The notes under the pieces: model-generated
Databases searched by the model: none
Told to the model about the DNA's origin: nothing
What the model saw: only the letters and a program-made list of their open reading frames with translations
Assembly (NCBI RefSeq): GCF_012927165.1
Contig: NZ_JABBGA010000008.1
Location: forward strand, 1 to 64,000
Origin: Zoogloea dura
GTDB lineage: Bacteria > Pseudomonadota > Gammaproteobacteria > Burkholderiales > Rhodocyclaceae
Direction of reading: 5' to 3'
Length of the DNA stretch: 64,000 bases
Part shown: in pieces, positions 1 through 64,000 of the stretch
Layout of the letters: every line of letters begins with the position of its first letter
Numbering within the stretch: the first letter of the stretch is position 1
Translations under genes and position numbers: made by a program

Positions 1-197
1 CAGGCCGGGCGCGAGGACTTGTCGCACAGGCTGGCAGCGCCCTCGGCCAGATAGCGGCCGAGCCACTTGCGGGCCGTCACGGCACTCACGTCATGCGCGG
101 CGCCCGCCTGCGAGGCCGACAGGCCGCGTCCGGTGATGTCCTGAACCATTTCCAGGCGACGAAGGTACGTCAATCGGGCATTCTTATGGGTGTTCAT
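1..197 (-). CDS. IS481 family transposase, N-terminal fragment
   Basis: The first 65 residues of a transposase begin with MNTHKNARLTYLRRLEMVQD and continue with a helix-turn-helix segment containing TARKWLGRYL. This arrangement is typical of the DNA-binding head of IS481-family transposases, which carry a DDE catalytic domain downstream. That domain lies outside the window. The gene is not broken within the visible part. The family call rests on the protein start together with the terminal repeat and target site. Confidence 0.85.
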   Translation of the reverse strand, partial: MNTHKNARLTYLRRLEMVQDITGRGLSASQAGAAHDVSAVTARKWLGRYLAEGAASLCDKSSRPA

Positions 198-294
198 CCG
201 GGGCAGGCTCTCGAGGTGACTGGGGGTTTGGCGATTTCCAGTCTCTCAGAATCTCTCCGGGTGAACACCCGAAACAACCTATTGAACCTCCACA
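1..294 (-). mobile_element. IS481-type insertion sequence, one end only (truncated by window edge)
   Basis: This is the 5' end of an insertion sequence lying on the minus strand. Its outer end, read on the minus strand, starts TGTGGAGGTTCAATAGGTTG (294 down to 275), which closely matches my memory of the Bordetella IS481 terminal repeat. The transposase start lies about 97 bases inside this end. The outer end abuts GCTAGC at 295-300, in keeping with the known NCTAGN target preference of IS481. The other end lies left of the window, so completeness cannot be judged. Confidence 0.85.
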
Positions 295-300
295 GCTAGC
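295..300. repeat. Putative IS481 target-site copy GCTAGC
   Basis: The hexamer GCTAGC directly follows the outer end of the insertion sequence. IS481 is known to insert at NCTAGN and duplicate it. The second copy would lie beyond the far end of the element, outside the window, so the duplication itself is inferred. Confidence 0.6.
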
Positions 301-319
301 CGGGGTGGGGGAAGGCAGG

Positions 320-1102
320 CTAGTGGCCGGTGAAGCGGGGGCTGCGCTTGGCCAGGAAGGCGTCGAGTCCTTCCTTGTAGTCGGCGGTGGCGAGGAAGTC
401 GAAGGCTGCCCGTTTCTCCTCCTTGCTCAGGGGGCCGCCCTGCATCAGGCGGTGTACCCACTGCTTGTGCCAGCGCGCGACCAAGGGGGCGCCCTTCATG
501 ATGCGGGCTGCGGTGGCGGAGGCTTCCGGCTCCACCGCGTCATCGGCCACGACCCGGGTCAGAAGGCCCTTGGTGAGCGCTTCGGAGGCGGACAGGATGC
601 GGCCTTCGAGCAGGATTTCGAGCAGCACGGCGGGGCCCACCAGGTCCAGCAGGCCGGCCATCTCTCCCGGGTACATGGAAAAGCCCAGTTTGTTGATGGG
701 GGCACCGAAGCGGCTGGATTCGCCGGCGATGCGCAGGTCGCAGCAGCCGGCGATTTCCAGCCCGCCACCGACGCAGGCGCCCTGGATCTGCGCCACGGTG
801 GGTACCGGGCAGGCCCGGATGGCGTCCAGGGCGGCCGCGACGAGCTCCTCGTGATAGTGGAGGGCATCATCGACGGTGGCCCGCACGGTGATGAATTCCT
901 CGATGTCCCCGCCGGCGGCGAAGGCCTTGTCGCCAGCGCCCCGCAAGACCACGCAGCGCACTTCCGGATCGGCGTTGATCGCGTCCATCCGGACCTTCAG
1001 GCTGCGCCACATGCCGGCATCCACGGCGTTGAGTTTGTCGGGGTTGCTCAGGGTCAGCGTGGCAAGGCCAGCATCCTGGCTGAAAAGGATCTCTCCGGGC
1101 AT
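320..1102 (-). CDS. Enoyl-CoA hydratase/isomerase family protein
   Basis: This 260-residue cytoplasmic protein belongs to the crotonase superfamily, which hydrates, isomerises or hydrolyses acyl-CoA thioesters. The oxyanion-hole segments are visible as FAAGGDIEEF (61-70) and ACVGGGLEIAG (109-119), with E116 at the place of the first catalytic glutamate. The second catalytic glutamate, normally in a QPE motif, is replaced: the segment reads GAPINKLG (133-140). True hydratase activity is therefore uncertain and another crotonase reaction is possible. The ATG at 1102 fits the family length; longer upstream starts would add about 47 unlikely residues. The gene is divergent from the acetate transport pair and an insertion sequence sits just beyond its stop codon. 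Confidence 0.85.
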   Translation of the reverse strand: MPGEILFSQDAGLATLTLSNPDKLNAVDAGMWRSLKVRMDAINADPEVRCVVLRGAGDKAFAAGGDIEEFITVRATVDDALHYHEELVAAALDAIRACPVPTVAQIQGACVGGGLEIAGCCDLRIAGESSRFGAPINKLGFSMYPGEMAGLLDLVGPAVLLEILLEGRILSASEALTKGLLTRVVADDAVEPEASATAARIMKGAPLVARWHKQWVHRLMQGGPLSKEEKRAAFDFLATADYKEGLDAFLAKRSPRFTGH

Positions 1103-1351
1103 TGGGGGTTCCTGGGATGGTCGGGTATGGCAGGGATGTTGCACTGCAAAAAAGCATCCGTACGTTGTAGTATGGAGTCTTGTGTATGTTATATCATCGG
1201 GTTGGGCGTTCGTAATGGCGCGACGCCGCCCGCCTCGCAGCATGCCGTAATCGAAGTACGCAAAACTATAACAAGCTGTACCGATCGCCTTTCAACAACA
1301 CCAACAGGCAGATCGCGCCAAATCAATTGACTTTCTCTAGGGAGGGAAATC

Positions 1352-1687
1352 ATGTCGAGCACTTCATCGCAGAGTGCGGTTTACGCACGCATTCGAAAAA
1401 ATCCGCGTTTCACCGAACTTGTCTCCAGGCGCCAGGGTTTTGCAACCCTGCTGTCCGTCATTGTCCTGACGATCTTCTACGGCTTCTTCATGGTGGTGGC
1501 CTTCAACCCCAACCTGATCGGCCAGCGCCTGTCCGAAGGCTCCTACGTGACCGTGGGGATTGCCGCCGAGTTGTTCATGTTCATCTTCTTCTGGGGCCTG
1601 ACTGCCGTTTACGTCAAGCGCGCCAATGGCGAGTTCGATGAGATCACCAGCGAGATCGTCCGCGACGCTGCCAAGGAGGTGAAGTGA
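1352..1687 (+). CDS. DUF485 family small inner-membrane protein (YjcH-like)
   Basis: This 111-residue protein has two predicted membrane helices, roughly residues 29-51 and 66-88, and matches the DUF485/YjcH family. That family is nearly always encoded immediately before the acetate symporter ActP and is thought to accompany it. An AGGGAGGG ribosome-binding site precedes the ATG. Its TGA stop overlaps the next start as ATGA, so the two genes are translationally coupled. Its exact biochemical role is unknown. Confidence 0.88.
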
Positions 1688-3351
1688 TGCTTGCCCGTCT
1701 GAACCTTGCCCTGCTGGGCCTGCTGGCACCCGTCCTGGCTTTTGCCGGTGACGCGATCTCCGCCACCGAGAAGCAGCCCCTGAACCTGCACGCCATCGGG
1801 ATGTTCGTGCTCTTCGTCTCGATGACGCTTGGCATCACCTACTGGGCGGCCGGCCGCACCAAGTCTGCGGCCGACTTCTACACCGCCGGCGGTGGCATCA
1901 CCGGCTTCCAGAACGGCCTGGCGATTGCCGGTGACTACATGTCTGCCGCCACCTTGCTGGGCCTCACCGCGCTGGTGTACACCAAGGGCGTCGATGGCTA
2001 TATCTACATGATCGCCTTCTTCGCCGGCTGGCCCATCATCCTGTTCCTGATGGCCGAGCGTCTGCGCAACCTGGGTAAGTTCACCTTTGCCGACATCACC
2101 TCCTACCGGCTCAACCAGAGCAAGGTGCGCACGATGGCGGCGGTGTCCTCGCTGACCGTGGTGTGCTTCTACCTGGTGGCTCAGATGGTCGGTGCCGGCC
2201 AGCTGATCAAGCTGCTCTTCGGCCTGGACTACAACATCGCGCTGTTCGTGGTTGGTGCCCTGATGATGGTCTATGTCACCTTCGGTGGCATGGTCGCCAC
2301 CACCTGGGTGCAGATCATCAAGGCCTGCATGCTGCTTGCTGGCGGTACGCTGGTGGCGGTGCTGGCCATGTCCCAGTTCGGCTTCAGCTTCGAGAAGATG
2401 ATGGGGCAGGCCGTGTCCCTGCATTCCCTGGGTGAGAAGCTGCTCTTCCCGGGTACCCTGCTGCCGGATCCCATCACCGCCCTGTCGCTGGGCCTGGGCC
2501 TGATGTTCGGTACGGCCGGCCTGCCGCACATCCTGATGCGCTTCTTCACCGTGACCAACGCCAAGGAAGCCCGAAAGTCGGTGCTCTACGCGTCCGGTTT
2601 CGTGGCCTACTTCTTCAACGTGATCCTGCTGATGGGCTTCGCTGCCATCATCATCGTCGGTCAGAACCCGGAGTTCTTCGAAGGTGGCCAGATCGGCGGC
2701 AAGGTCATCGGCGGTGGCAACATGATCGCCATGCACCTGGCCAAGGCCGTGGGCGGCAACCTGCTGCTGGGCTTCCTGTCTGCCGTGGCCTTCGCGACCA
2801 TCCTGGCGGTGGTGTCCGGTCTGGCCCTGGCGGGCGCGGCGGCGATCTCCCATGACATCTACGCCCGCGTCATCCGCAAGGGCAAGGCGACCGAAACGGA
2901 AGAACTGCGCGTCTCCCGCTTCGCCTCGGTGGGCCTGGGCCTGGTGGCCATCGTTCTTGGCATCGCCTTCGAGAAGATGAATGTGGCGTTCATGGTGGCC
3001 CTGGCCTTCGGGATTGCGGCTTCCGCCAACTTCCCGGTGCTGATCCTGTCCATGTACTGGAAGGGCCTGACGACCCGCGGTGCCGTGGCAGGCGGCTACG
3101 CCGGACTGGTCGCTGCGGTGCTGCTGGTGGTGTTCTCCAAGTCGGTGTGGGTGACCGTGCTGGGCAATGCCCAGGCCCTGTTCCCCTACGACCAGCCGGC
3201 CCTGTTCTCCATGCCCCTGGCCTTCCTGGTCACGTTCATCGTGTCCAAACTGGATAACAGCGCAGAGGCGCAGGCTGAGCGTGCAGGCTTCGAGGATCAG
3301 TACGTGCGTGCCCAGACCGGTTTCGGTGCTGCGGAAGCCAGCGCACACTGA
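1687..3351 (+). CDS. actP: Cation/acetate symporter ActP
   Basis: This 554-residue inner-membrane protein of the sodium:solute symporter family has an N-terminal signal-like hydrophobic helix followed by about 13 membrane helices. Family members take up acetate and other short-chain carboxylates with a cation. The ATG at 1687 overlaps the preceding stop codon and has an AAGGAGG site six to seven bases upstream; a GTG at 1684 is the alternative. The pairing with a DUF485 gene is the standard yjcH-actP arrangement. Propionate uptake would suit the propionyl-CoA module 2 kb downstream, but that specificity is inference. An intrinsic terminator follows. Confidence 0.92.
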
Positions 3352-3369
3352 TCCTTGGTAAGGCATTGT

Positions 3370-3406
3370 AAAACCCCTGCCGAACTCTGTTCTGCAGGGG
3401 TTTTTT
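3370..3406 (+). terminator. Intrinsic terminator after actP
   Basis: An inverted repeat with arms aacccctgc and gcaggggtt flanks a loop of about 12 bases and is followed by a run of six T residues. It lies about 20 bases after the actP stop codon. Confidence 0.85.
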
Positions 3407-3492
3407 ACACGAACGACGCATTGAATTCCCACAGATCCCTGCTTTTTCGTGTGCTAGCATCTCCCGCTCAGATCATTCAGCCACTGCACCCC

Positions 3493-4149
3493 ATGGGATC
3501 CATCGAGCATACCGACTATCGCGATCAAGCCCGTGATGAACTCATATGTCATGTTCCGGATGGGGCCACAAAAGTTCTTGATGTAGGGTGTTCCCGTGGT
3601 GGATTCGGGTATGCCCTGAAGTCGCGGCGGGATGTCGAGGTGTGGGGCGTGGAGCCCAACCCTGAGGCGGCAGCAGTGGCAGCTCAGCGCCTGGACCACG
3701 TGATCAATGACTTCTTCGGTCCGGGCAACCCTCTGCCCGAAGCCTATTTCGACCTCATCACCTTCAACGATTCCCTCGAGCACATGCCGGACCCGGTCCG
3801 GATACTGGACTACTGCCGCAGCAGGTTGCGACCGGGTGGGCAGATCAACTGCTGCGTGCCGAACGTGCGCCATATCGACAACCTGGAGCACCTGTTGCTG
3901 GAGCGGGACTGGCACTACGATGAGCAGGGGATCCGCGACAAGACGCACCTGCGCTTCTTTACCGAGAAGAGTGTGGCGGACCTGTTCCGGGCCAGCGGCT
4001 ATACCGTAAAGCAGCTGGTGGGCATCAACGAGGACTGGTGGCGTTCGGGAAAATGGCTGCGCAGGCTGGCATTCCGCCTGTTTCCGGAGCTCACCCGCGA
4101 CATGCGTTGCATCCAGGTTCTGGTGATCGCCGAACTGCCGAAGGCCTGA
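3493..4149 (+). CDS. Class I SAM-dependent methyltransferase (MetW/UbiG-like)
   Basis: This 218-residue Rossmann-fold methyltransferase shows motif I as VLDVGCSRGGFG (28-39), an acidic cofactor-ribose position in VWGVEPNPEA, and a post-motif FNDSLEHMPDP. The family transfers methyl groups from S-adenosylmethionine to small molecules or glycans. The substrate is not readable from the sequence. A segment rich in aromatic and basic residues near the C terminus resembles methyltransferases of polysaccharide clusters, but no such cluster is nearby. The ATG at 3493 was chosen because it leaves motif I at the usual distance; upstream extension would run back into the actP terminator. Confidence 0.8.
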   Translation: MGSIEHTDYRDQARDELICHVPDGATKVLDVGCSRGGFGYALKSRRDVEVWGVEPNPEAAAVAAQRLDHVINDFFGPGNPLPEAYFDLITFNDSLEHMPDPVRILDYCRSRLRPGGQINCCVPNVRHIDNLEHLLLERDWHYDEQGIRDKTHLRFFTEKSVADLFRASGYTVKQLVGINEDWWRSGKWLRRLAFRLFPELTRDMRCIQVLVIAELPKA

Positions 4150-4177
4150 GCGCCAGGCTCGGGCCGTCTTCCGGTTG

Positions 4178-4900
4178 TCAGGCCGCGGCTTCCTTTCTTG
4201 CGGCAATCTTCGCCAAGGCCTTGCGTCCGCTGGCAATGTGTTCCCGCATCGTCCCCTCGCTCCGCACCGCATCCCGGCTGGAGATGGCCTCCAGGATGGT
4301 CCGGTGCTCCGCCAGTGATTGCTCCAGCCGTCCTTCGATGAACAGGGAGTGGTGGCGTGACAGCTTGATCACCTTGCGCAGATCGGTGATGGCCTGGGTC
4401 AGCCAGCGGTTGTCGGCGATCAGCTGGATTTCCTGGTGGAAGGCCTGGTTGGCCTCGAAGTAGCCGTCGATGTCCTTCGACGTTGCCGCCCGTTCCAGTT
4501 CCTCGTGAACGCTTTGCAGGCGTGCCAGGTCGGCATCGCTCGCCTTGCGGGCGGTATCTGCCGCGCACTGGCCTTCGAGCAGGGCCATGACCGTGAAGAT
4601 CTCGTCCAGGTCGCGTTCCGAGATTTCCGTCACATAGCAGCCACGGCGTGGCTTGAGGGTGACCAGGCCTTCGGCGGCAAGCACCTTCAGCGCCTCCCGC
4701 AAGGGGGTGCGCGAAATGCCGTACTGGGTCGCCAGGGCCTGCTCATCCACCCAGGTGCCGGGCGGCAGCTCATGGGAAAAAATGCGCTGGCGCAGGCGTT
4801 CCGCCACCTCCTGGTAGAGCGCAAGGGGGGCGATCCGGCCGGCGTTCATGGTTCTGGCTGACAAGGTCGGGAAAGTATCGTCTTCTGTTGTTGCATCCAT
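4178..4900 (-). CDS. GntR family transcriptional regulator, FCD (FadR-type) subfamily
   Basis: This 240-residue regulator has an N-terminal winged helix (about residues 30-95, with GISRTPLREALKVLAAEGLV as the recognition region) and a C-terminal all-helical FCD ligand domain with spaced His and Asp residues for metal or carboxylate binding. FCD regulators usually sense organic acids or acyl compounds. It is divergent from mcm, so it is a good candidate regulator of the propionyl-CoA genes. A 16-bp perfect palindrome overlaps its start codon and may be its operator. An alternative start is the ATG at 4849, which would put the palindrome in the leader. Confidence 0.87.
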   Translation of the reverse strand: MDATTEDDTFPTLSARTMNAGRIAPLALYQEVAERLRQRIFSHELPPGTWVDEQALATQYGISRTPLREALKVLAAEGLVTLKPRRGCYVTEISERDLDEIFTVMALLEGQCAADTARKASDADLARLQSVHEELERAATSKDIDGYFEANQAFHQEIQLIADNRWLTQAITDLRKVIKLSRHHSLFIEGRLEQSLAEHRTILEAISSRDAVRSEGTMREHIASGRKALAKIAARKEAAA

Positions 4901-4921
4901 AATTATGGATAAAGTATTATC
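4895..4921. promoter_or_regulatory. Palindromic candidate operator at the gntR start
   Basis: A perfect 16-bp palindrome ATCCATAATTATGGAT spans 4895-4910 and overlaps the gntR start codon. It is followed by a second dyad, gataa-N4-ttatc, at 4908-4921. The AT-rich stretch stands out from its GC-rich surroundings and lies between divergent genes. Binding by the adjacent GntR protein is inferred. Confidence 0.5.
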
Positions 4922-5044
4922 TACCGGATAGCAAGTCAAGTTCCTGCGCAGGTACGTAACCCTTGTGCCGATCCGGTCGCTGATGGCGGCTGGATCATAA
5001 AAAACAGAGGGAGGGAGAAAACTGCCCTGCGCAGGGCACGGCAG

Positions 5045-5071
5045 CCGGCCGTGACCAGGGGTCACGGCCGG
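5045..5071. promoter_or_regulatory. Perfect 12-bp inverted repeat upstream of mcm
   Basis: Arms ccggccgtgacc and ggtcacggccgg are separated by three bases and lie 63 bases before the mcm start. No T-run follows on either strand, so it is not a standard terminator. It may be a leader hairpin or a dyad operator. Confidence 0.45.
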
Positions 5072-5133
5072 TTCTGGCGTCACTAATTACTACGGGCTGC
5101 ACAGCGGCCCAGCATCGTGAGGGTAGAAAAGCC

Positions 5134-7299
5134 ATGGCGAACACCAACGAACCGACCTTCCCCCAACCTGATCTGGCCGCCTGGAACAAGGCCGCCTCCA
5201 AGTCGGCTCCTGAAGGCGATGTCGCCAAGCTGAACTGGGTGACCCCAGAAGGTATTTCGGTCAAGCCGCTGTACACCGCGGCCGATCTCGAAGGCCTCAA
5301 GTACACCAACACCCTGCCGGGCTTCGAGCCCTTCCTGCGTGGCCCGCAGGCTACCATGTACGCGGCCCGCCCGTGGACCATCCGCCAGTACGCCGGCTTC
5401 TCCACCGCCGAGGCGTCCAATGCCTTCTACCGCAAGGCGCTGGCCGCCGGCGGTCAGGGCGTGTCGGTGGCCTTCGACCTGGCCACCCACCGCGGTTACG
5501 ATTCGGACAATCCCCGTGTGGTGGGCGACGTGGGCAAGGCCGGCGTGGCCATCGACTCCGTCGAGGACATGAAGATCCTCTTCAACCAGATCCCCCTCGA
5601 CAAGGTGTCGGTGTCCATGACCATGAACGGCGCCGTGCTGCCGATCCTGGCCGGCTACATCGTGGCCGCGGAAGAGCAGGGCGTGTCGCAGGACAAGCTG
5701 TCCGGGACCATCCAGAACGACATCCTCAAGGAGTTCATGGTCCGCAACACCTATATCTACCCGCCGACGCCGTCTATGAAGATCATCGCTGATATCTTCA
5801 ATTACACGTCGACCCACATGCCCAAGTTCAACAGTATCTCGATCTCGGGCTATCACATCCAGGAAGCAGGCGCGAACCAGGCCATCGAGCTGGCCTTCAC
5901 CCTCGCCGATGGTGTCGAATACGTGCGCACCGGCATCAAGTCCGGCATGGACGTGGACACCTTTGCCGGCCGCCTGTCCTTCTTCTGGGCGGTGGGCATG
6001 AACTTCTATCTCGAGATCGCCAAGATGCGCGCCGCGCGCATGCTGTGGTGGCGCCTGATGAAGCAGTTCGAGCCGAAGAGCCAGAAGTCCATGATGCTGC
6101 GGACCCACAGCCAGACTTCCGGCTGGTCGCTCACCGAGCAGGACCCGTACAACAACGTGGTGCGCACCACCATCGAGGCGATGGCGGCCGTGTTCGGCGG
6201 CACCCAGTCCCTGCACACCAACGCGCTGGACGAAGCGATCGCGCTGCCGACCGAGTTCTCGGCCCGCATCGCCCGCAACACCCAGATCATCATCCAGGAA
6301 GAGACCCACATCACCAGCGTGGTGGACCCGTGGGCCGGCTCCTACATGATGGAAAAGCTGACCCAGGACATGGCCGACAAGGCCTGGGCCCTGATCGAGG
6401 AGATCGAGGCCATGGGCGGCATGACCAAGGCGGTCGAGTCCGGCTGGGCCAAGATGAAGGTCGAGGAGTGCGCTGCCGACAAGCAGGCCCGCATCGACTC
6501 CGGCAAGGACGTGATCGTTGGCGTCAACAAGTACAAGCTCGCCAAGGAAGACCCGATCGAGATCCTCGACATCGACAACCATGCCGTGCGTGAAGCACAG
6601 GTCGCCCGCCTCGCCCAGATCCGTGCCACCCGTGACAGCGCTGCCGTCACCGCCGCCCTGGCGGCCCTGACCGAAGCAGCGAAGACCGGCGAAGGCAATC
6701 TGCTCGACCTGGCCGTCAAGGCGGTGCGCCTGCGCGCTACCGTGGGTGAAATCTCCGATGCGCTGGAAGAGGTCTTCGGCCGCTACCGCGCCAACCCGCA
6801 GGCCGTGACCGGCATCTACAACGCGGTGGTCGAAGGCAACGACGACTGGCAGGCCCTCAAGGCCGACATCGAGGCCTTCGTGGCCGAGGAAGGCCGTCGT
6901 CCCCGCATCATGATCGCCAAGCTGGGCCAGGATGGTCACGACCGCGGCTCCAAGGTGGTGGCCTCGGCCTTTGCCGACCTGGGCTTCGACATCGACATCG
7001 GCCCGCTCTTCCAGACTCCGGAAGAAGCCGCCCGTCACGCCGTCGAGAACGACGTGCACGCCGTGGGCTGCTCCAGCCTGGCCGCTGGCCACAAGACCCT
7101 GGTGCCGGCGATCATCAACGCCCTCAAGGCCCAGGGGGCCGACGACATCATCACCTTCGTGGGTGGTGTCATCCCGGCCCAGGACTATGACGCGCTCTAC
7201 GCTGCCGGTGCCAAGGGCATCTTCGGCCCGGGCACGCCGATCCAGACCTCGGCCCGCGAGGTGCTGAAGCAGATCCGCGCCGCCCGCAAGGCCGCCTGA
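5134..7299 (+). CDS. mcm: Methylmalonyl-CoA mutase, adenosylcobalamin-dependent
   Basis: This 721-residue single-chain mutase interconverts methylmalonyl-CoA and succinyl-CoA. The N-terminal TIM barrel binds CoA (for example the [20 protein letters not shown] region). The C-terminal cobalamin domain carries DGHDRG at 600-605, where H602 is the expected lower axial ligand of the cofactor, followed by the conserved SSLAAGH and GGVIP elements. The length matches the catalytic large subunit, and no small subunit is encoded nearby. The gene is followed by its G-protein chaperone meaB and by the two propionyl-CoA carboxylase subunits, which define a propionyl-CoA to succinyl-CoA module. Confidence 0.96.
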
Positions 7300-7318
7300 T
7301 CCGTCACCCGAAGCCCAT

Positions 7319-7342
7319 GCGCGCCGGATCAGTCCGGCGCGC
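7319..7342 (+). promoter_or_regulatory. Intergenic hairpin between mcm and meaB
   Basis: Arms gcgcgccgga and tccggcgcgc enclose a four-base loop (tcag). No T-run follows, so readthrough is expected. It could protect the upstream mRNA end or tune meaB expression relative to mcm. Confidence 0.5.
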
Positions 7343-7351
7343 CGTGCCTTG

Positions 7352-8359
7352 ATGAGCCCCATGAACATGCCTGCCGACCTGCCGCAACGGGACGCTGTCG
7401 ACCAAGCCCTGGTCGACGGTGTGCTCGCGCATCAGCTGCGTCCCCTCGCCAAGACGATCACCCTGATCGAATCCCAGCGGCCGGACCACAAGCAGCGTGC
7501 CCGCAGCGTGCTGGAAGGCCTCCTTCCCCATACCGGCAGGTCGATGCGCGTCGGCATCTCCGGCGTGCCCGGCGTGGGCAAGTCCACCTTCATCGAGGCG
7601 CTGGGGCTGTACCTCATCGAGCAGGGTCACAAGGTGGCGGTGCTGGCGGTTGATCCGTCCTCCAGCGTCACCGGCGGCTCCATCCTCGGCGACAAGACGC
7701 GCATGGAGATGTTGTCCCAGCGCACCGAGGCCTTCATCCGGCCGAGCCCTTCGGCGGGCAGCCTCGGCGGTGTTGCCGAGAAGACCCGCGAGGCCATGCT
7801 GGTGTGCGAGGCGGCCGGCTTCGACGTGATCATCATCGAGACGGTGGGCGTCGGCCAGTCGGAGACCGCTGTAGCGGGCATGACCGACATCTTCTGCCTG
7901 CTCCAGCTGCCCAACGCCGGCGACGATCTGCAGGCGATCAAGAAGGGCATCATGGAGATCGCCGACCTGATCGTCATCAACAAGGCCGACATCAATCCGC
8001 AGGCGGCCAACGTGGCCCGCTCGCAGATCAAGAGTGCCTTGGGCATGCTGCGCCATGCCTCGCCCAACTGGACGCCGCCGGTGCTCATGCTGTCGGCGTT
8101 GCAGAAACAGGGCATCGCGGAGTTCTGGAAGACCATTGGCGACTACCGCTCCGCCATGCAGAAGAGCGGTGAATTCGATGCCCGTCGCCGTCATCAGGCA
8201 CAGGCATGGATGTGGGAACTGATCGACCAGGGCCTGCGCGCCCGCTTTGCAAGCCATCCCCGGGTCCAGCAGGATCTGGCCGGTTTGCAGGCGGCCGTGG
8301 AGGCCGGCCGGACGACGCCATCGGCCGCTGCAATGCGGCTGCTGGGTTATCTGGGCTGA
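7352..8359 (+). CDS. meaB: Methylmalonyl-CoA mutase-associated GTPase MeaB
   Basis: This 335-residue P-loop GTPase of the MeaB/ArgK family guards and reloads the cobalamin cofactor of methylmalonyl-CoA mutase. The Walker A motif reads GVPGVGKST (about 71-79). Magnesium- and base-binding elements include DPSSSVTGGSILGDKTRM, an ETVGVGQSE switch segment and NKAD (about 210-213). It lies directly downstream of mcm, the standard partnership. The start is ATG 7352; ATG 7361 or TTG 7349 are alternatives, and no strong ribosome-binding site decides between them. The older ArgK name (arginine transport kinase) is best disregarded in this context. Confidence 0.94.
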   Translation: MSPMNMPADLPQRDAVDQALVDGVLAHQLRPLAKTITLIESQRPDHKQRARSVLEGLLPHTGRSMRVGISGVPGVGKSTFIEALGLYLIEQGHKVAVLAVDPSSSVTGGSILGDKTRMEMLSQRTEAFIRPSPSAGSLGGVAEKTREAMLVCEAAGFDVIIIETVGVGQSETAVAGMTDIFCLLQLPNAGDDLQAIKKGIMEIADLIVINKADINPQAANVARSQIKSALGMLRHASPNWTPPVLMLSALQKQGIAEFWKTIGDYRSAMQKSGEFDARRRHQAQAWMWELIDQGLRARFASHPRVQQDLAGLQAAVEAGRTTPSAAAMRLLGYLG

Positions 8360-8393
8360 AACCAACGAACCGGATTTTTACTGGAGGTTGTAA

Positions 8394-9929
8394 ATGCACG
8401 ACATCATCCACCAGCTGGAAGAGAAGCGCGAAGCGGCCCGCCTGGGTGGCGGCCAGAAGCGTATCGACAGCCAGCACAAGAAGGGCAAGCTGACGGCCCG
8501 TGAACGTATCGAGCTCCTGCTCGACCCGGACTCCTTTGAAGAATGGGACATGTTCAAGGAGCACCGTTGCGTCGACTTCGGCATGAACGAAGCCGAGAAG
8601 ACCCCGGGTGACGGTGTTGTGGTGGGCTATGGCACCATCAATGGCCGCCTGGTCTTCGTCTTCTCCCAGGATTTCACCGTGTTCGGCGGCTCGCTGTCCG
8701 AAACCCATGCCGAGAAGATCTGCAAGGTGATGGACCAGGCCATGAAGGTCGGGGCGCCGGTGATCGGCCTCAACGACTCGGGCGGCGCCCGCATCCAGGA
8801 AGGCGTGGCCTCCCTGGGCGGCTATGCCGATGTGTTCCAGCGCAATGTGATGGCCTCCGGTGTCGTGCCGCAGATCTCCATGATCATGGGCCCCTGTGCC
8901 GGTGGCGCGGTGTATTCCCCGTCGATGACCGACTTCATCTTCATGGTGAAGGACTCCTCCTACATGTTCGTCACCGGTCCGGAAGTCGTGAAGACCGTGA
9001 CCCACGAGGATGTGACCGCCGAGGAGCTGGGCGGCGCAGTGACCCACACCAGCAAGTCCGGCGTGGCCGACCTGGCCTTCGAGAACGATGTCGAGGCGCT
9101 CTCCATGCTGCGCCGCTTCATGAACTTCCTGCCGGCCAACAACCGGGAGCAGCCCCCCGTCACGCCGACCAATGATCCGGTCGCCCGTTACGACTACTCC
9201 CTCGACACCCTGGTGCCGGACAACGCCAACAAGCCGTATGACATGAAGGAGCTGATCGTCAAGGTTGTGGACGACAGCGACTTCTTCGAGCTTCAGCCCG
9301 ACTACGCCAAGAACATCATCATCGGTTTTGGCCGCATCGACGGCAGCCCGGTGGGCATCGTCGCCAACCAGCCGCTGGTGCTGGCCGGCTGCCTGGACAT
9401 CAAGTCCGCCATCAAGGCCGCCCGCTTCGTACGTTTCTGCGACGCCTTCAACATTCCCGTCGTCACCTTCGTGGATGTGCCGGGCTTCATGCCGGGTACC
9501 GCCCAGGAATACGGCGGCATCATCAAGCATGGCGCCAAGCTGCTGTATGCGTACGCCGAGTGCACCGTGCCGAAGGTCACCGTGATCACCCGCAAGGCCT
9601 ACGGTGGTGCCTATGACGTGATGTCCTCCAAGCACCTGCGCGGTGACGTGAACCTCGCCTGGCCGTCTGCCGAGATTGCGGTGATGGGCCCGAAGGGCGC
9701 CGTGGAGATCATCTTCCGCGAAGAAAAGAACGATCCGGCCAAGCTGGCCCAGCGCGAAGCCGAATACAAGGAAAAGTTCGCCAACCCGTTCGTGGCCAGT
9801 GCCCGCGGCTTTATCGATGACGTGATCATGCCGCACGCCACACGCAAGCGGATCGCCCGCTCGCTGGCCATGCTCAAGGACAAGCAGCTCGACAACCCGT
9901 GGCGCAAGCACGGCAACATTCCGCTGTGA
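8394..9929 (+). CDS. pccB: Propionyl-CoA carboxylase beta subunit (carboxyltransferase)
   Basis: This 511-residue carboxyltransferase moves the carboxyl group from biotin to propionyl-CoA to give (S)-methylmalonyl-CoA. The acyl-CoA and biotin oxyanion segments are visible as [20 protein letters not shown] in the N-half and [23 protein letters not shown]-type residues in the C-half, followed by [18 protein letters not shown] ribosome-binding site precedes the ATG. It belongs to one transcription unit with mcm, meaB and pccA. Acetyl-CoA carboxylation is less likely because AccD would be shorter and carry a zinc ribbon. Confidence 0.94.
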
Positions 9930-9949
9930 TCGCCGAGGACGCCAAGAAC

Positions 9950-11953
9950 ATGTTTACCAAGATCCTGATTGCGAACCGCGGCGAGATCGCTTGCCGTGTC
10001 ATCAAGACCGCCCGCAAGATGGGCATCGCCACTGTCGCCGTGTATTCCGAGGCCGACAAGGATGCCCTGCACGTGGAGCTCGCCGACGAAGCCGTCTGCA
10101 TCGGACCGGCCGCCTCGAAAGAGTCCTACCTGGTCATGGACAAGATCATCGCCGCCTGCAAGCAGACCGGCGCCCAGGCGGTCCACCCCGGCTACGGTTT
10201 CCTGTCGGAGAACGCCGAGTTCTCCCGCCGCCTCGAAGAGGAAGGCATCAAGTTCATCGGTCCGAAGCACTACTCGGTCGCCAAGATGGGCGACAAGATC
10301 GAGTCCAAGAAGCTCGCCATCGAAGCCCGGGTCAACACCATCCCGGGTTACAACGATGCGATCGCCGGCCCGGATGCCGCGGTCGAAATCGCCCGCAAGA
10401 TCGGCTACCCGGTGATGATCAAGGCCTCCGCCGGCGGCGGCGGCAAGGGTCTGCGCGTGGCCTACAACGATGCGGAAGCCCACGAAGGCTTCTCTTCCTG
10501 CGTCAATGAAGCGCGCAACTCCTTTGGCGACGACCGCGTCTTCATCGAGAAGTACGTGCTCGAGCCGCGCCACATCGAGATCCAGGTGCTGGGCGACTCC
10601 CACGGCAATTACGTCTACCTGAACGAGCGCGACTGCTCGATCCAGCGCCGCCACCAGAAGGTCATCGAAGAGGCACCGAGCCCCTTTGTCGACGCCGAGA
10701 TGCGTAAGGCCATGGGCGAGCAGGCTGTAGCGCTGGCCCGCGCGGTGAACTACGAGTCTGCGGGTACCGTGGAGTTCGTGGTCAGCGGCGCGACCAAGGA
10801 GTTCTACTTCCTCGAGATGAACACCCGTCTCCAGGTGGAACACCCGGTCACCGAACTGATCACCGGCCTCGACCTGGTTGAACAGATGATCCGCGTGGCC
10901 TACGGCGAGAAGCTGCCCCTCACGCAGGCCGATGTGGGCATCAACGGCTGGGCGATGGAGTGCCGTATCAACGCCGAAGACCCGTTCCGCGGCTTCCTGC
11001 CCTCCACCGGCCGGCTGGTCAAGTTCCAGCCGCCGAAGGAAGTGCCGGGCCAGGTCCGCGTGGATACCGGCGTGTATGACGGCGGCGAGATCTCGATGTT
11101 CTACGACTCGATGATCGCCAAGCTGATCGTCCACGGTGCGACCCGCGAGCAGGCGATCTCCCGCATGCGCGACGCCCTGAACGGCTTCGTGATCCGCGGC
11201 ATCTCCTCCAACATCCCGTTCCAGGCCGCGCTGATGCAGCACCCGCGCTTCCAGTCCGGCAACTTCAACACCGGCTTCATCGCCGAGGAATATCCGAAGG
11301 GCTTCGACGCCTCGATGGTGCCCCACGATGACCCGGCGCTGTTGGTCTCGGTGGCGGCCTACGTGTACCGCGCCTTTACCGACCGCTCGGCGTCGATCTC
11401 CGGCCAGCTGCAGGGCCACGAGCGTTTGGTCAGCGACAACTGGATGGTTGTCCGCCTGGGCAAGGACGGCAACGAGCATCACCCGGTGGTGGCCAAGCCG
11501 ATCGCTGGCGGCTACCACGTGGAATACAAGGGCGAGAGCTATGAGCTCAAGTCCGACTGGAAGCTCGGCGAGTCCCTGTTCAACGGCACCTGCAATGGCG
11601 AGCCCTTCACCCTTCAGGTGGAGCGTCACAAGACCAAGTACAGCCTGTTCCACTGGGGCACCCGCGCCGACTTCATGGTCATGAGCGCCCGTGCCGCCGA
11701 ACTGCTGGCTCTGATGCCCGAGAAGCTGCCGCCCGACCTGTCCAAGTTCCTGCTGTCGCCGATGCCGGGCCTGCTGCGCGAAGTGTCCGTGCAGGTGGGT
11801 CAGGAAGTGAAGGCCGGCGAGAAGCTGGCGGTCATCGAAGCGATGAAGATGGAGAACATCCTCAAGGCCGAGCAGGACTGCAAGGTCAAGAAGATCGTCT
11901 CCGGCGCCGGCCAGAGCCTGGCGGTGGACGAGGTGATCATCGAGTTCGAATAA
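9950..11953 (+). CDS. pccA: Propionyl-CoA carboxylase alpha subunit (biotin carboxylase + BCCP)
   Basis: This 667-residue protein joins a biotin carboxylase domain (1 to about 445, with the glycine-rich ATP loop KASAGGGGKGLR and EMNTRLQVEH), a central beta-subunit-interaction domain, and a C-terminal biotinyl domain. The biotin-accepting lysine is K633 in EAMKMEN. It carboxylates biotin with ATP and bicarbonate for transfer by PccB. The start at 9950 gives the canonical MFTKILIANRGEIA beginning; an upstream in-frame ATG at 9899 overlaps pccB and would add 17 atypical residues. It is the last gene before a strong terminator. Confidence 0.95.
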   Translation: MFTKILIANRGEIACRVIKTARKMGIATVAVYSEADKDALHVELADEAVCIGPAASKESYLVMDKIIAACKQTGAQAVHPGYGFLSENAEFSRRLEEEGIKFIGPKHYSVAKMGDKIESKKLAIEARVNTIPGYNDAIAGPDAAVEIARKIGYPVMIKASAGGGGKGLRVAYNDAEAHEGFSSCVNEARNSFGDDRVFIEKYVLEPRHIEIQVLGDSHGNYVYLNERDCSIQRRHQKVIEEAPSPFVDAEMRKAMGEQAVALARAVNYESAGTVEFVVSGATKEFYFLEMNTRLQVEHPVTELITGLDLVEQMIRVAYGEKLPLTQADVGINGWAMECRINAEDPFRGFLPSTGRLVKFQPPKEVPGQVRVDTGVYDGGEISMFYDSMIAKLIVHGATREQAISRMRDALNGFVIRGISSNIPFQAALMQHPRFQSGNFNTGFIAEEYPKGFDASMVPHDDPALLVSVAAYVYRAFTDRSASISGQLQGHERLVSDNWMVVRLGKDGNEHHPVVAKPIAGGYHVEYKGESYELKSDWKLGESLFNGTCNGEPFTLQVERHKTKYSLFHWGTRADFMVMSARAAELLALMPEKLPPDLSKFLLSPMPGLLREVSVQVGQEVKAGEKLAVIEAMKMENILKAEQDCKVKKIVSGAGQSLAVDEVIIEFE

Positions 11954-12059
11954 GAGTTTGCAAGGACTGCGCCGGTTTTCTCCAGCCCGGCGCAGTGGCT
12001 ACCGTTTCGTTCGATGGGGAGGGAGACCCGTCCTCGTGGCGGGTTCCTGTCGAGGGAGT

Positions 12060-12088
12060 GGGGTCGTCCTAGGACGACCCCTTTTTTT
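12060..12088 (+). terminator. Intrinsic terminator of the propionate operon
   Basis: A 22-base perfect palindrome (arms ggggtcgtcc and ggacgacccc, loop ta) is followed by seven T residues. It lies about 106 bases after the pccA stop codon. Confidence 0.9.
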
Positions 12089-12195
12089 CGTCGCCGGGCC
12101 GTCCCAAAACGAAAAGCGCCCCCTCGGGGGGCAGCGATCCGCGCAGCGGTGAGCGTGGGGGTATTTTTTCGTCGCCGGGCCGTCCCAAAACGAAA
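12083..12195. repeat. REP-like intergenic repeat, two 32-bp copies
   Basis: Two identical 32-bp copies, at 12083-12114 and 12164-12195, begin ttttttcgtcgccgggcc and end cccaaaacgaaa. Each has self-complementary ends TTTCGT and ACGAAA. The 49 bases between them hold a gccccctcggggggc-type palindrome and a second C/G-rich block. From memory, similar ggggggcagcg elements are common between genes in Betaproteobacteria. The gene-free stretch 11954-12307 contains this repeat and the terminator, and I see nothing else in it. Confidence 0.75.
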
Positions 12196-12307
12196 GGCTC
12201 CCCCTTGCCTCGTCCGCCGGATGGGGTGTTCGGCGGGACGGGAGGCGGTGCAATCCCGGGGGACGGGGTTAGAATCTGTTAAAAAACATATAGAGACCAA
12301 CTTCAAC

Positions 12308-13048
12308 GTGGCGCAAAACGCGATTCTCCACATTCTGATTGTGTTGGTGCTGTCGGCGGTGTCCTGGCTGGCGCATGCTGCGGAGCCCGTACTGCGGGTG
12401 GCCGTGCTCAACCATTCGCCGCCCATGTCCTACACGGATCCTGCGGGGAAGCTGACCGGCTTCAACGTGGAGATCATGCATGCTCTCTGCGAAGCCATGA
12501 ACGCCCGATGTGAGCCGGTATCGGTGACCCTCGAGCGGGTCGTGGATGCCGTGGCTGCGGGGGAGTTCGATTTCGCCGCGGTCAGTCTGCTGGCCACCCC
12601 TGAACGCCGGGCCAGGGTGCTGATGACCCGGCCTTATTACCGTTCCATCAGTGTCTGGTTTGCGCGTCCCGGTGTCCGGCCGGGAGATGGTCGGGTGGCC
12701 CTGGTAAAGGGCGGCGTCCAGTACCGCTATGGCACAGCCCATGCGTGGTCGGTGATCCCGGTTGAGAACCACGATGGCATCGCTACGGCCCTTCATCAGG
12801 GCACTGCGGATGCGACCCTGCTGCCGATGGCGACGGCCCTTGCCCTGCAGCAGGATCCACGCATCAGGGGCCTTGGCCTCACCACGGCCGTGTTGAGGGA
12901 CCCCGAGCTGGCTGGAGATGTCTGCCTTAGCGTCAATCCGCGTTCGCCGGAACTGGCGGACAAGCTCAATGAGGCGATCGACCTGATCAAGCGTGACGGC
13001 CGGTTTGATCGCATCAACAGCCGTTTCATTCCCTTCCGCCTGCAGTGA
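12308..13048 (+). CDS. Periplasmic substrate-binding protein (SBP_bac_3 family)
   Basis: This 246-residue exported protein begins with a signal peptide (MAQNAILHILIVLVLSAVSW, likely cut after LAHA) and continues with a family-3 solute-binding fold (RVAVLNHSPPMSY, GFNVEIMHALCEAM, GEFDFAAVSLLATPERR). Such proteins bind amino acids or related small ligands in the periplasm. No ABC permease or ATPase is adjacent. Instead the stop codon overlaps the start of a membrane diguanylate cyclase, so it probably acts as a ligand sensor. The GTG at 12308 was chosen because it begins the signal peptide exactly; no in-frame ATG precedes it sensibly and the ribosome-binding site is weak. Confidence 0.75.
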   Translation: MAQNAILHILIVLVLSAVSWLAHAAEPVLRVAVLNHSPPMSYTDPAGKLTGFNVEIMHALCEAMNARCEPVSVTLERVVDAVAAGEFDFAAVSLLATPERRARVLMTRPYYRSISVWFARPGVRPGDGRVALVKGGVQYRYGTAHAWSVIPVENHDGIATALHQGTADATLLPMATALALQQDPRIRGLGLTTAVLRDPELAGDVCLSVNPRSPELADKLNEAIDLIKRDGRFDRINSRFIPFRLQ

Positions 13049-14379
13049 TGGACGACGACCGATCCCGGGGCCTCGAGCAGACAAGTGGCGCCACGCCGCC
13101 GGTGATCGCCGGGGAGCGGATCCGGCACTGGCCGGCGGGGACGGTGCTGGCCGGTCTGGGGTTGGTCTTCGCAGCCATTGCGGCCAGCCTGGTCATGTGG
13201 CTGGCGGTGGATCAGCGCCTGGTCAAGGACGTCGCCCTGCAGCTGCATGATCAGACCGTGCCCTGGACGCTGGAGCGCCAGCGCCTGGCGCGCAATCTGG
13301 AAGAGTTGCGCTTTGGTGGCCAGTCGGTGTTGACGGCGGGCGACCAGGGGCGGCGGGAGGAGGCCTTCTTCTTGATCCGTGTGCTGGCGGCACATCCAAG
13401 CATGGGTGACGATCCGCGCGTCGCCGTGCTGGTGGCCGAGGTGGAGAGCTTCCTGGCGCAGATCGTGTCGGGCGCCAGCAAACCCGACATGGCCAGATGG
13501 GAGGCGCTGTCGAACCGTTTGCGCCTGCTGGCGGATGATCTTTCGGTGGAAGGCGGCCAACGCATGACCGTGGAGCTGGCGCGGATGACCGATGCCATGA
13601 ACCAGGCCCGCTACAAGCTGCTGTTCAACCTGATCCTGGTGGGGGCTTTCCTGGCCAGCTTCCTGGTGATCCTGCAGCGCTTCCTGATCCGCCCCCTGCA
13701 GCGCATCCATGCGTCGCTGACCACCCTCGATCCCCATGGCCCCGTGCCCCAGCCGGCGCCATTGGCGATGGCGGAGATCCACGTGGTGGAGAAGGCCATC
13801 GTGCGTTTCCACGAGACCCTGCGCGAAAACGAGGACGTGCGCCGCAAGCTGGAGCGGCTGGCTACAACCGACAGCCTGACCGGCCTGCCCAATCGCCGCC
13901 ATTTCATGGGCCTCGCTGCGGCGGAAATGGCCCGGGCGGCCCGCTACGGCAGGCCGATCACCGTGGGTATCGCCGACCTCGACCACTTCAAGCAGGTCAA
14001 TGACCGCTTCGGGCATTCGGCCGGCGATCACGTGCTGCAGGTGTTTGCCGCACTGCTCGCCGAAACCCTGCGCCAGACCGATCTGGTGTGCCGCTACGGG
14101 GGGGAGGAGTTCGCCTTCATCTTCCCGGAGACGGCCCCGGAGGAGGCCATGCGTCTGGCGGGCCGCCTGCGTCTGCGCCTGGCTGACAGGCCGGTCGTGC
14201 TGGCCGACGGGCAGGTCCTGCAGGTCACGGTGAGCATGGGGCTGGCGGATGGAGCGGGCCGCGGGCTCGAGGAGTGTCTGGCGCGGGCCGACCAAGCGCT
14301 CTATGAGGCCAAGGACAGGGGCCGTGATCGTATCGTCGTGGTGGAGGCGGGTCACGAGGGGGTATTGATGCCCCCTTGA
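13048..14379 (+). CDS. Membrane-bound diguanylate cyclase (GGDEF)
   Basis: This 443-residue inner-membrane enzyme makes cyclic di-GMP from GTP. It has a first membrane helix (about 31-53), a periplasmic helical sensor region of about 130 residues, a second helix (about 190-212) leading into an RPLQRIHASL linker like a HAMP stalk, and a C-terminal GGDEF domain. The active site reads GGEEF (351-355), and an intact inhibitory-site motif RQTD (342-345) predicts product feedback. TDSLTGLPNRR marks the domain start. The ATG overlaps the stop of the binding-protein gene as TGATG, so the two are co-translated and likely form one signalling unit. Confidence 0.92.
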   Translation: MDDDRSRGLEQTSGATPPVIAGERIRHWPAGTVLAGLGLVFAAIAASLVMWLAVDQRLVKDVALQLHDQTVPWTLERQRLARNLEELRFGGQSVLTAGDQGRREEAFFLIRVLAAHPSMGDDPRVAVLVAEVESFLAQIVSGASKPDMARWEALSNRLRLLADDLSVEGGQRMTVELARMTDAMNQARYKLLFNLILVGAFLASFLVILQRFLIRPLQRIHASLTTLDPHGPVPQPAPLAMAEIHVVEKAIVRFHETLRENEDVRRKLERLATTDSLTGLPNRRHFMGLAAAEMARAARYGRPITVGIADLDHFKQVNDRFGHSAGDHVLQVFAALLAETLRQTDLVCRYGGEEFAFIFPETAPEEAMRLAGRLRLRLADRPVVLADGQVLQVTVSMGLADGAGRGLEECLARADQALYEAKDRGRDRIVVVEAGHEGVLMPP

Positions 14380-14396
14380 GCAGCTTGCCGGGGGGC

Positions 14397-15662
14397 TCAG
14401 CCGTAGCGCCGCCGCGCTTCCACTGCCAGCCCTGCGCCGATGCTGCCGAAAAGATCGCCCTCGACCCGGCGGGCCTGGGGTAGCACCGCGGCGATGCGTT
14501 CGCGCAGTTGCGTAACGCCGCTGGCGCCGCCGGTGAAATAAAGGGTGTCCACGTCGTCAGGCTTGATTCCGCTCCGCTGCAGCAGCTCCGAGACGGTGCC
14601 TGCCACCCGCTCCACCAGGCTCCGCGTGGCCTGGACAAAGGCCTCCGCGGTGATCGGATGTTCCAGCCCGGCTTCCAGCCGATCGAGCTGCAGGCCGGCC
14701 ACCGTCTGGGTGGACAGGTCGATCTTGGCCTGTTCGACCTGTAGCGCCAGCCAGTGGCCTTCGCGCTGGCCGATCAGGCGCCCGAGCCGGTCCAGCTCGC
14801 GCCGCGCGGTGGAGTCTCGGTAGATGTGCTGGAAATCGGCAAAGGCCTGCCGTGTGTAGGCGAAGTTGATGGTGTGCCAGGTGGCCAGCTGGAAGAATAG
14901 GTTGGAGGGGATCTCCGCGCCGCTTTTCATCAGCCCGCGATAGCCAAGCAAGGGCATCACGCACTCCAGGCTCAAGGCCCGGTCGAAGTCGGTTCCGCCC
15001 ACGTGGAGGCCTGCGTTGCCCAGCAGGTCTTCGCGCCGGTCATCGCGTCGGGCCCGCTCCGGCGACAGGCGCACCAGCGAAAAGTCGGCCGTGCCACCGC
15101 CGATGTCGGCAATCAGCACCAGCTCTTCCCGGGTCAGGCCTGATTCATAGTGCAGGGCGGCGCCGATCGGCTCGAACTGGAAGCTCACCTCGCGAAAGCC
15201 CACCTGGCGGGCGATGGCTTCCAGGGTGTCCTGGGCGCGTTGGTCGGCCGCCGGATTGTCATCGACGAAGAACACCGGCCGTCCGAACACGGCCTGGTCG
15301 AAGCTCCGTCCGGCCGCGGCTTCGGCGCGGGTCTTGAGCTCGCCGATGAAGCTCGCCAGCAGGTCGCGGAAGGGCAGGGCGCGGCCGGCGACCTCCGTGC
15401 TGCCGTCCATCAGCTTGCTGCCCAGCAGGCTCTTGAGCGCCCGCATCAGGCGTCCTTCGTAGCCCTCCAGGTATTCCTGCAGGGCGTTGCGTCCGAAATG
15501 GGTGGTTTCCTCGTCGGCATTGAAGAATATTGCCGACGGCAGGGTCGGCTTGCCGTCCTCGAGCGGCAGCAGGCTGGCTTCCACGCCGGGACGCAACCAG
15601 CCGACCGTGGAGTTGGAGGTGCCGAAGTCGATACCGCAGGCGCGGGCAGGCGAGGTACTCAT
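14397..15662 (-). CDS. Hsp70-like protein (YegD family)
   Basis: This 421-residue cytoplasmic actin/Hsp70-fold ATPase resembles E. coli YegD. The phosphate-1 loop reads GIDFGTSNSTVGW at the N terminus, the phosphate-2 loop IADIGGGTADFSL lies near residue 185, and a further glycine-rich adenosine segment YFTGGASGVTQLRE lies near the C terminus. It lacks the full substrate-binding domain of DnaK, as usual for YegD. The client is unknown. The ATG at 15662 gives the family-like N terminus. It sits alone between a convergent diguanylate cyclase and the FlgO operon terminator. Confidence 0.85.
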   Translation of the reverse strand: MSTSPARACGIDFGTSNSTVGWLRPGVEASLLPLEDGKPTLPSAIFFNADEETTHFGRNALQEYLEGYEGRLMRALKSLLGSKLMDGSTEVAGRALPFRDLLASFIGELKTRAEAAAGRSFDQAVFGRPVFFVDDNPAADQRAQDTLEAIARQVGFREVSFQFEPIGAALHYESGLTREELVLIADIGGGTADFSLVRLSPERARRDDRREDLLGNAGLHVGGTDFDRALSLECVMPLLGYRGLMKSGAEIPSNLFFQLATWHTINFAYTRQAFADFQHIYRDSTARRELDRLGRLIGQREGHWLALQVEQAKIDLSTQTVAGLQLDRLEAGLEHPITAEAFVQATRSLVERVAGTVSELLQRSGIKPDDVDTLYFTGGASGVTQLRERIAAVLPQARRVEGDLFGSIGAGLAVEARRRYG

Positions 15663-15754
15663 GGGGCAGGGCAACGGAACGGGGGGCGAATGCTACGCCG
15701 GATCGGCCCTGAGCGGAATCTCCCTGCGTAGTGCGAGGGGGGCCGCCCGGGCGC

Positions 15755-15779
15755 AAAAAGGGAGTGCCGCAGCACTCCC
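15755..15779 (-). terminator. Intrinsic terminator of the lipoprotein-FlgO operon
   Basis: On the minus strand, arms gggagtgc and gcactccc enclose a tgcg loop and are followed by five T residues. It lies 28 bases beyond the FlgO-family stop codon. Confidence 0.85.
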
Positions 15780-15807
15780 CCATGACCCTGTTCAGGACGT
15801 TGCGCTA

Positions 15808-16395
15808 TCAACGCTTGCGGATCAGGCTGGAGATCTGCTTGTCGAGGGGCAGGGCGTAGTCGTGGGCCGCGATGATCACGTTGGTGGAAGGATTCACCAC
15901 CTTGAGATTCACGTGCACCAGGGTGGCGCTTTCGGCGTAGGTGCCGACGATCACGGCCTGGGCATTGTGGGTCGAGGCCACTTCCTTGATTTCCCGGGTC
16001 AGCAGCAGCTCGCCCTCGTTGCGCTTCATGTACACGCCGTTGCGCACCTTGAGCTCCAGCACGCTGTAGCCGAGCTGGGTCATGCGCGAGGCGACCTGCT
16101 CGGAGATCAGGCGGCCGAGGGTGGACGACTGTTCGAGCTGGTCGATATTGACCAGGGTGGCCACCACGAAGGGCGCGCCGACACTGCTGTCGGAGGTGTT
16201 GCTGGCCGAGGCCGGTGAGCTTGCTGCCGGGTAGCGCTTCAGCAGCTCTGCCACGGCGTTGTAGTTGGCTTGGTTGAAGGCGCTGTTCTGGGCCTGCTCG
16301 TAGGTCGGCTCGTTGCTGACCACGCGGGGAGCGGTTTCGCAGGCCGACAGCAGCAGCCCGGCAGAGGCCAGCGCGGCGATCATCAGCGGGCGCAT
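15808..16395 (-). CDS. FlgO-family outer-membrane lipoprotein
   Basis: This 195-residue lipoprotein starts with a signal peptide ending in a lipobox (LLLSAC, acylated at C19). The body resembles the FlgO domain, with LVNIDQLEQSSTLGRLISEQ and a C-terminal AQAVIVGTYAES segment. In Vibrio, FlgO is an outer-membrane protein needed for flagellar stability. No flagellar genes lie here, so a different envelope role is possible. An AAAGGAGC ribosome-binding site precedes the ATG, which overlaps the upstream lipoprotein gene by 13 bases, indicating co-transcription. Confidence 0.78.
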   Translation of the reverse strand: MRPLMIAALASAGLLLSACETAPRVVSNEPTYEQAQNSAFNQANYNAVAELLKRYPAASSPASASNTSDSSVGAPFVVATLVNIDQLEQSSTLGRLISEQVASRMTQLGYSVLELKVRNGVYMKRNEGELLLTREIKEVASTHNAQAVIVGTYAESATLVHVNLKVVNPSTNVIIAAHDYALPLDKQISSLIRKR

Positions 16396-17141
16396 AGCTT
16401 GCTCCTTTCGCCGCAGTCGCCCATCACCGGGATCGTGTGGGTACGGGCCGGGCGGGTCCAGTAGAGATCCTTGTCCTCGTCCACCGCGTAGTAGATGTTG
16501 CTGCGCCGGCTGACGATGCGGCTGCCATCCGCCACCGAGGCGGTCAGCAGGATCTCGGAGCGGGGAACCGGGCCGGAGGCATACTGGCCGCGACCCATGG
16601 CCTCCTGGGAGACCCAGGCGAAGCCTTCGATGCCGGCAACGCTGGCGAGGGTCTTGACCCCCGCGGAGACACCGGCATTGGGCGAGATGTTCGAGGCTGC
16701 CACGGCACCGATGGCCCACAGGCCGGCAGTGACCGCGGTGGCGTCGCCGTAGTAGTAGGTGTTCTTGGCGCGGTCGGGCTGGAAGCGGTAGATCGAGTAG
16801 CGCACATCGACGCTGAGGGCGTTGCGCGGCTCGGTGCTGACCGGCAGGCCCTGGGCCACCAGGGCGGTGGTCAGCAGTTCGCGGAAGCCGTCCACGAAGG
16901 GCTGCTCGCCGCCGGGCAGGGGTACGTGGATGGCCCGGCCGCCGAGCTTGTCGCGCAGGTCGGTGGCGAGCTGGCTGGCAAAGTGCTCGGCGATCTTGTG
17001 CCAGTGTTCGGCGGCCTGCAGCTTGTCCTGCTTGGTGTTCTCGAAACGCGTCGGTGCGGGAACGTCCGCGTAGCGCGGCGCGCAGCCGATCATCATGCCG
17101 GCCAGTGCGATCGCAATGCCGGACTTTGCAAGTCTATTCAC
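16383..17141 (-). CDS. Uncharacterised lipoprotein upstream of FlgO-like gene
   Basis: This 252-residue protein has an N-terminal signal with a lipobox ending at Cys (AGMMIGC), so it should be a lipoprotein. The mature part includes a region around LRDKLGGRAIHVPLPGG and a glycine/alanine-rich hydrophobic stretch (GLWAIGAVAASNISPNAGV). I do not recognise a named family. The GTG at 17141 was chosen because an AGAGAGGG site sits just upstream and it begins the signal peptide; earlier starts would bury the lipobox. It is translated together with the FlgO-like gene. Confidence 0.72.
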   Translation of the reverse strand: MNRLAKSGIAIALAGMMIGCAPRYADVPAPTRFENTKQDKLQAAEHWHKIAEHFASQLATDLRDKLGGRAIHVPLPGGEQPFVDGFRELLTTALVAQGLPVSTEPRNALSVDVRYSIYRFQPDRAKNTYYYGDATAVTAGLWAIGAVAASNISPNAGVSAGVKTLASVAGIEGFAWVSQEAMGRGQYASGPVPRSEILLTASVADGSRIVSRRSNIYYAVDEDKDLYWTRPARTHTIPVMGDCGERSKLCAR

Positions 17142-17356
17142 GACAACCCTCTCTAAACGCTCGCTCTGGGCGGGAGCTGTTCGAAAAGTGCACCGGACGG
17201 TTCGATGATGAATGCCGATCCGGCGCATCCCTGATCTGAATGCGCGAAGCGCGGCCCGTCATGCTGGACGGGCATTTGCTTCATGAAAGGGAGCTTAGCA
17301 CCGGATCGTAAGAAGATGTTGCGCCGGCGCTGGAATATGCACGGCAGGCGTGCCGT

Positions 17357-17707
17357 TCAGCGCTTCTTGAGCAGGCCCTCGAGGCCCGCGAAGGGGGAAT
17401 GGGTGGCTGCCGCGGCAGGTTGCTTGCCGTCCACCTTGCCCTGGCTGGCCTCGAGCTGGCGCTGGTGCTCGTTGTCGTGGCAGTACAGGCAGAGGAGTTC
17501 CCAGTTGCTGCCGTCCGACGGGTTGTTGTCGTGGTTGTGGTCCCGGTGATGGACGGTCAGCTCGCGCAGGTTGGTGTGCGTGAACGTCCGTGCGCAACGG
17601 CCGCAGATCCAGGGATAGATCTTGAGGGCCTTCTCCCGGTAGCCCTCGGCGCGCTTGTCGGCGGCGCGGCGGGCTTCCAGGACGATGCGGTCGAGTTTTT
17701 CGCTCAT
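17357..17707 (-). CDS. HNH nuclease family protein (YajD-like)
   Basis: This 116-residue protein shows an HNH endonuclease core: a zinc knuckle CGRCARTF, the histidine pair LTVHHRDHNHDNNP, the central asparagine in GSNWELLCLYCH, and a final H in CHDNEH. E. coli YajD has the same layout and size and its role is unknown. The ATG overlaps the stop codon of the upstream arginase-aminotransferase gene as ATGA, so the two are co-expressed, but no functional link is evident. Confidence 0.88.
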   Translation of the reverse strand: MSEKLDRIVLEARRAADKRAEGYREKALKIYPWICGRCARTFTHTNLRELTVHHRDHNHDNNPSDGSNWELLCLYCHDNEHQRQLEASQGKVDGKQPAAAATHSPFAGLEGLLKKR

Positions 17708-19836
17708 GGGGTGACTCCGGCGGGGAAACGCTGGGCGAGGTCGGCAAGGGCCTCCTCGATGGTCCGTGCGGCGGCATCGAGTTCTGCTTCGGTGATGATG
17801 AGGGGCGGCGCGAAGCGCAGCACCTTCTCGTGGGTGTCCTTGGTCATCAGGCCGCGGGCGAGCAGCCATTCGGCGGCGATGCGCGCGGGGACGCGGTGCG
17901 TGTCGAGCTCCAGTCCGATCATCAGGCCGCGCCCGCGCACCTCGCGGATCAGCGGGTTGTCGATGGCCTGCAGGCGGGCCAGGAAGCGGGCGCCCAGTTG
18001 CGCCGAGCGTTCGATGAGCCGCTCTTCGGTGAGCACGGCCAGGGCCTCTGTGGCCACGGCGGCGGCAAGCGGGTTGCCGCCGAAGGTGGAGCCGTGATCG
18101 CCCGGCTGAAAGACCTGCATGACGCGCTCGTCGGCCAGGAAGGCCGCCACCGGCAGCAGTCCGCCGCCCAGGGCCTTGCCCAGGATGACGCCGTCGGGGC
18201 GCACCCCTTCGTGCTCGCAGGCCAGCAGGCGGCCGCTGCGGCCGAGGCCGGTCTGCACTTCATCGGCGATCAGCAGCACGTCGTGGCGGCGGCAGATCTC
18301 GGCGCAGCGGGCCAGCCAGCCGGCCGGCGGGATCACGATCCCGCCCTCGCCCTGGATGGGTTCGAACAGGAAGGCGGCTGTGTGCGGTGTGATGGCCGCC
18401 TCGAGCGCGTCGGCGTCGCCGAAGGGGATGCTGCGGAAGCCCGGCGTCAGGGGGCCGAAGCCATGGCGGTACTGCTCCTCGCTGGAAAAGCTGACGATGG
18501 TGGTGGAGCGGCCGTGGAAGTTGTTGTCGCAGACAATGATCTCGGCCTGGCCGTCGGGCACGTGCTTGATGGTGTGGGCCCACTTGCGGGCGGCCTTGAG
18601 GGCCGTCTCGACAGCCTCCAGGCCGGTGTTGACGGGCAGGGCCCGGTCGTAGCCGAGGAGGGCGGACAGTTGCTCCAGAAGCAGGGGCAGGCGGTCGTTG
18701 GAATAGGCGCGGGACGTGAGGGCCAGGCGCCCGGCCTGCTCGGTGAGGGCCTTCACCAGGCGAGGATGGCTGTGGCCGAAGCTGACTGCCGAGTAGGCGC
18801 TCATCATGTCCAGGTAGCGGTGGCCGTCCACGTCCCACAGCCAGACGCCCTCGCCGCGGCTGAAGACCACCGGCAGGGGCGCGTAGTTGCGGGCCCCGAA
18901 GAGCTCCTCGCGCTGGCGCAGGACCAGGCTGGTCGGGCCGAGCGCGGCGGCGGCCAGTTCGACGACCCGGCGCGCGCCGCTGCCGTCCCGGTCCCGCTCC
19001 GGGACGTACTCGACGATCTCGAAGGCCAGCAGGTCGGCGCAACTGCGCAGGCAGTGGAGGCTGTCGGTGAGCGCCTGGGGGTCTAGCCCGTCCGGCACCA
19101 GGCAGGTGGTGGCGGGCAGGCTGGCGCAATCCATGCTGTCCAGGTCCACCGACACGCCGAAGCCGGCGGTGCCCTCGCGGGCAATGGCCAGCGCGTCGGC
19201 CAGTACGGCGGGCAGGCCGCGCCGCTTGACCTCGGGCATGTAGAAGATGCGCACGCCGAGGCGTTCCAGCAGCGCTTTTTCTTCCGGCTCCCAGGAGCGG
19301 GCACCGACGATGGCGACGTGGGCTGGGTCCAGGTGGGGGCCGGGCAGCCCGGTGAGGCTCTCGTCGCCAACGCCGAGCAGTGCTGCCAGGGGCATGCCGT
19401 GGATGTTGCCGCTGTGGGTGGTCCGGTCGGTGTGGGCGTCCAGGTGGGCGTCGATCCAGATCAGGCCGAGCCTGCCGCGTGCTCCGAGAGTCCGGGAGAC
19501 ACCGCGCCAGGTGCCGGCCGCGATGGCGTGGTCGCCACCGAGCACCAAGGGAAGCTGGCCCGCCTGGCAGATGGCGGCCACTTCGTCGGCGAGGTCGTGG
19601 AGCAGAGCGCTCATGGTGCCGAGGCGTTCCTGCAGGGGCGGCTGCGGCGGCTTGGGGGCCGAGGGCTCGAGCAGGGTCTGCCACTGGGCGGGGATGCCGC
19701 GCTTGCGCAGCTGGTCGTCGATCCGGCCCTCCTTGAGGGCACGCGGGCCGGCGGCGGGGCCGAAGATCGGGGCGCCGAGACAGGAACCGACACCGATGAT
19801 GCGGACCGGGCGGGGGGGCGCGAGCGGGGCGGGCAT
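17704..19836 (-). CDS. Fusion protein: arginase + ornithine aminotransferase
   Basis: This 710-residue continuous protein carries two complete enzymes. Residues 1 to about 305 are a ureohydrolase of the arginase family with all six expected manganese ligands: H103 (GGDHA), D129, H131 and D133 (DAHLDAHT), D231 and D233 (SVDLDSMD). Residues about 306-710 are a fold-type I class III aminotransferase resembling ornithine aminotransferase, with NTGLEAVE, the cofactor aspartate D525 (ADEVQTGLGR) and the PLP lysine K554 (ILGKALGGG). Together they would convert arginine to urea plus ornithine, then ornithine to glutamate semialdehyde. There is almost no linker. The ATG at 19836 is favoured by AAAGGA six bases upstream; an ATG at 19842 is possible. 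Confidence 0.88.
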   Translation of the reverse strand: MPAPLAPPRPVRIIGVGSCLGAPIFGPAAGPRALKEGRIDDQLRKRGIPAQWQTLLEPSAPKPPQPPLQERLGTMSALLHDLADEVAAICQAGQLPLVLGGDHAIAAGTWRGVSRTLGARGRLGLIWIDAHLDAHTDRTTHSGNIHGMPLAALLGVGDESLTGLPGPHLDPAHVAIVGARSWEPEEKALLERLGVRIFYMPEVKRRGLPAVLADALAIAREGTAGFGVSVDLDSMDCASLPATTCLVPDGLDPQALTDSLHCLRSCADLLAFEIVEYVPERDRDGSGARRVVELAAAALGPTSLVLRQREELFGARNYAPLPVVFSRGEGVWLWDVDGHRYLDMMSAYSAVSFGHSHPRLVKALTEQAGRLALTSRAYSNDRLPLLLEQLSALLGYDRALPVNTGLEAVETALKAARKWAHTIKHVPDGQAEIIVCDNNFHGRSTTIVSFSSEEQYRHGFGPLTPGFRSIPFGDADALEAAITPHTAAFLFEPIQGEGGIVIPPAGWLARCAEICRRHDVLLIADEVQTGLGRSGRLLACEHEGVRPDGVILGKALGGGLLPVAAFLADERVMQVFQPGDHGSTFGGNPLAAAVATEALAVLTEERLIERSAQLGARFLARLQAIDNPLIREVRGRGLMIGLELDTHRVPARIAAEWLLARGLMTKDTHEKVLRFAPPLIITEAELDAAARTIEEALADLAQRFPAGVTP

Positions 19837-19914
19837 GATCATTCCTTTGACGCAGGGCGAAGCCGCGATGGCGGCGGGCTTATGACGCTTGGAGCACGGG
19901 GTGCTCCGCTTCGT

Positions 19915-21450
19915 TCAGTACAGCCAGCGCCAGGCTTCGAGCGTTGCGAGGCCGCCGAGCAATACCGCACAGGCAGCCAGCCAGAGGCGGGTGAGGCGCG
20001 CCTCGGCGGCGAGACGGGCGAGCTCGTCCCGGGTGCCGTCGTCCCGCGGGGTGGCCAGGGCCTGGTGCACCAGGCGCGGCAACTGGGGCAGGGTGGCGGC
20101 CCAGGAGGGGGCCTCGTCGCGGGCGTGGCGCAGGAAGGCACGCCAGCCGATCTGGTCGTTCATCCAGCGTTCGAGGAAGGGTTTGGCGGTTTTCCACAGG
20201 TCGAGGTCCGGATCCAGCTGGCGGCCGAGGCCCTCGATGTTGAGCAGGGTTTTTTGCAGCAGTACGAGCTGGGGCTGGACTTCCATCTCGAAGCGCCGGG
20301 CGGTCTGGAACAGGCGCAGCAGGGTCTTGCCGAAGGAGATGTCCTTCAGCGGCCGGTCGAATATGGGCTCGCAGACGGCGCGGATGGCCCCTTCGAACTC
20401 GTCCACCCGGGTGTGCGCCGGCACCCAGCCGGCCTCGATGTGGGCCAGGGCGACGCGCCGGTAGTCGCGCTGGAAGAAGGCCAGGAAGTTGGTGGCCAGG
20501 TACTTCTTGTCGGAGTCGTTGAGGCTGCCGATGATGCCGAAGTCGAGGGCGATGTAACGCCCGCGGGTGGGGCCCTCGGTGGCCACGAAGATATTGCCCG
20601 GGTGCATGTCGGCATGGAAGAAGCCGTCGCGGAACACCTGCGTGAAGAAGATCTCCACGCCGGCCCGGGACAGAGCCTTGAGGTCCACGCCGTGGGCCTT
20701 GAGCGCGTCGAGCTGGGAGATCGGCACGCCTTTCATGCGCTCCATGACCATCACGCCGGTGGTGCAGAAGTCCCAATGCACCTCGGGCACCACGAGCAGC
20801 TCGGAGTCCTTGAAGTTGCGCCTCAGCTGCGAGCAGTTGGCCGCCTCGCGCATCAGGTCGAGTTCGTCCCGGAGGTACTTGGAGAACTCGGCGACGACCT
20901 CCCGCGGCTTCAGGCGGCGGCCTTCCGGCCACACCTTCTCGAGCACCGTGGCGGCTGCGTCGAGCAGGGCCAGGTCGTGGGCGATGACCGGGGCGATGCC
21001 AGGGCGCAGGATCTTCACCGCCACTTCGGTGCCGTCGGGCAGCTGGGCGAAGTGCACCTGGGCGATGGAGGCGGAGGCGACGGGCTCCCGGTCGAAGCGG
21101 GCGAAGACCTCATCGGCGGGGCGGCCGTAGGCTTCCTGCAGCTGGGCCAGCGCTTCCGCGCTGGAAAAGGGCGGGACCCGGTCCTGCAGGCGTGCCAACT
21201 CCTCGGCGATGGCCGGCGGCAGCAGGTCGCGGCGGGTGGACAGCATCTGCCCGAACTTAACGAAGATCGGGCCGAGGGATTCGAGGGCCTGGCGCAGGCG
21301 GGCGCCGGAGGGCTGGTCGAAGGTCCGGCGGAAACGCGTCAGTCGCGCCAGCCAGGCCAGGCGGCCGGACGGCTCGTTGGTGAGGATCATCTGGTCGAGC
21401 CCGTATTTCAGGCTGACGGAAATGATCTTGACGAGTCGGAAGAGGCGCAC
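19915..21450 (-). CDS. ubiB: UbiB, ubiquinone biosynthesis protein kinase-like ATPase
   Basis: This 511-residue member of the ABC1/ADCK/UbiB atypical kinase family is needed for ubiquinone synthesis in proteobacteria. Visible elements are the family-specific [15 protein letters not shown], the ATP lysine in [19 protein letters not shown] for the catalytic loop and ALDFGIIG for the metal site, with a hydrophobic C-terminal membrane anchor. I chose the GTG at 21450 because it aligns with usual UbiB N termini; a TTG at 21504 is the upstream alternative. The other ubi genes are not in this window. Confidence 0.92.
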
Positions 21451-21532
21451 GGCGGCAGGCGAAAAGGAAAACGCGGATTGTGCCCGTAAAGGGCGGTGGC
21501 GCAAAGCGCGGGGCCGGATCGCCCGGCCCGGA

Positions 21533-22207
21533 TCAGGGCTTGCGCCTGGCGCGCTGCAGCGTGGGTTCCGGTGCCGTGGGCACCGCAGCAGGAGCGGCCC
21601 CCGGCATGGGCGCCGCTCCGCCCGGATTGACCTGCTCGGTCAGCCAGCGCACGGCCTGCCGGATGTCCTTCTTGAGCGCCTCGTCCTCGGCGGAGCTGCC
21701 GAAATTCAGGCTGGCCATGCCAGTGGCGTCCACGAAGAAGCCCGGTACCCGCCATTCCCGCTCCACGACGAAGAGATGGTCGTCGTCCCGGAAGACCTTC
21801 TGGGCGATCACGTAGCCGTAGTCGCGGCCGTTGAAGGTGCCGCAGTAGGCGCTGCGGGTGGCGTGGGGCAGGCCCTCGCGCACGCCGGCCACCAGGCCGC
21901 TGGTGGTGAATCCGCGGCAATGCCCTGCAAGTCCGGTGGCGATGTGGCCGAGGTAGGTCTCCGGCGACATGTCTGGGGCCTTGAAACGCTGGATGAGGAT
22001 GCGCTCGCGGTAGTCCTCGACCCCTTGTCCGCGGGGGATGTACTCCTCGTGGCGGACACCCTTGCCCTCCCGCAGGTCGACGATGCGCCAGCCCTGGCCG
22101 GCAGGCAGGGGTACCTGCCAGTGCAGGGTGGGGGGCTCGGCCATGGCTCCGGTGCAGGTCAGGAGCGCGGCGAGAAATGTCGAAAGGTGCAGGAGGCGGA
22201 GGCGCAT
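21533..22207 (-). CDS. Uncharacterised exported protein
   Basis: This 224-residue protein has an N-terminal signal peptide ([20 protein letters not shown], likely cut after AMA). It then has a soluble domain with two cysteines in the motif regions GHCRGF and AYCGTFNG, which may form a disulfide in the periplasm, and an alanine/proline-rich basic tail. I do not recognise a family. It is divergent from argS and upstream of ubiB on the same strand. Confidence 0.65.
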
Positions 22208-22339
22208 GGGGTGCTCCGGTTTGGACGGGATGATCAATATCACGTTCTGCAGGCGGCGAATGCTGCGTTTTTTACCACGTTCGTCGCACTTTGTTACCGC
22301 ATGCTTCCTGGTGCACAGCCGGTCGGGGCCCCTCTTGGA

Positions 22340-22345
22340 TATAAT
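22340..22345 (+). promoter_or_regulatory. Candidate -10 element for argS
   Basis: A perfect TATAAT lies 27 bases before the argS start. I see no convincing -35 hexamer at the right spacing, so this is tentative. Confidence 0.3.
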
Positions 22346-22372
22346 CCTGTGCTTTTAGTCGCAGTATTCCCC

Positions 22373-24106
22373 ATGAGCGCCGATCAGAAGACCCAGCTTG
22401 CCGAACTCCTGCGTGCCGCCCTCCTTAGCGTGGCGCCCGAGCAGGCCGAAACCCCGATCAACCTGGAGCGGCCCAAGCAGGCCGGCCACGGGGACTTTGC
22501 AAGCAACCTGGCACTTCAGCTGGCCAAGCCCCTCAAGCGCAATCCGCGCGACCTGGCCAACCTGCTGCTGGCCGAGCTGCCCAAGTCCGGGCTGATCGCC
22601 AAGGCCGAGGTGGCCGGCGCCGGCTTCATCAATTTCACCCTGGTCTCCGACGCCAAGACCGCCGTCGTGGCGGCCGTTCTGGGGGCGGGTGAAGGCTTCG
22701 GCCGGGGCGTCAAGAGCGGGGTCAGGGTGCAGGTGGAGTTCGTTTCCGCCAATCCTACCGGGCCGCTTCACGTCGGTCACGGCCGCGGTGCAGCGTATGG
22801 TGCGTCCCTTTCCGACGTACTGGACTTCGCCGGCTTCGAGGTGACCCGCGAGTACTACATCAATGATGCCGGCCGGCAGATGGACATCCTGGCGCTGTCC
22901 ACCTGGCTGCGTTATCTCGATCTCTTCGGCATCGCCATCCCCTTCCCGCCCAACGCCTACCAGGGCGATTACGTCAAGGACATGGCGGCGCAGATCAAGG
23001 AGTCCCATGCCGACCGCTTCGCCCGGGTGAGCGCTGCCGCCGTGCTGGCCGATGCGCCCTCGGTCGAGGCCGACAAGGAAGGCCACCTGGATGCCCTGAT
23101 CGCCAACGCCAAGGCCCTGCTCGGCTCCGACTACGCATGGGTGCACGGCTTTGCCCTCACCGAGCAGCTCGGTGACGGCCGCGAGGACCTGGAAGGCTTC
23201 GGCGTGACCTTCGACAAGTGGTTCTCCGAGCGCTCCCTGTTCGACACCGGCCTGGTCGAGAAGGCCGTGGCCGAGCTCGAGGCTCGTGGTCACCTGTACG
23301 TGCAGGACGGTGCCAAGTGGTTCCGCTCCACCGCCTTCGGCGACGAGAAGGACCGCGTCGTGCAGCGCGAGAACGGCCTGTTCACCTACTTCGCCTCCGA
23401 CATCGCCTACCACGCCAACAAGTACGAGCGCGGCTTCGACCGCATCATCGACATCTGGGGCGCCGACCACCACGGTTACATCCCCCGCGTCAAGGGCGCG
23501 CTGCAGGCGCTCGGCCTGCCGCCCGAGAAGCTCGACGTGGCGCTGGTGCAGTTTGCGGTGCTGTACCGGGATGGCCAGAAGGCTGCCATGTCCACCCGCT
23601 CCGGCGAGTTCGTCACCCTGCGCGAACTGCGCAACGAGGTCGGCAACGACGCCTGCCGCTTCTTCTACGTGCTGCGCAAGGCTGACCAGCACCTGGACTT
23701 CGACCTGGACCTGGCCAAGAGCCAGAGCAACGAGAACCCGGTCTATTACATCCAGTACGCCCATGCCCGCCTGTGCTCGGTGCTCAACCAGTGGAACGGT
23801 GTGCTTGCCGACCTGGCCGAGGCCGATCTGTCGCGCCTCGACAACGAGCGTGAGCTGGCCCTGTGTGCCCGACTCACGGCTTTCCCGGAAGTCGTCCAGA
23901 ACGCGGCGTCCGACTACGCGCCGCACCAGATCGCCTTCTACCTCAAGGACCTGGCCGGCGAGTTCCACAGCTACTACAACGCCGAGCGCATGCTGGTGGA
24001 CGACGAGGCGCTCAAGCAGGCCCGCCTTGCGCTGGCCGCCGCCGTGCGTCAGGTCATCCGCAACGGCCTGCGCCTGCTGGGTGTTTCCGCGCCCGATTCC
24101 ATGTAA
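22373..24106 (+). CDS. argS: Arginyl-tRNA synthetase
   Basis: This 577-residue class I aminoacyl-tRNA synthetase charges tRNA-Arg. It has the N-terminal ArgRS-specific domain, the HIGH signature as NPTGPLHVGHGRG, a KMSKS-loop equivalent reading AAMSTRSGEF, and the all-helical DALR anticodon-binding domain at the C terminus (VIRNGLRLLGV). The ATG at 22373 gives the normal beginning. It leads a run with a SPOR-domain gene, dsbA and an SDR gene, an order I associate with Betaproteobacteria. Confidence 0.96.
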   Translation: MSADQKTQLAELLRAALLSVAPEQAETPINLERPKQAGHGDFASNLALQLAKPLKRNPRDLANLLLAELPKSGLIAKAEVAGAGFINFTLVSDAKTAVVAAVLGAGEGFGRGVKSGVRVQVEFVSANPTGPLHVGHGRGAAYGASLSDVLDFAGFEVTREYYINDAGRQMDILALSTWLRYLDLFGIAIPFPPNAYQGDYVKDMAAQIKESHADRFARVSAAAVLADAPSVEADKEGHLDALIANAKALLGSDYAWVHGFALTEQLGDGREDLEGFGVTFDKWFSERSLFDTGLVEKAVAELEARGHLYVQDGAKWFRSTAFGDEKDRVVQRENGLFTYFASDIAYHANKYERGFDRIIDIWGADHHGYIPRVKGALQALGLPPEKLDVALVQFAVLYRDGQKAAMSTRSGEFVTLRELRNEVGNDACRFFYVLRKADQHLDFDLDLAKSQSNENPVYYIQYAHARLCSVLNQWNGVLADLAEADLSRLDNERELALCARLTAFPEVVQNAASDYAPHQIAFYLKDLAGEFHSYYNAERMLVDDEALKQARLALAAAVRQVIRNGLRLLGVSAPDSM

Positions 24107-24124
24107 TTCCCGGACCCGCCGTTC

Positions 24125-24859
24125 ATGAGTCGCGATCTCAAGCCACGCCTGCAGACCAAAAAGCCCAAATCGGGCAGCCGGGGCAGCACCCTGGTCGGTA
24201 TCTTTGTCGGCCTGATCCTCGGTGCGCTGGTGGCGGCGGGGATTGCCCTTTATTTCACCACCTCCTCGCCCTTCCAGAAGCCCAAGCCCGAAGAAAAGCC
24301 GGTCGTGGTGCCGCCGCCCAAGCCCCAGGCAACCGAGCCGATCGCGCTGCCCGGCAAGGCTGGCGACAAGCCGGTCGAGAAGCCCCGCTTCGACTTCTAC
24401 AACGTCCTGCCGAAGGGCTCGGATGCCTTGCCGGCACCTTCCAGACCGGAAGAGACCACCGAGGTGGTCAAGCCGGCCAGGCCGGAAAAGAGTGACAAGG
24501 CTGATAAGGGCGACAAGCCGGCCGACCTCCCGCGGGACGCCGCTGAAAGGGCCAAGGCGGAGGCCGCCCTGCTCGACAAGCCGGTGGTGCCCGAAAAGTT
24601 CTACCTGCAGGCGGGCGCCTTCGAGGATCCGTCGGAGGCTGACAACCTCAAGGCGCGTCTTGCGTTGATGGGGGTGGAGGCCAGCGTGCAGAAGGTGGAG
24701 TTGCCCGAGAAGGGCACCCTCCACCGGGTCCGGACCGGTCCCTACCTGGGCCAGGATGAAATGAACAAGGCGCTCCAGCAGCTGTCGGGCGCCGGCATCA
24801 AGGCTGCCATCATCAAGATCAAGCCGAAGGAACCAAAGCTGGCCGGCCCCGCTCAATAA
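24125..24859 (+). CDS. SPOR-domain protein (FtsN-like)
   Basis: This 244-residue bitopic inner-membrane protein has a short basic cytoplasmic head, one membrane helix (about residues 23-44), a long Pro/Lys-rich periplasmic linker, and a C-terminal SPOR domain starting near KFYLQAGAFEDPSEADNLKA. SPOR domains bind denuded peptidoglycan at the division septum. This architecture is that of FtsN-like division proteins. It sits 18 bases after argS. Confidence 0.88.
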   Translation: MSRDLKPRLQTKKPKSGSRGSTLVGIFVGLILGALVAAGIALYFTTSSPFQKPKPEEKPVVVPPPKPQATEPIALPGKAGDKPVEKPRFDFYNVLPKGSDALPAPSRPEETTEVVKPARPEKSDKADKGDKPADLPRDAAERAKAEAALLDKPVVPEKFYLQAGAFEDPSEADNLKARLALMGVEASVQKVELPEKGTLHRVRTGPYLGQDEMNKALQQLSGAGIKAAIIKIKPKEPKLAGPAQ

Positions 24860-24887
24860 ATCCTTTGAAGAACCAGGAGAATCCGTA

Positions 24888-25511
24888 ATGCAGCGTCGTG
24901 ACGTCCTCAAGCAGTTTTCCGCTCTTGCCGCCCTCGGCAGCCTCGGCCTGCCCGCGCTGGCCCAGGGCAGTGGCTTCGAGACGCTTCCCCAGCCCCTGCC
25001 GACCGATGCCAAGGGCAAGGTCGAGATCCTCGAGTTCTTCCACTACGGCTGCCCCCACTGCAAGGCCTTCGACCCCCTGCTGGAGATCTGGGTCAAGAAG
25101 CTGCCCGCCGACGTGGCCTTCCAGCGGGTGCCGGTGACCTGGGGCAATCCCCAGCTGACGGGGCTTGCCAAGCTGCATCTGACCCTGGCGGCGACGGGCG
25201 ACCTGGGCCGCCTCCATGGCCAGGTGTTCGATGCGGTTCAGACTGACAAGCTGCCGCTGCACACCGAAGCTGCAGCCCAGGAGTGGGCAGTCAAGAAGGG
25301 TGTGGACGCCAAGAAGTTTGCCGACGCCTACAAGTCCTTCGGCGTGCAGGTGGCTCTGCAGCGCGTGCAGAAGGTCGAGCGCGACTACAAGATCCAGGGT
25401 GTGCCGACCCTCGCGGTGGATGGCAAGTACATCACCTCGGGCTCCATCGCCGGCACCCACGAGAATGCCCTCAAGGTGGCCGATCAGCTGATCGCCAAGT
25501 CCCGCAAGTAA
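24888..25511 (+). CDS. dsbA: Periplasmic thiol:disulfide oxidoreductase DsbA
   Basis: This 207-residue thioredoxin-fold oxidant introduces disulfides into exported proteins. The active site reads CPHC within HYGCPHCKAF (residues around 51-60), and the cis-proline loop GVPTLAVDG is present. The export signal begins MQRRDVLKQFSALAALG, in which RRDVLK resembles a twin-arginine motif, unusual for a DsbA that normally goes through Sec. An AGGAGA site lies seven bases before the ATG. The gene follows the SPOR gene closely. Confidence 0.92.
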   Translation: MQRRDVLKQFSALAALGSLGLPALAQGSGFETLPQPLPTDAKGKVEILEFFHYGCPHCKAFDPLLEIWVKKLPADVAFQRVPVTWGNPQLTGLAKLHLTLAATGDLGRLHGQVFDAVQTDKLPLHTEAAAQEWAVKKGVDAKKFADAYKSFGVQVALQRVQKVERDYKIQGVPTLAVDGKYITSGSIAGTHENALKVADQLIAKSRK

Positions 25512-25561
25512 TTATTCCTGTGCGCGCCTCCCGTTTCCGGGGGGGCGCTGCTGTCTTTTCC

Positions 25562-26329
25562 GTGACCCTGCGCGTATTCATCACCGGTGCCTCCAGCGGT
25601 ATCGGAGCGGCCTTGGCCCGGCACTACGCGGCCAGGGGGGCCACCCTTGGCCTGGTGGCCCGGCGTGAGTCCGTCCTGCATGGCCTGCTTGCCGAACTGC
25701 CCGGCGAGCACGCCGTGTATTCCCTCGATGTGGCGGACAGCCCTGCAGTGGCCGAGGCCGCACGGGATTTCATCCGCCGCTTTGGCGTGCCCGACGTGGT
25801 GATCGCCAACGCCGGAGTGTCGGTTGGCACCTTGACCGAGGAGGCGGGCGACCTGCAGGCCTTCGAGCGGGTCATGCGCACCAATGTGCTGGGCCTGGTG
25901 GCCACCCTGCAGCCCTTCGTCATCCCCATGCGGCGGCGCGGCAGTGGCCGCCTGGTGGGCATCGCCTCGGTGGCCGGCATCCGCGGTCTGCCGGGAGCGG
26001 GGGCCTACAGCGCCTCCAAGGCGGCCGTCATCGCCTGCCTCGAGAGCCTGCGGGTCGAGTTGCGCGGCACCGGAGTGAAGGTGGTCACCATCGCACCGGG
26101 CTACATCGAGACGCCGATGACCGCGGTCAATTCCTATCCGATGCCCTTCATGCTGCCCGCCGACGAGGCCGCCCGGCGTTTTGCCCGGGCGATCGAGGCC
26201 GGCGTGTCCTACACCGTCATTCCCTGGCAGATGGGCTTGGTGGCCAGGCTACTGCGTCTGTTGCCCAATCCGCTGTACGACTGGCTCTTCGCCCGGGCGG
26301 GGCGCAAGCCGCGGGGCCTGCGTCTGTAG
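25562..26329 (+). CDS. Short-chain dehydrogenase/reductase
   Basis: This 255-residue Rossmann-fold oxidoreductase has the NAD(P)-binding motif TGASSGIGAALA, the NAG motif in VIANAGVS, the catalytic serine in GIASVAGIRG, and the YxxxK pair in YSASKAAV. The segment after the active site (PGYIETPM) is classical SDR. The substrate is not readable. R residues after the first strand (ARRES) suggest NADPH preference. The GTG at 25562 fits the fold start; no ATG is available near it, and the ribosome-binding site is weak. Confidence 0.85.
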   Translation: MTLRVFITGASSGIGAALARHYAARGATLGLVARRESVLHGLLAELPGEHAVYSLDVADSPAVAEAARDFIRRFGVPDVVIANAGVSVGTLTEEAGDLQAFERVMRTNVLGLVATLQPFVIPMRRRGSGRLVGIASVAGIRGLPGAGAYSASKAAVIACLESLRVELRGTGVKVVTIAPGYIETPMTAVNSYPMPFMLPADEAARRFARAIEAGVSYTVIPWQMGLVARLLRLLPNPLYDWLFARAGRKPRGLRL

Positions 26330-26335
26330 CCCGGG

Positions 26336-27889
26336 TCAGTGGGCGGCGTCCGCCGGGGCGCCGGCAGGGCGGCTGTGGATCGGATGGGTCAGCCAGATGG
26401 TGGCCAGCAAGGCCAGGAACAGCCACCCCGACAGCCAGAACACATCGTTCACCGCCAGGGAAAAGGCCTGCACGATCACCTCCCGTTCCAGCAAGGCCAG
26501 CCCGCGGGTCAGGTCCAGCCCCTGGCCCTGCAGGCTGTTCAGCACTTGCCCGGCGAGTGGATTGTCGGGGGCGATGCGTGCCGCCAGGTGTTCGTGATGC
26601 AGGGCCGCGCGGCGCTCCCACAGGGTGGTCATCAAGGATGCGCCAAAGGCGCCGAAGGTGATCCGCACGAAGTTGGAGACACCTGAGGCCGACGGGATCC
26701 GCTCCATGGGCAGGCCCGACAGGACGATCGACACCAGCGGGATGAAGAAGCAGGCCATCGCGATACCCTGGATCACCTGGGGGATCACCACGTCCACCGG
26801 GGCGATGCCGGTGGAGAAGCCCGAGCGCATGAAGGACACCAGGGCAAACACCAGGAAGGCCACGGTGGCGATGCGGCGCGGATCGGAGCGCGGCAGGATC
26901 TTGCCGATGAAGGGTGACAGCAGCAGCGCCAGCAGGCCGATCGGCGCCGTCACCAGGCCGGCCCAGGTCGCCGTGTAGCCCATGAACTGCTGCAGCCACA
27001 GCGGCATCACCACCACGGTGCCGAAGAACACCCCGTAGCCGGTGGCCAGGGCGATCACGCCGAACAGGAAGTTGGGGCGCGCGAACAGGGTCAGGTCCAC
27101 CACCGGATGGTTCTCGGTCAGTTCCCAGGCGACGAACAGCGCAAAGCCGACCGCGGCCACCACGGCCAGGGCGATGATCTCGCCGGAGGCGAACCAGTCC
27201 AGCTCCTTGCCCTTGTCGAGCATGATCTGCAGGGCGCCGACCCATACCACCAGCAGGACCAGCCCCACCTTGTCGATGGGTAGCTTGCGGGTGGGGGATT
27301 CACGGTGCTTGAGGAGCTGCCAGCTGACCCAGGCCGCGGCCAGGCCCACCGGCCCATTGATGTAGAAGATCCAGGGCCAGGACAGGTTGTCCGACAGCCA
27401 GCCGCCGAGGATGGGCCCCATCACCGGCGCCACCAGGGTGGTCATCGACCACATCGCCAGCGCCATGCCGGCCTTCTCGCGGGGGTAGGTCTGCAGCAGC
27501 AGGGACTGGGACAGGGGAATCATCGGGCCGGCCACGGCACCCTGCAGCACCCGGGCGGCGATGAGCATCTCCAGGCTGGTGGCCATGCCGCACAGCAGCG
27601 AGGCGATCACGAACAGCACCACCGAGCTGACGAACAGGCGGACCTGGCCAAAGCGCTGGCTGAGCCAGCCGGTGAGCGGTACGGCGATGGCGTTGGCCAC
27701 GCCGAAGGAGGTGATGACCCAGGTGCCCTGGTTGGGGCTGACGCCCAGGTCGCCGGCGATATTGGGCAGGGACACGTTGGCGATGGTCGTGTCCAGCACG
27801 TTCATGAAGGTCGCCAGGGACAGGGCGACGGTGGCAAGGCGCCGGGCCCCCGGTTCAAGGGGGGGCAGTGCGGAGGCAGGGCCGGCCAT
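26336..27889 (-). CDS. emrB: Multidrug efflux MFS transporter, DHA2 family (EmrB-like)
   Basis: This 517-residue inner-membrane drug:proton antiporter has about 14 membrane helices. Motif A-like and motif C-like elements appear as GWLSQRFGQVRLF and GPILGGWLSD, and the start LATFMNVLDTTIANVSLPNI is the DHA2 helix 1 signature with its conserved aspartate. It should work with the adaptor (EmrA-like) and outer-membrane channel encoded just upstream on the same strand as a tripartite pump. It begins three bases after the adaptor gene. Confidence 0.92.
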   Translation of the reverse strand: MAGPASALPPLEPGARRLATVALSLATFMNVLDTTIANVSLPNIAGDLGVSPNQGTWVITSFGVANAIAVPLTGWLSQRFGQVRLFVSSVVLFVIASLLCGMATSLEMLIAARVLQGAVAGPMIPLSQSLLLQTYPREKAGMALAMWSMTTLVAPVMGPILGGWLSDNLSWPWIFYINGPVGLAAAWVSWQLLKHRESPTRKLPIDKVGLVLLVVWVGALQIMLDKGKELDWFASGEIIALAVVAAVGFALFVAWELTENHPVVDLTLFARPNFLFGVIALATGYGVFFGTVVVMPLWLQQFMGYTATWAGLVTAPIGLLALLLSPFIGKILPRSDPRRIATVAFLVFALVSFMRSGFSTGIAPVDVVIPQVIQGIAMACFFIPLVSIVLSGLPMERIPSASGVSNFVRITFGAFGASLMTTLWERRAALHHEHLAARIAPDNPLAGQVLNSLQGQGLDLTRGLALLEREVIVQAFSLAVNDVFWLSGWLFLALLATIWLTHPIHSRPAGAPADAAH

Positions 27890-27892
27890 GGT

Positions 27893-29140
27893 TCAGGCCC
27901 GGGTGCGCCGCGGGGCGGGCAGGGCCGCAGCGGGAGCGCCCGGCTCGGGGCGCAGCGGCAGGATGGCACCGCCTTCGCCGCTGTTCGCGCTGATGATCGC
28001 CTTGATGCGGGCCTGTGCAGCCTTGCCCAGATCGTCGAAGATCGTCGTCGAGGCCATTGGAGCCGTGGGGGCAGTACCCAGCGCGGCGGCCTTGCCGTCG
28101 CTGTCGCGGACGTCCACCTCCACCTGCATCGACAGGCCGATGCGCAGCGGGTGCTCGGCCAGTTCCTGCGGGTCGAGGGTGATCCGTACCGGCACCCGTT
28201 GCACCACCTTGATCCAGTTGCCGCTGGCGTTCTGGGCCGGCAGCAGGGCGAAGGCCGAACCGGTGCCTGCGGCCAGGCCGGCCACCTTGCCGTGGTATTC
28301 GACCCGGTTGCCGTAGAGGTCCGCGCTCAGGGTGACGGTCTGGCCGGCATGCATGTCGCGCAGCTGGCTTTCCTTGAAGTTGGCGTCCACCCAGACCTGC
28401 TCCAGCGGCACGACAGCCATCAGCGGTGCGCCGGCGGCCACGCGCTGGCCGACCTGCACGGCGCGGCGTGCCACCAGTCCGCCCACCGGGGCGGAGACGG
28501 CGGTGCGGGCCAGGGCCAGGAAGCTCTCTTCGACCCGCGTCGCGGCGCGCAGCACGCTGGGGTGGGTATCGATGCGTGCGCCCTGGGTTTGTACCCGGTT
28601 GATGGCCAGCTGTTCGCGGGCGGTCTGGAGGGCTGCTTCGGCAGCCCGCAGGGCGGCCCGGGCGTGTTCGATCTCCTCACCGGCCACCGCCCCGGTGCCC
28701 GCGATCTGCTGGCGTCGCTGCAGGTCGTCGCGGGCCTTGGCCAAGTCGGTTTCCTTCTGGCGGGCCGCGGCCTCGAGGGCGCCGCCGCCGGCGTAGAGGG
28801 CGCGCACCTCGCGGACCGTCTGGCCGAGCTGGGCTTCCGCCTGCTCCAGAGCCACCCGGGCATCGCTCGGATCGAGCCGGACCAGGGGCTGGCCGACCTT
28901 GACCAGCTGGGTGTCGTCGGCCTCGATAGCCACCACGGTGCCGGCCACCTGGGGGGTGATCTGAACCACGTTGCCGGCCACGTAGGCGTCGTCGGTGTGT
29001 TCCAGGAAGCGGCCGTGGGTGGCCCACCAGCCGCCCCAGGCGAGCCCGCCCAGGGCGGTGATGGCGGCGATGGCGAGGAGGCTGCGCTTGCGCTTGCTGT
29101 TGTGGACGGCTGCGGGATTGTCGGAGTTGGGAGTCGTCAT
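27893..29140 (-). CDS. emrA: Efflux adaptor, HlyD/EmrA membrane fusion protein
   Basis: This 415-residue periplasmic adaptor has a short cytoplasmic head, one membrane helix (about 18-40), a lipoyl half-motif (HTDDAYVAGNVVQITPQVAG), a long coiled-coil hairpin, and beta-barrel domains. This is the EmrA/HlyD architecture that bridges the MFS pump and the outer-membrane channel. The ATG at 29140 was chosen because it precedes the basic residues before the membrane helix. The C-terminal tail is unusually rich in Ala, Pro and Arg. Confidence 0.92.
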   Translation of the reverse strand: MTTPNSDNPAAVHNSKRKRSLLAIAAITALGGLAWGGWWATHGRFLEHTDDAYVAGNVVQITPQVAGTVVAIEADDTQLVKVGQPLVRLDPSDARVALEQAEAQLGQTVREVRALYAGGGALEAAARQKETDLAKARDDLQRRQQIAGTGAVAGEEIEHARAALRAAEAALQTAREQLAINRVQTQGARIDTHPSVLRAATRVEESFLALARTAVSAPVGGLVARRAVQVGQRVAAGAPLMAVVPLEQVWVDANFKESQLRDMHAGQTVTLSADLYGNRVEYHGKVAGLAAGTGSAFALLPAQNASGNWIKVVQRVPVRITLDPQELAEHPLRIGLSMQVEVDVRDSDGKAAALGTAPTAPMASTTIFDDLGKAAQARIKAIISANSGEGGAILPLRPEPGAPAAALPAPRRTRA

Positions 29141-29174
29141 GGTCCTGTTCCTTCGGGCGGGATCAGTGGGGGGC

Positions 29175-30599
29175 TCAGTGAAGGGCGGAGGGCGCCGGCA
29201 GGGTGCCGCCGCCCAGGGCACGGGCGAGGGAGGCGCTGGCTTCGAGCTGCCGGCTGCGCAGGTCGGCGCTCAGCCTGCGTTGGGCCAGCAGCGGTGTTTC
29301 CGCTGCCAGGACTGCGGTGTAAGGGGTCAGGCCGGCCCGGTAGCGGGTCTCGGTGAGGCGCCAGGCCTCTTCGTAGCGGCTCAGCGCGACCTGCTGCTCG
29401 CGGGCTTCGGCGGCGGCGCCGCGCCAGTCGCTGAGAGCATCGGCAACTTCCTGCAAGGCGCCCAGCAGGGTGCTGTTGTACTGGGCAATGGCGGCATCCT
29501 GGTCGGCGTGGCGGCTGGCCAGGCCGGCGCGCAGGCGGCCGCTGTCGAACACCGGCAGGTGCAGAGCTGGGCCTGCGCCAATGATCCGGCTGCCGCCTTC
29601 GGCGAGGTTGGACAGGCCGAGGGACTGCAGGCCGATGAAGGCATTCAGGTTGATGTTGGGGTAGAACTCGGCCCGCGCCGCATCGCTGTCACGCTGGCTG
29701 GCTTCGACCCGCCAGCGCTGGGCGACCACGTCCGGGCGGCGACCGAGCAGGTCGGCGGGCAGGCTGTCGGGCAGGCGGGCTGCGGCAGCTGCTGCGATGG
29801 CCGGAGGGGTGAGGTCCAGGCCGGCATCCGGCCCCTGCCCGACGAGGGCCGCCAGTTGGTGGCGTACGGCATCGAGCTGGGTGTCGAGGGCCCGCCTTTC
29901 GGCCTGGGCGGCGGCAATGCTCCCCGCGGCCTGCAGGGTCTCGGCGTTGTTGTCGAGGCCGGCCTTGTGGCGCAGCCTGACCAGATCCTGCAGCTTCTCC
30001 CGCTGGCGCACGGTGGCCTCGGCCACGTCGCGCAAGTGGTGCAGGCGGTCGAACTGCAGATAGGCCTGGGTGACTGCGCCGGCCAGGGCCAGCCGTGTGC
30101 CGGCCGCCTCTGCTTCGGCGGCCCGGCCACGGCCCAGGGCGGCGTCCAGGGCGGCCCGGTTGCGGCCCCACAGGTCCAGCTCCAGGCTGAGATCTAGGGC
30201 GGCGCGGTTGATGCTGGTGTAGCCGCCGGCGAGGCTCGGCGGGTAGATGTAGTTGCCGGACAGGCGCTGCCGGCTGCTCTCGGCATTGGCAGAGACTTGC
30301 GGGCCGTCGCTTGCCGCGACGGCGCCAGCCTGGGCGCGGGCCTTGTCGATGCGGGCCTGGGCCAGGGCGAGTCCGGGGTTGTCGCGCAGGGCGCGGTCCA
30401 CAAGGCGATTCAGCTGCGGGTCGCCATAGGCGGTCCACCAGTTGGCGACCGGCCAGTCCGCTCCGGGCGTGCCAAGGCTGCGGGCGGCGGCGAGGGACGC
30501 CGGCTGGGTGGCCTGCAGGCGGGAGGCCAGGCCGGCAGGGTTGGCGCAGGCGCCCAGCAGGGCGCTCAGGGCAATCAGGACGGCGGAGCGATGGCGCAT
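29175..30599 (-). CDS. Outer-membrane efflux lipoprotein, NodT/TolC family
   Basis: This 474-residue outer-membrane channel has a lipoprotein signal ending in LLGAC. It then has the two tandem outer-membrane efflux repeats with long alpha-helical barrel segments; GVDWPVANWW-type residues near the start and NLTPPAIAA-like regions fit the NodT family. It supplies the exit duct for the EmrAB-like pump encoded 34 bases downstream. A MarR-like operator copy and a terminator lie upstream. Confidence 0.9.
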   Translation of the reverse strand: MRHRSAVLIALSALLGACANPAGLASRLQATQPASLAAARSLGTPGADWPVANWWTAYGDPQLNRLVDRALRDNPGLALAQARIDKARAQAGAVAASDGPQVSANAESSRQRLSGNYIYPPSLAGGYTSINRAALDLSLELDLWGRNRAALDAALGRGRAAEAEAAGTRLALAGAVTQAYLQFDRLHHLRDVAEATVRQREKLQDLVRLRHKAGLDNNAETLQAAGSIAAAQAERRALDTQLDAVRHQLAALVGQGPDAGLDLTPPAIAAAAAARLPDSLPADLLGRRPDVVAQRWRVEASQRDSDAARAEFYPNINLNAFIGLQSLGLSNLAEGGSRIIGAGPALHLPVFDSGRLRAGLASRHADQDAAIAQYNSTLLGALQEVADALSDWRGAAAEAREQQVALSRYEEAWRLTETRYRAGLTPYTAVLAAETPLLAQRRLSADLRSRQLEASASLARALGGGTLPAPSALH

Positions 30600-30636
30600 G
30601 CGGTTTTCCTGTTCTGGGCTGAGACTGCCTGTGCTG

Positions 30637-30652
30637 TATCTGCCAAGGCAGT
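30637..30652 (-). promoter_or_regulatory. Second MarR-type operator-like site upstream of the pump genes
   Basis: On the plus strand the sequence reads TATCTGCCAAGGCAGT. It matches 13 of 16 positions of the core of the site upstream of marR (TATCTGCTTAAGCAGT, read on the minus strand). It lies 38 bases before the outer-membrane channel gene. Binding by the MarR protein is inferred. Confidence 0.5.
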
Positions 30653-30662
30653 TAAATGTCGC

Positions 30663-30686
30663 AAAAAATGCGGCGCGCGACGCCGC
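30663..30686 (-). terminator. Intrinsic terminator between marR and the pump genes
   Basis: On the minus strand, arms gcggcg and cgccgc enclose a five-base loop and are followed by A then six T residues. It may end the marR transcript, so the pump genes may depend on their own promoter or on readthrough. Confidence 0.65.
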
Positions 30687-30714
30687 TTCCTTCGGCCTTG
30701 CAGCCAGTGTCCGG

Positions 30715-31197
30715 TCAGTCTCCGCGACGCTCCAGGTTATCGAGGATGCGGCGGAGGAGGTGCTTCAACTGGCTTACCTCGGCGTCGGAAAAGTCCTTCA
30801 GGGCCAGGTTGAGGGCTTCGACCACCCGGGGAACGAGGTCGGGCAGCAGGGCCTGTCCGTTTTCGGTGACCTGGAGCTGGACCACGCGGCGGTCGGTGGT
30901 GCTGCGTTCGCGGCGGATCAGGTCCTTCTCTTCCAGGCGGTCGAGCATGCGGGTCATGGAGCCGGTGTCGCAGCCCGTGCATTTGCACAGGGCGGTGGCT
31001 GTCTCGCCGTTGTGCATGGCGATCTGCTTGAGTACCGCCCACTGGGCCGTGGTGATGCCGAACTCATTGATGCGCTCGTCGATGGCCTGGCTGATGCGCA
31101 TCTTCACCTGGTGGGTGAGGAAGCCGATGCTCTCGTCCTGGCTGTAGTTGTCGACGGTATAGGGCGCGCTGGCACCCGGATCACGGATATCGGACAT
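30715..31197 (-). CDS. MarR family transcriptional regulator of the efflux operon
   Basis: This 160-residue winged-helix dimer resembles MarR/EmrR. The recognition region lies around TALCKCTGCDTGSMTRMLDR and the wing carries RRERSTTDRRVVQLQVT. Two cysteines in CKCTGC next to the DNA-binding helix could make it redox- or electrophile-sensitive; that is inference. It probably represses itself and the downstream pump genes. A 31-bp palindrome covers its own promoter. The ATG at 31197 gives the usual N-terminal length. Confidence 0.87.
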   Translation of the reverse strand: MSDIRDPGASAPYTVDNYSQDESIGFLTHQVKMRISQAIDERINEFGITTAQWAVLKQIAMHNGETATALCKCTGCDTGSMTRMLDRLEEKDLIRRERSTTDRRVVQLQVTENGQALLPDLVPRVVEALNLALKDFSDAEVSQLKHLLRRILDNLERRGD

Positions 31198-31206
31198 TAT
31201 TGGTCT

Positions 31207-31237
31207 GGTCAATTACTGCTTAAGCAGATAATTGACC
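31207..31237. promoter_or_regulatory. MarR operator-like palindrome
   Basis: Arms ggtcaatta and taattgacc flank a central tgcttaagca, making a nearly perfect 31-bp dyad. It lies 10 bases before the marR start and overlaps hexamers resembling TTGGTC and TAATTG on the minus strand, so occupancy would block the promoter. Confidence 0.7.
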
Positions 31238-31280
31238 AAAACGAAGGACGCTGTCAAGCGCCCTTCGCATCCTGCGCGCT

Positions 31281-32396
31281 TCAGCCCAGTTGGGTGATGG
31301 CCGGCAGATATTTCTTGCCCAAGGCGTCGGCGACCTGAGGATGGGTGATATTGCCGTTGCAGACATTGAGGCCGGCGCGCAGGCCCGCATCGTCCTTGAG
31401 TGCCTCCTTCCACCCCTTGTCGGCCAGGGCCAGCACATAGGGCAGGGTGGCAGCATTGAGGGCGTAGGTGGCGGTGCGGGCCACGGCCCCGGGCATGTTG
31501 GAGACGCAGTAATGCACGATGCCGTCCACCAGGTAGGTGGGGTCGGCGTGGGTGGTGGGGCGGGAGGTTTCAAAGCAGCCGCCCTGGTCAATGGCCACGT
31601 CCACGATCACCGCTCCGGGCTTCATGGAGGCCAGCATGGCACGGGTCACCAGCTTGGGGGCGGTGGCACCGGGGATCAGCACCGCGCCGATGACCAGGTC
31701 GGCTTGCAGGACCAGGCGTTCGATGGCGTCCTGGGTAGCGTAGAGGGTCTTGACCCGGCCACCATACACTTCGTCCAGGTGGCGCAGCACCGCCAGGGAT
31801 TTGTCCAGGATGGTCACGTCGGCACCCATGCCGACGGCGGTGTGGGCCGCATTGTTGCCCACCGTGCCGCCGCCGAGGATGACCACCCGGCCCGGCTCTA
31901 CGCCCGGCACGCCGCCCAGCAGCACGCCACGGCCGCCGTGGGATTTCTCGAGGGCGGAGGCGCCGGCATGGATGCTCATGCGGCCCGCCACTTCCGACAT
32001 GGGGGCCAGCAGGGGCAGCCCGCCGCCGGGGGCGGTGACCGTTTCGTAGGCGATGGCTGTTGCGCCACTGACCAGGATCTCCTCGGCTTGGCCCGGGTCG
32101 GGCGCCAAGTGCAGGTAGGTGAACAGGACGTGGTGGGGCTTGAGGCGGGCGCGTTCTTCCCGCAGGGGCTCCTTGACCTTGACGATCAGGGTGGCGGCCT
32201 CGAAGACTTCCGCCGCGCTCAGGGCGATCCGGGCACCGGCCCGTTCGTAGTCACTGTCGCTGGCACCGATGCCATGCCCGGCGCCGGACTCGACCCACAC
32301 CTCGTGGCCGTGGGCGATGGCCTCGCGCACCGCGCCGGGGGTCAGGCCAACTCGATATTCGTGGTTCTTGGTTTCCCGGGGGACGCCGATTTTCAT
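31281..32396 (-). CDS. ald: Alanine dehydrogenase
   Basis: This 371-residue enzyme interconverts L-alanine and pyruvate plus ammonia with NAD. It has the N-terminal substrate domain ([20 protein letters not shown], with the catalytic lysine in the usual region) and the Rossmann motif [21 protein letters not shown]. Family landmarks MSEVAGRMS and DVAIDQGGC are present. The length is typical. It is divergent from the BtuF-like gene and lies upstream of marR on the same strand without an obvious link. Confidence 0.95.
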
Positions 32397-32496
32397 GATT
32401 CTCTCCGTAGCTGATAGGGCCGCTCCGTGCCCGGTGGAAGTATGCGCCGGATGCGCCAGACTCCACTAACGGCGCGGGTCTTGAGATACTTTGGGA

Positions 32497-33333
32497 ATGA
32501 TGATCGAAAATCCTGAAGATGTCCTCGTGGACGCGGCCGGACAGCGCCATGCCCCTTTTGCCGGCGATGCCCGCATCGTGTCCCTGGTGCCGTCCCTGAC
32601 CGAGCTGGTGTGTGATCTGGGGCTGGCGCCGAGCCTGGTGGGGCGGACTGGCTTCTGCGTGCATCCGCGTGAGGTGCTGAAGGGTGTGACCAAGGTGGGC
32701 GGCACCAAGGACGTGAACCTGGAGCGCCTGCGGGCCCTGGAGGCCACCCATGTGATCGTCAATATCGACGAGAACCGAAAGGAGTGCGTCGAGGAGATCG
32801 CCCGTTGGGTGCCCCACGTGATCGTGACCCACCCTTGCATGCCGGAGGACAACCTGGCGGTGTACCGGCTGTTTGGTGCGCTGTTCGGGCGCCAGGCCGA
32901 GGCGGCGGGCCTGGTGGCCGGGCTGGAGGCTGCGTTGGCGGACGCCCGCGCGACGGGGGCCTGCCTGCCTCCCGAGAAGGTGCTCTACCTGATCTGGCGG
33001 GAGCCCTGGATGAGTGTGGCGCGGAGCACCTACATTTCGGCCACGCTGGCGACTGTGGGCTGGGAAACCTGGCCGGCGGGGGATGAGCCGCGTTATCCGG
33101 CCTTCGAATGGGACGCCCCCTGGCTGGCCGGTGTGGAGCGCGTCTTCCTGTCGTCCGAGCCCTACCGCTTCCAGGCCCGGCATGTCGCCGAGGTGGCTGC
33201 CCTGGCGGGCCGGCCGGCGGTGCTGATCGATGGCGAGATGGCCTCGTGGTACGGCAGCCGGGCGGTGGAGGGGCTGCGTTATCTGTCGCACCTGCGACGC
33301 CAGCTGGCAGGCTTTGCGCCCGGGCCGCAATAA
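32497..33333 (+). CDS. Helical-backbone metal receptor (BtuF/TroA-like binding protein) without signal peptide
   Basis: This 278-residue protein has the fold of cobalamin and siderophore binding proteins: RIVSLVPSLTELVCDLGLAP, a GGTKDVNLERLRALEATHVI segment, then a backbone helix and a second lobe (LYLIWREPWMS). Periplasmic family members carry a signal peptide, but none is present whether translation starts at ATG 32497 or 32500 or at TTG 32491. It is therefore predicted to be cytoplasmic, and no ABC transporter is adjacent. A cobalamin-related function would suit the nearby mutase genes but is not shown. Confidence 0.78.
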   Translation: MMIENPEDVLVDAAGQRHAPFAGDARIVSLVPSLTELVCDLGLAPSLVGRTGFCVHPREVLKGVTKVGGTKDVNLERLRALEATHVIVNIDENRKECVEEIARWVPHVIVTHPCMPEDNLAVYRLFGALFGRQAEAAGLVAGLEAALADARATGACLPPEKVLYLIWREPWMSVARSTYISATLATVGWETWPAGDEPRYPAFEWDAPWLAGVERVFLSSEPYRFQARHVAEVAALAGRPAVLIDGEMASWYGSRAVEGLRYLSHLRRQLAGFAPGPQ

Positions 33334-33334
33334 A

Positions 33335-33360
33335 CGACGCCCGCCGGTGAGCGGGCGTCG
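33335..33360. terminator. Hairpin between convergent genes, likely bidirectional terminator
   Basis: Arms cgacgcccgc and gcgggcgtcg enclose a six-base loop. On the minus strand it is followed by TTTATT, on the plus strand by no T-run. It separates the BtuF-like gene from mscS. Confidence 0.6.
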
Positions 33361-33390
33361 GTCGGGGAGGTCGGCGGCCGGGCTGTCGGG

Positions 33391-34209
33391 TCAGACCGGC
33401 TGGCGCAGCACCTGATGCGGCGCCGGGATCGGCCAGCCGTTGGCCGCGCCGACCTCGGCCAGGGCCTTGTTGGTATCGAAATAGACCTGCCAGTAGTGGT
33501 CGTTGTGGCAGTAGGGGCGCACCACCAGCTTGGTGCCGGCGGCGTTGAACTCGAGGATCTCCACGTCGGGGGCCGGATCCTTCAGCACGTTGGGGATCTG
33601 CACGATGCGGGCGCGGATCAGGGCCATGGCCTGCTGGGGATCGACGGCGTGGGCCAGCTGGGCGGTCAGGTCGACCCGGCGGGACGGGTTGAGCGTGTAA
33701 TTGACGATGTTGTCGGAGAACAGCTTGTTGTTGCCGACCGTGGTGCGTACGTTGTCCGGCTGGTCGATGGTGGTGGCGAACAGGCCGATCTCCCTGACGG
33801 TGCCGGTGATGCCGGCGCCGCTGATGAAATCGCCCACCTTGAAGGGCCGCAGGATGATCAGGAAGGCACCCGCCGCGAAGTTGGACAGCAGGCCGCTCCA
33901 GGCCACGCCGATGGCCACGCCGGCGGCGGCGATCAGGGCGGCGAAGCTGGTGGTCTCGATGCCGAACACCGACAGGATGACGATGACCAGCACGATCCGC
34001 ATGATGACGCGGAGGGTGGCTTCCACGTAGCGGACCAGGGTGGGCTCGACTTTCTGGCGGGTCATGCCGCGGCTCGACAGGTTGCCGATCAGGTTGATGG
34101 CCCAGCCACCGACGATCCACAGGGCGACGGCCCCGGCCAGTTTCCAGCCCAGGGGAATCAGGTAGGTGGTGACGAGGTTGGCGACGTCGAAACTCGTATC
34201 GATGGCCAT
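33391..34209 (-). CDS. Small-conductance mechanosensitive channel MscS family
   Basis: This 272-residue inner-membrane channel has three N-terminal helices. The pore helix contains the Gly/Ala pattern AALIAAAGVAIGVAWSGLLSNFAAG, and the cytoplasmic beta domain starts near RPFKVGDFISG. It releases ions under osmotic downshock. The length is close to E. coli MscS (286). The ATG at 34209 gives the expected start. Confidence 0.93.
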   Translation of the reverse strand: MAIDTSFDVANLVTTYLIPLGWKLAGAVALWIVGGWAINLIGNLSSRGMTRQKVEPTLVRYVEATLRVIMRIVLVIVILSVFGIETTSFAALIAAAGVAIGVAWSGLLSNFAAGAFLIILRPFKVGDFISGAGITGTVREIGLFATTIDQPDNVRTTVGNNKLFSDNIVNYTLNPSRRVDLTAQLAHAVDPQQAMALIRARIVQIPNVLKDPAPDVEILEFNAAGTKLVVRPYCHNDHYWQVYFDTNKALAEVGAANGWPIPAPHQVLRQPV

Positions 34210-34309
34210 GGGAGACTCCGGGGTAAGAGGGAACTCCAGTCTAGCGCCGGGACATAGCGCTGATGTGCATCGACTGTGAATGACTGTGAACTGGCGTGTT
34301 CCTTGGGGC

Positions 34310-34774
34310 TCAGGCCAGCAGGGCTTGCAGGCGCTCTGGTGTGAGGATCGCAAAACGGGCGGCGATCACGGGCCTGCGGCCGAGCTTGAGGACCAGCTTG
34401 TCGCGGCTGAGGAGTGCCCGGGCGCCACTGTCTCGGGCGACCTCGAGGAACTTCTGGTCATCCCGGTCCAGGCAGTTGGGGAGCTCACAGGCGTCCTCCG
34501 GTGGGGGGGCGGTCAGGGTGCAGCGGGCACGGTAGGCGCTGGCGATGGTCAGCTGCCTTTCCTCGGGCTGTTTGAACTGGGAATAGGCCAGGACCCGGGA
34601 CAGCTCCCCGAGGCAGTCTTCCCGGCTGAAGGGGCGCAGAGCACCGCTTTCGACGGCCTGCCGTAGGCGGACCAAGGCCGGGTCTTCGAACATCCACAGG
34701 GACAGGACGACATTGGTGTCGAGGACGACGGGGAAAGCGTCGGGCAAAGGGGCGTCGAGGGGGTAGGTGGCCAC
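34310..34774 (-). CDS. PIN domain protein (COG1569-type putative toxin)
   Basis: This 154-residue protein has the PIN ribonuclease fold: the first acidic residue in VVLDTNVVLSLW, a conserved glutamate in CLGELSRVL, and further acids in CLDRDDQKFLEVA. Such proteins are often toxins of VapBC-like pairs, but no antitoxin-sized partner lies beside it, so it may be a solitary nuclease. The start is GTG at 34774, as no ATG is suitably placed. Confidence 0.78.
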   Translation of the reverse strand: MATYPLDAPLPDAFPVVLDTNVVLSLWMFEDPALVRLRQAVESGALRPFSREDCLGELSRVLAYSQFKQPEERQLTIASAYRARCTLTAPPPEDACELPNCLDRDDQKFLEVARDSGARALLSRDKLVLKLGRRPVIAARFAILTPERLQALLA

Positions 34775-34852
34775 GGGGTCGGGGTGCTCGGGTTTCGGAG
34801 GTGGTTGATGCGGGAGAGGGGTAGGAAGACGGGAACAGGCAGAAGGGAAAGG

Positions 34853-34874
34853 AAAAAGGGGGCCGAAGCCCCCT
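34853..34874 (-). terminator. Intrinsic terminator after phaC
   Basis: On the minus strand, arms agggggc and gccccct enclose a ttcg tetraloop and are followed by five T residues, 25 bases after the phaC stop. Confidence 0.92.
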
Positions 34875-34898
34875 CGAACTGCATGCGGTCCCTGCGGA

Positions 34899-36713
34899 TC
34901 AGGCTGCCGGGCGCGCCTTGACGTAGGAGCCCGGGCCGTCTTCCAGCACCTTGAGCTTGCCCTTGACGGGGTCGCGGGCCGGCACCTTCTCGGCGTCCTG
35001 GTCGATCAGCCAGGCCTGCCAGTCGGTCCACCAGGAGCCGGGGTGCTGCTCGGCGCCGGCGAAGAACTCGTCCGCGGTGGCGGGCAGCTTGGCGGCGGAG
35101 TTGGTCCAGTAGCCGTACTTGTTGGCCGCCGGCGGGTTGACAATGCCGGCGATGTGGCCGGAGCCGCCCAGCACGAAGCGCACGTTGCCGCCGAAGTTGC
35201 GGGCACCGGAGTAGGTGCTCTTCCACGGGGCGATGTGGTCTTCAATGGTGGAGATGAAGTAGGTCGGGACCTTGATCTTGCTGAGGTCGATGGGCACGCC
35301 GCCGATCTCGATGCCACCGGCTTCCTTCAGCAGGTTCTTCATGTACATGTTGCGCAGGTAGAAGCTGTGCATCTTGGCCGGCATGCGCGTGGAATCGGAG
35401 TTCCAGTACAGGAGGTCGAAGGGGAACGGGTCCTTGCCCATCAGGTAGTTGTTCACCACGAAGGACCAGACGAGGTCGTTGGCGCGCAGCATGCTGAAGG
35501 TGCCGGCCATCTCGGAGCCCTCGAGGTAGCCGCGCTCGAACATCTTCTTCTCGAGGCTGGAAACCTGGCCTTCGTCGATGAACACGCCCAGCTCGCCCGG
35601 TTCGGCAAAGTCGGTCATGGTGGTGAAGAAGGTGCCGGAGGCGATCCGCTTGTCCTTCTTGCCGGCCATGTAGGCCAGGGTGGTGGCCAGCAGGGTGCCG
35701 CCCAGACAGTAGCCAGCAGCGTTGATTTCCTTGGCGCCGGTCTGCTCGACGATGGCGTCAACCGCGGCCAGGGTGCCTTCCTGCAGGTAGGAGTCGAAGC
35801 TCTTCTCGGCCAGGCGCTCGTCCGGGTTGACCCAGGAGATCACGAACACGGTATGGCCCTGATCCACGCACCACTTGATGTAGGAGTTCTTCTCGCGCAG
35901 GTCGAGGATGTAGAACTTGTTGATCCAGGGCGGCACGATCAGCAGCGGTCGCTTGGACACGTCCGGGGTGCTGGGCGTGTATTGCAGCAGCTGCATCATG
36001 TCGGTCTGGAAGACGACCTTGCCCGGCGTGGTGGCGACGTTCTTGCCCAGCTCGAAGGCCGTGGTGTCGGTCATCTTGACGCGCAGGGTGCCGCCGCCTT
36101 CTTCCACGTCACGGAGCAGGTTGTTCAGACCCTTGATCAGGTTCTGACCGTGGCTCTTGACCGTCTCGCGGAAGACTTCCGGGTTGGTCATGGCGAAGTT
36201 CGACGGGGACAGGGCGTCGATGTACTGGCGGGTGTAGAAGTTGACCTTCTTCTGGCTCTGCTCGTCGAGGCCATCCACGGTGCTCACGGTGTCATGGATG
36301 TGACGGGCGGCGATCAGGTAGGACTGCTTCATGAAGTCGAACAGGAAGTGTTCCTGCCACTCTTCGTCCTTGAAGCGCTTGTCGTCCTTGGCGGGGGCGG
36401 CCACCGGAGCGCCGGCACCCATGCCGGAGAAGCGCATCACGGAGTGCTGCCACAGGGAGAAGTAGTCCCACACCAGGTTCATCTGGGCCTGGGCGAGACG
36501 GTAGGGGTTAGCCAGCAATTTGCCCATCATGTCCATGAAGGCCTGTGCGATGCCGAGTTCGTCGGCGGGGGCGCTGATGCCCTTCTTGACTTGCTTCTGG
36601 ATGTGGTCGGCGAGCAGCTTGGAGGCCCGCTGCGCAACTTCGGCGTAGGTCTTGGCGACTTCTTTGGGATCCGGCAGTTCGGATTTGGCGACTTCTTTTT
36701 CGGGCGCAGCCAT
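34899..36713 (-). CDS. phaC: Class I poly(3-hydroxyalkanoate) synthase
   Basis: This 604-residue enzyme polymerises 3-hydroxyacyl-CoA into storage polyester on granule surfaces. The lipase-like box is GYCLGG with nucleophile C336. The remaining triad is expected at the aspartate in EDHIAPW and the histidine in GGSGHIAG. The length and N-terminal helical domain fit class I PhaC, which acts without PhaE or PhaR. It starts 16 bases after the MBL hydrolase gene and so may share its transcript. No phaA, phaB or phasin gene is visible here. Confidence 0.96.
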   Translation of the reverse strand: MAAPEKEVAKSELPDPKEVAKTYAEVAQRASKLLADHIQKQVKKGISAPADELGIAQAFMDMMGKLLANPYRLAQAQMNLVWDYFSLWQHSVMRFSGMGAGAPVAAPAKDDKRFKDEEWQEHFLFDFMKQSYLIAARHIHDTVSTVDGLDEQSQKKVNFYTRQYIDALSPSNFAMTNPEVFRETVKSHGQNLIKGLNNLLRDVEEGGGTLRVKMTDTTAFELGKNVATTPGKVVFQTDMMQLLQYTPSTPDVSKRPLLIVPPWINKFYILDLREKNSYIKWCVDQGHTVFVISWVNPDERLAEKSFDSYLQEGTLAAVDAIVEQTGAKEINAAGYCLGGTLLATTLAYMAGKKDKRIASGTFFTTMTDFAEPGELGVFIDEGQVSSLEKKMFERGYLEGSEMAGTFSMLRANDLVWSFVVNNYLMGKDPFPFDLLYWNSDSTRMPAKMHSFYLRNMYMKNLLKEAGGIEIGGVPIDLSKIKVPTYFISTIEDHIAPWKSTYSGARNFGGNVRFVLGGSGHIAGIVNPPAANKYGYWTNSAAKLPATADEFFAGAEQHPGSWWTDWQAWLIDQDAEKVPARDPVKGKLKVLEDGPGSYVKARPAA

Positions 36714-36729
36714 TCTTGGGCTCCTTGTA

Positions 36730-37752
36730 CTAGTGGCTTGTGACGAAACGAACGATTCCATCCTCCTCAACCAGCCGGCGCACCTCCCTCTTGCGCGCGA
36801 GATGGTTCAGATGGGCGATGGCTTCTCCCATGGCGAACATGACCTGGTGCGTGTCCAGTTCACGCGGGAAGAGGGTTGCAAGAACCTCCCCCGCGCTCCG
36901 CGGTACGCGGCAGGCGTCGAGAAGTTCCGCGCAGCGGGCGGCGTGGTGCTCGACGAGCTGATCCACGCGCAGCCCGATATTGCGGAACGGGCTCCCGTGG
37001 GATGGTAGCACGAGCGTTGTTGCAGGCAACTTCTTGAAACCGCTGATCGAATCGAGGAAACGACCCAGCGCATCGTCATCAGGCGCGGCCGCGAAAACAC
37101 TCACATTGGTGGAGATGCGCGGCAGCAGCATGTCGCCCGAAATCAGGATCCCGAGATCCTCGCAGTGCAGGGACATGTGCTCCGGCGAGTGGCCGTAGCC
37201 GATGATGACGCGCCACGTGTGGCCGCCGATCGACAGGGTCTCGCCATCGGTGACCCGGTGATAGCTCGACGGCAGCGATGGCACCCCGCGCGCATAGGCG
37301 TTGCCGCGCCGGGCCAGGGCTTCGCAGCGGGCCTCGTCCAGGCCGTGACGACGGAACTGGGCCACCATCGACGGGGCGTCGTAGCCGGGGAGCTGGCTCC
37401 ACAGGGCATGGCCGCCGAGATACTCGCCGAGGGTCATGGTGATGGCCGCGCCGGTATGCTCGGACAGCCATTGGGCCAGGCCCAGGTGGTCCGGGTGGCA
37501 GTGGGTGACAACGATGCGGCTGACCGGTCGGCCCAGCCCGCCTAGGATCTGCTCCCAGGCCTGCTGGGTGGCTTCGATGCCATAGCCCGTGTCGACGATG
37601 GCCACGCTGTCGCCGTCCTCGATCAGCCACAGGTTGATGTGGTTCAGGGCGAAGGGCAGGGGCATGCGGATCCAATGCACGCCGGGTGCCACGGGGAGGG
37701 TCTCACCCGCCTGGGGGGTGATCTCGAAGGGGTATTCCAGTGTCGGGGTCAT
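36730..37752 (-). CDS. MBL-fold metallo-hydrolase
   Basis: This 340-residue metallo-beta-lactamase-fold hydrolase has the metal motif THCHPDHLG, a later ligand aspartate in LISGDMLLP and a final histidine in LPSHGSP. The C-terminal extension (LATLFPRELDTHQVMFAMGE) resembles the LACTB2/glyoxalase II-like group with a small helical domain. The substrate is unknown. It is divergent from a LiuR-like MerR gene and upstream of phaC, so a role in acyl-CoA or thioester handling is a reasonable inference. Confidence 0.85.
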   Translation of the reverse strand: MTPTLEYPFEITPQAGETLPVAPGVHWIRMPLPFALNHINLWLIEDGDSVAIVDTGYGIEATQQAWEQILGGLGRPVSRIVVTHCHPDHLGLAQWLSEHTGAAITMTLGEYLGGHALWSQLPGYDAPSMVAQFRRHGLDEARCEALARRGNAYARGVPSLPSSYHRVTDGETLSIGGHTWRVIIGYGHSPEHMSLHCEDLGILISGDMLLPRISTNVSVFAAAPDDDALGRFLDSISGFKKLPATTLVLPSHGSPFRNIGLRVDQLVEHHAARCAELLDACRVPRSAGEVLATLFPRELDTHQVMFAMGEAIAHLNHLARKREVRRLVEEDGIVRFVTSH

Positions 37753-37836
37753 GCCTGTGTTCTCCTGTCGAATGAGGCCGGGTGTTTCGCTGGCCCGCGT
37801 TGCCCGGGGCTGCGAAATCTGATTTACTGGACCATG

Positions 37837-37848
37837 TTGCATCTGCAA
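37837..37848. promoter_or_regulatory. Dyad between MBL and merR genes
   Basis: The inverted repeat TTGCA-TC-TGCAA lies in the 119-base space between the two divergent genes, 24 bases before merR. It could be a regulator site; this is a weak call based on symmetry and position. Confidence 0.35.
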
Positions 37849-37871
37849 ATTGCGTGTTTCAAAACCGATCC

Positions 37872-38303
37872 ATGAACCAGGAAGAAACCTACACCATTAC
37901 CGAACTCTCCCGGGAGTTCGGCATTACGCCGCGAGCCATCCGCTTCTATGAAGACGAAGGCCTCCTGGCGCCCACCCGCGCCGGCCGCAACCGGATCTAC
38001 GCCAAGCGCGACCGGACCCGGCTGCGCCTGATCCTGCGCGGCAAGCGCCTGGGCCTGTCCCTGGCGGAGATCGGCGAACTGCTCGGCATGTACGACGGTG
38101 TCCGCAATTCCGCTCCCCAGCTGGCGCGCTTCCTGTCCGTGCTGGCTGAACGCCGCAAGGCCATCGAGCAGCAGCGCGAAGACATCATCGCCGTGCTCGG
38201 CGAGATCGGCATGCTCGAGAAGCAGTGCCACGAGCTGCTGGCCGAGAACCCGGAGGGGGCGGCCGAAGCCAGGGCGGAACTGGTTGCCCGTCTGCAGGGC
38301 TGA
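37872..38303 (+). CDS. MerR family regulator (LiuR-like)
   Basis: This 143-residue regulator has an N-terminal MerR winged helix (TITELSREFGITPRAIRFYE, then YEDEGLLAPTRAG) and a C-terminal coiled coil. It lacks metal-binding cysteines; the only cysteine is in EKQCHELL. The sequence resembles LiuR-type regulators of branched-chain amino acid and acyl-CoA catabolism. It is divergent from the MBL hydrolase gene. A TTACGTTAACGTAA palindrome downstream resembles the LiuR motif as I recall it. Confidence 0.82.
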   Translation: MNQEETYTITELSREFGITPRAIRFYEDEGLLAPTRAGRNRIYAKRDRTRLRLILRGKRLGLSLAEIGELLGMYDGVRNSAPQLARFLSVLAERRKAIEQQREDIIAVLGEIGMLEKQCHELLAENPEGAAEARAELVARLQG

Positions 38304-38323
38304 TCCTGTTTTTACCATCAAAA

Positions 38324-38337
38324 TTACGTTAACGTAA
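38324..38337. promoter_or_regulatory. LiuR-like palindrome TTACGTTAACGTAA
   Basis: A perfect 14-bp palindrome lies 20 bases after the merR stop and about 150 bases before the acetyltransferase-carbonic anhydrase gene. It may control the following plus-strand run. The match to LiuR sites is from memory. Confidence 0.5.
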
Positions 38338-38486
38338 GCGTAAATTTTTGAGGTGTGGGGAGGCAACGGCGAGTGTTCGGGCATGGGCTGGGGCAGACGG
38401 CGCTTGTGCAGTGCACTTTCGGGATGAAAGGATCGGCGCACACGGGTATCGTGTCGGGCTGTTCCGTTCTAAGGATGAGTTGATCG

Positions 38487-39629
38487 ATGGCTGTAACACT
38501 CCGCGTCCTGGGGTCCGACGACCATGCCGAAATCGAGCACGTCAGGCAGTTCTTCCGCAATTACGCGGGCTGGCTGGGCGTTGACCTGGGCTATCAGAAT
38601 TTCTTCGAGGAGATGGCATCGCTGCCGGGGGCATACTCCGCGCCGGCGGGCCGCCTGTTCTTTGCCGAGATGGATGGCCGGCCCGCCGGCTGCATCGGCA
38701 TCCGGCCGACCACCGACGGCGTCTGCGAGATGAAGCGCCTCTACGTCGAGCCCGAACTGCGCGGCAACGGCGTGGGCCGCGAGCTGGCCCTGGCCGCCAT
38801 CAAGGCCGCCAAGGCCCTGGGCTACCGCAAGATGATGCTGGACACGCTGCCGGCCATGCGCATCGCGGTCAAGCTTTACCGGGAGCTGGGTTTCAAGGAG
38901 GCGCCAGCCTACTACCCGACCCCCATAGAGGGCACCATGTTCCTCGCCCTGGACCTGGAGAACTGGTCCGAGAGCGAGATCCAGAATGAAAACCTGTTCC
39001 ACCTGTTCGACTACAACCTGGCCTGGTCGCGTCGCATGCGCCAGGTGGATCCCGGTTTCTTCGAGAAGCTGTCCACCCTGCAGGCGCCGGAGTATCTGTG
39101 GATCGGCTGTTCCGACTCCCGGGTGCCGGCCAACGAGATCATCGGCCTGCTGCCGGGCGAGGTCTTCGTGCATCGCAACGTGGCCAACGTGGTGGTGCAT
39201 ACCGACCTCAACTGCCTGTCGGTGATCCAGTTCGCGGTGGACGTGCTCAAGGTCAAGCACATCATGGTGGTGGGGCACTACGGCTGCGGCGGCGTCAAGG
39301 CGGCCCTGCAGCGTGAACGCGTGGGGCTGGTGGATCTGTGGCTGCGTCACGTCCAGGACGTGCATGTGAAGCACCTTGAGCGGGTCGACCTGCTGCCGCC
39401 CGAGATGCGCCACGACAGGTTGTGCGAACTCAATGCCCTCGAACAGGTGGTCAACGTGTGCCAGACCATGGTGGTGCAGGATGCCTGGAAGCGTGGCCAG
39501 CGCCTTACCGTGCATGGCTGGGTGTATGGCCTGAAGGATGGCCTGATCCGCGACCTGGGCATCAACGTGAGCCGGCGCGAGGACCTGACCGGCCGTTACC
39601 GGGCGGCCCTCGACACCCTCGAGGCCTGA
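38487..39629 (+). CDS. Fusion protein: GNAT N-acetyltransferase + beta-carbonic anhydrase
   Basis: This 380-residue continuous protein has two parts. Residues 1 to about 157 form a GNAT acetyltransferase, with MKRLYVEPELRGNGVGREL holding the acetyl-CoA pyrophosphate loop (R92-G97) and the C-terminal LYRELGFKE. Residues about 168-380 form a beta-class carbonic anhydrase (CO2 to bicarbonate) with zinc ligands C208, D210, H264 and C267 in GCSDSR and GHYGCGG. Both sites look intact. An AAGGATGAG site precedes the ATG. It leads a tight plus-strand run. Bicarbonate supply would serve PccA, but why an acetyltransferase is attached is unknown. Confidence 0.9.
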   Translation: MAVTLRVLGSDDHAEIEHVRQFFRNYAGWLGVDLGYQNFFEEMASLPGAYSAPAGRLFFAEMDGRPAGCIGIRPTTDGVCEMKRLYVEPELRGNGVGRELALAAIKAAKALGYRKMMLDTLPAMRIAVKLYRELGFKEAPAYYPTPIEGTMFLALDLENWSESEIQNENLFHLFDYNLAWSRRMRQVDPGFFEKLSTLQAPEYLWIGCSDSRVPANEIIGLLPGEVFVHRNVANVVVHTDLNCLSVIQFAVDVLKVKHIMVVGHYGCGGVKAALQRERVGLVDLWLRHVQDVHVKHLERVDLLPPEMRHDRLCELNALEQVVNVCQTMVVQDAWKRGQRLTVHGWVYGLKDGLIRDLGINVSRREDLTGRYRAALDTLEA

Positions 39630-39640
39630 AGGCGGGCGGG

Positions 39641-40078
39641 ATGAGCATGCCCTGCCTGCGCCCGGACATTCGCCTGGACAGCCTGAACACCCGCGGTGAA
39701 GGCCGCCTGCCGGGCTGGTTCGGGCTGGAGGTGACCCAGCTGGAGGAGGGCCGTCTGAGCGCGCGCATGCAGATCCGTCCGGATATGCTGGCGCCCAACG
39801 GCTTCCTGCACGCCGCATCGGTGATTGCCCTGGCCGATACCTCGGCGGGCTATGCCACCGTCGCCCACCTGCCACCGGGCGCCGAAAACTTCACCACCAT
39901 CGAGCTGAAGAGCAATTTCTTCGGCACCCAGACTGAGGGCGAGCTGGTCTGCGAGGCAGTGGCCGTGCATCTGGGGCGCAGCACCCAGGTGTGGGATGCC
40001 ACCGTGAGCGGTGCCGACGGCCGGCGGCTTGCCCTGTTCCGCTGTACCCAGATGATTCTGTGGCCCCGCGGGGCCTGA
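39641..40078 (+). CDS. PaaI-type hotdog-fold thioesterase
   Basis: This 145-residue hotdog thioesterase is expected to hydrolyse acyl-CoA esters. The conserved core reads PNGFLHAASVIALADTSAGY, with the asparagine-glycine and the aspartate in the active-site helix, followed by TTIELKSNFFGTQTEG. The ATG at 39641 lies 11 bases after the preceding stop. The substrate is not readable; PaaI relatives act on aromatic and medium-chain CoA esters. Confidence 0.87.
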   Translation: MSMPCLRPDIRLDSLNTRGEGRLPGWFGLEVTQLEEGRLSARMQIRPDMLAPNGFLHAASVIALADTSAGYATVAHLPPGAENFTTIELKSNFFGTQTEGELVCEAVAVHLGRSTQVWDATVSGADGRRLALFRCTQMILWPRGA

Positions 40079-40094
40079 CACGGAGGATGCATCC

Positions 40095-40715
40095 ATGAGC
40101 GAAGCACGGCAGGCCGCGGGGCCCATCGATTTCTACTTCGATTTTTCGTCGCCCTATGGCTATTTTGCGGCCGAGAAGATCGATGCCCTGGCCGCTCGCT
40201 ACGGGCGCAGCGTGCTGTGGCATCCCTTCCTGCTCGGCGTCACCTTCAAGGTGACCGGGCTGGCGCCGCTGCCGAGCATCCCGCTCAAGGGCGCCTACTC
40301 AATGCACGACATCGAGCGTTCGGCCCGCTATTTCGGCCTGCCCTTCCGGCAGCCCAGCGCCTTTCCGATCCCCACCCAGCATGCGGCGCGTGCCTTCCTG
40401 TGGCTCAACGACCGCAGCCCGGCGCGGGCTCGTGAGTTCGGCCTGGCTGCCTACCGCGCCTACTTCGTGGATGACGTGAACATCTCCGACCTGGCCACCG
40501 TGCTGCGCATCGCCGCCGGAGTGGGGGCCGACCAGGACGAGCTGTCTGCCGTGCTGGCGGGCACCGAGATCAAGACGCGCCTGGCCGCGGAGGTGGAGCT
40601 CGGCATGTCGCGGGGGGTCTTCGGCTCCCCCTTCCTGATCGTTGACGGAGAGTCCTTCTGGGGCGCCGACCGCTTGCCCCAGGTGGAGCGCTGGCTCGCC
40701 GAAGGCGGCTTCTGA
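40095..40715 (+). CDS. 2-hydroxychromene-2-carboxylate isomerase family protein (DsbA fold)
   Basis: This 206-residue kappa-class glutathione transferase-like protein has the start [20 protein letters not shown] with the active serine in the SSPY loop, and the final strand [17 protein letters not shown] with cis-proline. Members use glutathione as a cofactor in isomerisations or transfers. It lies next to the glutathione-dependent formaldehyde genes, so glutathione use is consistent. A GGAGG site precedes the ATG. Confidence 0.88.
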
Positions 40716-40728
40716 GGCAGGCCGACCC

Positions 40729-41313
40729 ATGCGGCGCATCTGCGTGTTTTGCGGCTCCCGGCCGGGCGTGCGGCCGGTCTACCGGGACGTGGCCGAATCG
40801 CTCGGCAAGACCCTGGCCGAGCGGGGCATCGAACTGGTCTATGGTGGCGGCAACGTCGGCTTGATGGGCATTGTCGCCGACGCCTGCCTGGCGGCCGGTG
40901 GCAAGGTGGTGGGGGTGATCCCCCGCGCCCTGATGGAATGGGAGGTCGGGCATGAGGGCCTGACCCGCCTGGAGGTGGTGGACTCCATGCATTCCCGCAA
41001 GGCCCGTATGGCTGAGCTGGCAGACGGCTTCGTGGCCCTGCCCGGCGGGCTCGGGACCTTCGAGGAGCTCTTCGAGATCCTCACCTGGGCCCAGCTCGGC
41101 TTCCACTGCAAGCCCATCGCCCTGCTCAACGTGGACGCGTATTACCAGCCCTTGATCCAGATGATGGACCGGGGCGTGACAGAAGGTTTCATGAAGGCCG
41201 AAAACCGTGGCCTGCTGTTGGTCGAGGACAACGTCCAGACCCTGTTGCGCGCCATGGGGGCCTATCATCCCCCGGCCGTGGGCAAACGCATCCGCGACGA
41301 AAAACAACTCTGA
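40729..41313 (+). CDS. LOG family protein (nucleoside-monophosphate phosphoribohydrolase)
   Basis: This 194-residue Rossmann-like protein of the LOG family releases the base from (cytokinin) nucleoside 5'-monophosphates. The catalytic pattern [12 protein letters not shown] and SMHSRKARM are both present. The bacterial substrate could be AMP or a modified nucleotide. The ATG at 40729 gives the classical [10 protein letters not shown] beginning. Confidence 0.92.
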
Positions 41314-41340
41314 TCTCTCCCCAACCCCGAGGACTCTCCC

Positions 41341-42447
41341 ATGAAAACCCGTGCAGCCGTGGCCTGGAAGGCCGGCGCTCCGCTGAGCATCGAAACCGTT
41401 GACCTGGAAGGCCCGAAGGCCGGTGAAGTGCTGGTGGAGATCAAGGCCACCGGCATCTGTCATACCGACTACTACACCCTGTCCGGGGCCGACCCGGAAG
41501 GCCTGTTCCCCGCCATCCTGGGCCACGAAGGCGCCGGCGTGGTGGTGGATGTGGGCCCCGACGTGAAGTCCCTCAAGAGCGGCGACCACGTGATCCCGCT
41601 CTACACGCCGGAATGCCGCGAGTGCAAGTTCTGCCTGTCGCGCAAGACCAACCTGTGCCAGAAGATCCGCAGCACCCAGGGCCGCGGCCTGATGCCCGAC
41701 GCCACCAGCCGCTTCAGCCTGGACGGCAAGCCGATCCTGCATTACATGGGCACCTCCACCTTCTCCAACTACATCGTGGTGCCGGAGATCGCCCTGGCCA
41801 AGATCCGCGAGGACGCGCCCTTCGACAAGGTCTGCTACATCGGCTGCGGCGTGACCACCGGCGTGGGTGCCGTGCTGTTCACCGCCAAGGTGGAAGCGGG
41901 GGCCAATGTGGTGGTGTTCGGCCTCGGCGGCATCGGTCTCAACGTGATCCAGGCGGCCAAGATGGTGGGCGCCGACAAGATCATCGGGGTGGACCTCAAC
42001 CCCGGCCGTGAGGCCATGGCCCGCAAGTTCGGCATGACCCACTTCATCAACCCCAGCGATGTGGAAAACGTCGTGGATCACATCGTCCAGCTGACCGACG
42101 GTGGCGCCGATTACAGCTTCGAGTGCATCGGCAACACCAAGGTGATGCGCCAGGCCCTCGAGTGCACCCACAAGGGCTGGGGCCAGTCGGTGATCATCGG
42201 CGTGGCCGAGGCCGGCGCCGAGATTTCCACCCGTCCGTTCCAGCTGGTCACCGGCCGGGTCTGGAAGGGCTCCGCCTTCGGTGGCGCGCGCGGCCGTACC
42301 GATGTGCCGAAGATCGTGGACTGGTACATGGAAGGCAAGCTCAACATCGACGACCTGATCACCCATACCTTGTCTCTGGATCAGATCAACGACGGCTTCG
42401 ACCTGATGAAGAAGGGCGAGTCCATCCGTTCGGTGGTGCTCTTCTGA
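41341..42447 (+). CDS. adhC: S-(hydroxymethyl)glutathione dehydrogenase / class III alcohol dehydrogenase
   Basis: This 368-residue zinc medium-chain dehydrogenase oxidises S-(hydroxymethyl)glutathione to S-formylglutathione. The catalytic zinc ligands are in GICHTDYYT and GHEGAG. The structural zinc cysteines appear as [15 protein letters not shown]. The Rossmann motif is [11 protein letters not shown]. The length and the residue pattern match class III ADH (also FrmA). The next gene, encoding S-formylglutathione hydrolase, begins two bases after its stop. Confidence 0.96.
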
Positions 42448-42448
42448 C

Positions 42449-43300
42449 ATGGCCGACAGCCCCTTCGAAACCCTCTCGGAGCACGGCTGCTTCGGCGGCC
42501 GGCAGGGCTTCTACCGCCATGCCTCGGCGGAGATCGGCCTGCCGATGCGTTTTGCCGTGTTCGTGCCGCCCCAGGCGGCGGCCGGGCCCGTGCCGGTGCT
42601 GTTCTACCTGGCCGGTCTGACCTGCACCGAGGAGACCTTCCCGATCAAGGCCGGCGCTCAGCGCCTGGCCGCCGAGCTGGGCCTGATGCTGGTGGCGCCG
42701 GATACCAGCCCGCGCGGGGCCAACGTGCCCGGCGAGGCAGAGGCCTGGGATTTCGGCGTCGGGGCGGGCTTCTACCTGGACGCCGTGCGCGAGCCCTGGG
42801 CCCGCCACTGGCGCATGGAGAGCTACATCACCGGTGAACTGCGGGCCCTGGTGGGCGCGCACTTTCCGGCAGACCTGGCGCGCTGCGGCATCTTTGGTCA
42901 CTCGATGGGCGGCCATGGTGCGCTGACCCTGGCACTCCGCCATCCGGACCTGTACCGCTCGGTGTCGGCCTTCGCGCCCATCGCCGCACCCGGCCTGTGT
43001 CCCTGGGGCGAGAAGGCCTTCGGCGGCTACCTGGGCGAGGACCGTGGCCTGTGGCGGGCGCACGATGCCAGCGCCCTGATCGAGGATGGCCGGCGCTGTC
43101 CGCCCATCCTGGTGGACCAGGGCCTGGCCGACAGCTTCCTGCCCACCCAGCTCAACCCGGAGCGCCTCGAGCAGGTGTGTGCCGCGGCCGGGCAGCCTCT
43201 TAGCCTGCGCCGGCACGAGGGCTACGATCACGGCTATTACTTCATCTCAACCTTCATGGCGGACCACCTGGCCCACCACGCCGGGCAGCTCTCCCGCTAG
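42449..43300 (+). CDS. fghA: S-formylglutathione hydrolase
   Basis: This 283-residue alpha/beta-hydrolase cleaves S-formylglutathione to formate and glutathione. The nucleophile S152 is in GHSMGGHGAL; the triad aspartate is in VDQGLADSFLP and the histidine in HEGYDHGYYF. It completes the formaldehyde pathway with adhC, and the two genes are separated by one base. Confidence 0.95.
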   Translation: MADSPFETLSEHGCFGGRQGFYRHASAEIGLPMRFAVFVPPQAAAGPVPVLFYLAGLTCTEETFPIKAGAQRLAAELGLMLVAPDTSPRGANVPGEAEAWDFGVGAGFYLDAVREPWARHWRMESYITGELRALVGAHFPADLARCGIFGHSMGGHGALTLALRHPDLYRSVSAFAPIAAPGLCPWGEKAFGGYLGEDRGLWRAHDASALIEDGRRCPPILVDQGLADSFLPTQLNPERLEQVCAAAGQPLSLRRHEGYDHGYYFISTFMADHLAHHAGQLSR

Positions 43301-43308
43301 TTGCGCAC

Positions 43309-43332
43309 CCGGACCGGCACTCGCCGGTCCGG
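43309..43332. promoter_or_regulatory. Hairpin after fghA
   Basis: Arms ccggaccggc and gccggtccgg enclose a four-base loop. No T-run follows. It may stabilise or partly end the transcript before the DUF1289 genes. Confidence 0.45.
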
Positions 43333-43456
43333 CCCAGCCCTCGACCTTCCGGTGGGGCAACTTGCCAGTCGGCCCCGGGTCTGAGATAAGGCAAGTCTCC
43401 GATCCCCCATGATCCGCCGCCACGCAGCGCCGGACGCGTCCGACCCCAAGAGAGCC

Positions 43457-43669
43457 ATGAGCATAGTGTCCCCCTGCATCAACATCTGCCGCATGAGCCC
43501 GGCCTCCGGCTACTGCGAAGGCTGTTTCCGCACCATTCCCGAGATCACCGAGTGGAGCCGCGCCAGCGACGCCCGCAAGACCGCCATCCTGGCCGAGGTG
43601 GAGGCGCGCCGGCAGGCCGCCGACCTGTTCGAGGGCGACCTGCGCGGCGAATGCGTGGGCGACGCCTGA
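43457..43669 (+). CDS. DUF1289 family small cysteine-rich protein (first of two)
   Basis: This 70-residue protein carries the DUF1289 cysteine set in SPCINICRMSPASGYCEGCF, followed by RTIPEITEW. The four cysteines may bind a metal or an iron-sulfur cluster. The function is unknown. The ATG at 43457 fits the family start. A second, divergent DUF1289 gene follows 11 bases later. Confidence 0.85.
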   Translation: MSIVSPCINICRMSPASGYCEGCFRTIPEITEWSRASDARKTAILAEVEARRQAADLFEGDLRGECVGDA

Positions 43670-43680
43670 GAGGAGCGGCC

Positions 43681-43863
43681 ATGAGCGAAGACAACCCCTG
43701 CGTCGGTATCTGCGAGATCGACGAAAGCGGCTACTGCATCGGCTGCGGCCGCAGCGCCGACGTGATCTTCGGCGAGACGGACTCCGCCGCCGACAGCCAG
43801 GCCGACGCCGAGGTGGCCAGTCTTGCCGGCGTGCCCGGCGAGCGGCCCCAGGCTTCCGACTGA
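43681..43863 (+). CDS. DUF1289 family small cysteine-rich protein (second of two)
   Basis: This 60-residue protein has the same cysteine layout (NPCVGICEIDESGYCIGCG) but a different acidic C-terminal tail. A GAGAGGAG-like site precedes its ATG. The pair looks like an old tandem duplication whose copies have diverged. Confidence 0.83.
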   Translation: MSEDNPCVGICEIDESGYCIGCGRSADVIFGETDSAADSQADAEVASLAGVPGERPQASD

Positions 43864-43873
43864 GGCGCGGGCC

Positions 43874-44791
43874 GTGAGCCGCTGCGTCCTGCCTGCATCT
43901 GTCCAGGTCGTGGAGCGGGGCTGGCTGTCTGCCAACAACGTGATCCTGCGCGACGGGGACGAGGCCACCCTGATCGACAGCGGCTACGTCAGCCATGCCG
44001 CGCAGACCGTCGCGCTGCTGCGCGAGGCGCTGGATGGCTGCGCCCTGGCGCGCCTCATCAACACCCACTCCCACTCCGACCACATCGGCTGCAACGCCGC
44101 CGTGCAGCGCGCCTTCGGCTGCCGCATCGGCGTACCCGAGGGCATGGCCGGGGCCGTTGAGCGCTGGGACGAGGAAGCCCTGTTGCTCAGCGTCGCGGCC
44201 CAGCAGGGCGAGCCCTTCCAGTCCGACTTCACCCTGTCGGCCGGCGAGCGCCTGGTGATGGGGGGGCTGGAGTGGCAGGCCCTGCCGGCCCCCGGCCACG
44301 ACATGGACGCGCTGGTCTTCCACGCCCCGGATGCCCGCCTGCTGATCTCCGGCGATGCCCTGTGGCGGGACGGTTTCGGCATCCTGTTTGCCGAGGTGAT
44401 CGGCAGCGGAGGCGGTATCGAGGCCGTGCGCGCCACCCTCGAGGCCATCGCCCGGCTGCCCGTGGACCGGGTCATCCCGGGCCATGGCGCACCCTTTGTT
44501 GAAGTGGACGAAGCCCTTGCCGCCGCCTTCTCGCGTCTGCGGGCCTTCGAGGAGGACGGCGCGCGCATGGCCCGCAACGCCATCCGCGCCTGCATCACCT
44601 TCATGCTGCTGGAGCGGCGCAGCATGGCGGTGGACGAATTGCCGGCCTATCTCGATCGCGTCCATCTCTACCGTGAGGCCAACCGCCGCTTCCTGGGCCT
44701 GAGCCCCGAGGCCCTCGCCGACTGGCTGGTGGCCGATCTGGTGCGCGCCGGCGTGGTTTCCCGCGAGGGGGGCCGGCTGATCGTGACCTGA
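43874..44791 (+). CDS. MBL-fold metallo-hydrolase
   Basis: This 305-residue hydrolase has the metal motif THSHSDHIG, a ligand aspartate in LISGDALWRDG and a final histidine in PGHGAP, plus a C-terminal winged-helix-like extension as in some LACTB2-like proteins. The substrate is unknown. The start is GTG at 43874, 10 bases after the DUF1289 stop, since no ATG aligns. It is the last gene of the plus-strand run. Confidence 0.83.
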   Translation: MSRCVLPASVQVVERGWLSANNVILRDGDEATLIDSGYVSHAAQTVALLREALDGCALARLINTHSHSDHIGCNAAVQRAFGCRIGVPEGMAGAVERWDEEALLLSVAAQQGEPFQSDFTLSAGERLVMGGLEWQALPAPGHDMDALVFHAPDARLLISGDALWRDGFGILFAEVIGSGGGIEAVRATLEAIARLPVDRVIPGHGAPFVEVDEALAAAFSRLRAFEEDGARMARNAIRACITFMLLERRSMAVDELPAYLDRVHLYREANRRFLGLSPEALADWLVADLVRAGVVSREGGRLIVT

Positions 44792-44867
44792 TTGAATAAA
44801 CCGTTACTTTCCATGTAAAAGGGGGCCGACGCGGCGAGGGAAGTTGTTTATCCTTGCCGGGCGGGTC

Positions 44868-44900
44868 GTGACGAGGCGTCACATTTGGCGTCACATTTTC
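44868..44900. repeat. GTGACG/CGTCAC repeats upstream of rapZ
   Basis: GTGACG at 44868 is followed by CGTCAC at 44877 and again at 44889, each of the latter in a ggcgtcacattt context. The set makes one inverted and one direct repeat in the leader of rapZ. It could be a regulator site. Confidence 0.4.
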
Positions 44901-44946
44901 CCTGCAGGCTGACGCAGAGATCGGCCGCTCCCCTACAGGTACTCTC

Positions 44947-45789
44947 ATGCAACTCGTTCTGATCAGCGGTCTTTCCGGTTCCGGCAAGAGCGTCGCCCTC
45001 AATGTCATGGAAGACAGCGGGCATTACGTGGTCGACAACCTCCCGGCGGCGCTGCTGCCGCAACTGGTGTCACATCTCCGGGGCGCGGGTTACCAGCGCA
45101 TCGCGGTGGCGGTGGATGTGCGCTCCGGCGCCAGCATCGCCGCCGTGCCGCGGCAGGTCGAGGCCCTGCGGGCGATGGTCAGTGACCTGCGCTTCCTGTT
45201 CCTGGATGCCCGCGACGACGTGCTGATCGCCCGCTTCTCCGAGACCCGCCGGCGCCACCCCCTGGGCGACGAGTGCAGCACCCTCGGCGAGGCCATCGCC
45301 CGCGAGCGCGAAGCCCTGGCCCTGATCGCCGAACTCGGCCAGCGCATCGACACCAGCGACCTGGCCGCCAACACCCTGCGCAACTGGGTCAAGAGCTTCG
45401 TCGGCCTCGAACCGAGCAGCCAGATCACCGTGCTGTTCGAGTCCTTCGGCTTCAAGCACGGCCTGCCGCTGGATGCCGACCTGGTGTTCGACGTGCGCTG
45501 CCTGCCCAACCCCCATTACGATCCGCTGTTGCGCCCGCTGACCGGCAAGGATGGCCCGGTCATCGATTTCCTGTGCAAACACGAGGAAGTGGGGCAGATG
45601 GTGGACGACATCTACCGCTTCGTCGCCTCCTGGCTGCCGTCCTACGTCAATGACAACCGCAGCTACCTGACCATCGCCATCGGCTGCACCGGCGGCCAGC
45701 ACCGCTCGGTGTACATCGCCGAGAAGCTGGCCGAGCAGTTCCGGGAGACCGCCCGCGTCCAGGTGCGGCACCGTTCCTTGAAGGCGTGA
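44947..45789 (+). CDS. rapZ: RapZ, RNase adapter / nucleotide-binding protein
   Basis: This 280-residue P-loop protein has Walker A as GLSGSGKSVAL near the N terminus and the C-terminal sensing domain (GCTGGQHRSVYIAEKLA). In enterobacteria RapZ guides RNase E to a small RNA that controls glucosamine-6-phosphate synthase. In Betaproteobacteria it usually sits near regulatory PTS genes, and here those lie 6 kb away. HPr kinase is not seen next to it. Its stop codon overlaps the next start as GTGA. Confidence 0.93.
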   Translation: MQLVLISGLSGSGKSVALNVMEDSGHYVVDNLPAALLPQLVSHLRGAGYQRIAVAVDVRSGASIAAVPRQVEALRAMVSDLRFLFLDARDDVLIARFSETRRRHPLGDECSTLGEAIAREREALALIAELGQRIDTSDLAANTLRNWVKSFVGLEPSSQITVLFESFGFKHGLPLDADLVFDVRCLPNPHYDPLLRPLTGKDGPVIDFLCKHEEVGQMVDDIYRFVASWLPSYVNDNRSYLTIAIGCTGGQHRSVYIAEKLAEQFRETARVQVRHRSLKA

Positions 45790-46376
45790 GCGCCGCCCGG
45801 CCGCCCGAAGGCGCTCGCACCGCAGCCCGTGAGGGCGGAGGTCGTCCGGCCGCCGCCCGGCCGCCCGAAGGCGCTCGCACCGCAGCCCGTGAGGGCGGAG
45901 GTCGTCCGGCCGCCGCCCGGCCGCCCGAAGGCGCTCGCACCGAAGCCCGTAAGGGCGGAGGTCGTCCAGTCATTGGCGGGTCCGCCCTGCGCAGCTGGCT
46001 GGCCGCTTGGGCGGCCTGCCTGCGGGGCGGGGATGTGCTGGTGCTGATCGCCGCGCTCGGCGTGTGCGTGGCCTCGGCCCTGAGCCTGTGGCAGGGCGGG
46101 CGACCCGACAAGGCGGTGATCAAGGCGGGCGGGCGCACCTTTGCCGAAGTGGCCTTGTCTGCTCCCGCGCTCATCGAGGTGCCGGGGCCCCTGGGCACCA
46201 CCCGCATCGAGATCCAGCCGGGCCGCGCGCGCGTGGCCTCCGACCCCGGGCCGCGCCAGTACTGCGTGCGCCAGGGCTGGCTGAGCACCGCCGGCGCGGT
46301 GGCCATCTGTGCGCCCAACCAGGTCAGCCTGGCCCTCTCCGGGCGCCGTGCCGACTATGACTCCCTTGCCTACTGA
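45786..46376 (+). CDS. NusG domain II membrane protein (EetA-like) with repeat extension
   Basis: This 196-residue protein has a repetitive, basic N-terminal extension (about residues 2-60, three 20-residue copies of an ARPPEGARTAAREGGGRP unit). One membrane helix (about 80-100) and a C-terminal NusG_II domain follow (VIKAGGRTFAEVAL, RQYCVRQGWLS, AICAPNQVSLAL) with two cysteines. NusG_II/Gx pairs resemble EetA/EetB of flavin-based extracellular electron transfer. The only in-frame start before the helix is the GTG at 45786, which overlaps the rapZ stop. The next gene overlaps its end by 20 bases. Confidence 0.78.
   Translation: MSAARPPEGARTAAREGGGRPAAARPPEGARTAAREGGGRPAAARPPEGARTEARKGGGRPVIGGSALRSWLAAWAACLRGGDVLVLIAALGVCVASALSLWQGGRPDKAVIKAGGRTFAEVALSAPALIEVPGPLGTTRIEIQPGRARVASDPGPRQYCVRQGWLSTAGAVAICAPNQVSLALSGRRADYDSLAY
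45791..45967. repeat. Three tandem 60-bp repeats inside the NusG_II gene
   Basis: The unit begins cgccgcccggccgcccgaag. Copies 1 (45791-45850) and 2 (45851-45910) are identical. Copy 3 (45911-45967) has two substitutions and a diverged end. The period of 60 keeps the reading frame. Confidence 0.95.
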
Positions 46377-46959
46377 CGACTCCCGGGATGCCCGGGGCGG
46401 CCCGACTCCTTCCGGGGAGCGCGTGCTGCGGGCCACCGCGGACGATCACCGGATCGCCCGCCATGCGGCGGCGGCGATCGTCCTGACGGTGGCGGAGGCG
46501 GCCTTGCCGCTGCCGCTGCCGGGGGTCAAGCCGGGGCTGGCCAACATCATCACCCTGGTGGTGCTGGCGCGCTGGGGCTGGCGCGAGGCGGCATGGGTCG
46601 CCCTGCTGCGGGTGCTGGTGGGCAGCCTGCTGCTGGGGCAGTTCCTGGCGCCGGGCTTCTTCCTGAGCCTGGCCGGCAGCCTGCTCAGCCTGGTGGTGCT
46701 GGGGGCGGCGGCGCAGCTGCCGGGGCGCTGGTTCGGGCCGGTCAGTCAGAGCGTGCTGGCGGCCTTTGCCCACATTGGCGGTCAGCTGGTGGTGGCCCGC
46801 TTATGGCTGGTTCCCCACGACGGGGTCTTCTACCTGGTGCCGGTGTTCGCCCTGGCGGCGACCGTCTTCGGTCTGGTCAATGGCTTGATCGCCGCGCGGC
46901 TGCTGCAAGAGGAGTTGGAGTCCTCAGCGTCGGCGACGGCGGGAGCGCGCCAGGGATAA
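46357..46959 (+). CDS. Gx transporter family membrane protein (EetB-like)
   Basis: This 200-residue membrane protein has a hydrophilic head of about 35 residues and about five to six helices. It matches the Gx-transporter/heptaprenyl diphosphate synthase component I-like family (LPGVKPGLANIITLVVLARWG, LLRVLVGSLLLGQF, FAHIGGQLVVARL). Genes of this type pair with NusG_II proteins, as here, and with ApbE in flavin-based electron-transfer loci. Its 3' end overlaps the convergent RNase H gene by 36 bases. Confidence 0.83.
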   Translation: MTPLPTDDSRDARGGPTPSGERVLRATADDHRIARHAAAAIVLTVAEAALPLPLPGVKPGLANIITLVVLARWGWREAAWVALLRVLVGSLLLGQFLAPGFFLSLAGSLLSLVVLGAAAQLPGRWFGPVSQSVLAAFAHIGGQLVVARLWLVPHDGVFYLVPVFALAATVFGLVNGLIAARLLQEELESSASATAGARQG

Positions 46960-47412
46960 GGGGACCAGGGCCGGCTTGTCGGGCAGCCCCAGGGCCGCGC
47001 GGGACAGGCGGTCGGCGTCGCCGTTGCGATGGCGTGGCACCCATTCGATACGTACTTCATCGAAGCCCTGCAGGCTGAATGCGAGGGGCTCGAGCAGGGC
47101 GGTCAGGCGGGGGATGGCGGTGCGGGCCGATCCGAGCAGGTGGCGTACCGCGAAGTCACTGTCGCCACGGATCACCACCCGTCGGGCGCCTGCCTGGTGC
47201 GCGGCGTCCACGGCCCTTTGCAGGGCCAGCAACTCGGCCGTGTTGTTGCAGCCGCCCGCCGCGGCCAGCTCCGAGACTTCGATCCGTTCGCCGGCCGGCC
47301 CCAGCAGCACGGCACCCAGGCCGATGCGCCCCGGGTTCGGGCTGGCCGAGCCGTCGAACCAGAGCTGCCAGGCATCCGGCCAGAGCGGAGCGGGCGGGCG
47401 GGGCGGCAGCAT
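46924..47412 (-). CDS. RNase H family protein
   Basis: This 162-residue RNase H-fold nuclease carries the four acidic catalytic positions in FDGSASPNPG, NNTAELLAL, RGDSDFAV and RNGDADRLSR. It should cleave the RNA strand of RNA-DNA hybrids or act on related substrates. The basic C-terminal tail (SLARSRRRRR) is unusual. The ATG at 47412 leaves a short proline-rich head. It overlaps the tail of the Gx-transporter gene on the opposite strand. Confidence 0.82.
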   Translation of the reverse strand: MLPPRPPAPLWPDAWQLWFDGSASPNPGRIGLGAVLLGPAGERIEVSELAAAGGCNNTAELLALQRAVDAAHQAGARRVVIRGDSDFAVRHLLGSARTAIPRLTALLEPLAFSLQGFDEVRIEWVPRHRNGDADRLSRAALGLPDKPALVPLSLARSRRRRR

Positions 47413-47450
47413 GGTGGGCAGGCCCTGGCTACGGAGCGCCGCGGCCAGCC

Positions 47451-48320
47451 TCAGGCCTTGCCGAGCAGGGCAGACAGGTCGAGGCGCCCGTCCTTCACCG
47501 GCGGGCACCACAGATAGGTGCCGGTGACCGGCCGGGTGAAGCGGAACAAGGCGTCCACGATCCCGTCCTCCAGCCCGACCATGCGCCGCATCTGGGCCTG
47601 GAAGGCATCCACGCTATGGCCGAAGGCCACGAACATCAGGCCGGCATCCTTGCCTTCAACCCAGGGCATGGAGCGGCGCAGCACGAAGGCCTCCGGGCTG
47701 AAGCTCTCCTGGGCGGTGCGCTTCACATGGGCGGATGCGGGGGCGTCGTCGAGTTCCTCGTTGTCGGAACGGCGGCGGCCGATGCAGTCGTCGCGCTCCT
47801 CGGGCTGCATGGCTTCGAAGTGCTTGAAGTTGTGTACCCAGCGCTGCACGGCGACGAAGCTGGAGCCGTCGGCAGCGATGGCTGCGGCAAGCGCTGCTTC
47901 ACCCTCCGGGTTCTCGGTACCGTCCTCGTAGCCGCTCAGGTCGCGCCCGCCGGCATGCTTGAAGCCGTCGATGGACTCTTCCAGGCGGAACACCGGCGCC
48001 AGGGCTGCTTCCAGGCGGCGTGCGCGGTGCAGCAGTTCGCCCCGGTCGTCACCGCGCAGCCACAGCCACAGGGCGACAGGGGTGGAGGGGATGTCCACGC
48101 CGGGACCGGCGAGGGGCGGAAAGGGCTTCAGCCCCGCCACCTTGCGGCCGAGAGCCGATACGGGGGCCAGGCCGATGCCGGCCACGCTGCGGTCGCCATC
48201 CACCAGCCCCTGCAGGACGGCGAGGCCGGCGGCCACGTCGCTGTCGGGCTCCAGGGAGAAGGCGAGATAGCGGGAGAGGGGGGGCAAGGGCTGAAGAATG
48301 CCGGCTTGCGCTTGGCTCAT
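47451..48320 (-). CDS. Dyp-type haem peroxidase
   Basis: This 289-residue dye-decolourising peroxidase oxidises phenolic and dye substrates with hydrogen peroxide. The GXXDG signature is GYEDGTEN, with the distal aspartate. The proximal histidine is expected in QRWVHNFKHF. No signal peptide is present, so it should be cytoplasmic or encapsulated; no encapsulin gene is adjacent. The ATG at 48320 follows a good upstream region. An 84-bp tandem repeat lies just upstream. Confidence 0.92.
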   Translation of the reverse strand: MSQAQAGILQPLPPLSRYLAFSLEPDSDVAAGLAVLQGLVDGDRSVAGIGLAPVSALGRKVAGLKPFPPLAGPGVDIPSTPVALWLWLRGDDRGELLHRARRLEAALAPVFRLEESIDGFKHAGGRDLSGYEDGTENPEGEAALAAAIAADGSSFVAVQRWVHNFKHFEAMQPEERDDCIGRRRSDNEELDDAPASAHVKRTAQESFSPEAFVLRRSMPWVEGKDAGLMFVAFGHSVDAFQAQMRRMVGLEDGIVDALFRFTRPVTGTYLWCPPVKDGRLDLSALLGKA

Positions 48321-48387
48321 GGTGGTCTCCGGAGACAGTGCGGACAATGCCCGCGATGATAGATCAATCCCGTAACCGTTGTAGGGG

Positions 48388-48786
48388 AGCGTCGATTGCC
48401 AATGGCAGCGCGTCCATCGTCAATGGATGGCCATCGGGAAGCAATGGCGGGTCTGCTGGAAGCAATGGACGAGCGTCGATTGCCAATGGCAGCACGTCGA
48501 TCGTCAATGGATGGCCGTCGAGAAGCAATGGCGGGTCTGCTGGAAGCAATGGACGAGCGTCGATTGCCAATGGCAGCGCGTCGATCGTCAATGGCGGGCC
48601 GTCGGGAAGCAATGGCGGGTCTGCCGGAAGCAATGGACGAGCGTCGATTGCCAATGGCAGCGCGTCGATCGTCAATGGCGGGCCGTCGGGAAGCAATGGC
48701 GGGTCTGCCGGAAGCAATGGACGAGCGTCGATTGCCAATGGCAGCGCGTCGATCGTCAATGGCGGGCCGTCGGTAAGCAATCGACG
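48388..48786. repeat. 84-bp minisatellite, about 4.75 copies
   Basis: Copies start at 48388, 48472, 48556, 48640 and 48724 (the last partial), each beginning agcgtcgattgccaatggc. Inside each unit, aatgg recurs about every 21 bases, so the 84-bp unit is itself four diverged 21-mers. Copies 3 to 5 are almost identical, while copies 1 and 2 share other variants (atggatggcc in place of atggcgggcc), which points to recent expansion. The period is a multiple of three and at least five reading frames stay open. It fills most of the 504-base gap 48321-48824, and I see no convincing gene there. Confidence 0.95.
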
Positions 48787-48824
48787 GCCTGCCATTGCAT
48801 GTGGAGGGGCGGTTTCCGCTGAGC

Positions 48825-49412
48825 TCAGGCCCGGCCGAGGCGGTAGAGGGCCACGCTGGCGAGGAAGTTGGGTTCCTCGGTGATGACCTTGTCTTCGTCG
48901 AAGGCCAGCCGTTCGCGGATGGCGATGCCTTCCTGCTCGCACAGGGTGTCGAAGTCTGCGATGGTGAAGAAGCGCACGTTGGGCGTGTCGTACCACTGGT
49001 AGGGCAGGTTCTTCGAGACCGGCATGTGGCCATTGAGGATGGCCTGGCGGTGGCGCCAGTAGGCGAAGTTGGGGAAGCTCACCACGGCCTCGCGGCCGAC
49101 CCGCAGCATCTCGCGCAGGATGCCCTGGGTGTTGCGCATGGCCTGCAGCGACAGGCTCATGATGACGTGGTCGAAGAAGCCGTCGTCGAAGCCGGCGAGG
49201 CCTTGCTCCATGTCGATCTGGATCACGTTGATGCCGTTGCGGGCGCAGGCGACGATGCGCTCGGGGTCGTTCTCCACCCCGTAGCCGCGCACCTGGCGCA
49301 CCTCGCCCAGGTAGCGCAGCAGGCTGCCGTCGCCGCAGCCCAGGTCGAGGATGCGCTCGCCGGGCTCGATCCAGTTGGCGATCACGTCGTAGTCGTAGCG
49401 TTGGAAGCTCAT
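48825..49412 (-). CDS. metW: Methionine biosynthesis protein MetW
   Basis: This 195-residue Rossmann methyltransferase-like protein has motif I ILDLGCGDGSLLRYL and the MetW hallmark QGILREMLRVGREAVVSFPNF. MetW partners MetX in many proteobacteria; the pair activates homoserine for methionine synthesis, and MetW is thought to assist MetX. It starts 10 bases after metX and shares its riboswitch-controlled transcript. Confidence 0.95.
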   Translation of the reverse strand: MSFQRYDYDVIANWIEPGERILDLGCGDGSLLRYLGEVRQVRGYGVENDPERIVACARNGINVIQIDMEQGLAGFDDGFFDHVIMSLSLQAMRNTQGILREMLRVGREAVVSFPNFAYWRHRQAILNGHMPVSKNLPYQWYDTPNVRFFTIADFDTLCEQEGIAIRERLAFDEDKVITEEPNFLASVALYRLGRA

Positions 49413-49422
49413 CGATCCGCCC

Positions 49423-50544
49423 TCAGATCCGGATGTTGTCGATGTAGGCCCGCAGCACCGCATGGTACTGGGCGTCGTCGAGCAGGAAGGAGTCGTGGCC
49501 GGCCGGACAGTCGATCTCGGCGTAGCTCACCCGCCGGTCGCTGTGCATCAGGGCATAGACGATCTCGCGGCTGCGCGACGGGGCAAAGCGCCAGTCGGTG
49601 GTGAAGGACACCACCAGGTAATCGGCGGTGGCACGGGACAGGGCCGCCACCAGGTCGCCGCTGTAGTCGAAGGCCGGGTCGTAGTAGTCGAGGGCCTTGG
49701 TGGTCAGCAGATAGGTGTTGGCGTCGAAGTAGCCGGCGAACTTGTCGCCCTGGTAACGCAGGTAGGACTCGATCTCGAATTCCACGTCGTAGCTGAACAC
49801 CGGCTTGTCGTGACGCAGGCTGCGACCGAATTTCTGGTCCATCGAGTCGTCCGACAGGTAGGTGATGTGGCCGACCATGCGCGCCAGGGCCAGGCCGCGG
49901 GTGGGCACCACGCCGTGCTCGTAGTAGTGGCCGCCGTGGAACTCCGGATCCTTGAGGATGGCCTGGCGGGCCACCTCGTTGAAGGCGATGTTCTGGGCGG
50001 TGAGCTTGGGCGCCGAGGCGATCACCAGGGCATGGCCGACCCGCTCCGGGTATTGGAGGGTCCAGGACAGGGCCTGCATGCCGCCCAGGCTGCCGCCGAC
50101 GACGGCGGCGAAGCGTTCGATGCCGAGCAGGTCGGCCAGGCGGGCCTGGGCATCCACCCAGTCCTCCACCGTGACGAACGGAAAGTCGGCGCCCCACGGC
50201 TTGCCGGTGGCCGGATTGGTGCTGTTGGGCCCCGAGCTGCCATAACAGCCGCCCAGGTTGTTCACCCCGATCACGAAGAAGCGCCCGGTGTCGAGGGGCT
50301 TGCCCGGCCCGACCAGGTTGTCCCACCAGCCTACCGCGCCGCTGTCGGCATGCACGCCGGCCACGTGATGGGAGCCGGAAAGGGCGTGACAGACCAGCAC
50401 CGCATTGCTGCGGCTGGCGTTGAGGGTGCCGTAGGTTTCGTAAACGAGGTCGTACTCGGGCAGTACACCGCCGCTCTTGAGGGGCAGGGGGGTGTTGAAG
50501 TGGGCCGTCTGGGGCGCCACGATTCCAACGGATTGTTCTGTCAT
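49423..50544 (-). CDS. metX: Homoserine O-acyltransferase MetX
   Basis: This 373-residue alpha/beta-hydrolase-fold enzyme transfers an acyl group from acyl-CoA to homoserine. The nucleophilic serine lies in [12 protein letters not shown], the triad aspartate is expected in [10 protein letters not shown], and the histidine is in that same segment. Whether it uses acetyl-CoA or succinyl-CoA cannot be told from what I can see; in proteobacteria with MetW, succinyl transfer is frequent. The leader carries a promoter, a SAM-II-like riboswitch and a terminator. Confidence 0.94.
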
Positions 50545-50565
50545 CTCACTTTCGTCCGGAAAACG

Positions 50566-50598
50566 AAAAACCCAGCCGGCGAACGGTCGCGGACTGGG
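50566..50598 (-). terminator. Riboswitch expression-platform terminator before metX
   Basis: On the minus strand CCCAG and CTGGG close a GC-rich hairpin (GCGA and TCGC pair inside) followed by five T residues. It lies between the SAM-II-like aptamer and the metX start, so ligand binding could favour termination. Confidence 0.75.
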
Positions 50599-50605
50599 CT
50601 GCCGT

Positions 50606-50661
50606 CGCTTTAGCCGTACTTGTAAAGCGCCCGCAAGCTGAAGGGTTCAAATCGGCGCTGA
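50606..50661 (-). promoter_or_regulatory. SAM-II-like riboswitch upstream of metX
   Basis: On the minus strand, arms AGCGCC and GGCGCU form the P1 helix. Its loop holds GAUUUGAACC and GCUUGC, and UUUACAAGUACGGCUAAAGC follows. GAUUU, CUUGC and GCUAAA are the conserved landmarks of the SAM-II (metA/metX) aptamer as I recall them, and they occur here in the right order and spacing. The element precedes a terminator and metX, a typical target of this riboswitch class. Confidence 0.8.
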
Positions 50662-50667
50662 GGCAAA

Positions 50668-50697
50668 AGATTAGCGCGATGCGCGGCTCCAAGTCAA
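50668..50697 (-). promoter_or_regulatory. Candidate sigma-70 promoter for metX
   Basis: On the minus strand, TTGACT (50697-50692) and TAATCT (50673-50668) are separated by 18 bases. The expected transcription start falls at the first base of the aptamer. Confidence 0.5.
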
Positions 50698-50748
50698 ACC
50701 CGGTAACGACGGGCCGGGACGTCGGCGCGCCGTTGCCGGTGTTGCGGC

Positions 50749-52470
50749 TCAGAGCTTTTCCACGGCCTCCCGCACCCGGTCCGGTTCGTCCAGCTTGAGC
50801 AGGCGCTGCACCTTGGGGGCCAGGTCGCTGGCATCGGCGCGCAGGATGGCCTGCTTGACCTCCAGGATCTGCGCCGGATGCATCGAGAACTGGCGCAGGC
50901 CCATGCCGATCAGCAGCCGGGCACAATCGGGATCGCCGGCCATCTCGCCGCACACTGAGACCGGCACGCTGGCCTTGATGCCGGCCTGGATGGTCTGGTG
51001 GATCAGGCGCAGCACCGCCGGGTGGAGCGGGTTGTAGAGGTGGGCGACGGCCTCGTTGCCACGGTCGATGGCGAGGGTGTATTGGATCAGGTCGTTGGTG
51101 CCGATGGACAGGAACTGCAGGCGCTTGGTGAAGGCGCCCAGGCACAGGGCGGCGGCCGGGACCTCGATCATGCCGCCGACCGGCACGGACTCGTCGAACT
51201 TGATCTTGCGCTCGCGCAGCTGGGCCTTGGCCTTGTCGAGCAGGATCAGGGTCTGATCGATCTCGTGGCTGCTGGCCAGCATGGGGATCAGGATCTTGAG
51301 CTTGCCGAAGTGGCTGGCCCGCAGCAGCGCCCGCAGCTGGGTGAGGAACATCTTCGGCTCGGCCAGGCAGAAGCGGATGGCGCGCAGGCCCAGGGCCGGG
51401 TTGTCCTCGGCCCGGGAGGCGCCCTCGAGTTCCTTGTCGGCGCCGACGTCGAGGGTGCGCACCGTGACCGGCTTGCCGGCCATGGTCTTGACCACGGACT
51501 TGTAGGCCTCGAACTGCTCGTCCTCGTCCGGCCAGGTGTCGCGGCTCATGAACAGGAACTCGGTGCGGAACAGGCCGACACCGTCGGCTTCCACGCCCTT
51601 CGCCTGCACGGCGTCAGGCGGCAGCTCGATGTTGGCGAGGATCTGCACCTCCTCACCGTCGAGGGTGGCGGCGCGGGTGGACTTGAGGCGCTTGAGCTTG
51701 GACCGTTCTAGCTCGACAGCGGCCTTGCGCAGGCGGTATTCCTCGAGCACCCGCTCGTCGGGGTCGACGATGACGACACCACGGGTCCCGTCGATGATGA
51801 TCAGCTCGTCGTCCTTGACCACGTGGCGCACGTGGCGCAGGGCGACCACGGCAGGGATGGACAGGCTGCGCGCGACGATGGCGGTGTGGCCGGTGGGGCC
51901 GCCCGCATCGGTGATGAAGCCGGCGACGGCGTGGTCCTTGAAGCCGATGGTGTCGGTGGGTGAGAGGTCGTGGGCCACCACGATGGTCCCGAGCCCGTCC
52001 TTGCGCTTGGGGGGCAGGTGGCCAGGGTGGCCGAGGAGTACCTTGACGACCCGTTCCACCACCTGCACCACGTCGGACTTGCGTTCCCGCAGGTAGGCGT
52101 CCTCGATCGCCTCGAACTGCTCGACGAGCTGCTCCATCTGCTGCACCAGGGCCCATTCGGCATTGGCGCGGCGGGTCCGGATCAGGTTCTCGGCGGCATC
52201 GACGAGCATCGGGTCTTCGAGCAGCATGATGTGCATGCCGACGAAGGCGTCCACCTCGGAGGGGGCCGCGCCGCTGCTGGTGGCGGCCTTCAGGCCGGCC
52301 AGCTCGACCTTGACCCGGTCGACCGCCTTGTGGAGGCGCAGCACTTCCGCCTCCACGTGCTTGGGGGCGATCGTGAAATGGGCGACTTCGAGCAGGGCAT
52401 GGGATACCAGGTGGGCATGGCCGATGGCGATGCCCTGGGAGACGGCCAGGCCGTGGATTGTGAAGCTCAT
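50749..52470 (-). CDS. ptsI: PTS enzyme I (phosphoenolpyruvate-protein phosphotransferase)
   Basis: This 573-residue enzyme transfers phosphate from phosphoenolpyruvate to HPr. The phosphohistidine is H195 in GGPTGHTAIVARS. The PEP-binding barrel carries FRTEFLFM, GANDLIQYT-like GTNDLIQYTLAID, and the catalytic cysteine in VCGEMAGD. A GGGAGG site six bases before ATG 52470 decides the start over the upstream GTG. It is the last gene of the EIIA-HPr-EI operon. Confidence 0.96.
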   Translation of the reverse strand: MSFTIHGLAVSQGIAIGHAHLVSHALLEVAHFTIAPKHVEAEVLRLHKAVDRVKVELAGLKAATSSGAAPSEVDAFVGMHIMLLEDPMLVDAAENLIRTRRANAEWALVQQMEQLVEQFEAIEDAYLRERKSDVVQVVERVVKVLLGHPGHLPPKRKDGLGTIVVAHDLSPTDTIGFKDHAVAGFITDAGGPTGHTAIVARSLSIPAVVALRHVRHVVKDDELIIIDGTRGVVIVDPDERVLEEYRLRKAAVELERSKLKRLKSTRAATLDGEEVQILANIELPPDAVQAKGVEADGVGLFRTEFLFMSRDTWPDEDEQFEAYKSVVKTMAGKPVTVRTLDVGADKELEGASRAEDNPALGLRAIRFCLAEPKMFLTQLRALLRASHFGKLKILIPMLASSHEIDQTLILLDKAKAQLRERKIKFDESVPVGGMIEVPAAALCLGAFTKRLQFLSIGTNDLIQYTLAIDRGNEAVAHLYNPLHPAVLRLIHQTIQAGIKASVPVSVCGEMAGDPDCARLLIGMGLRQFSMHPAQILEVKQAILRADASDLAPKVQRLLKLDEPDRVREAVEKL

Positions 52471-52504
52471 CGGCACCTCCCCTTGGCCGGGTGGGCCGGG
52501 GGCG

Positions 52505-52774
52505 TCATTCTCCTTCCCCGAACTTGTCCGAGATGAGGGCCTGCAGGGCGGCCATGGCGGTGTCTGCGTCGGCGCCGCTGGTGTCGATGGTGATGGTGCT
52601 GCCCTTGGCGGCGGCCAGCATCATGACGCCCATGATGCTCTTGGCGTTGACGCGCTTGCCGTTGCGTTCAAGCCAGACTTCGCACTGGTAGGCGCTGGCG
52701 GTCTGGGTCAGCTTGGCGGAGGCGCGGGCATGCAGGCCCAGCTTGTTGATGATTTCTGCTTCCTGGCGCGGCAT
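52505..52774 (-). CDS. ptsH: HPr phosphocarrier protein
   Basis: This 89-residue phosphocarrier has the phosphohistidine H15 in KLGLHARASA and the regulatory serine S46 in AKSIMGVM, a site usually phosphorylated by HPr kinase. It passes phosphate from EI to EIIA. No HPr kinase gene is seen in the window. Confidence 0.96.
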   Translation of the reverse strand: MPRQEAEIINKLGLHARASAKLTQTASAYQCEVWLERNGKRVNAKSIMGVMMLAAAKGSTITIDTSGADADTAMAALQALISDKFGEGE

Positions 52775-52851
52775 CGGTGTGTTCTTCCTGTCTTCCTCGA
52801 GGTCTCTGGGATGCGGTCTGATTATTCTTATGTCGTGGATCGGCGGCCTGC

Positions 52852-53235
52852 CTACTTCATATGCACGACGCCCTCGCAGGCGCCAGCGACAGCTTTCTTG
52901 ACCAGCACTTCCATGTTCCGTTCCCGGTAAGTGATGGCCCGCAGCAACATGGGCAGATTGACCCCCGCCACGCCCTCGATGCGCCCTGGCTCCAGGAGCT
53001 TGGCCGCCATGTTGGCCGGCGTGGCGCCGAGGATGTCGGTGAGGATCAGGGTGCCGTCTCCACTATCGACCGTGTTGAGCAGGCGGCGGGCCAGGGGCAG
53101 GACGTCCAGCGGGTCGTCCTGGCCGGACACCCCCAGTTGCATCATCTGCGGCGGACGGCGGTTCATCACGTGGCAGGCGCACTGGATGAGCGACTCGCCG
53201 AGGCTGCCGTGGGTGATGAGGAGGATGCCGATCAT
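52852..53235 (-). CDS. PTS EIIA, mannose family (regulatory)
   Basis: This 127-residue EIIA-Man-type domain protein has the phosphohistidine H9 in ITHGSLGES and the conserved DILGATPAN segment. Stand-alone copies without EIIB and EIIC occur in many Betaproteobacteria, where the PTS is regulatory and does not import sugars. No permease lies here. The ATG at 53235 gives the canonical start; one at 53244 is an alternative. Confidence 0.93.
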   Translation of the reverse strand: MIGILLITHGSLGESLIQCACHVMNRRPPQMMQLGVSGQDDPLDVLPLARRLLNTVDSGDGTLILTDILGATPANMAAKLLEPGRIEGVAGVNLPMLLRAITYRERNMEVLVKKAVAGACEGVVHMK

Positions 53236-53350
53236 GCGGGCCATTCTAGCCGAAGGGCGCGCCACCGCGGGCAGGAACACGGTGACAATGCGTATGCAAA
53301 CGTTGCTGCGCTGCAGCGGGAAACCGGGTCGCCAGAGGACTGGCGGGGGT

Positions 53351-54403
53351 CTAGTCGGGCATTGTTTCCAGCTGCATTCCCTCGCCGGGCTGCAGGCGGT
53401 CGCGCAGGGCGCGGGTGACCATGATGTGTCCTTCCGCATCCACCCGCAGGGCGTGTTCGATGCCATAGCGGCGGGCATAGTCCCGCCACTGCTCGCCGGC
53501 CAGGTAGACGGGTTTGCTTGCCGCGTCGGAAAGGGTGCCTGCGCCGGGACGCGGTGTGACCAGCACGGTGACCGCCCGGGTGCCTTCGGCCGGCTGGCCG
53601 CTGCGGGGGTCGAGCAGGTGGCAATAGCGTTTGCCGTCCAGCTCGAAGAAGCGCTGGTAGTCGCCGGAGGTGCCGATCGCCTCGCCGTCGCGCAGGGGCA
53701 GGCTGGCCAGGGGGCGCGGTTCGCGGGGGTGCTGGATGCCGACCCGCCAGGGCTGGTCGCCCTTGCTGCCGAGGGCCATCAGGTTGCCGCCGATGTTGAT
53801 CAGGGCATTGTGGATGCCACGCTGGCGCAGGATGGCGGCGGCCCGGTCGATGGCATAACCCTTGGCGTAGCCGCCCAGGTCGAGTTGCACGGCCGGGTTG
53901 CGGCTGCTCACCGTGCTGCCGCTGATCGTCAGGTCGGCCATGCTCGGGTGGGCCTTCACCTCGGCCGCAAGGCGGGCCGGATCGGGCCGTACCGGTTTGA
54001 AGCTGTCGGTGTGAAAGCCCCACAGGGCGATCAGCCGGCCGAGGGCGGGGTCGAACAACTGGTCGCCGGTCGCGGCAATGCGTTGGGCATCGCCGAGCAT
54101 GGCGGCCAGCTCGCTTGATACCGGGATGTTCTGCCGGCCTGCGGCGATGGCCTGGTTGAGGGTGGTGAGCTCGGAGGGCTCCCAGGCATGGTAGCTGCGG
54201 TGCAGGCGGTCGAATTCCTGCAGGACGTCGGCCACCGCGGCCCGGGAGCGCTCTTCGGAGGCATCCCAGGTGAGGATCTCGACCCGCGTGCCGAAGACGT
54301 AGGACTCCTGCTGGTGCAGGCTTTCCCGCTGGCAGCCGGCGAGCAGCAGTCCCGTGAGGCACAGGGCCGCCAGCGAGGCGGCGGCCCGGCGTATCAGGCG
54401 CAT
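53351..54403 (-). CDS. apbE: FAD:protein FMN transferase ApbE
   Basis: This 350-residue exported lipoprotein (lipobox LLLAGC) attaches FMN to threonine residues of extracytoplasmic flavoproteins. The core reads SYVFGTRVEI at the start, VQLDLGGYAKGYAIDRA for the FAD site, and NIGGNLMALG. It overlaps the gshB stop by 10 bases. A flavinylation target is not obvious here; Nqr, Rnf or electron-transfer proteins are usual clients. Confidence 0.94.
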   Translation of the reverse strand: MRLIRRAAASLAALCLTGLLLAGCQRESLHQQESYVFGTRVEILTWDASEERSRAAVADVLQEFDRLHRSYHAWEPSELTTLNQAIAAGRQNIPVSSELAAMLGDAQRIAATGDQLFDPALGRLIALWGFHTDSFKPVRPDPARLAAEVKAHPSMADLTISGSTVSSRNPAVQLDLGGYAKGYAIDRAAAILRQRGIHNALINIGGNLMALGSKGDQPWRVGIQHPREPRPLASLPLRDGEAIGTSGDYQRFFELDGKRYCHLLDPRSGQPAEGTRAVTVLVTPRPGAGTLSDAASKPVYLAGEQWRDYARRYGIEHALRVDAEGHIMVTRALRDRLQPGEGMQLETMPD

Positions 54404-55335
54404 GCCTCCTCGAGGGCGTCGATGACCGCCCCGGGAACGTCAAAGCCCATCTGGGCGGTGATCTCGACCATGCAGGTGGGGCTCGTGACATTGATCTCGG
54501 TGAGCCGGTCGCCGATCACGTCGAGGCCGACGATCAGGAGGCCGCGGGCCCACAGGATGGGGGCGAGATACTCGGCGATGGCGCGCTCGCCGTCGGTCAG
54601 CGGCATGGCCACGCCGCGGCCGCCGGCGGCCAGGTTGCCGCGGGTCTCGCCGGCCATCGGGATGCGGGCGAGGGCGTAGGGGATGACCTTGCCACCGATG
54701 ATCAGCACCCGCTTGTCGCCACCGGAGATGGCCGGCAGGTAGGCCTGCGCCATGATGGTGCGGCGCTCGTCCTGGGTGAGGGTCTCGATGATGACGTTGC
54801 GGTTGGGGTCGTCCGCCCGCACCCGGAAGATCTGGCTGCCGCCCATGCCGTCGAGGGGCTTGAGGATGGTGTCGCCGTGGGCGTCGATGAAGGCGTTGAT
54901 GTCCACCGCCGCGCGGGCCACCCGGGTGGCCGGGGTGAACTGCGGGAACTCGGTGATGGCGAGCTTCTCGGAGTGGTCGCGGATCGAGCGGGGGTGGTTG
55001 AAGACCCGTGCGCCGGCCTGGGCTGCCCGTTCGAGCAGCCAGGTGGCGGTGACATATTCGAAGTCGAAGGGCGGGTCCTGGCGCATCAGCACGGCATCGA
55101 AGGCAGTGAGGGGCAGGACGGCCTCGTCGCCGGCGATGTACCAGGCGTGATCGTCATCAGTGGGCGTGAGGGCCAGGGCCCGCGCCGAGACCACGCCGCC
55201 CTCCCAGATCAGGGCTTCCCGGCGGATGGCGAAGACCTGGTGTCCCCGGCGGGCCGCGGCCCGCATCATGGCGATGCTGGAGTCCTTGTAGGCCTTGAGC
55301 TGGTCGAGGGGGTCGAGGATGAAGGCGAATTTCAT
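54394..55335 (-). CDS. gshB: Glutathione synthetase
   Basis: This 313-residue ATP-grasp enzyme joins gamma-glutamylcysteine and glycine. It has the N-terminal lobe start KFAFILDPLDQLKAYKDSSI, the grasp residues LKPLDGMGGSQIFRV, and EINVTSPTCMVEI. The order gshA-gshB is standard for this lineage. It supplies glutathione for the formaldehyde pathway encoded 12 kb away. Confidence 0.96.
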   Translation of the reverse strand: MKFAFILDPLDQLKAYKDSSIAMMRAAARRGHQVFAIRREALIWEGGVVSARALALTPTDDDHAWYIAGDEAVLPLTAFDAVLMRQDPPFDFEYVTATWLLERAAQAGARVFNHPRSIRDHSEKLAITEFPQFTPATRVARAAVDINAFIDAHGDTILKPLDGMGGSQIFRVRADDPNRNVIIETLTQDERRTIMAQAYLPAISGGDKRVLIIGGKVIPYALARIPMAGETRGNLAAGGRGVAMPLTDGERAIAEYLAPILWARGLLIVGLDVIGDRLTEINVTSPTCMVEITAQMGFDVPGAVIDALEEACA

Positions 55336-55409
55336 GGCCGTTCCGGGTGAAGGCATTTTTCAGGGAGGGCGCGCAGGGCAGGGCGGTGGAGGCCGCCCTG
55401 CTGCGGCGA

Positions 55410-56708
55410 TCAGGCGGCGGCTTCTTCGAGTACGGCTGGCTCGGTGGCCTCGATCTCGATGGCCGCGGCCAGCAGGGCCAGGCGGGCCACCACGCCGTAG
55501 GCGTAGAAGCGGTTGGGCGGTGCGTCGGGGCCCTGGTTGCAGTCGGGCAGGCTGCAGGGGGCTTCGAAGGCGAGCGGCTCGAAGTGCATGCCCGGGGCGT
55601 TGAGGTTCTCGTCGCGGCCGCGCTGGGTGTGCACCCGGTAGAAGCCGCCCACCACGTAGTGATCCATCATGTACACGACCGGCTCGGCGACGGCGTTATT
55701 GACCGTCTCGAAGGTGTGTACGCCTTCCTGGATGATCACGTCGTGGACTTCCAGGCCTTCCTTGACGACGCTCATCTTGTTGCGCTGCTTGCGGTTGAGG
55801 CCGATCAGCTCGGAGGCGTCCTTGACCGTCATCACGCCCATGCCGTAGGTGCCGGCGTCGGCCTTGACGACCACGAAGGGTTCGTCGCTGACCTCGTATT
55901 CCTTGTACTTGGCGCGGATGTTGTCGAGCATCGCGGCGACCTTGTCGGCCAGCTCCTGCTCGCCGGTGCGGGCGTGGAAGTCGAGCCCCGAACAGGTGTC
56001 CCAGGCCGGGTTGATGCGCCATGGGTCGATGCCGATGGCGGCGCCGAAGTCGCGGGTCACGCTGTCGTAGGCGGCGGCGTGGTTGGACTTGCGGCGGGAG
56101 TGCCAGCCGGCATGCAGCGGCGGGATGACCCACTGGTCGTGCAGGTTCTGGAGCTGCGCCGGGATGCCGGCGGAGAGGTCGTTGTTGAGCAGCACGGCAC
56201 AGGGGTCGAAGTCCTTCAGGCCGAGGCGGCGGCCGTGGCGTTCGAGGGGCTCGAGGGTCAGGCTGCTGCCGTTGGCGAGCTCCACCACGGTGGGCTCGGT
56301 GATCTCCGGCAGCAGGCTGCCGAGGCGCACCTCCAGGCCGGTCAGGCGCAGGATGGACACCAGCTTGGCCACGTTCTGCAGATAGAACTGGTTGCGTGTG
56401 TGGTTTTCGGGGATCAACAAGATGGAGCGGGCGCCGACGCAGATGCGCTCGATGGCGGCCTGGGCAGCCTGCACGCACAGGGGCATGAAGGCATCGTTGA
56501 GGTTGTTGAAGCCGCCCGGAAACAGGTTGAGGTCGACCGGGGCGAGCTTGAAGCCGGAGTTGCGCAGGTCGGTCGAGCCGTAGATGGGCGGCAGGTGCTC
56601 CTGCCACTGGGTGCGCATCCAGCGTTCGATGGCGCAGGCGTTGTCGAGGAAATGGCGTTCCAGCTCCAGCAGGGGGCCGGTGAGCGCGGTGGTGAGATGG
56701 GGAACCAT
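55410..56708 (-). CDS. gshA: Glutamate-cysteine ligase, proteobacterial type
   Basis: This 432-residue enzyme makes gamma-glutamylcysteine. It belongs to the glutamate-cysteine ligase type found in Betaproteobacteria and Acidithiobacillus, unlike the E. coli form. Landmarks include YGSTDLRNSGFKLAPVDLN, NFPGGFNNLN-like LFPGGFNNLNDAF, VKADAGTYGMGVMTV and QEGVHTFETV. The ATG at 56708 has no strong competitor. Confidence 0.93.
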   Translation of the reverse strand: MVPHLTTALTGPLLELERHFLDNACAIERWMRTQWQEHLPPIYGSTDLRNSGFKLAPVDLNLFPGGFNNLNDAFMPLCVQAAQAAIERICVGARSILLIPENHTRNQFYLQNVAKLVSILRLTGLEVRLGSLLPEITEPTVVELANGSSLTLEPLERHGRRLGLKDFDPCAVLLNNDLSAGIPAQLQNLHDQWVIPPLHAGWHSRRKSNHAAAYDSVTRDFGAAIGIDPWRINPAWDTCSGLDFHARTGEQELADKVAAMLDNIRAKYKEYEVSDEPFVVVKADAGTYGMGVMTVKDASELIGLNRKQRNKMSVVKEGLEVHDVIIQEGVHTFETVNNAVAEPVVYMMDHYVVGGFYRVHTQRGRDENLNAPGMHFEPLAFEAPCSLPDCNQGPDAPPNRFYAYGVVARLALLAAAIEIEATEPAVLEEAAA

Positions 56709-56832
56709 GGGACCTCGCGAACTGTTCTCGGGTGGGCGGTGCGTCGGGGTGCCCGACGGAAGGGAGTGCGTCGTGGACCTGCGCTGCCCGTGTTTGTTCG
56801 CGGGATGTTACACCATCCGTCGGCAGGCCCCG

Positions 56833-58104
56833 TCAGGCGGCGCTCCCCGACGCGGGGTGGGCAGGAGGCAGGAAGCTGCGGAAGCGCTCGGGCAGGGGGG
56901 CGTTTTCGAGGCTGCGCTGGGTGAACAGATAGCGTCCGTCGCAGACAAAGCCCAGGTCCTTCCAGTCCACCTCGTTGAGGGCGTCGCGGAAGGCTTCCAG
57001 GTCGATCGCCGGGTCGTGGGGAAAGATGCCCAGCACCGCGCCGTCGAAGTGGGTGCAGGCGTGGACGAAGAAGGGGTGGTTGCGGCGGGTCTTGGTATTG
57101 ACGTAGATGCGCGGCGCGTCGGTCTGGGGATAGCCCCGCCCCCAGTGCCACCAGTTGTTCTCGTCGAAGCGGCGGATGCGCCGGGCCAGCAGGCGGGTCT
57201 TGTGCGGCAGCAGGGCGGCGGGCGGCGGGTCCGTGGGGGCGACCCAGATCATCCGCCGGGTCTGCCCGTTGCGCACGGTGGCGGAATTGACGAAATCCCG
57301 GGTCCCCGCCGTGGTGCTGGCGAACACCGGGTCGGCCCCGGAGACGGCACCGACCCTCACGCTGGCCACATCGGCCAGGGCCAGGCCGTATTCGCCCTTG
57401 GAGAAAAGCAGGTGCCCCGCGCATTCTGAGAAGTGGCGATACACCCAGGGCGGGTGCTCAAGGCTGTGGGCCAGGTCGTCACTCTGGCCGAGGTGCGCGC
57501 AGGCGGTGTGATGGCAGGTGTTGCCCAGTTCAAAACGCCAGATCAGGCAATTGGGCACCGCGTCGGCAAAGACCCGCGCGTCGCCCAGGTCGATGGCGTG
57601 GGTGATGGTGCCGCTGGCGTGCAGGCGCCGGTTGAGGTTGCGCGCGCTGGTGGACTTCAGGAAGTCCCGCGGGGTGATGAAGATCAGCTCGCCGCCGGGA
57701 GCCAGGTGGCGCAGGCATTTCTCGATGAAGAACAGGTACAGGTTGCTGCGCCCGTCGAAACCGTCCCGCCGCAGCAGCGCCCGGGTGGCCGGGGAGATGT
57801 CCTGGTAGCGCACGTAGGGCGGGTTGCCGATCACGGTGTCGAATTTCTCGCTCTCCGGGTAGGCGAAGAAATCCATGTTGAGCGCGCCGGCCGGGCACTG
57901 CCGGGGGTCGAGCTCGATGCCTACCGCATGGTGGAGGTGGCGCAGGAAGGCCCCGTCGCCACAGGAGGGCTCCAGCACCCGGCCGGCATTCCTGCGCAGG
58001 CGCAGCATGCTGCGCACGATGCGTTCGGGGGTGAAGACCTGGCCGAGGGCAGAGGCCGCGACGTCGAACGCGGCAGGGGGCGCTGGAATGGGAGCTGCGG
58101 GCAT
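56833..58104 (-). CDS. Orphan N6-adenine-type DNA methyltransferase
   Basis: This 423-residue gamma-type amino-methyltransferase resembles M.TaqI. The SAM region is LEPSCGDGAF with GQVFTPERIVRSML before it, and the catalytic motif IV is NPPYVRYQ. A C-terminal region likely recognises DNA (RIYVNTKTRRNHPFFVH). No restriction endonuclease or specificity gene is adjacent, so it is an orphan. The ATG at 58104 was chosen as the first in-frame ATG at a family-like distance; the ribosome-binding site is weak and a TTG at 58233 is possible. Confidence 0.85.
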   Translation of the reverse strand: MPAAPIPAPPAAFDVAASALGQVFTPERIVRSMLRLRRNAGRVLEPSCGDGAFLRHLHHAVGIELDPRQCPAGALNMDFFAYPESEKFDTVIGNPPYVRYQDISPATRALLRRDGFDGRSNLYLFFIEKCLRHLAPGGELIFITPRDFLKSTSARNLNRRLHASGTITHAIDLGDARVFADAVPNCLIWRFELGNTCHHTACAHLGQSDDLAHSLEHPPWVYRHFSECAGHLLFSKGEYGLALADVASVRVGAVSGADPVFASTTAGTRDFVNSATVRNGQTRRMIWVAPTDPPPAALLPHKTRLLARRIRRFDENNWWHWGRGYPQTDAPRIYVNTKTRRNHPFFVHACTHFDGAVLGIFPHDPAIDLEAFRDALNEVDWKDLGFVCDGRYLFTQRSLENAPLPERFRSFLPPAHPASGSAA

Positions 58105-58296
58105 CAGGGTGGACGGGACGGAAGCTGCGGCATTGTGCAGGAAGTCGTTGCGGGCGGGTAGCCCCCGCCGCCGGGGGGCGACGATCTGCCTGGCCGGGCA
58201 AACCGCGAAAGCATGGAGACGCTCGTAAATCAAGGTTTTGCGCGCTTTTTGGGGTAATTCATTTGTGATAATTTATTATGCCGTAAGAAAATTCAA

Positions 58297-58318
58297 GCCC
58301 GGCGCAATGCGACCGGGC
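58297..58318 (+). promoter_or_regulatory. Leader hairpin before the acyltransferase-like gene
   Basis: Arms gcccgg and ccgggc enclose a 10-base loop, 15 bases before the start. The preceding 58255-58290 is strongly AT-rich and likely holds the promoter. Confidence 0.35.
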
Positions 58319-58332
58319 CTCAGACGTCAATC

Positions 58333-59253
58333 ATGGTCCCCCAACAATTTGAGCGTATTTTCTCCCTGCCCTTTGTGCTGGGAGGCAGGCAGGTCCTGGC
58401 AAAAAAGCTGCCCCTGACGGTCCGGGAGATCACCCTCGCCGAGGCGCTGGGTGGTGCCGATGGCGACATTCTCTCCCTGTCCGCCGTGCCGGCCCCGTGC
58501 GCCGGCAGCCTGCTCTGCAACATCCCCGATCCTGGCTGGCGCACCCATACGGTGTATGACGACAGGGTTGCCTGCGTGCTGTCGCGGGACACCTGGCATT
58601 ACCTTTCGCTGGCCGGGAGCTTCGATGGCTTCATGGCCAACCGTTATTCGGAGAAGAGCCGCGAGTCCTTCGAGCGTGAAGAGGGCCGGCTCATGGCCCG
58701 CTGCGGTGGAGAGCTGGTGCTGCGTGAATACCGGGATGCGGCGGGCGCCACGGCGGATTTTGTCCGCGCGGTCGAGCGCATCCGCGCCGTGTGTGCAACC
58801 CCGCCACCAGCCTTGCCGGAGAAGGACCGGCGGAGGCCGGCGAGGGATGGGCGCGGCTATGTGCTGTTTGCGGCGGATGAGCCGGTCGCCTACCTGCGCC
58901 TCGGCCGCCTGGACGACATCCTGTGGTATCTGGGGGCCGGCGAGCGGGACGATTATCGCAGCAGGTCGGCGGGGAGCCTGCTGCACCTGCAGGTGATCCG
59001 GCGCCTGTTCCAGGACGGGGAATGCCGCTATCTCGACTTCCGCCCGGGCGACAGCGAGGTCAAGCGCCAGTTTGCCAATGGCGCCTTGCGCAGCGCCGTG
59101 CTGCTCAACCTCCGGCCGACCCTGTTGAACCGGGCCTGGCTGGCGGCCTTCGTGGCCAACCGGCGAGCGGCTGTGCCCCGGGGCGGGAGCCTTGCCGCGC
59201 TGGCCGAGTCCGGGCAGCTGGCGCTGCGCGGGGCCTTGTCCGGCACCGGTTGA
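58333..59253 (+). CDS. BioF2/CelD-like GNAT-fold acyltransferase
   Basis: This 306-residue protein matches the GNAT-like BioF2/CelD group in its C-half (SAGSLLHLQVIRRLFQDG, YLDFRPGDSEVKRQFANG), a fold that transfers acyl or aminoacyl groups in polysaccharide and lipid pathways. The N-half is variable. The substrate is unknown. It is divergent from the DNA methyltransferase and preceded by an AT-rich leader, a contrast with its neighbours. Confidence 0.7.
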   Translation: MVPQQFERIFSLPFVLGGRQVLAKKLPLTVREITLAEALGGADGDILSLSAVPAPCAGSLLCNIPDPGWRTHTVYDDRVACVLSRDTWHYLSLAGSFDGFMANRYSEKSRESFEREEGRLMARCGGELVLREYRDAAGATADFVRAVERIRAVCATPPPALPEKDRRRPARDGRGYVLFAADEPVAYLRLGRLDDILWYLGAGERDDYRSRSAGSLLHLQVIRRLFQDGECRYLDFRPGDSEVKRQFANGALRSAVLLNLRPTLLNRAWLAAFVANRRAAVPRGGSLAALAESGQLALRGALSGTG

Positions 59254-59268
59254 GTGGTTGCCGGGGCT

Positions 59269-60486
59269 TCAGTCGGCGAGAAACAGCATCAGCAGTTCGT
59301 TGAGGAAGCGCCGGCCCTTGAGGGTCGGGCGCAGGGTGTCTCCATCGGTCTCGACCAGCCCCTGGCGCCGGGCCTGGACCAGGCCGGCCTCGGCGGCTTC
59401 CAGCGGCAGGCCGGTACGTTCGGCAAACAGCCGCAAGGGGAATCCGCCGTTCAGCCGCAGGGCATTCATCATGAACTCGAAGGGCAGGTCCTGGGCACCC
59501 AGGCTGCGCCTGTCCTGCACGAATGCGCCGCTGTCCTTGGCTGCCAGATAGGCGGTGGGGTGGCGGGGGCGGGTCTCCCGGACGATGCCCTCGTGGGAAG
59601 AGAGCTTGCCGTGGGCACCGGCGCCTATCCCCAGGTAGTCGCCGAAGGTCCAGTAGTTGAGGTTGTGGCGGCATTCCCGGTTTGGGCGTGCGAAGGCCGA
59701 GGTCTCGTAGTGCGTGTAGCCCGCTTCGCCAAGCCGCGCTTCGATGCGTTCCTGCATGTCGGCCGAGGCGTCCGGGTCGGGGACTTCGGGTGGATTGGCG
59801 GCGAAGGCGGTGTTCGGCTCCAGGGTGAGGTGGTAGCAGGACAGGTGCTGGGGGCCTAGGGCCAGGGCGGTGGCGAGGTCAGCCTCCGCCTCCATCAGGC
59901 TCTGGCCGGGCAGGGCGTACATCAGGTCGAGGTTGACCGCCTCGAAATGCTTGAGCGCCGCTTCGGCTGCGGCGATGGCGTCGTGACGCCCGTGGATGCG
60001 GCCGAGGGCCTGGAGGTGTCCTTCATGGAAACTCTGGATGCCCACCGACAGGCGGTTGATGCCGGCCTGGCGGAAGGCTGCGAAGCGGCCTGCGTCCACC
60101 GTGCCGGGGTTGGCCTCGAGGGTGATCTCGGCCATCGGGTCGAGGAGGATCCGCATGCGTACGGCAGTGAGCAGTTCGTCGAGTCCGTCCGGGCTGATCA
60201 GGCTGGGGGTGCCGCCGCCGATGAAGATGCTGTGAACCCGTCGCCCCCAGATCTGCGGCAGCGCGCTTTCCAGGTCGGCGATCAGGGCGGCGATATAGGC
60301 GGCTTCGGGGATGCCCTCGTCCTTGACGGAGTGGGAATTGAAGTCGCAGTAGGGGCACTTGCGCACGCACCACGGGAAGTGGATGTACAGCGACAGCGGC
60401 GGCGAGGCACTGAGGCTGGGCTGCCAGCCGCCGGCCTTGGGGGCGGCGGCCTTGGGCGTGATCGGAATGATCCGGGGTTCGGGCAT
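59269..60486 (-). CDS. hemW: HemW, radical SAM haem chaperone
   Basis: This 405-residue radical SAM protein has the cluster motif CVRKCPYCDF (about 39-48), the SAM glycine-rich GGGTPSL, and the C-terminal HemW domain (LNYWTFGDYLGIGAGAH). It resembles oxygen-independent coproporphyrinogen oxidase but lies in the HemW branch, which delivers haem to respiratory enzymes. It heads a minus-strand run with rdgB and rph upstream. Confidence 0.9.
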   Translation of the reverse strand: MPEPRIIPITPKAAAPKAGGWQPSLSASPPLSLYIHFPWCVRKCPYCDFNSHSVKDEGIPEAAYIAALIADLESALPQIWGRRVHSIFIGGGTPSLISPDGLDELLTAVRMRILLDPMAEITLEANPGTVDAGRFAAFRQAGINRLSVGIQSFHEGHLQALGRIHGRHDAIAAAEAALKHFEAVNLDLMYALPGQSLMEAEADLATALALGPQHLSCYHLTLEPNTAFAANPPEVPDPDASADMQERIEARLGEAGYTHYETSAFARPNRECRHNLNYWTFGDYLGIGAGAHGKLSSHEGIVRETRPRHPTAYLAAKDSGAFVQDRRSLGAQDLPFEFMMNALRLNGGFPLRLFAERTGLPLEAAEAGLVQARRQGLVETDGDTLRPTLKGRRFLNELLMLFLAD

Positions 60487-60499
60487 GGGGCGGAGGCGC

Positions 60500-61093
60500 T
60501 CAGGTGGGCTCGGCGCGGAGGCGGTCGAGCAGCTGGCGGAAGGCGTTGCCCCGGTGGGACAGCATGTTTTTGAGCTCGGCGGGAATCTCCGCCGCGGTCT
60601 GTTCCAGCTCGGGCACGAAGAACAGCGGGTCGTAGCCGAAGCCGGCAGCGCCCCGCGGCGCGTCGAGGATCTCGCCGTGCCACTCGCCGCAGGCGATCAG
60701 GGGCTGCGGGTCTTCCGCGTGGCGCAGGAGGGCCAGCACGCAGTAGAAGCGGGCCCGCCGGTCGGCTTGTCCGGCCAGCTTCTCGAGCAGCAGGGTGTTG
60801 TTGCGCTGGTCGGACTTGGGTTCGCCGGCAAAGCGGGCCGACAGCACGCCCGGCGCGCCGCCCAGCACTTCGACGCACAGCCCGGAGTCGTCCGCCAGGG
60901 CCGGCAGGCCGGTCGCCCGGGCGGCGTGGCGGGCCTTGGCGATGGCGTTTTCGACGAAGCTGGGGTGGGGTTCCTCGGCTTCGCTGACATTGAAGGCCGA
61001 CTGGGGCAGCACCTCGATGCCCAGGGGGGCGAGCAGGGCGGAGAGTTCCTTGAGCTTGCCGGCGTTGCCGCTGGCGAGAACGAGTTGTTTCAT
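60500..61093 (-). CDS. rdgB: RdgB/HAM1 XTP/dITP pyrophosphatase
   Basis: This 197-residue enzyme removes ITP and XTP from the nucleotide pool. The motif LASGNAGKLKEL opens the protein and DDSGLCVEVLGGAPGVLSAR is the catalytic segment. It lies between rph and hemW, a common order. Confidence 0.95.
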   Translation of the reverse strand: MKQLVLASGNAGKLKELSALLAPLGIEVLPQSAFNVSEAEEPHPSFVENAIAKARHAARATGLPALADDSGLCVEVLGGAPGVLSARFAGEPKSDQRNNTLLLEKLAGQADRRARFYCVLALLRHAEDPQPLIACGEWHGEILDAPRGAAGFGYDPLFFVPELEQTAAEIPAELKNMLSHRGNAFRQLLDRLRAEPT

Positions 61094-61117
61094 GGCGGGC
61101 CTCGCTGTGCAGATGGC

Positions 61118-61864
61118 TCAGGCAGGGATGCCGAGCGCCTTTTTCTGTTCAACGACGAGTTGGGCGATGCCGGCGCCGGCAAGTTCCAGCAGGCTGTCGA
61201 GTTCGGCGCGGGAGAAGGGGCCTCCTTCGGCCGTGCCCTGCACTTCGACGAAGCCGCCGCTGCCGGTCATCACCACGTTCATGTCAGTTTCGCAGTCCGA
61301 GTCTTCAGGATAGTCGAGGTCCAGCACCGGGGTGCCCTTGTAGATGCCCACCGAGATGGCGGCGACGAAGTCGCGCATCGGGTTGGCAGCCAGCTTGCCA
61401 GCCTTGACCAGGCCGTCGAGGGCTTCATGCACGGCGATGCAGGCGCCGGTGATGGAGGCGGTGCGGGTGCCGCCGTCAGCCTGCAGAACGTCGCAGTCGA
61501 TGGTGATCTGGCGCTCGCCGAGGGCTTCCATGTCCACCACGGCGCGCAGGCTGCGGCCGATCAGGCGCTGGATCTCCTGGGTGCGCCCGCTCTGCTTGCC
61601 CTTGGCGGCCTCCCGCGGGCTGCGGGTGTGGGTGGAGCGCGGCAGCATGCCATACTCGGCGGTCAGCCAGCCTTGGCCCTTGCCCCGCAGGAAGGGGGGC
61701 ACGCCCTCTTCCACGCTGGCGGTGCACAGCACGCGGGTGTCGCCGAATTCGATCAGGACCGATCCTTCGGCATGCCGGGTGAAGCCGCGGGTGATGCGGA
61801 TGCTGCGGAGTTGATCGGGCGTACGGCCGCTGGGGCGGGCCTGGAAGGAGGCGGATTGGGTCAT
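61118..61864 (-). CDS. rph: Ribonuclease PH
   Basis: This 248-residue phosphorolytic exonuclease trims the 3' ends of tRNA precursors. It has [20 protein letters not shown] at the start and [18 protein letters not shown] in the phosphate-binding core. The length is close to the usual 238. It is encoded directly upstream of rdgB. Confidence 0.96.
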
Positions 61865-61961
61865 GGCGGTTGAGGGCGGATCGTTGCGGTAGGGGGGCAG
61901 CCCGGCGAGTGCGGGGCGCGGGCATTGTGCGGGGCATCTCCCCGGCCGGCAGGCCGGGGGC

Positions 61962-62873
61962 TTACTTGAACTTGTGGATGGCGGCGTTGATTTCCCGGAT
62001 GGCCCGTTCGATCTCGTCTTCGCTGAGGTCTTCCTGATCGCCCCGCTTGTTGCGTCCGAAGCCTTCCATCTGGGTGGTGAAGGCGTCGGCGGGCATGGTG
62101 CGGGTCGACACGGTGTCGGGGGTGTCTTCCTGGTGATCGTCGTGCCAGGTCATGGCGATCAGGGACATGTTGTCGCACTGGGCGCCGCCGAGGGTCTCGG
62201 CCTCGTTCATCAGCGCCGGGACGGCGTCCATGACCCGGCCGTCGGCCAGGGTGCGTACCAGGTCATCGGTCTCGAGGGGGCCCCAGACGCCATCCGAGCA
62301 GATGGCTAGGACGTCGCCGTTCATGAGTGCGGTGCCCCGGGAGAACTCGATCTGGGGCGGATGGCTGCCGCCCAGGCAGCTGAAGATCCGGTTGCGTCCC
62401 GGGTGCGAGGCTGCGGACTCGGCGTCGAGCAGGCCCTGGTCGAGCATCAGTTGCACTCGGGAGTGGTCGCGTGTCTGGGCCAGCAGGCGACCGCGCCGGA
62501 TCAGGTACAGGCGTGAATCGCCGGCGTGGGCCCAGTGGGCGATGCCATCCTGGATCAGACAGGCCACGATGGTGGTGCGCGGGATGTCCGAGAGGTTCTT
62601 GTCGAAGGCGTAGTCGAGGATCGCGTGGTGAGCATTGCTCAGCACCCGCGACAGGAAGAGCACCGGGTCGGCCACCTTGGGGCGGGCTTCCTGCTGAAAG
62701 GACTGGGCGATGAACTGTACCGAGATCTGGGCTGCGATCTCGCCATAGAGGTGGCCGCCCATGCCGTCGGCCAGCACCAGCAGCAGGGCGTCCCGCGTGT
62801 AGGAGTAGGCCACGCGATCCTGGTTGGTGCGTCGTTTGCCGATCCGGCTTTCCTGGAAAATGGTGAATCTCAT
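61962..62873 (-). CDS. PP2C-type Ser/Thr protein phosphatase
   Basis: This 303-residue PPM phosphatase has the metal motifs NQDRVAY and [21 protein letters not shown] and [11 protein letters not shown]. It should dephosphorylate proteins phosphorylated by the kinase encoded just upstream on the same strand; the kinase stop overlaps its start as ATGA. A charged C-terminal tail (about 60 residues) follows the catalytic domain. Confidence 0.92.
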
Positions 62874-63829
62874 GTACGACCCATCATGGTTTTGATGCGG
62901 GAGCCCAGTCCCTCCAGCCAGCTCTTCTGCTGGGGCGGGGCTTCCCGATGGCGCTGGGCGAGGACCTTCTGCAAGGCAAAACAGCTTTGCGGGCGCTTCA
63001 GCGGATCCAGCTGGAGGCACCAGTCGATGGTCGCCAGGAAATGGGGGGAGTACTCGCCCGCCCAGGCCTTGACGGCGGGTTCGACCGTGTCATGTTTGAT
63101 GCGTTCGTCCGAGCGCTGCGGCGAGGTGCCGGCCAGGCAGGCATACATGCTGGCTCCGACGCTGTAGATGTCGCTCCAGGGGCCAAGGGACTCGCGGTTG
63201 CCGAATTGCTCCGGCGAGGCGAAACCGGGTGTGTACATCGGCTTCAGGATGGGGGTGTCGGACATCAGGGTCTGGCGGGCGGCGCCGAAGTCCAGCAGGA
63301 CCGGCGTGCCATCGTTGCGCAGGTAGATGTTCGACGGCTTGATGTCGAGGTGCAGCAGCTTGTGGGAATGGACTTCCCGCAGGCCGTTGAGCATGCGGGT
63401 GAACACGCCGCGGATGAAGCGCTCGCTGACCCCGCCCTTCTTGCCCTTGTTCTTCTGGATGTAGTCGTGCAGCGTCCGGCCCCGTTCGAACTGCATCACC
63501 ATATAGACGGTGCCGTTGGCGCGGAAGAAGTTGAGCACCCGCACCACGTTGGGATGCACCAGCTTGGCGAGCGCCCGGCCTTCTTCGAAGAAACACTTCA
63601 TGCCGTAGCGGAATGCGCCCTGGTGAGCCTCGGTGACGTGCGGCGTCACCTCGCCCTCACCGCGCAGGGCCAGGGAGTTGGGCAGGTATTCCTTGATGGC
63701 GACCGGCGTGCCGTCCTGGTCGTAGGCCAGGTAGACGATGGAAAAACCGCCCAGCGACAACTGTCGCTCGACCCGGTAATGGTCGAGCTGGAATCCGGAA
63801 GGAAGGGCGCAGTTTTGTTGAGTGGCCAT
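62870..63829 (-). CDS. Hanks-type Ser/Thr protein kinase
   Basis: This 319-residue soluble kinase has the glycine loop SLGGFSIVYLAY, the ATP lysine in VAIKEYLP, the catalytic loop HLDIKPSN and the metal motif DFGAAR. It lacks a transmembrane segment and PASTA repeats. Most of the length is the kinase core plus a short basic tail. It is co-translated with the phosphatase, a reversible signalling pair. Confidence 0.93.
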   Translation of the reverse strand: MATQQNCALPSGFQLDHYRVERQLSLGGFSIVYLAYDQDGTPVAIKEYLPNSLALRGEGEVTPHVTEAHQGAFRYGMKCFFEEGRALAKLVHPNVVRVLNFFRANGTVYMVMQFERGRTLHDYIQKNKGKKGGVSERFIRGVFTRMLNGLREVHSHKLLHLDIKPSNIYLRNDGTPVLLDFGAARQTLMSDTPILKPMYTPGFASPEQFGNRESLGPWSDIYSVGASMYACLAGTSPQRSDERIKHDTVEPAVKAWAGEYSPHFLATIDWCLQLDPLKRPQSCFALQKVLAQRHREAPPQQKSWLEGLGSRIKTMMGRT

Positions 63830-63916
63830 CGGGCGGAGCGCTACACTTCGACTTTTGGTGGTGTTCGGGGGGGCTAGTTTACCCTTGGATCGCCGCGCTA
63901 TCTCGGGAAAAACAGG

Positions 63917-64000
63917 ATGATTCACAGCATGACGGGTTTTGCCGTCCAGACTCGCGATCTGGGCCGCGTAGCCTTGCACCTCGAACTGCGGAGCGTCAAT
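63917..64000 (+). CDS. yicC: YicC family endoribonuclease, 5' fragment
   Basis: The first 28 residues (MIHSMTGFAVQTRDLG and onward) match the start of YicC-type stress proteins, described as endoribonucleases. The rest lies beyond the window. It is divergent from the kinase gene and starts 88 bases from it. Confidence 0.88.
   Translation, partial: MIHSMTGFAVQTRDLGRVALHLELRSVN

Follow-up and report, generated by a model that had tools for sequence, protein, structure and literature searches.

The closest described counterpart of the locus analysed here is the bacterial rocF-rocD pathway, in which arginase and ornithine aminotransferase (OAT) of the same enzyme families carry out the same two reactions as proposed below, and which is encoded by adjacent, separate genes in related Pseudomonadota. 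The present gene differs from it in joining both enzymes in one chain and in its arginase half, where His and Glu stand for Asn130 and Asp183. PutA, a bifunctional proline dehydrogenase/glutamate semialdehyde dehydrogenase and a channelling enzyme, is another case in which successive steps of a catabolic route to glutamate are fused, but it serves later steps and its domains are unrelated to those of the arginase-OAT fusion. The cyanobacterial AgrE is likewise built from enzyme families other than these. According to excerpts of the report on it, AgrE is a bifunctional arginine dihydrolase/ornithine cyclodeaminase that joins removal of the arginine guanidino group to the use of ornithine within one chain; it makes proline and releases CO2 and ammonium, whereas the present fusion is predicted to give glutamate semialdehyde and urea (PMC8262935). 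In Fusobacterium, as far as excerpts of the source state, an arginase-family domain is joined to a PLP enzyme that uses ornithine, but with the reverse domain order and a decarboxylase in place of the aminotransferase; two metal-binding aspartates of its arginase domain are replaced and the domain is argued to be non-catalytic (PMC8503589). The preliminary description of our locus had pointed to no published fusion of arginase with OAT, and searches of open-licence PubMed Central papers likewise returned none in the text portions they cover, the available portions of PMC9309667 and PMC10407285 holding nothing on such a fusion.

We analysed a window of 64,000 nucleotides from Zoogloea dura (contig NZ_JABBGA010000008.1), which carries the fused gene on its minus strand (Table 1). 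We consider it likely, from the sequence, that the product is a naturally occurring bifunctional enzyme that breaks down arginine, with both activities in one chain. The longest open reading frame at the gene spans 17704-19842 and has 712 codons; its second ATG, at 19836, is most likely the true start, giving 710 residues, because AAAGGA lies six bases before it and an ATG occupies the equivalent position in 18 of the 19 congener loci printed, the 19th (L037) beginning inside the gene. Residue numbers below follow the 712-codon frame, and subtracting two converts them to the 710 numbering. A search of the window's own genome revealed no stop inside the fused frame. The uninterrupted frame, together with both Pfam domains over their cut-offs, bears out the earlier claim of a single 710-residue protein with two complete domains.

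Table 1. Coordinates of the fused gene, its domains and key residues, and the flanking genes in the window (residue numbers of the 712-codon frame).
Feature	Position	Strand	Basis or remark
YajD-family HNH nuclease gene	17357..17707	-	NF008448 over cut-off; ATG overlaps TGA of the fused gene
Fused arginase-OAT gene, 710 codons and stop	17704..19836	-	single open frame; start by ribosome-binding sequence and congeners
OAT domain, residues 316-699	17746..18897	-	Pfam PF00202; TIGR01885 over cut-off; model compared with solved OATs
K556 (K554 in the 710 numbering), PLP lysine	18175..18177	-	kept in 32/32 aligned fused proteins
Domain junction, residues 302-304	18931..18939	-	between last arginase helix and first OAT helix, secondary structure of predicted model
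Arginase-family domain, residues 13-299	18946..19806	-	Pfam PF00491
DLD, metal ligands D233 and D235	19138..19146	-	kept in 32/32 aligned fused proteins
E185 in place of rat Asp183	19288..19290	-	E in 32/32 fused proteins; aligned to B. caldovelox arginase
H137 in place of rat Asn130	19432..19434	-	H in 32/32 fused proteins; aligned to B. caldovelox arginase
DAHLD, metal ligands D131, H133 and D135	19438..19452	-	kept in 32/32 aligned fused proteins
H105, metal ligand (rat His101 position)	19528..19530	-	kept in 32/32 aligned fused proteins
AAAGGA, likely ribosome-binding sequence	19843..19848	-	6 bases before the ATG at 19836, the second ATG of the frame
ubiB, upstream of the fused gene	19915..21504	-	NF003404 and TIGR01982 over cut-off

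The arginase half passed the Pfam Arginase model (PF00491) with 163.9 bits against a cut-off of 22. Modelled alone it reached a pLDDT of 93.6 and matched the arginase of Bacillus caldovelox with a TM score of 0.89-0.91, Bacillus arginases being the closest solved structures. Conservation was followed in an alignment of 32 fused proteins, comprising that of the window, those of 30 further loci (L023-L052, L037 without its first residues) and that of L124; the congeners G008, G010 and G016 are absent from it. The six metal ligands were identical in all 32, as were the equivalents of His141 and Glu277, and the PLP lysine of the second domain was equally invariant, so that the catalytic residues named in the preliminary description are intact throughout. 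The RocF equivalog model TIGR01229 was the best-scoring NCBIfam model for the domain, despite a score of 167.2 bits that misses the cut-off of 227.6; all 25 arginases scanned matched this model, the score below the cut-off being that of the window's member.

The departures from canonical arginases lie in the substrate pocket. Asn130 and Asp183 of rat and human arginase, which we take to contact the alpha-carboxylate and the alpha-amino group of the substrate, respectively, are replaced by His and Glu in all 32 fused proteins; mutants of both residues occur among the PDB titles that the arginase half matched. The separate arginases of the class have His at the first position in 20 of 21 and Glu at the second in all 21, and a comparison set of phylum and plasmid arginases (seven phylum-sample loci and four named alphaproteobacterial plasmid loci) has Asn in 10 of its 11 members and Asp in every one. 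Since the separate class arginases share the same His and Glu, the change of the pocket looks older than the fusion. At the Thr246 position, Cys is found in 21 of the 32 fused proteins, that of the window included, and Thr or Ser in 20 of the 21 separate class arginases. We read the arginase half as a distinct arginase subfamily with an altered substrate pocket, whose substrate is probably still arginine because the subfamily is so often tied to OAT; arginine specificity of the half itself is thus likely. Because two recognition residues differ and the TIGR01229 cut-off is missed, the label arginase given in the preliminary description rests on the fold, the metal site and the OAT partner, and it holds with this qualification. 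Stand-alone arginases of the altered-pocket subfamily were also seen as a second copy, besides the fusion, in the congeners G008 and G017 (L120 and L123).

In the OAT half, Pfam Aminotran_3 (PF00202) scored 403.5 bits against a cut-off of 30.5, and the OAT model TIGR01885 was passed with about 505-507.3 against 378.4 bits. The stricter OAT model NF003145 was the highest-scoring one, though its cut-off was missed (535.7 against 656 bits). The predicted structure of this half lay 1.1-1.3 Å from its seven best PDB matches, all of them OATs, with a target TM score of about 0.97. Seven further OAT residues besides the PLP lysine were identical in all 32 proteins, and the positions that we take to be Tyr55, Tyr85, Arg180, Glu235 and Arg413 of human OAT were kept in 32 of 32.

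If the bifunctional reading is right, L-arginine would be hydrolysed at the two-metal site of the N-terminal domain to ornithine and urea, and the C-terminal PLP domain would transfer the delta-amino group of ornithine to 2-oxoglutarate, giving glutamate semialdehyde. Glutamate semialdehyde, present in equilibrium with pyrroline-5-carboxylate, would then be oxidised to glutamate by PutA, while urease would split the urea from the arginase step. Both activities, the substrate and the order of the reactions are what we infer from the architecture, the intact residues, the predicted fold, the conservation and the two-gene relatives. The genome of the window is consistent with such a route: it holds a urease alpha gene and a PutA-sized frame of 1228 codons with a Pro_dh domain, and a genome search found no AstA, which belongs to one arginine route. 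The fused gene is its only PF00491 gene and the only OAT found; among the best three class-III aminotransferases besides the fusion, which were scanned and rank above two weaker matches, two score as ArgD-type and one as BioA. Set against the bifunctional reading are the missed cut-offs of TIGR01229 and NF003145, the N130H and D183E replacements and the Cys at the Thr246 position, together with the higher omega of the arginase half, an arginase tree without one fused clade and a neighbouring dehydrogenase of the piperidine-6-carboxylate type, which are taken up below.

Selection on the two halves was compared by a simple codon count. Omega was below 1 in both halves in all 17 pairs and was higher in the arginase half than in the OAT half in 15 of them, with values up to 0.61, the figure for the window and G416, which form the most distant pair. 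This faster evolution and the frequent Cys at the Thr246 position would suit an arginase domain that is a non-catalytic passenger or regulator of a protein in which only OAT works, for which the arginase domain of the Fusobacterium decarboxylase fusion, as described in excerpts of its report, offers a precedent (PMC8503589). We regard this as improbable, since, unlike in the precedent, no aligned protein has lost any of the six metal ligands or the equivalents of His141 and Glu277, and the genome has no other gene of the arginase family.

The junction between the halves is very short. In the full-length model, which is confident (mean pLDDT 92.6, pTM 0.88), three residues separate the last arginase helix (288-301) from the first helix of OAT (305-315). 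The existence of relatives with separate genes could suggest that the gene is a disguised operon, yielding two polypeptides by an internal start or by cleavage, but no in-frame ATG, GTG or TTG occurs in the 90 bases around the window's junction and we give this explanation hardly any weight. A stronger form of the bifunctional reading, put forward in the preliminary description, is that the ornithine made by arginase reaches the OAT site without mixing freely. Arginase and OAT are both oligomeric, and their trimeric and dimeric symmetries could combine in the fused protein; this, the short junction with its confident model and the wide retention of the fusion in the family speak for channelling. 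The monomer model is silent on the oligomer, however, and channelling is not implied by fusion alone; for the analogous AgrE the release of ornithine is still debated, according to excerpts of the report (PMC8262935). On balance we hold channelling to be unlikely, albeit less so than the other alternatives, and the simplest benefit of the fusion would be equal dosage and co-localisation of the two enzymes. More speculative still, and with a small chance of being correct, is the idea that the altered pocket evolved alongside OAT to hand over ornithine, so that the fused protein would channel arginine to glutamate semialdehyde with a new mode of amino-acid recognition. If both halves work, the protein would be a naturally linked arginase-OAT, and channelling and equal dosage could be compared against close relatives with separate neighbouring genes.

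We also considered whether the substrate hydrolysed by the first domain is a guanidino amino acid other than arginine, as the replacements of Asn130 and Asp183 in the amino-acid recognition site of all 32 proteins and the missed arginase cut-off of TIGR01229 would allow. The genes around the fusion in other genomes bear on this. In 4 of 12 fused loci outside Zoogloea (L043, L044, L048 and L049), the fused gene is followed, in the same orientation, by one for an aldehyde dehydrogenase, two of these genes lying at 7093-8658 of L128 and 3214-4776 of L132. The two copies scanned passed NF050084 with 763 and 743 against 730 bits, which assigns them to piperidine-6-carboxylate rather than pyrroline-5-carboxylate dehydrogenase; either this family accepts glutamate semialdehyde as well, or the pathway acts on lysine-like compounds. 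In its most coherent version, the alternative would have homoarginine split to lysine and urea, lysine converted to aminoadipate semialdehyde, and the latter oxidised by a piperidine-6-carboxylate dehydrogenase of the kind found beside the fusion in other lineages. It is, however, countered by the OAT half, which passes TIGR01885 and retains the five human OAT residues listed above in 32 of 32, by the same arginase subfamily standing beside separate OAT genes in 21 class loci, and by the genome of the window, where the aldehyde dehydrogenase relative (57% identity) lies on another contig (C30). We judge a substrate other than arginine to be improbable. A sodium:solute symporter gene neighbours the fusion in L124 and L127 and also the L118 arginase.

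The preliminary description had named a frameshift or sequencing error as what would undo the fusion. Such an error was ruled out because the same single frame recurs in 21 of 22 congeners (G005 without its first residues; the remaining one, G010, is cut at the contig start) and in many genomes of the family. Among 296 genomes sampled from the family, 80, from 25 of 68 genera, matched at 1e-175, and in 77 of these, among them that of the window, the frame is open over 693 codons or more; shorter open frames were seen in three (G1280, G1331 and G1199), and a stop falls inside the match in four (G1226, G1150, G1308 and G1258). In the order sample 25 of 399 genomes matched at 1e-100, as 12 fusions (window included), 12 OATs alone and one contig-end fragment; a small number of further families within this order carry the fusion as well. 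The recurrence among congeners, family and order excludes that the fusion is peculiar to the genome of the window.

Beyond the order, 54 of 370 genomes of the class sample matched at 1e-110, and besides that of the window both domains are covered by seven match rows, of which six contain a stop and one (G494) has undetermined bases. The last, at locus L068, was set aside as a fusion outside the order, as its two undetermined bases lie at the junction and may hide a stop. The phylum sample gave 22 matches among 397 genomes, one row besides the window spanning both domains with stops between them. Only one of 45 matching plasmid records exceeded 80% query coverage, and there the two genes proved to be adjacent but separated by a stop. 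The genome searches covered the window's own phylum at strict E-value limits (1e-100, 1e-110, 1e-175), at which distant fusions would be missed. A contig search across all phyla, which finds close relatives alone, returned 15 loci: nine belong to Zoogloea and have the two halves in a single frame (L007 and L014 being cut at the contig end), and the six from elsewhere match by the aminotransferase only.

The gene arrangement of the relatives points to how the fusion arose. We analysed the first 29, besides the window, of the 54 matching class genomes: 21 loci carry adjacent separate genes for arginase and then OAT, seven have OAT only within the stretch examined, and the remaining one is L068 of G494. 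The order rocF then rocD is also found on two annotated alphaproteobacterial plasmids. Before trees were built, 21 loci were dropped as duplicates of a genome, named copies or fragments, and removal of 17 near-copies left 56 of 73 arginase rows and 84 of 101 OAT rows, of which three distant ones were further dropped from the final OAT tree (81 of 84 kept). In this tree the 19 fused rows fall in one clade with a support of 93/95, recovered in 93% of 200 bootstrap trees. In a quicker OAT tree the sister clade of the fused rows has 23 rows, 18 of which are adjacent rocF-rocD pairs. As the fused OATs form one clade whose sister clade consists mostly of adjacent separate genes, the fusion most likely derives from an adjacent rocF-rocD operon; it would have arisen by loss of the stop between the two genes, probably once, in an ancestor within the order.

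The arginase tree did not recover the fusion as one clade and needs four changes, or five when unfused single arginases are counted. A single clade including the unfused arginase of L118 was not rejected (AU p 0.206), and one fusion event from the operon with later losses seems the simplest account. The stand-alone arginase of L118 (5000-5869) comes from the same bacterial family, with a ubiB gene similar to the one next to the fusion at a distance of about 1.7 kb, and the best listed class-III aminotransferase match in its genome has 41% identity; on these two grounds L118 looks like a descendant of the fusion without its OAT half. The opposite loss, with the arginase half gone, appears to be represented by L054, an unfused OAT inside the fused OAT clade whose genome has no PF00491 match. 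The fusion also draws attention to an arginase subfamily whose substrate pocket has changed. At L063 and L064, in two genomes of the same taxonomic order, the separate genes are reversed, OAT preceding arginases of the canonical type.

The immediate surroundings of the fused gene are stable among the window and 19 congener loci, yajD following it in 20 of 20 and ubiB preceding it in 19, since the L037 stretch ends before that point. A gene named by eye as argS (arginyl-tRNA synthetase) lies at 22373-24106 of the window, divergent of ubiB and on its far side from the fusion, and was also seen in nine other loci, beyond ubiB wherever the stretch extends so far; its closeness to the fusion is probably coincidental. 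None of yajD, ubiB and argS has an evident part in arginine breakdown. The window contains no tRNA genes and no Rfam matches. The fused gene ends in a stop codon that overlaps the start of the yajD-like HNH nuclease gene as ATGA (17704-17707), which suggests coupled translation of two seemingly unrelated genes.
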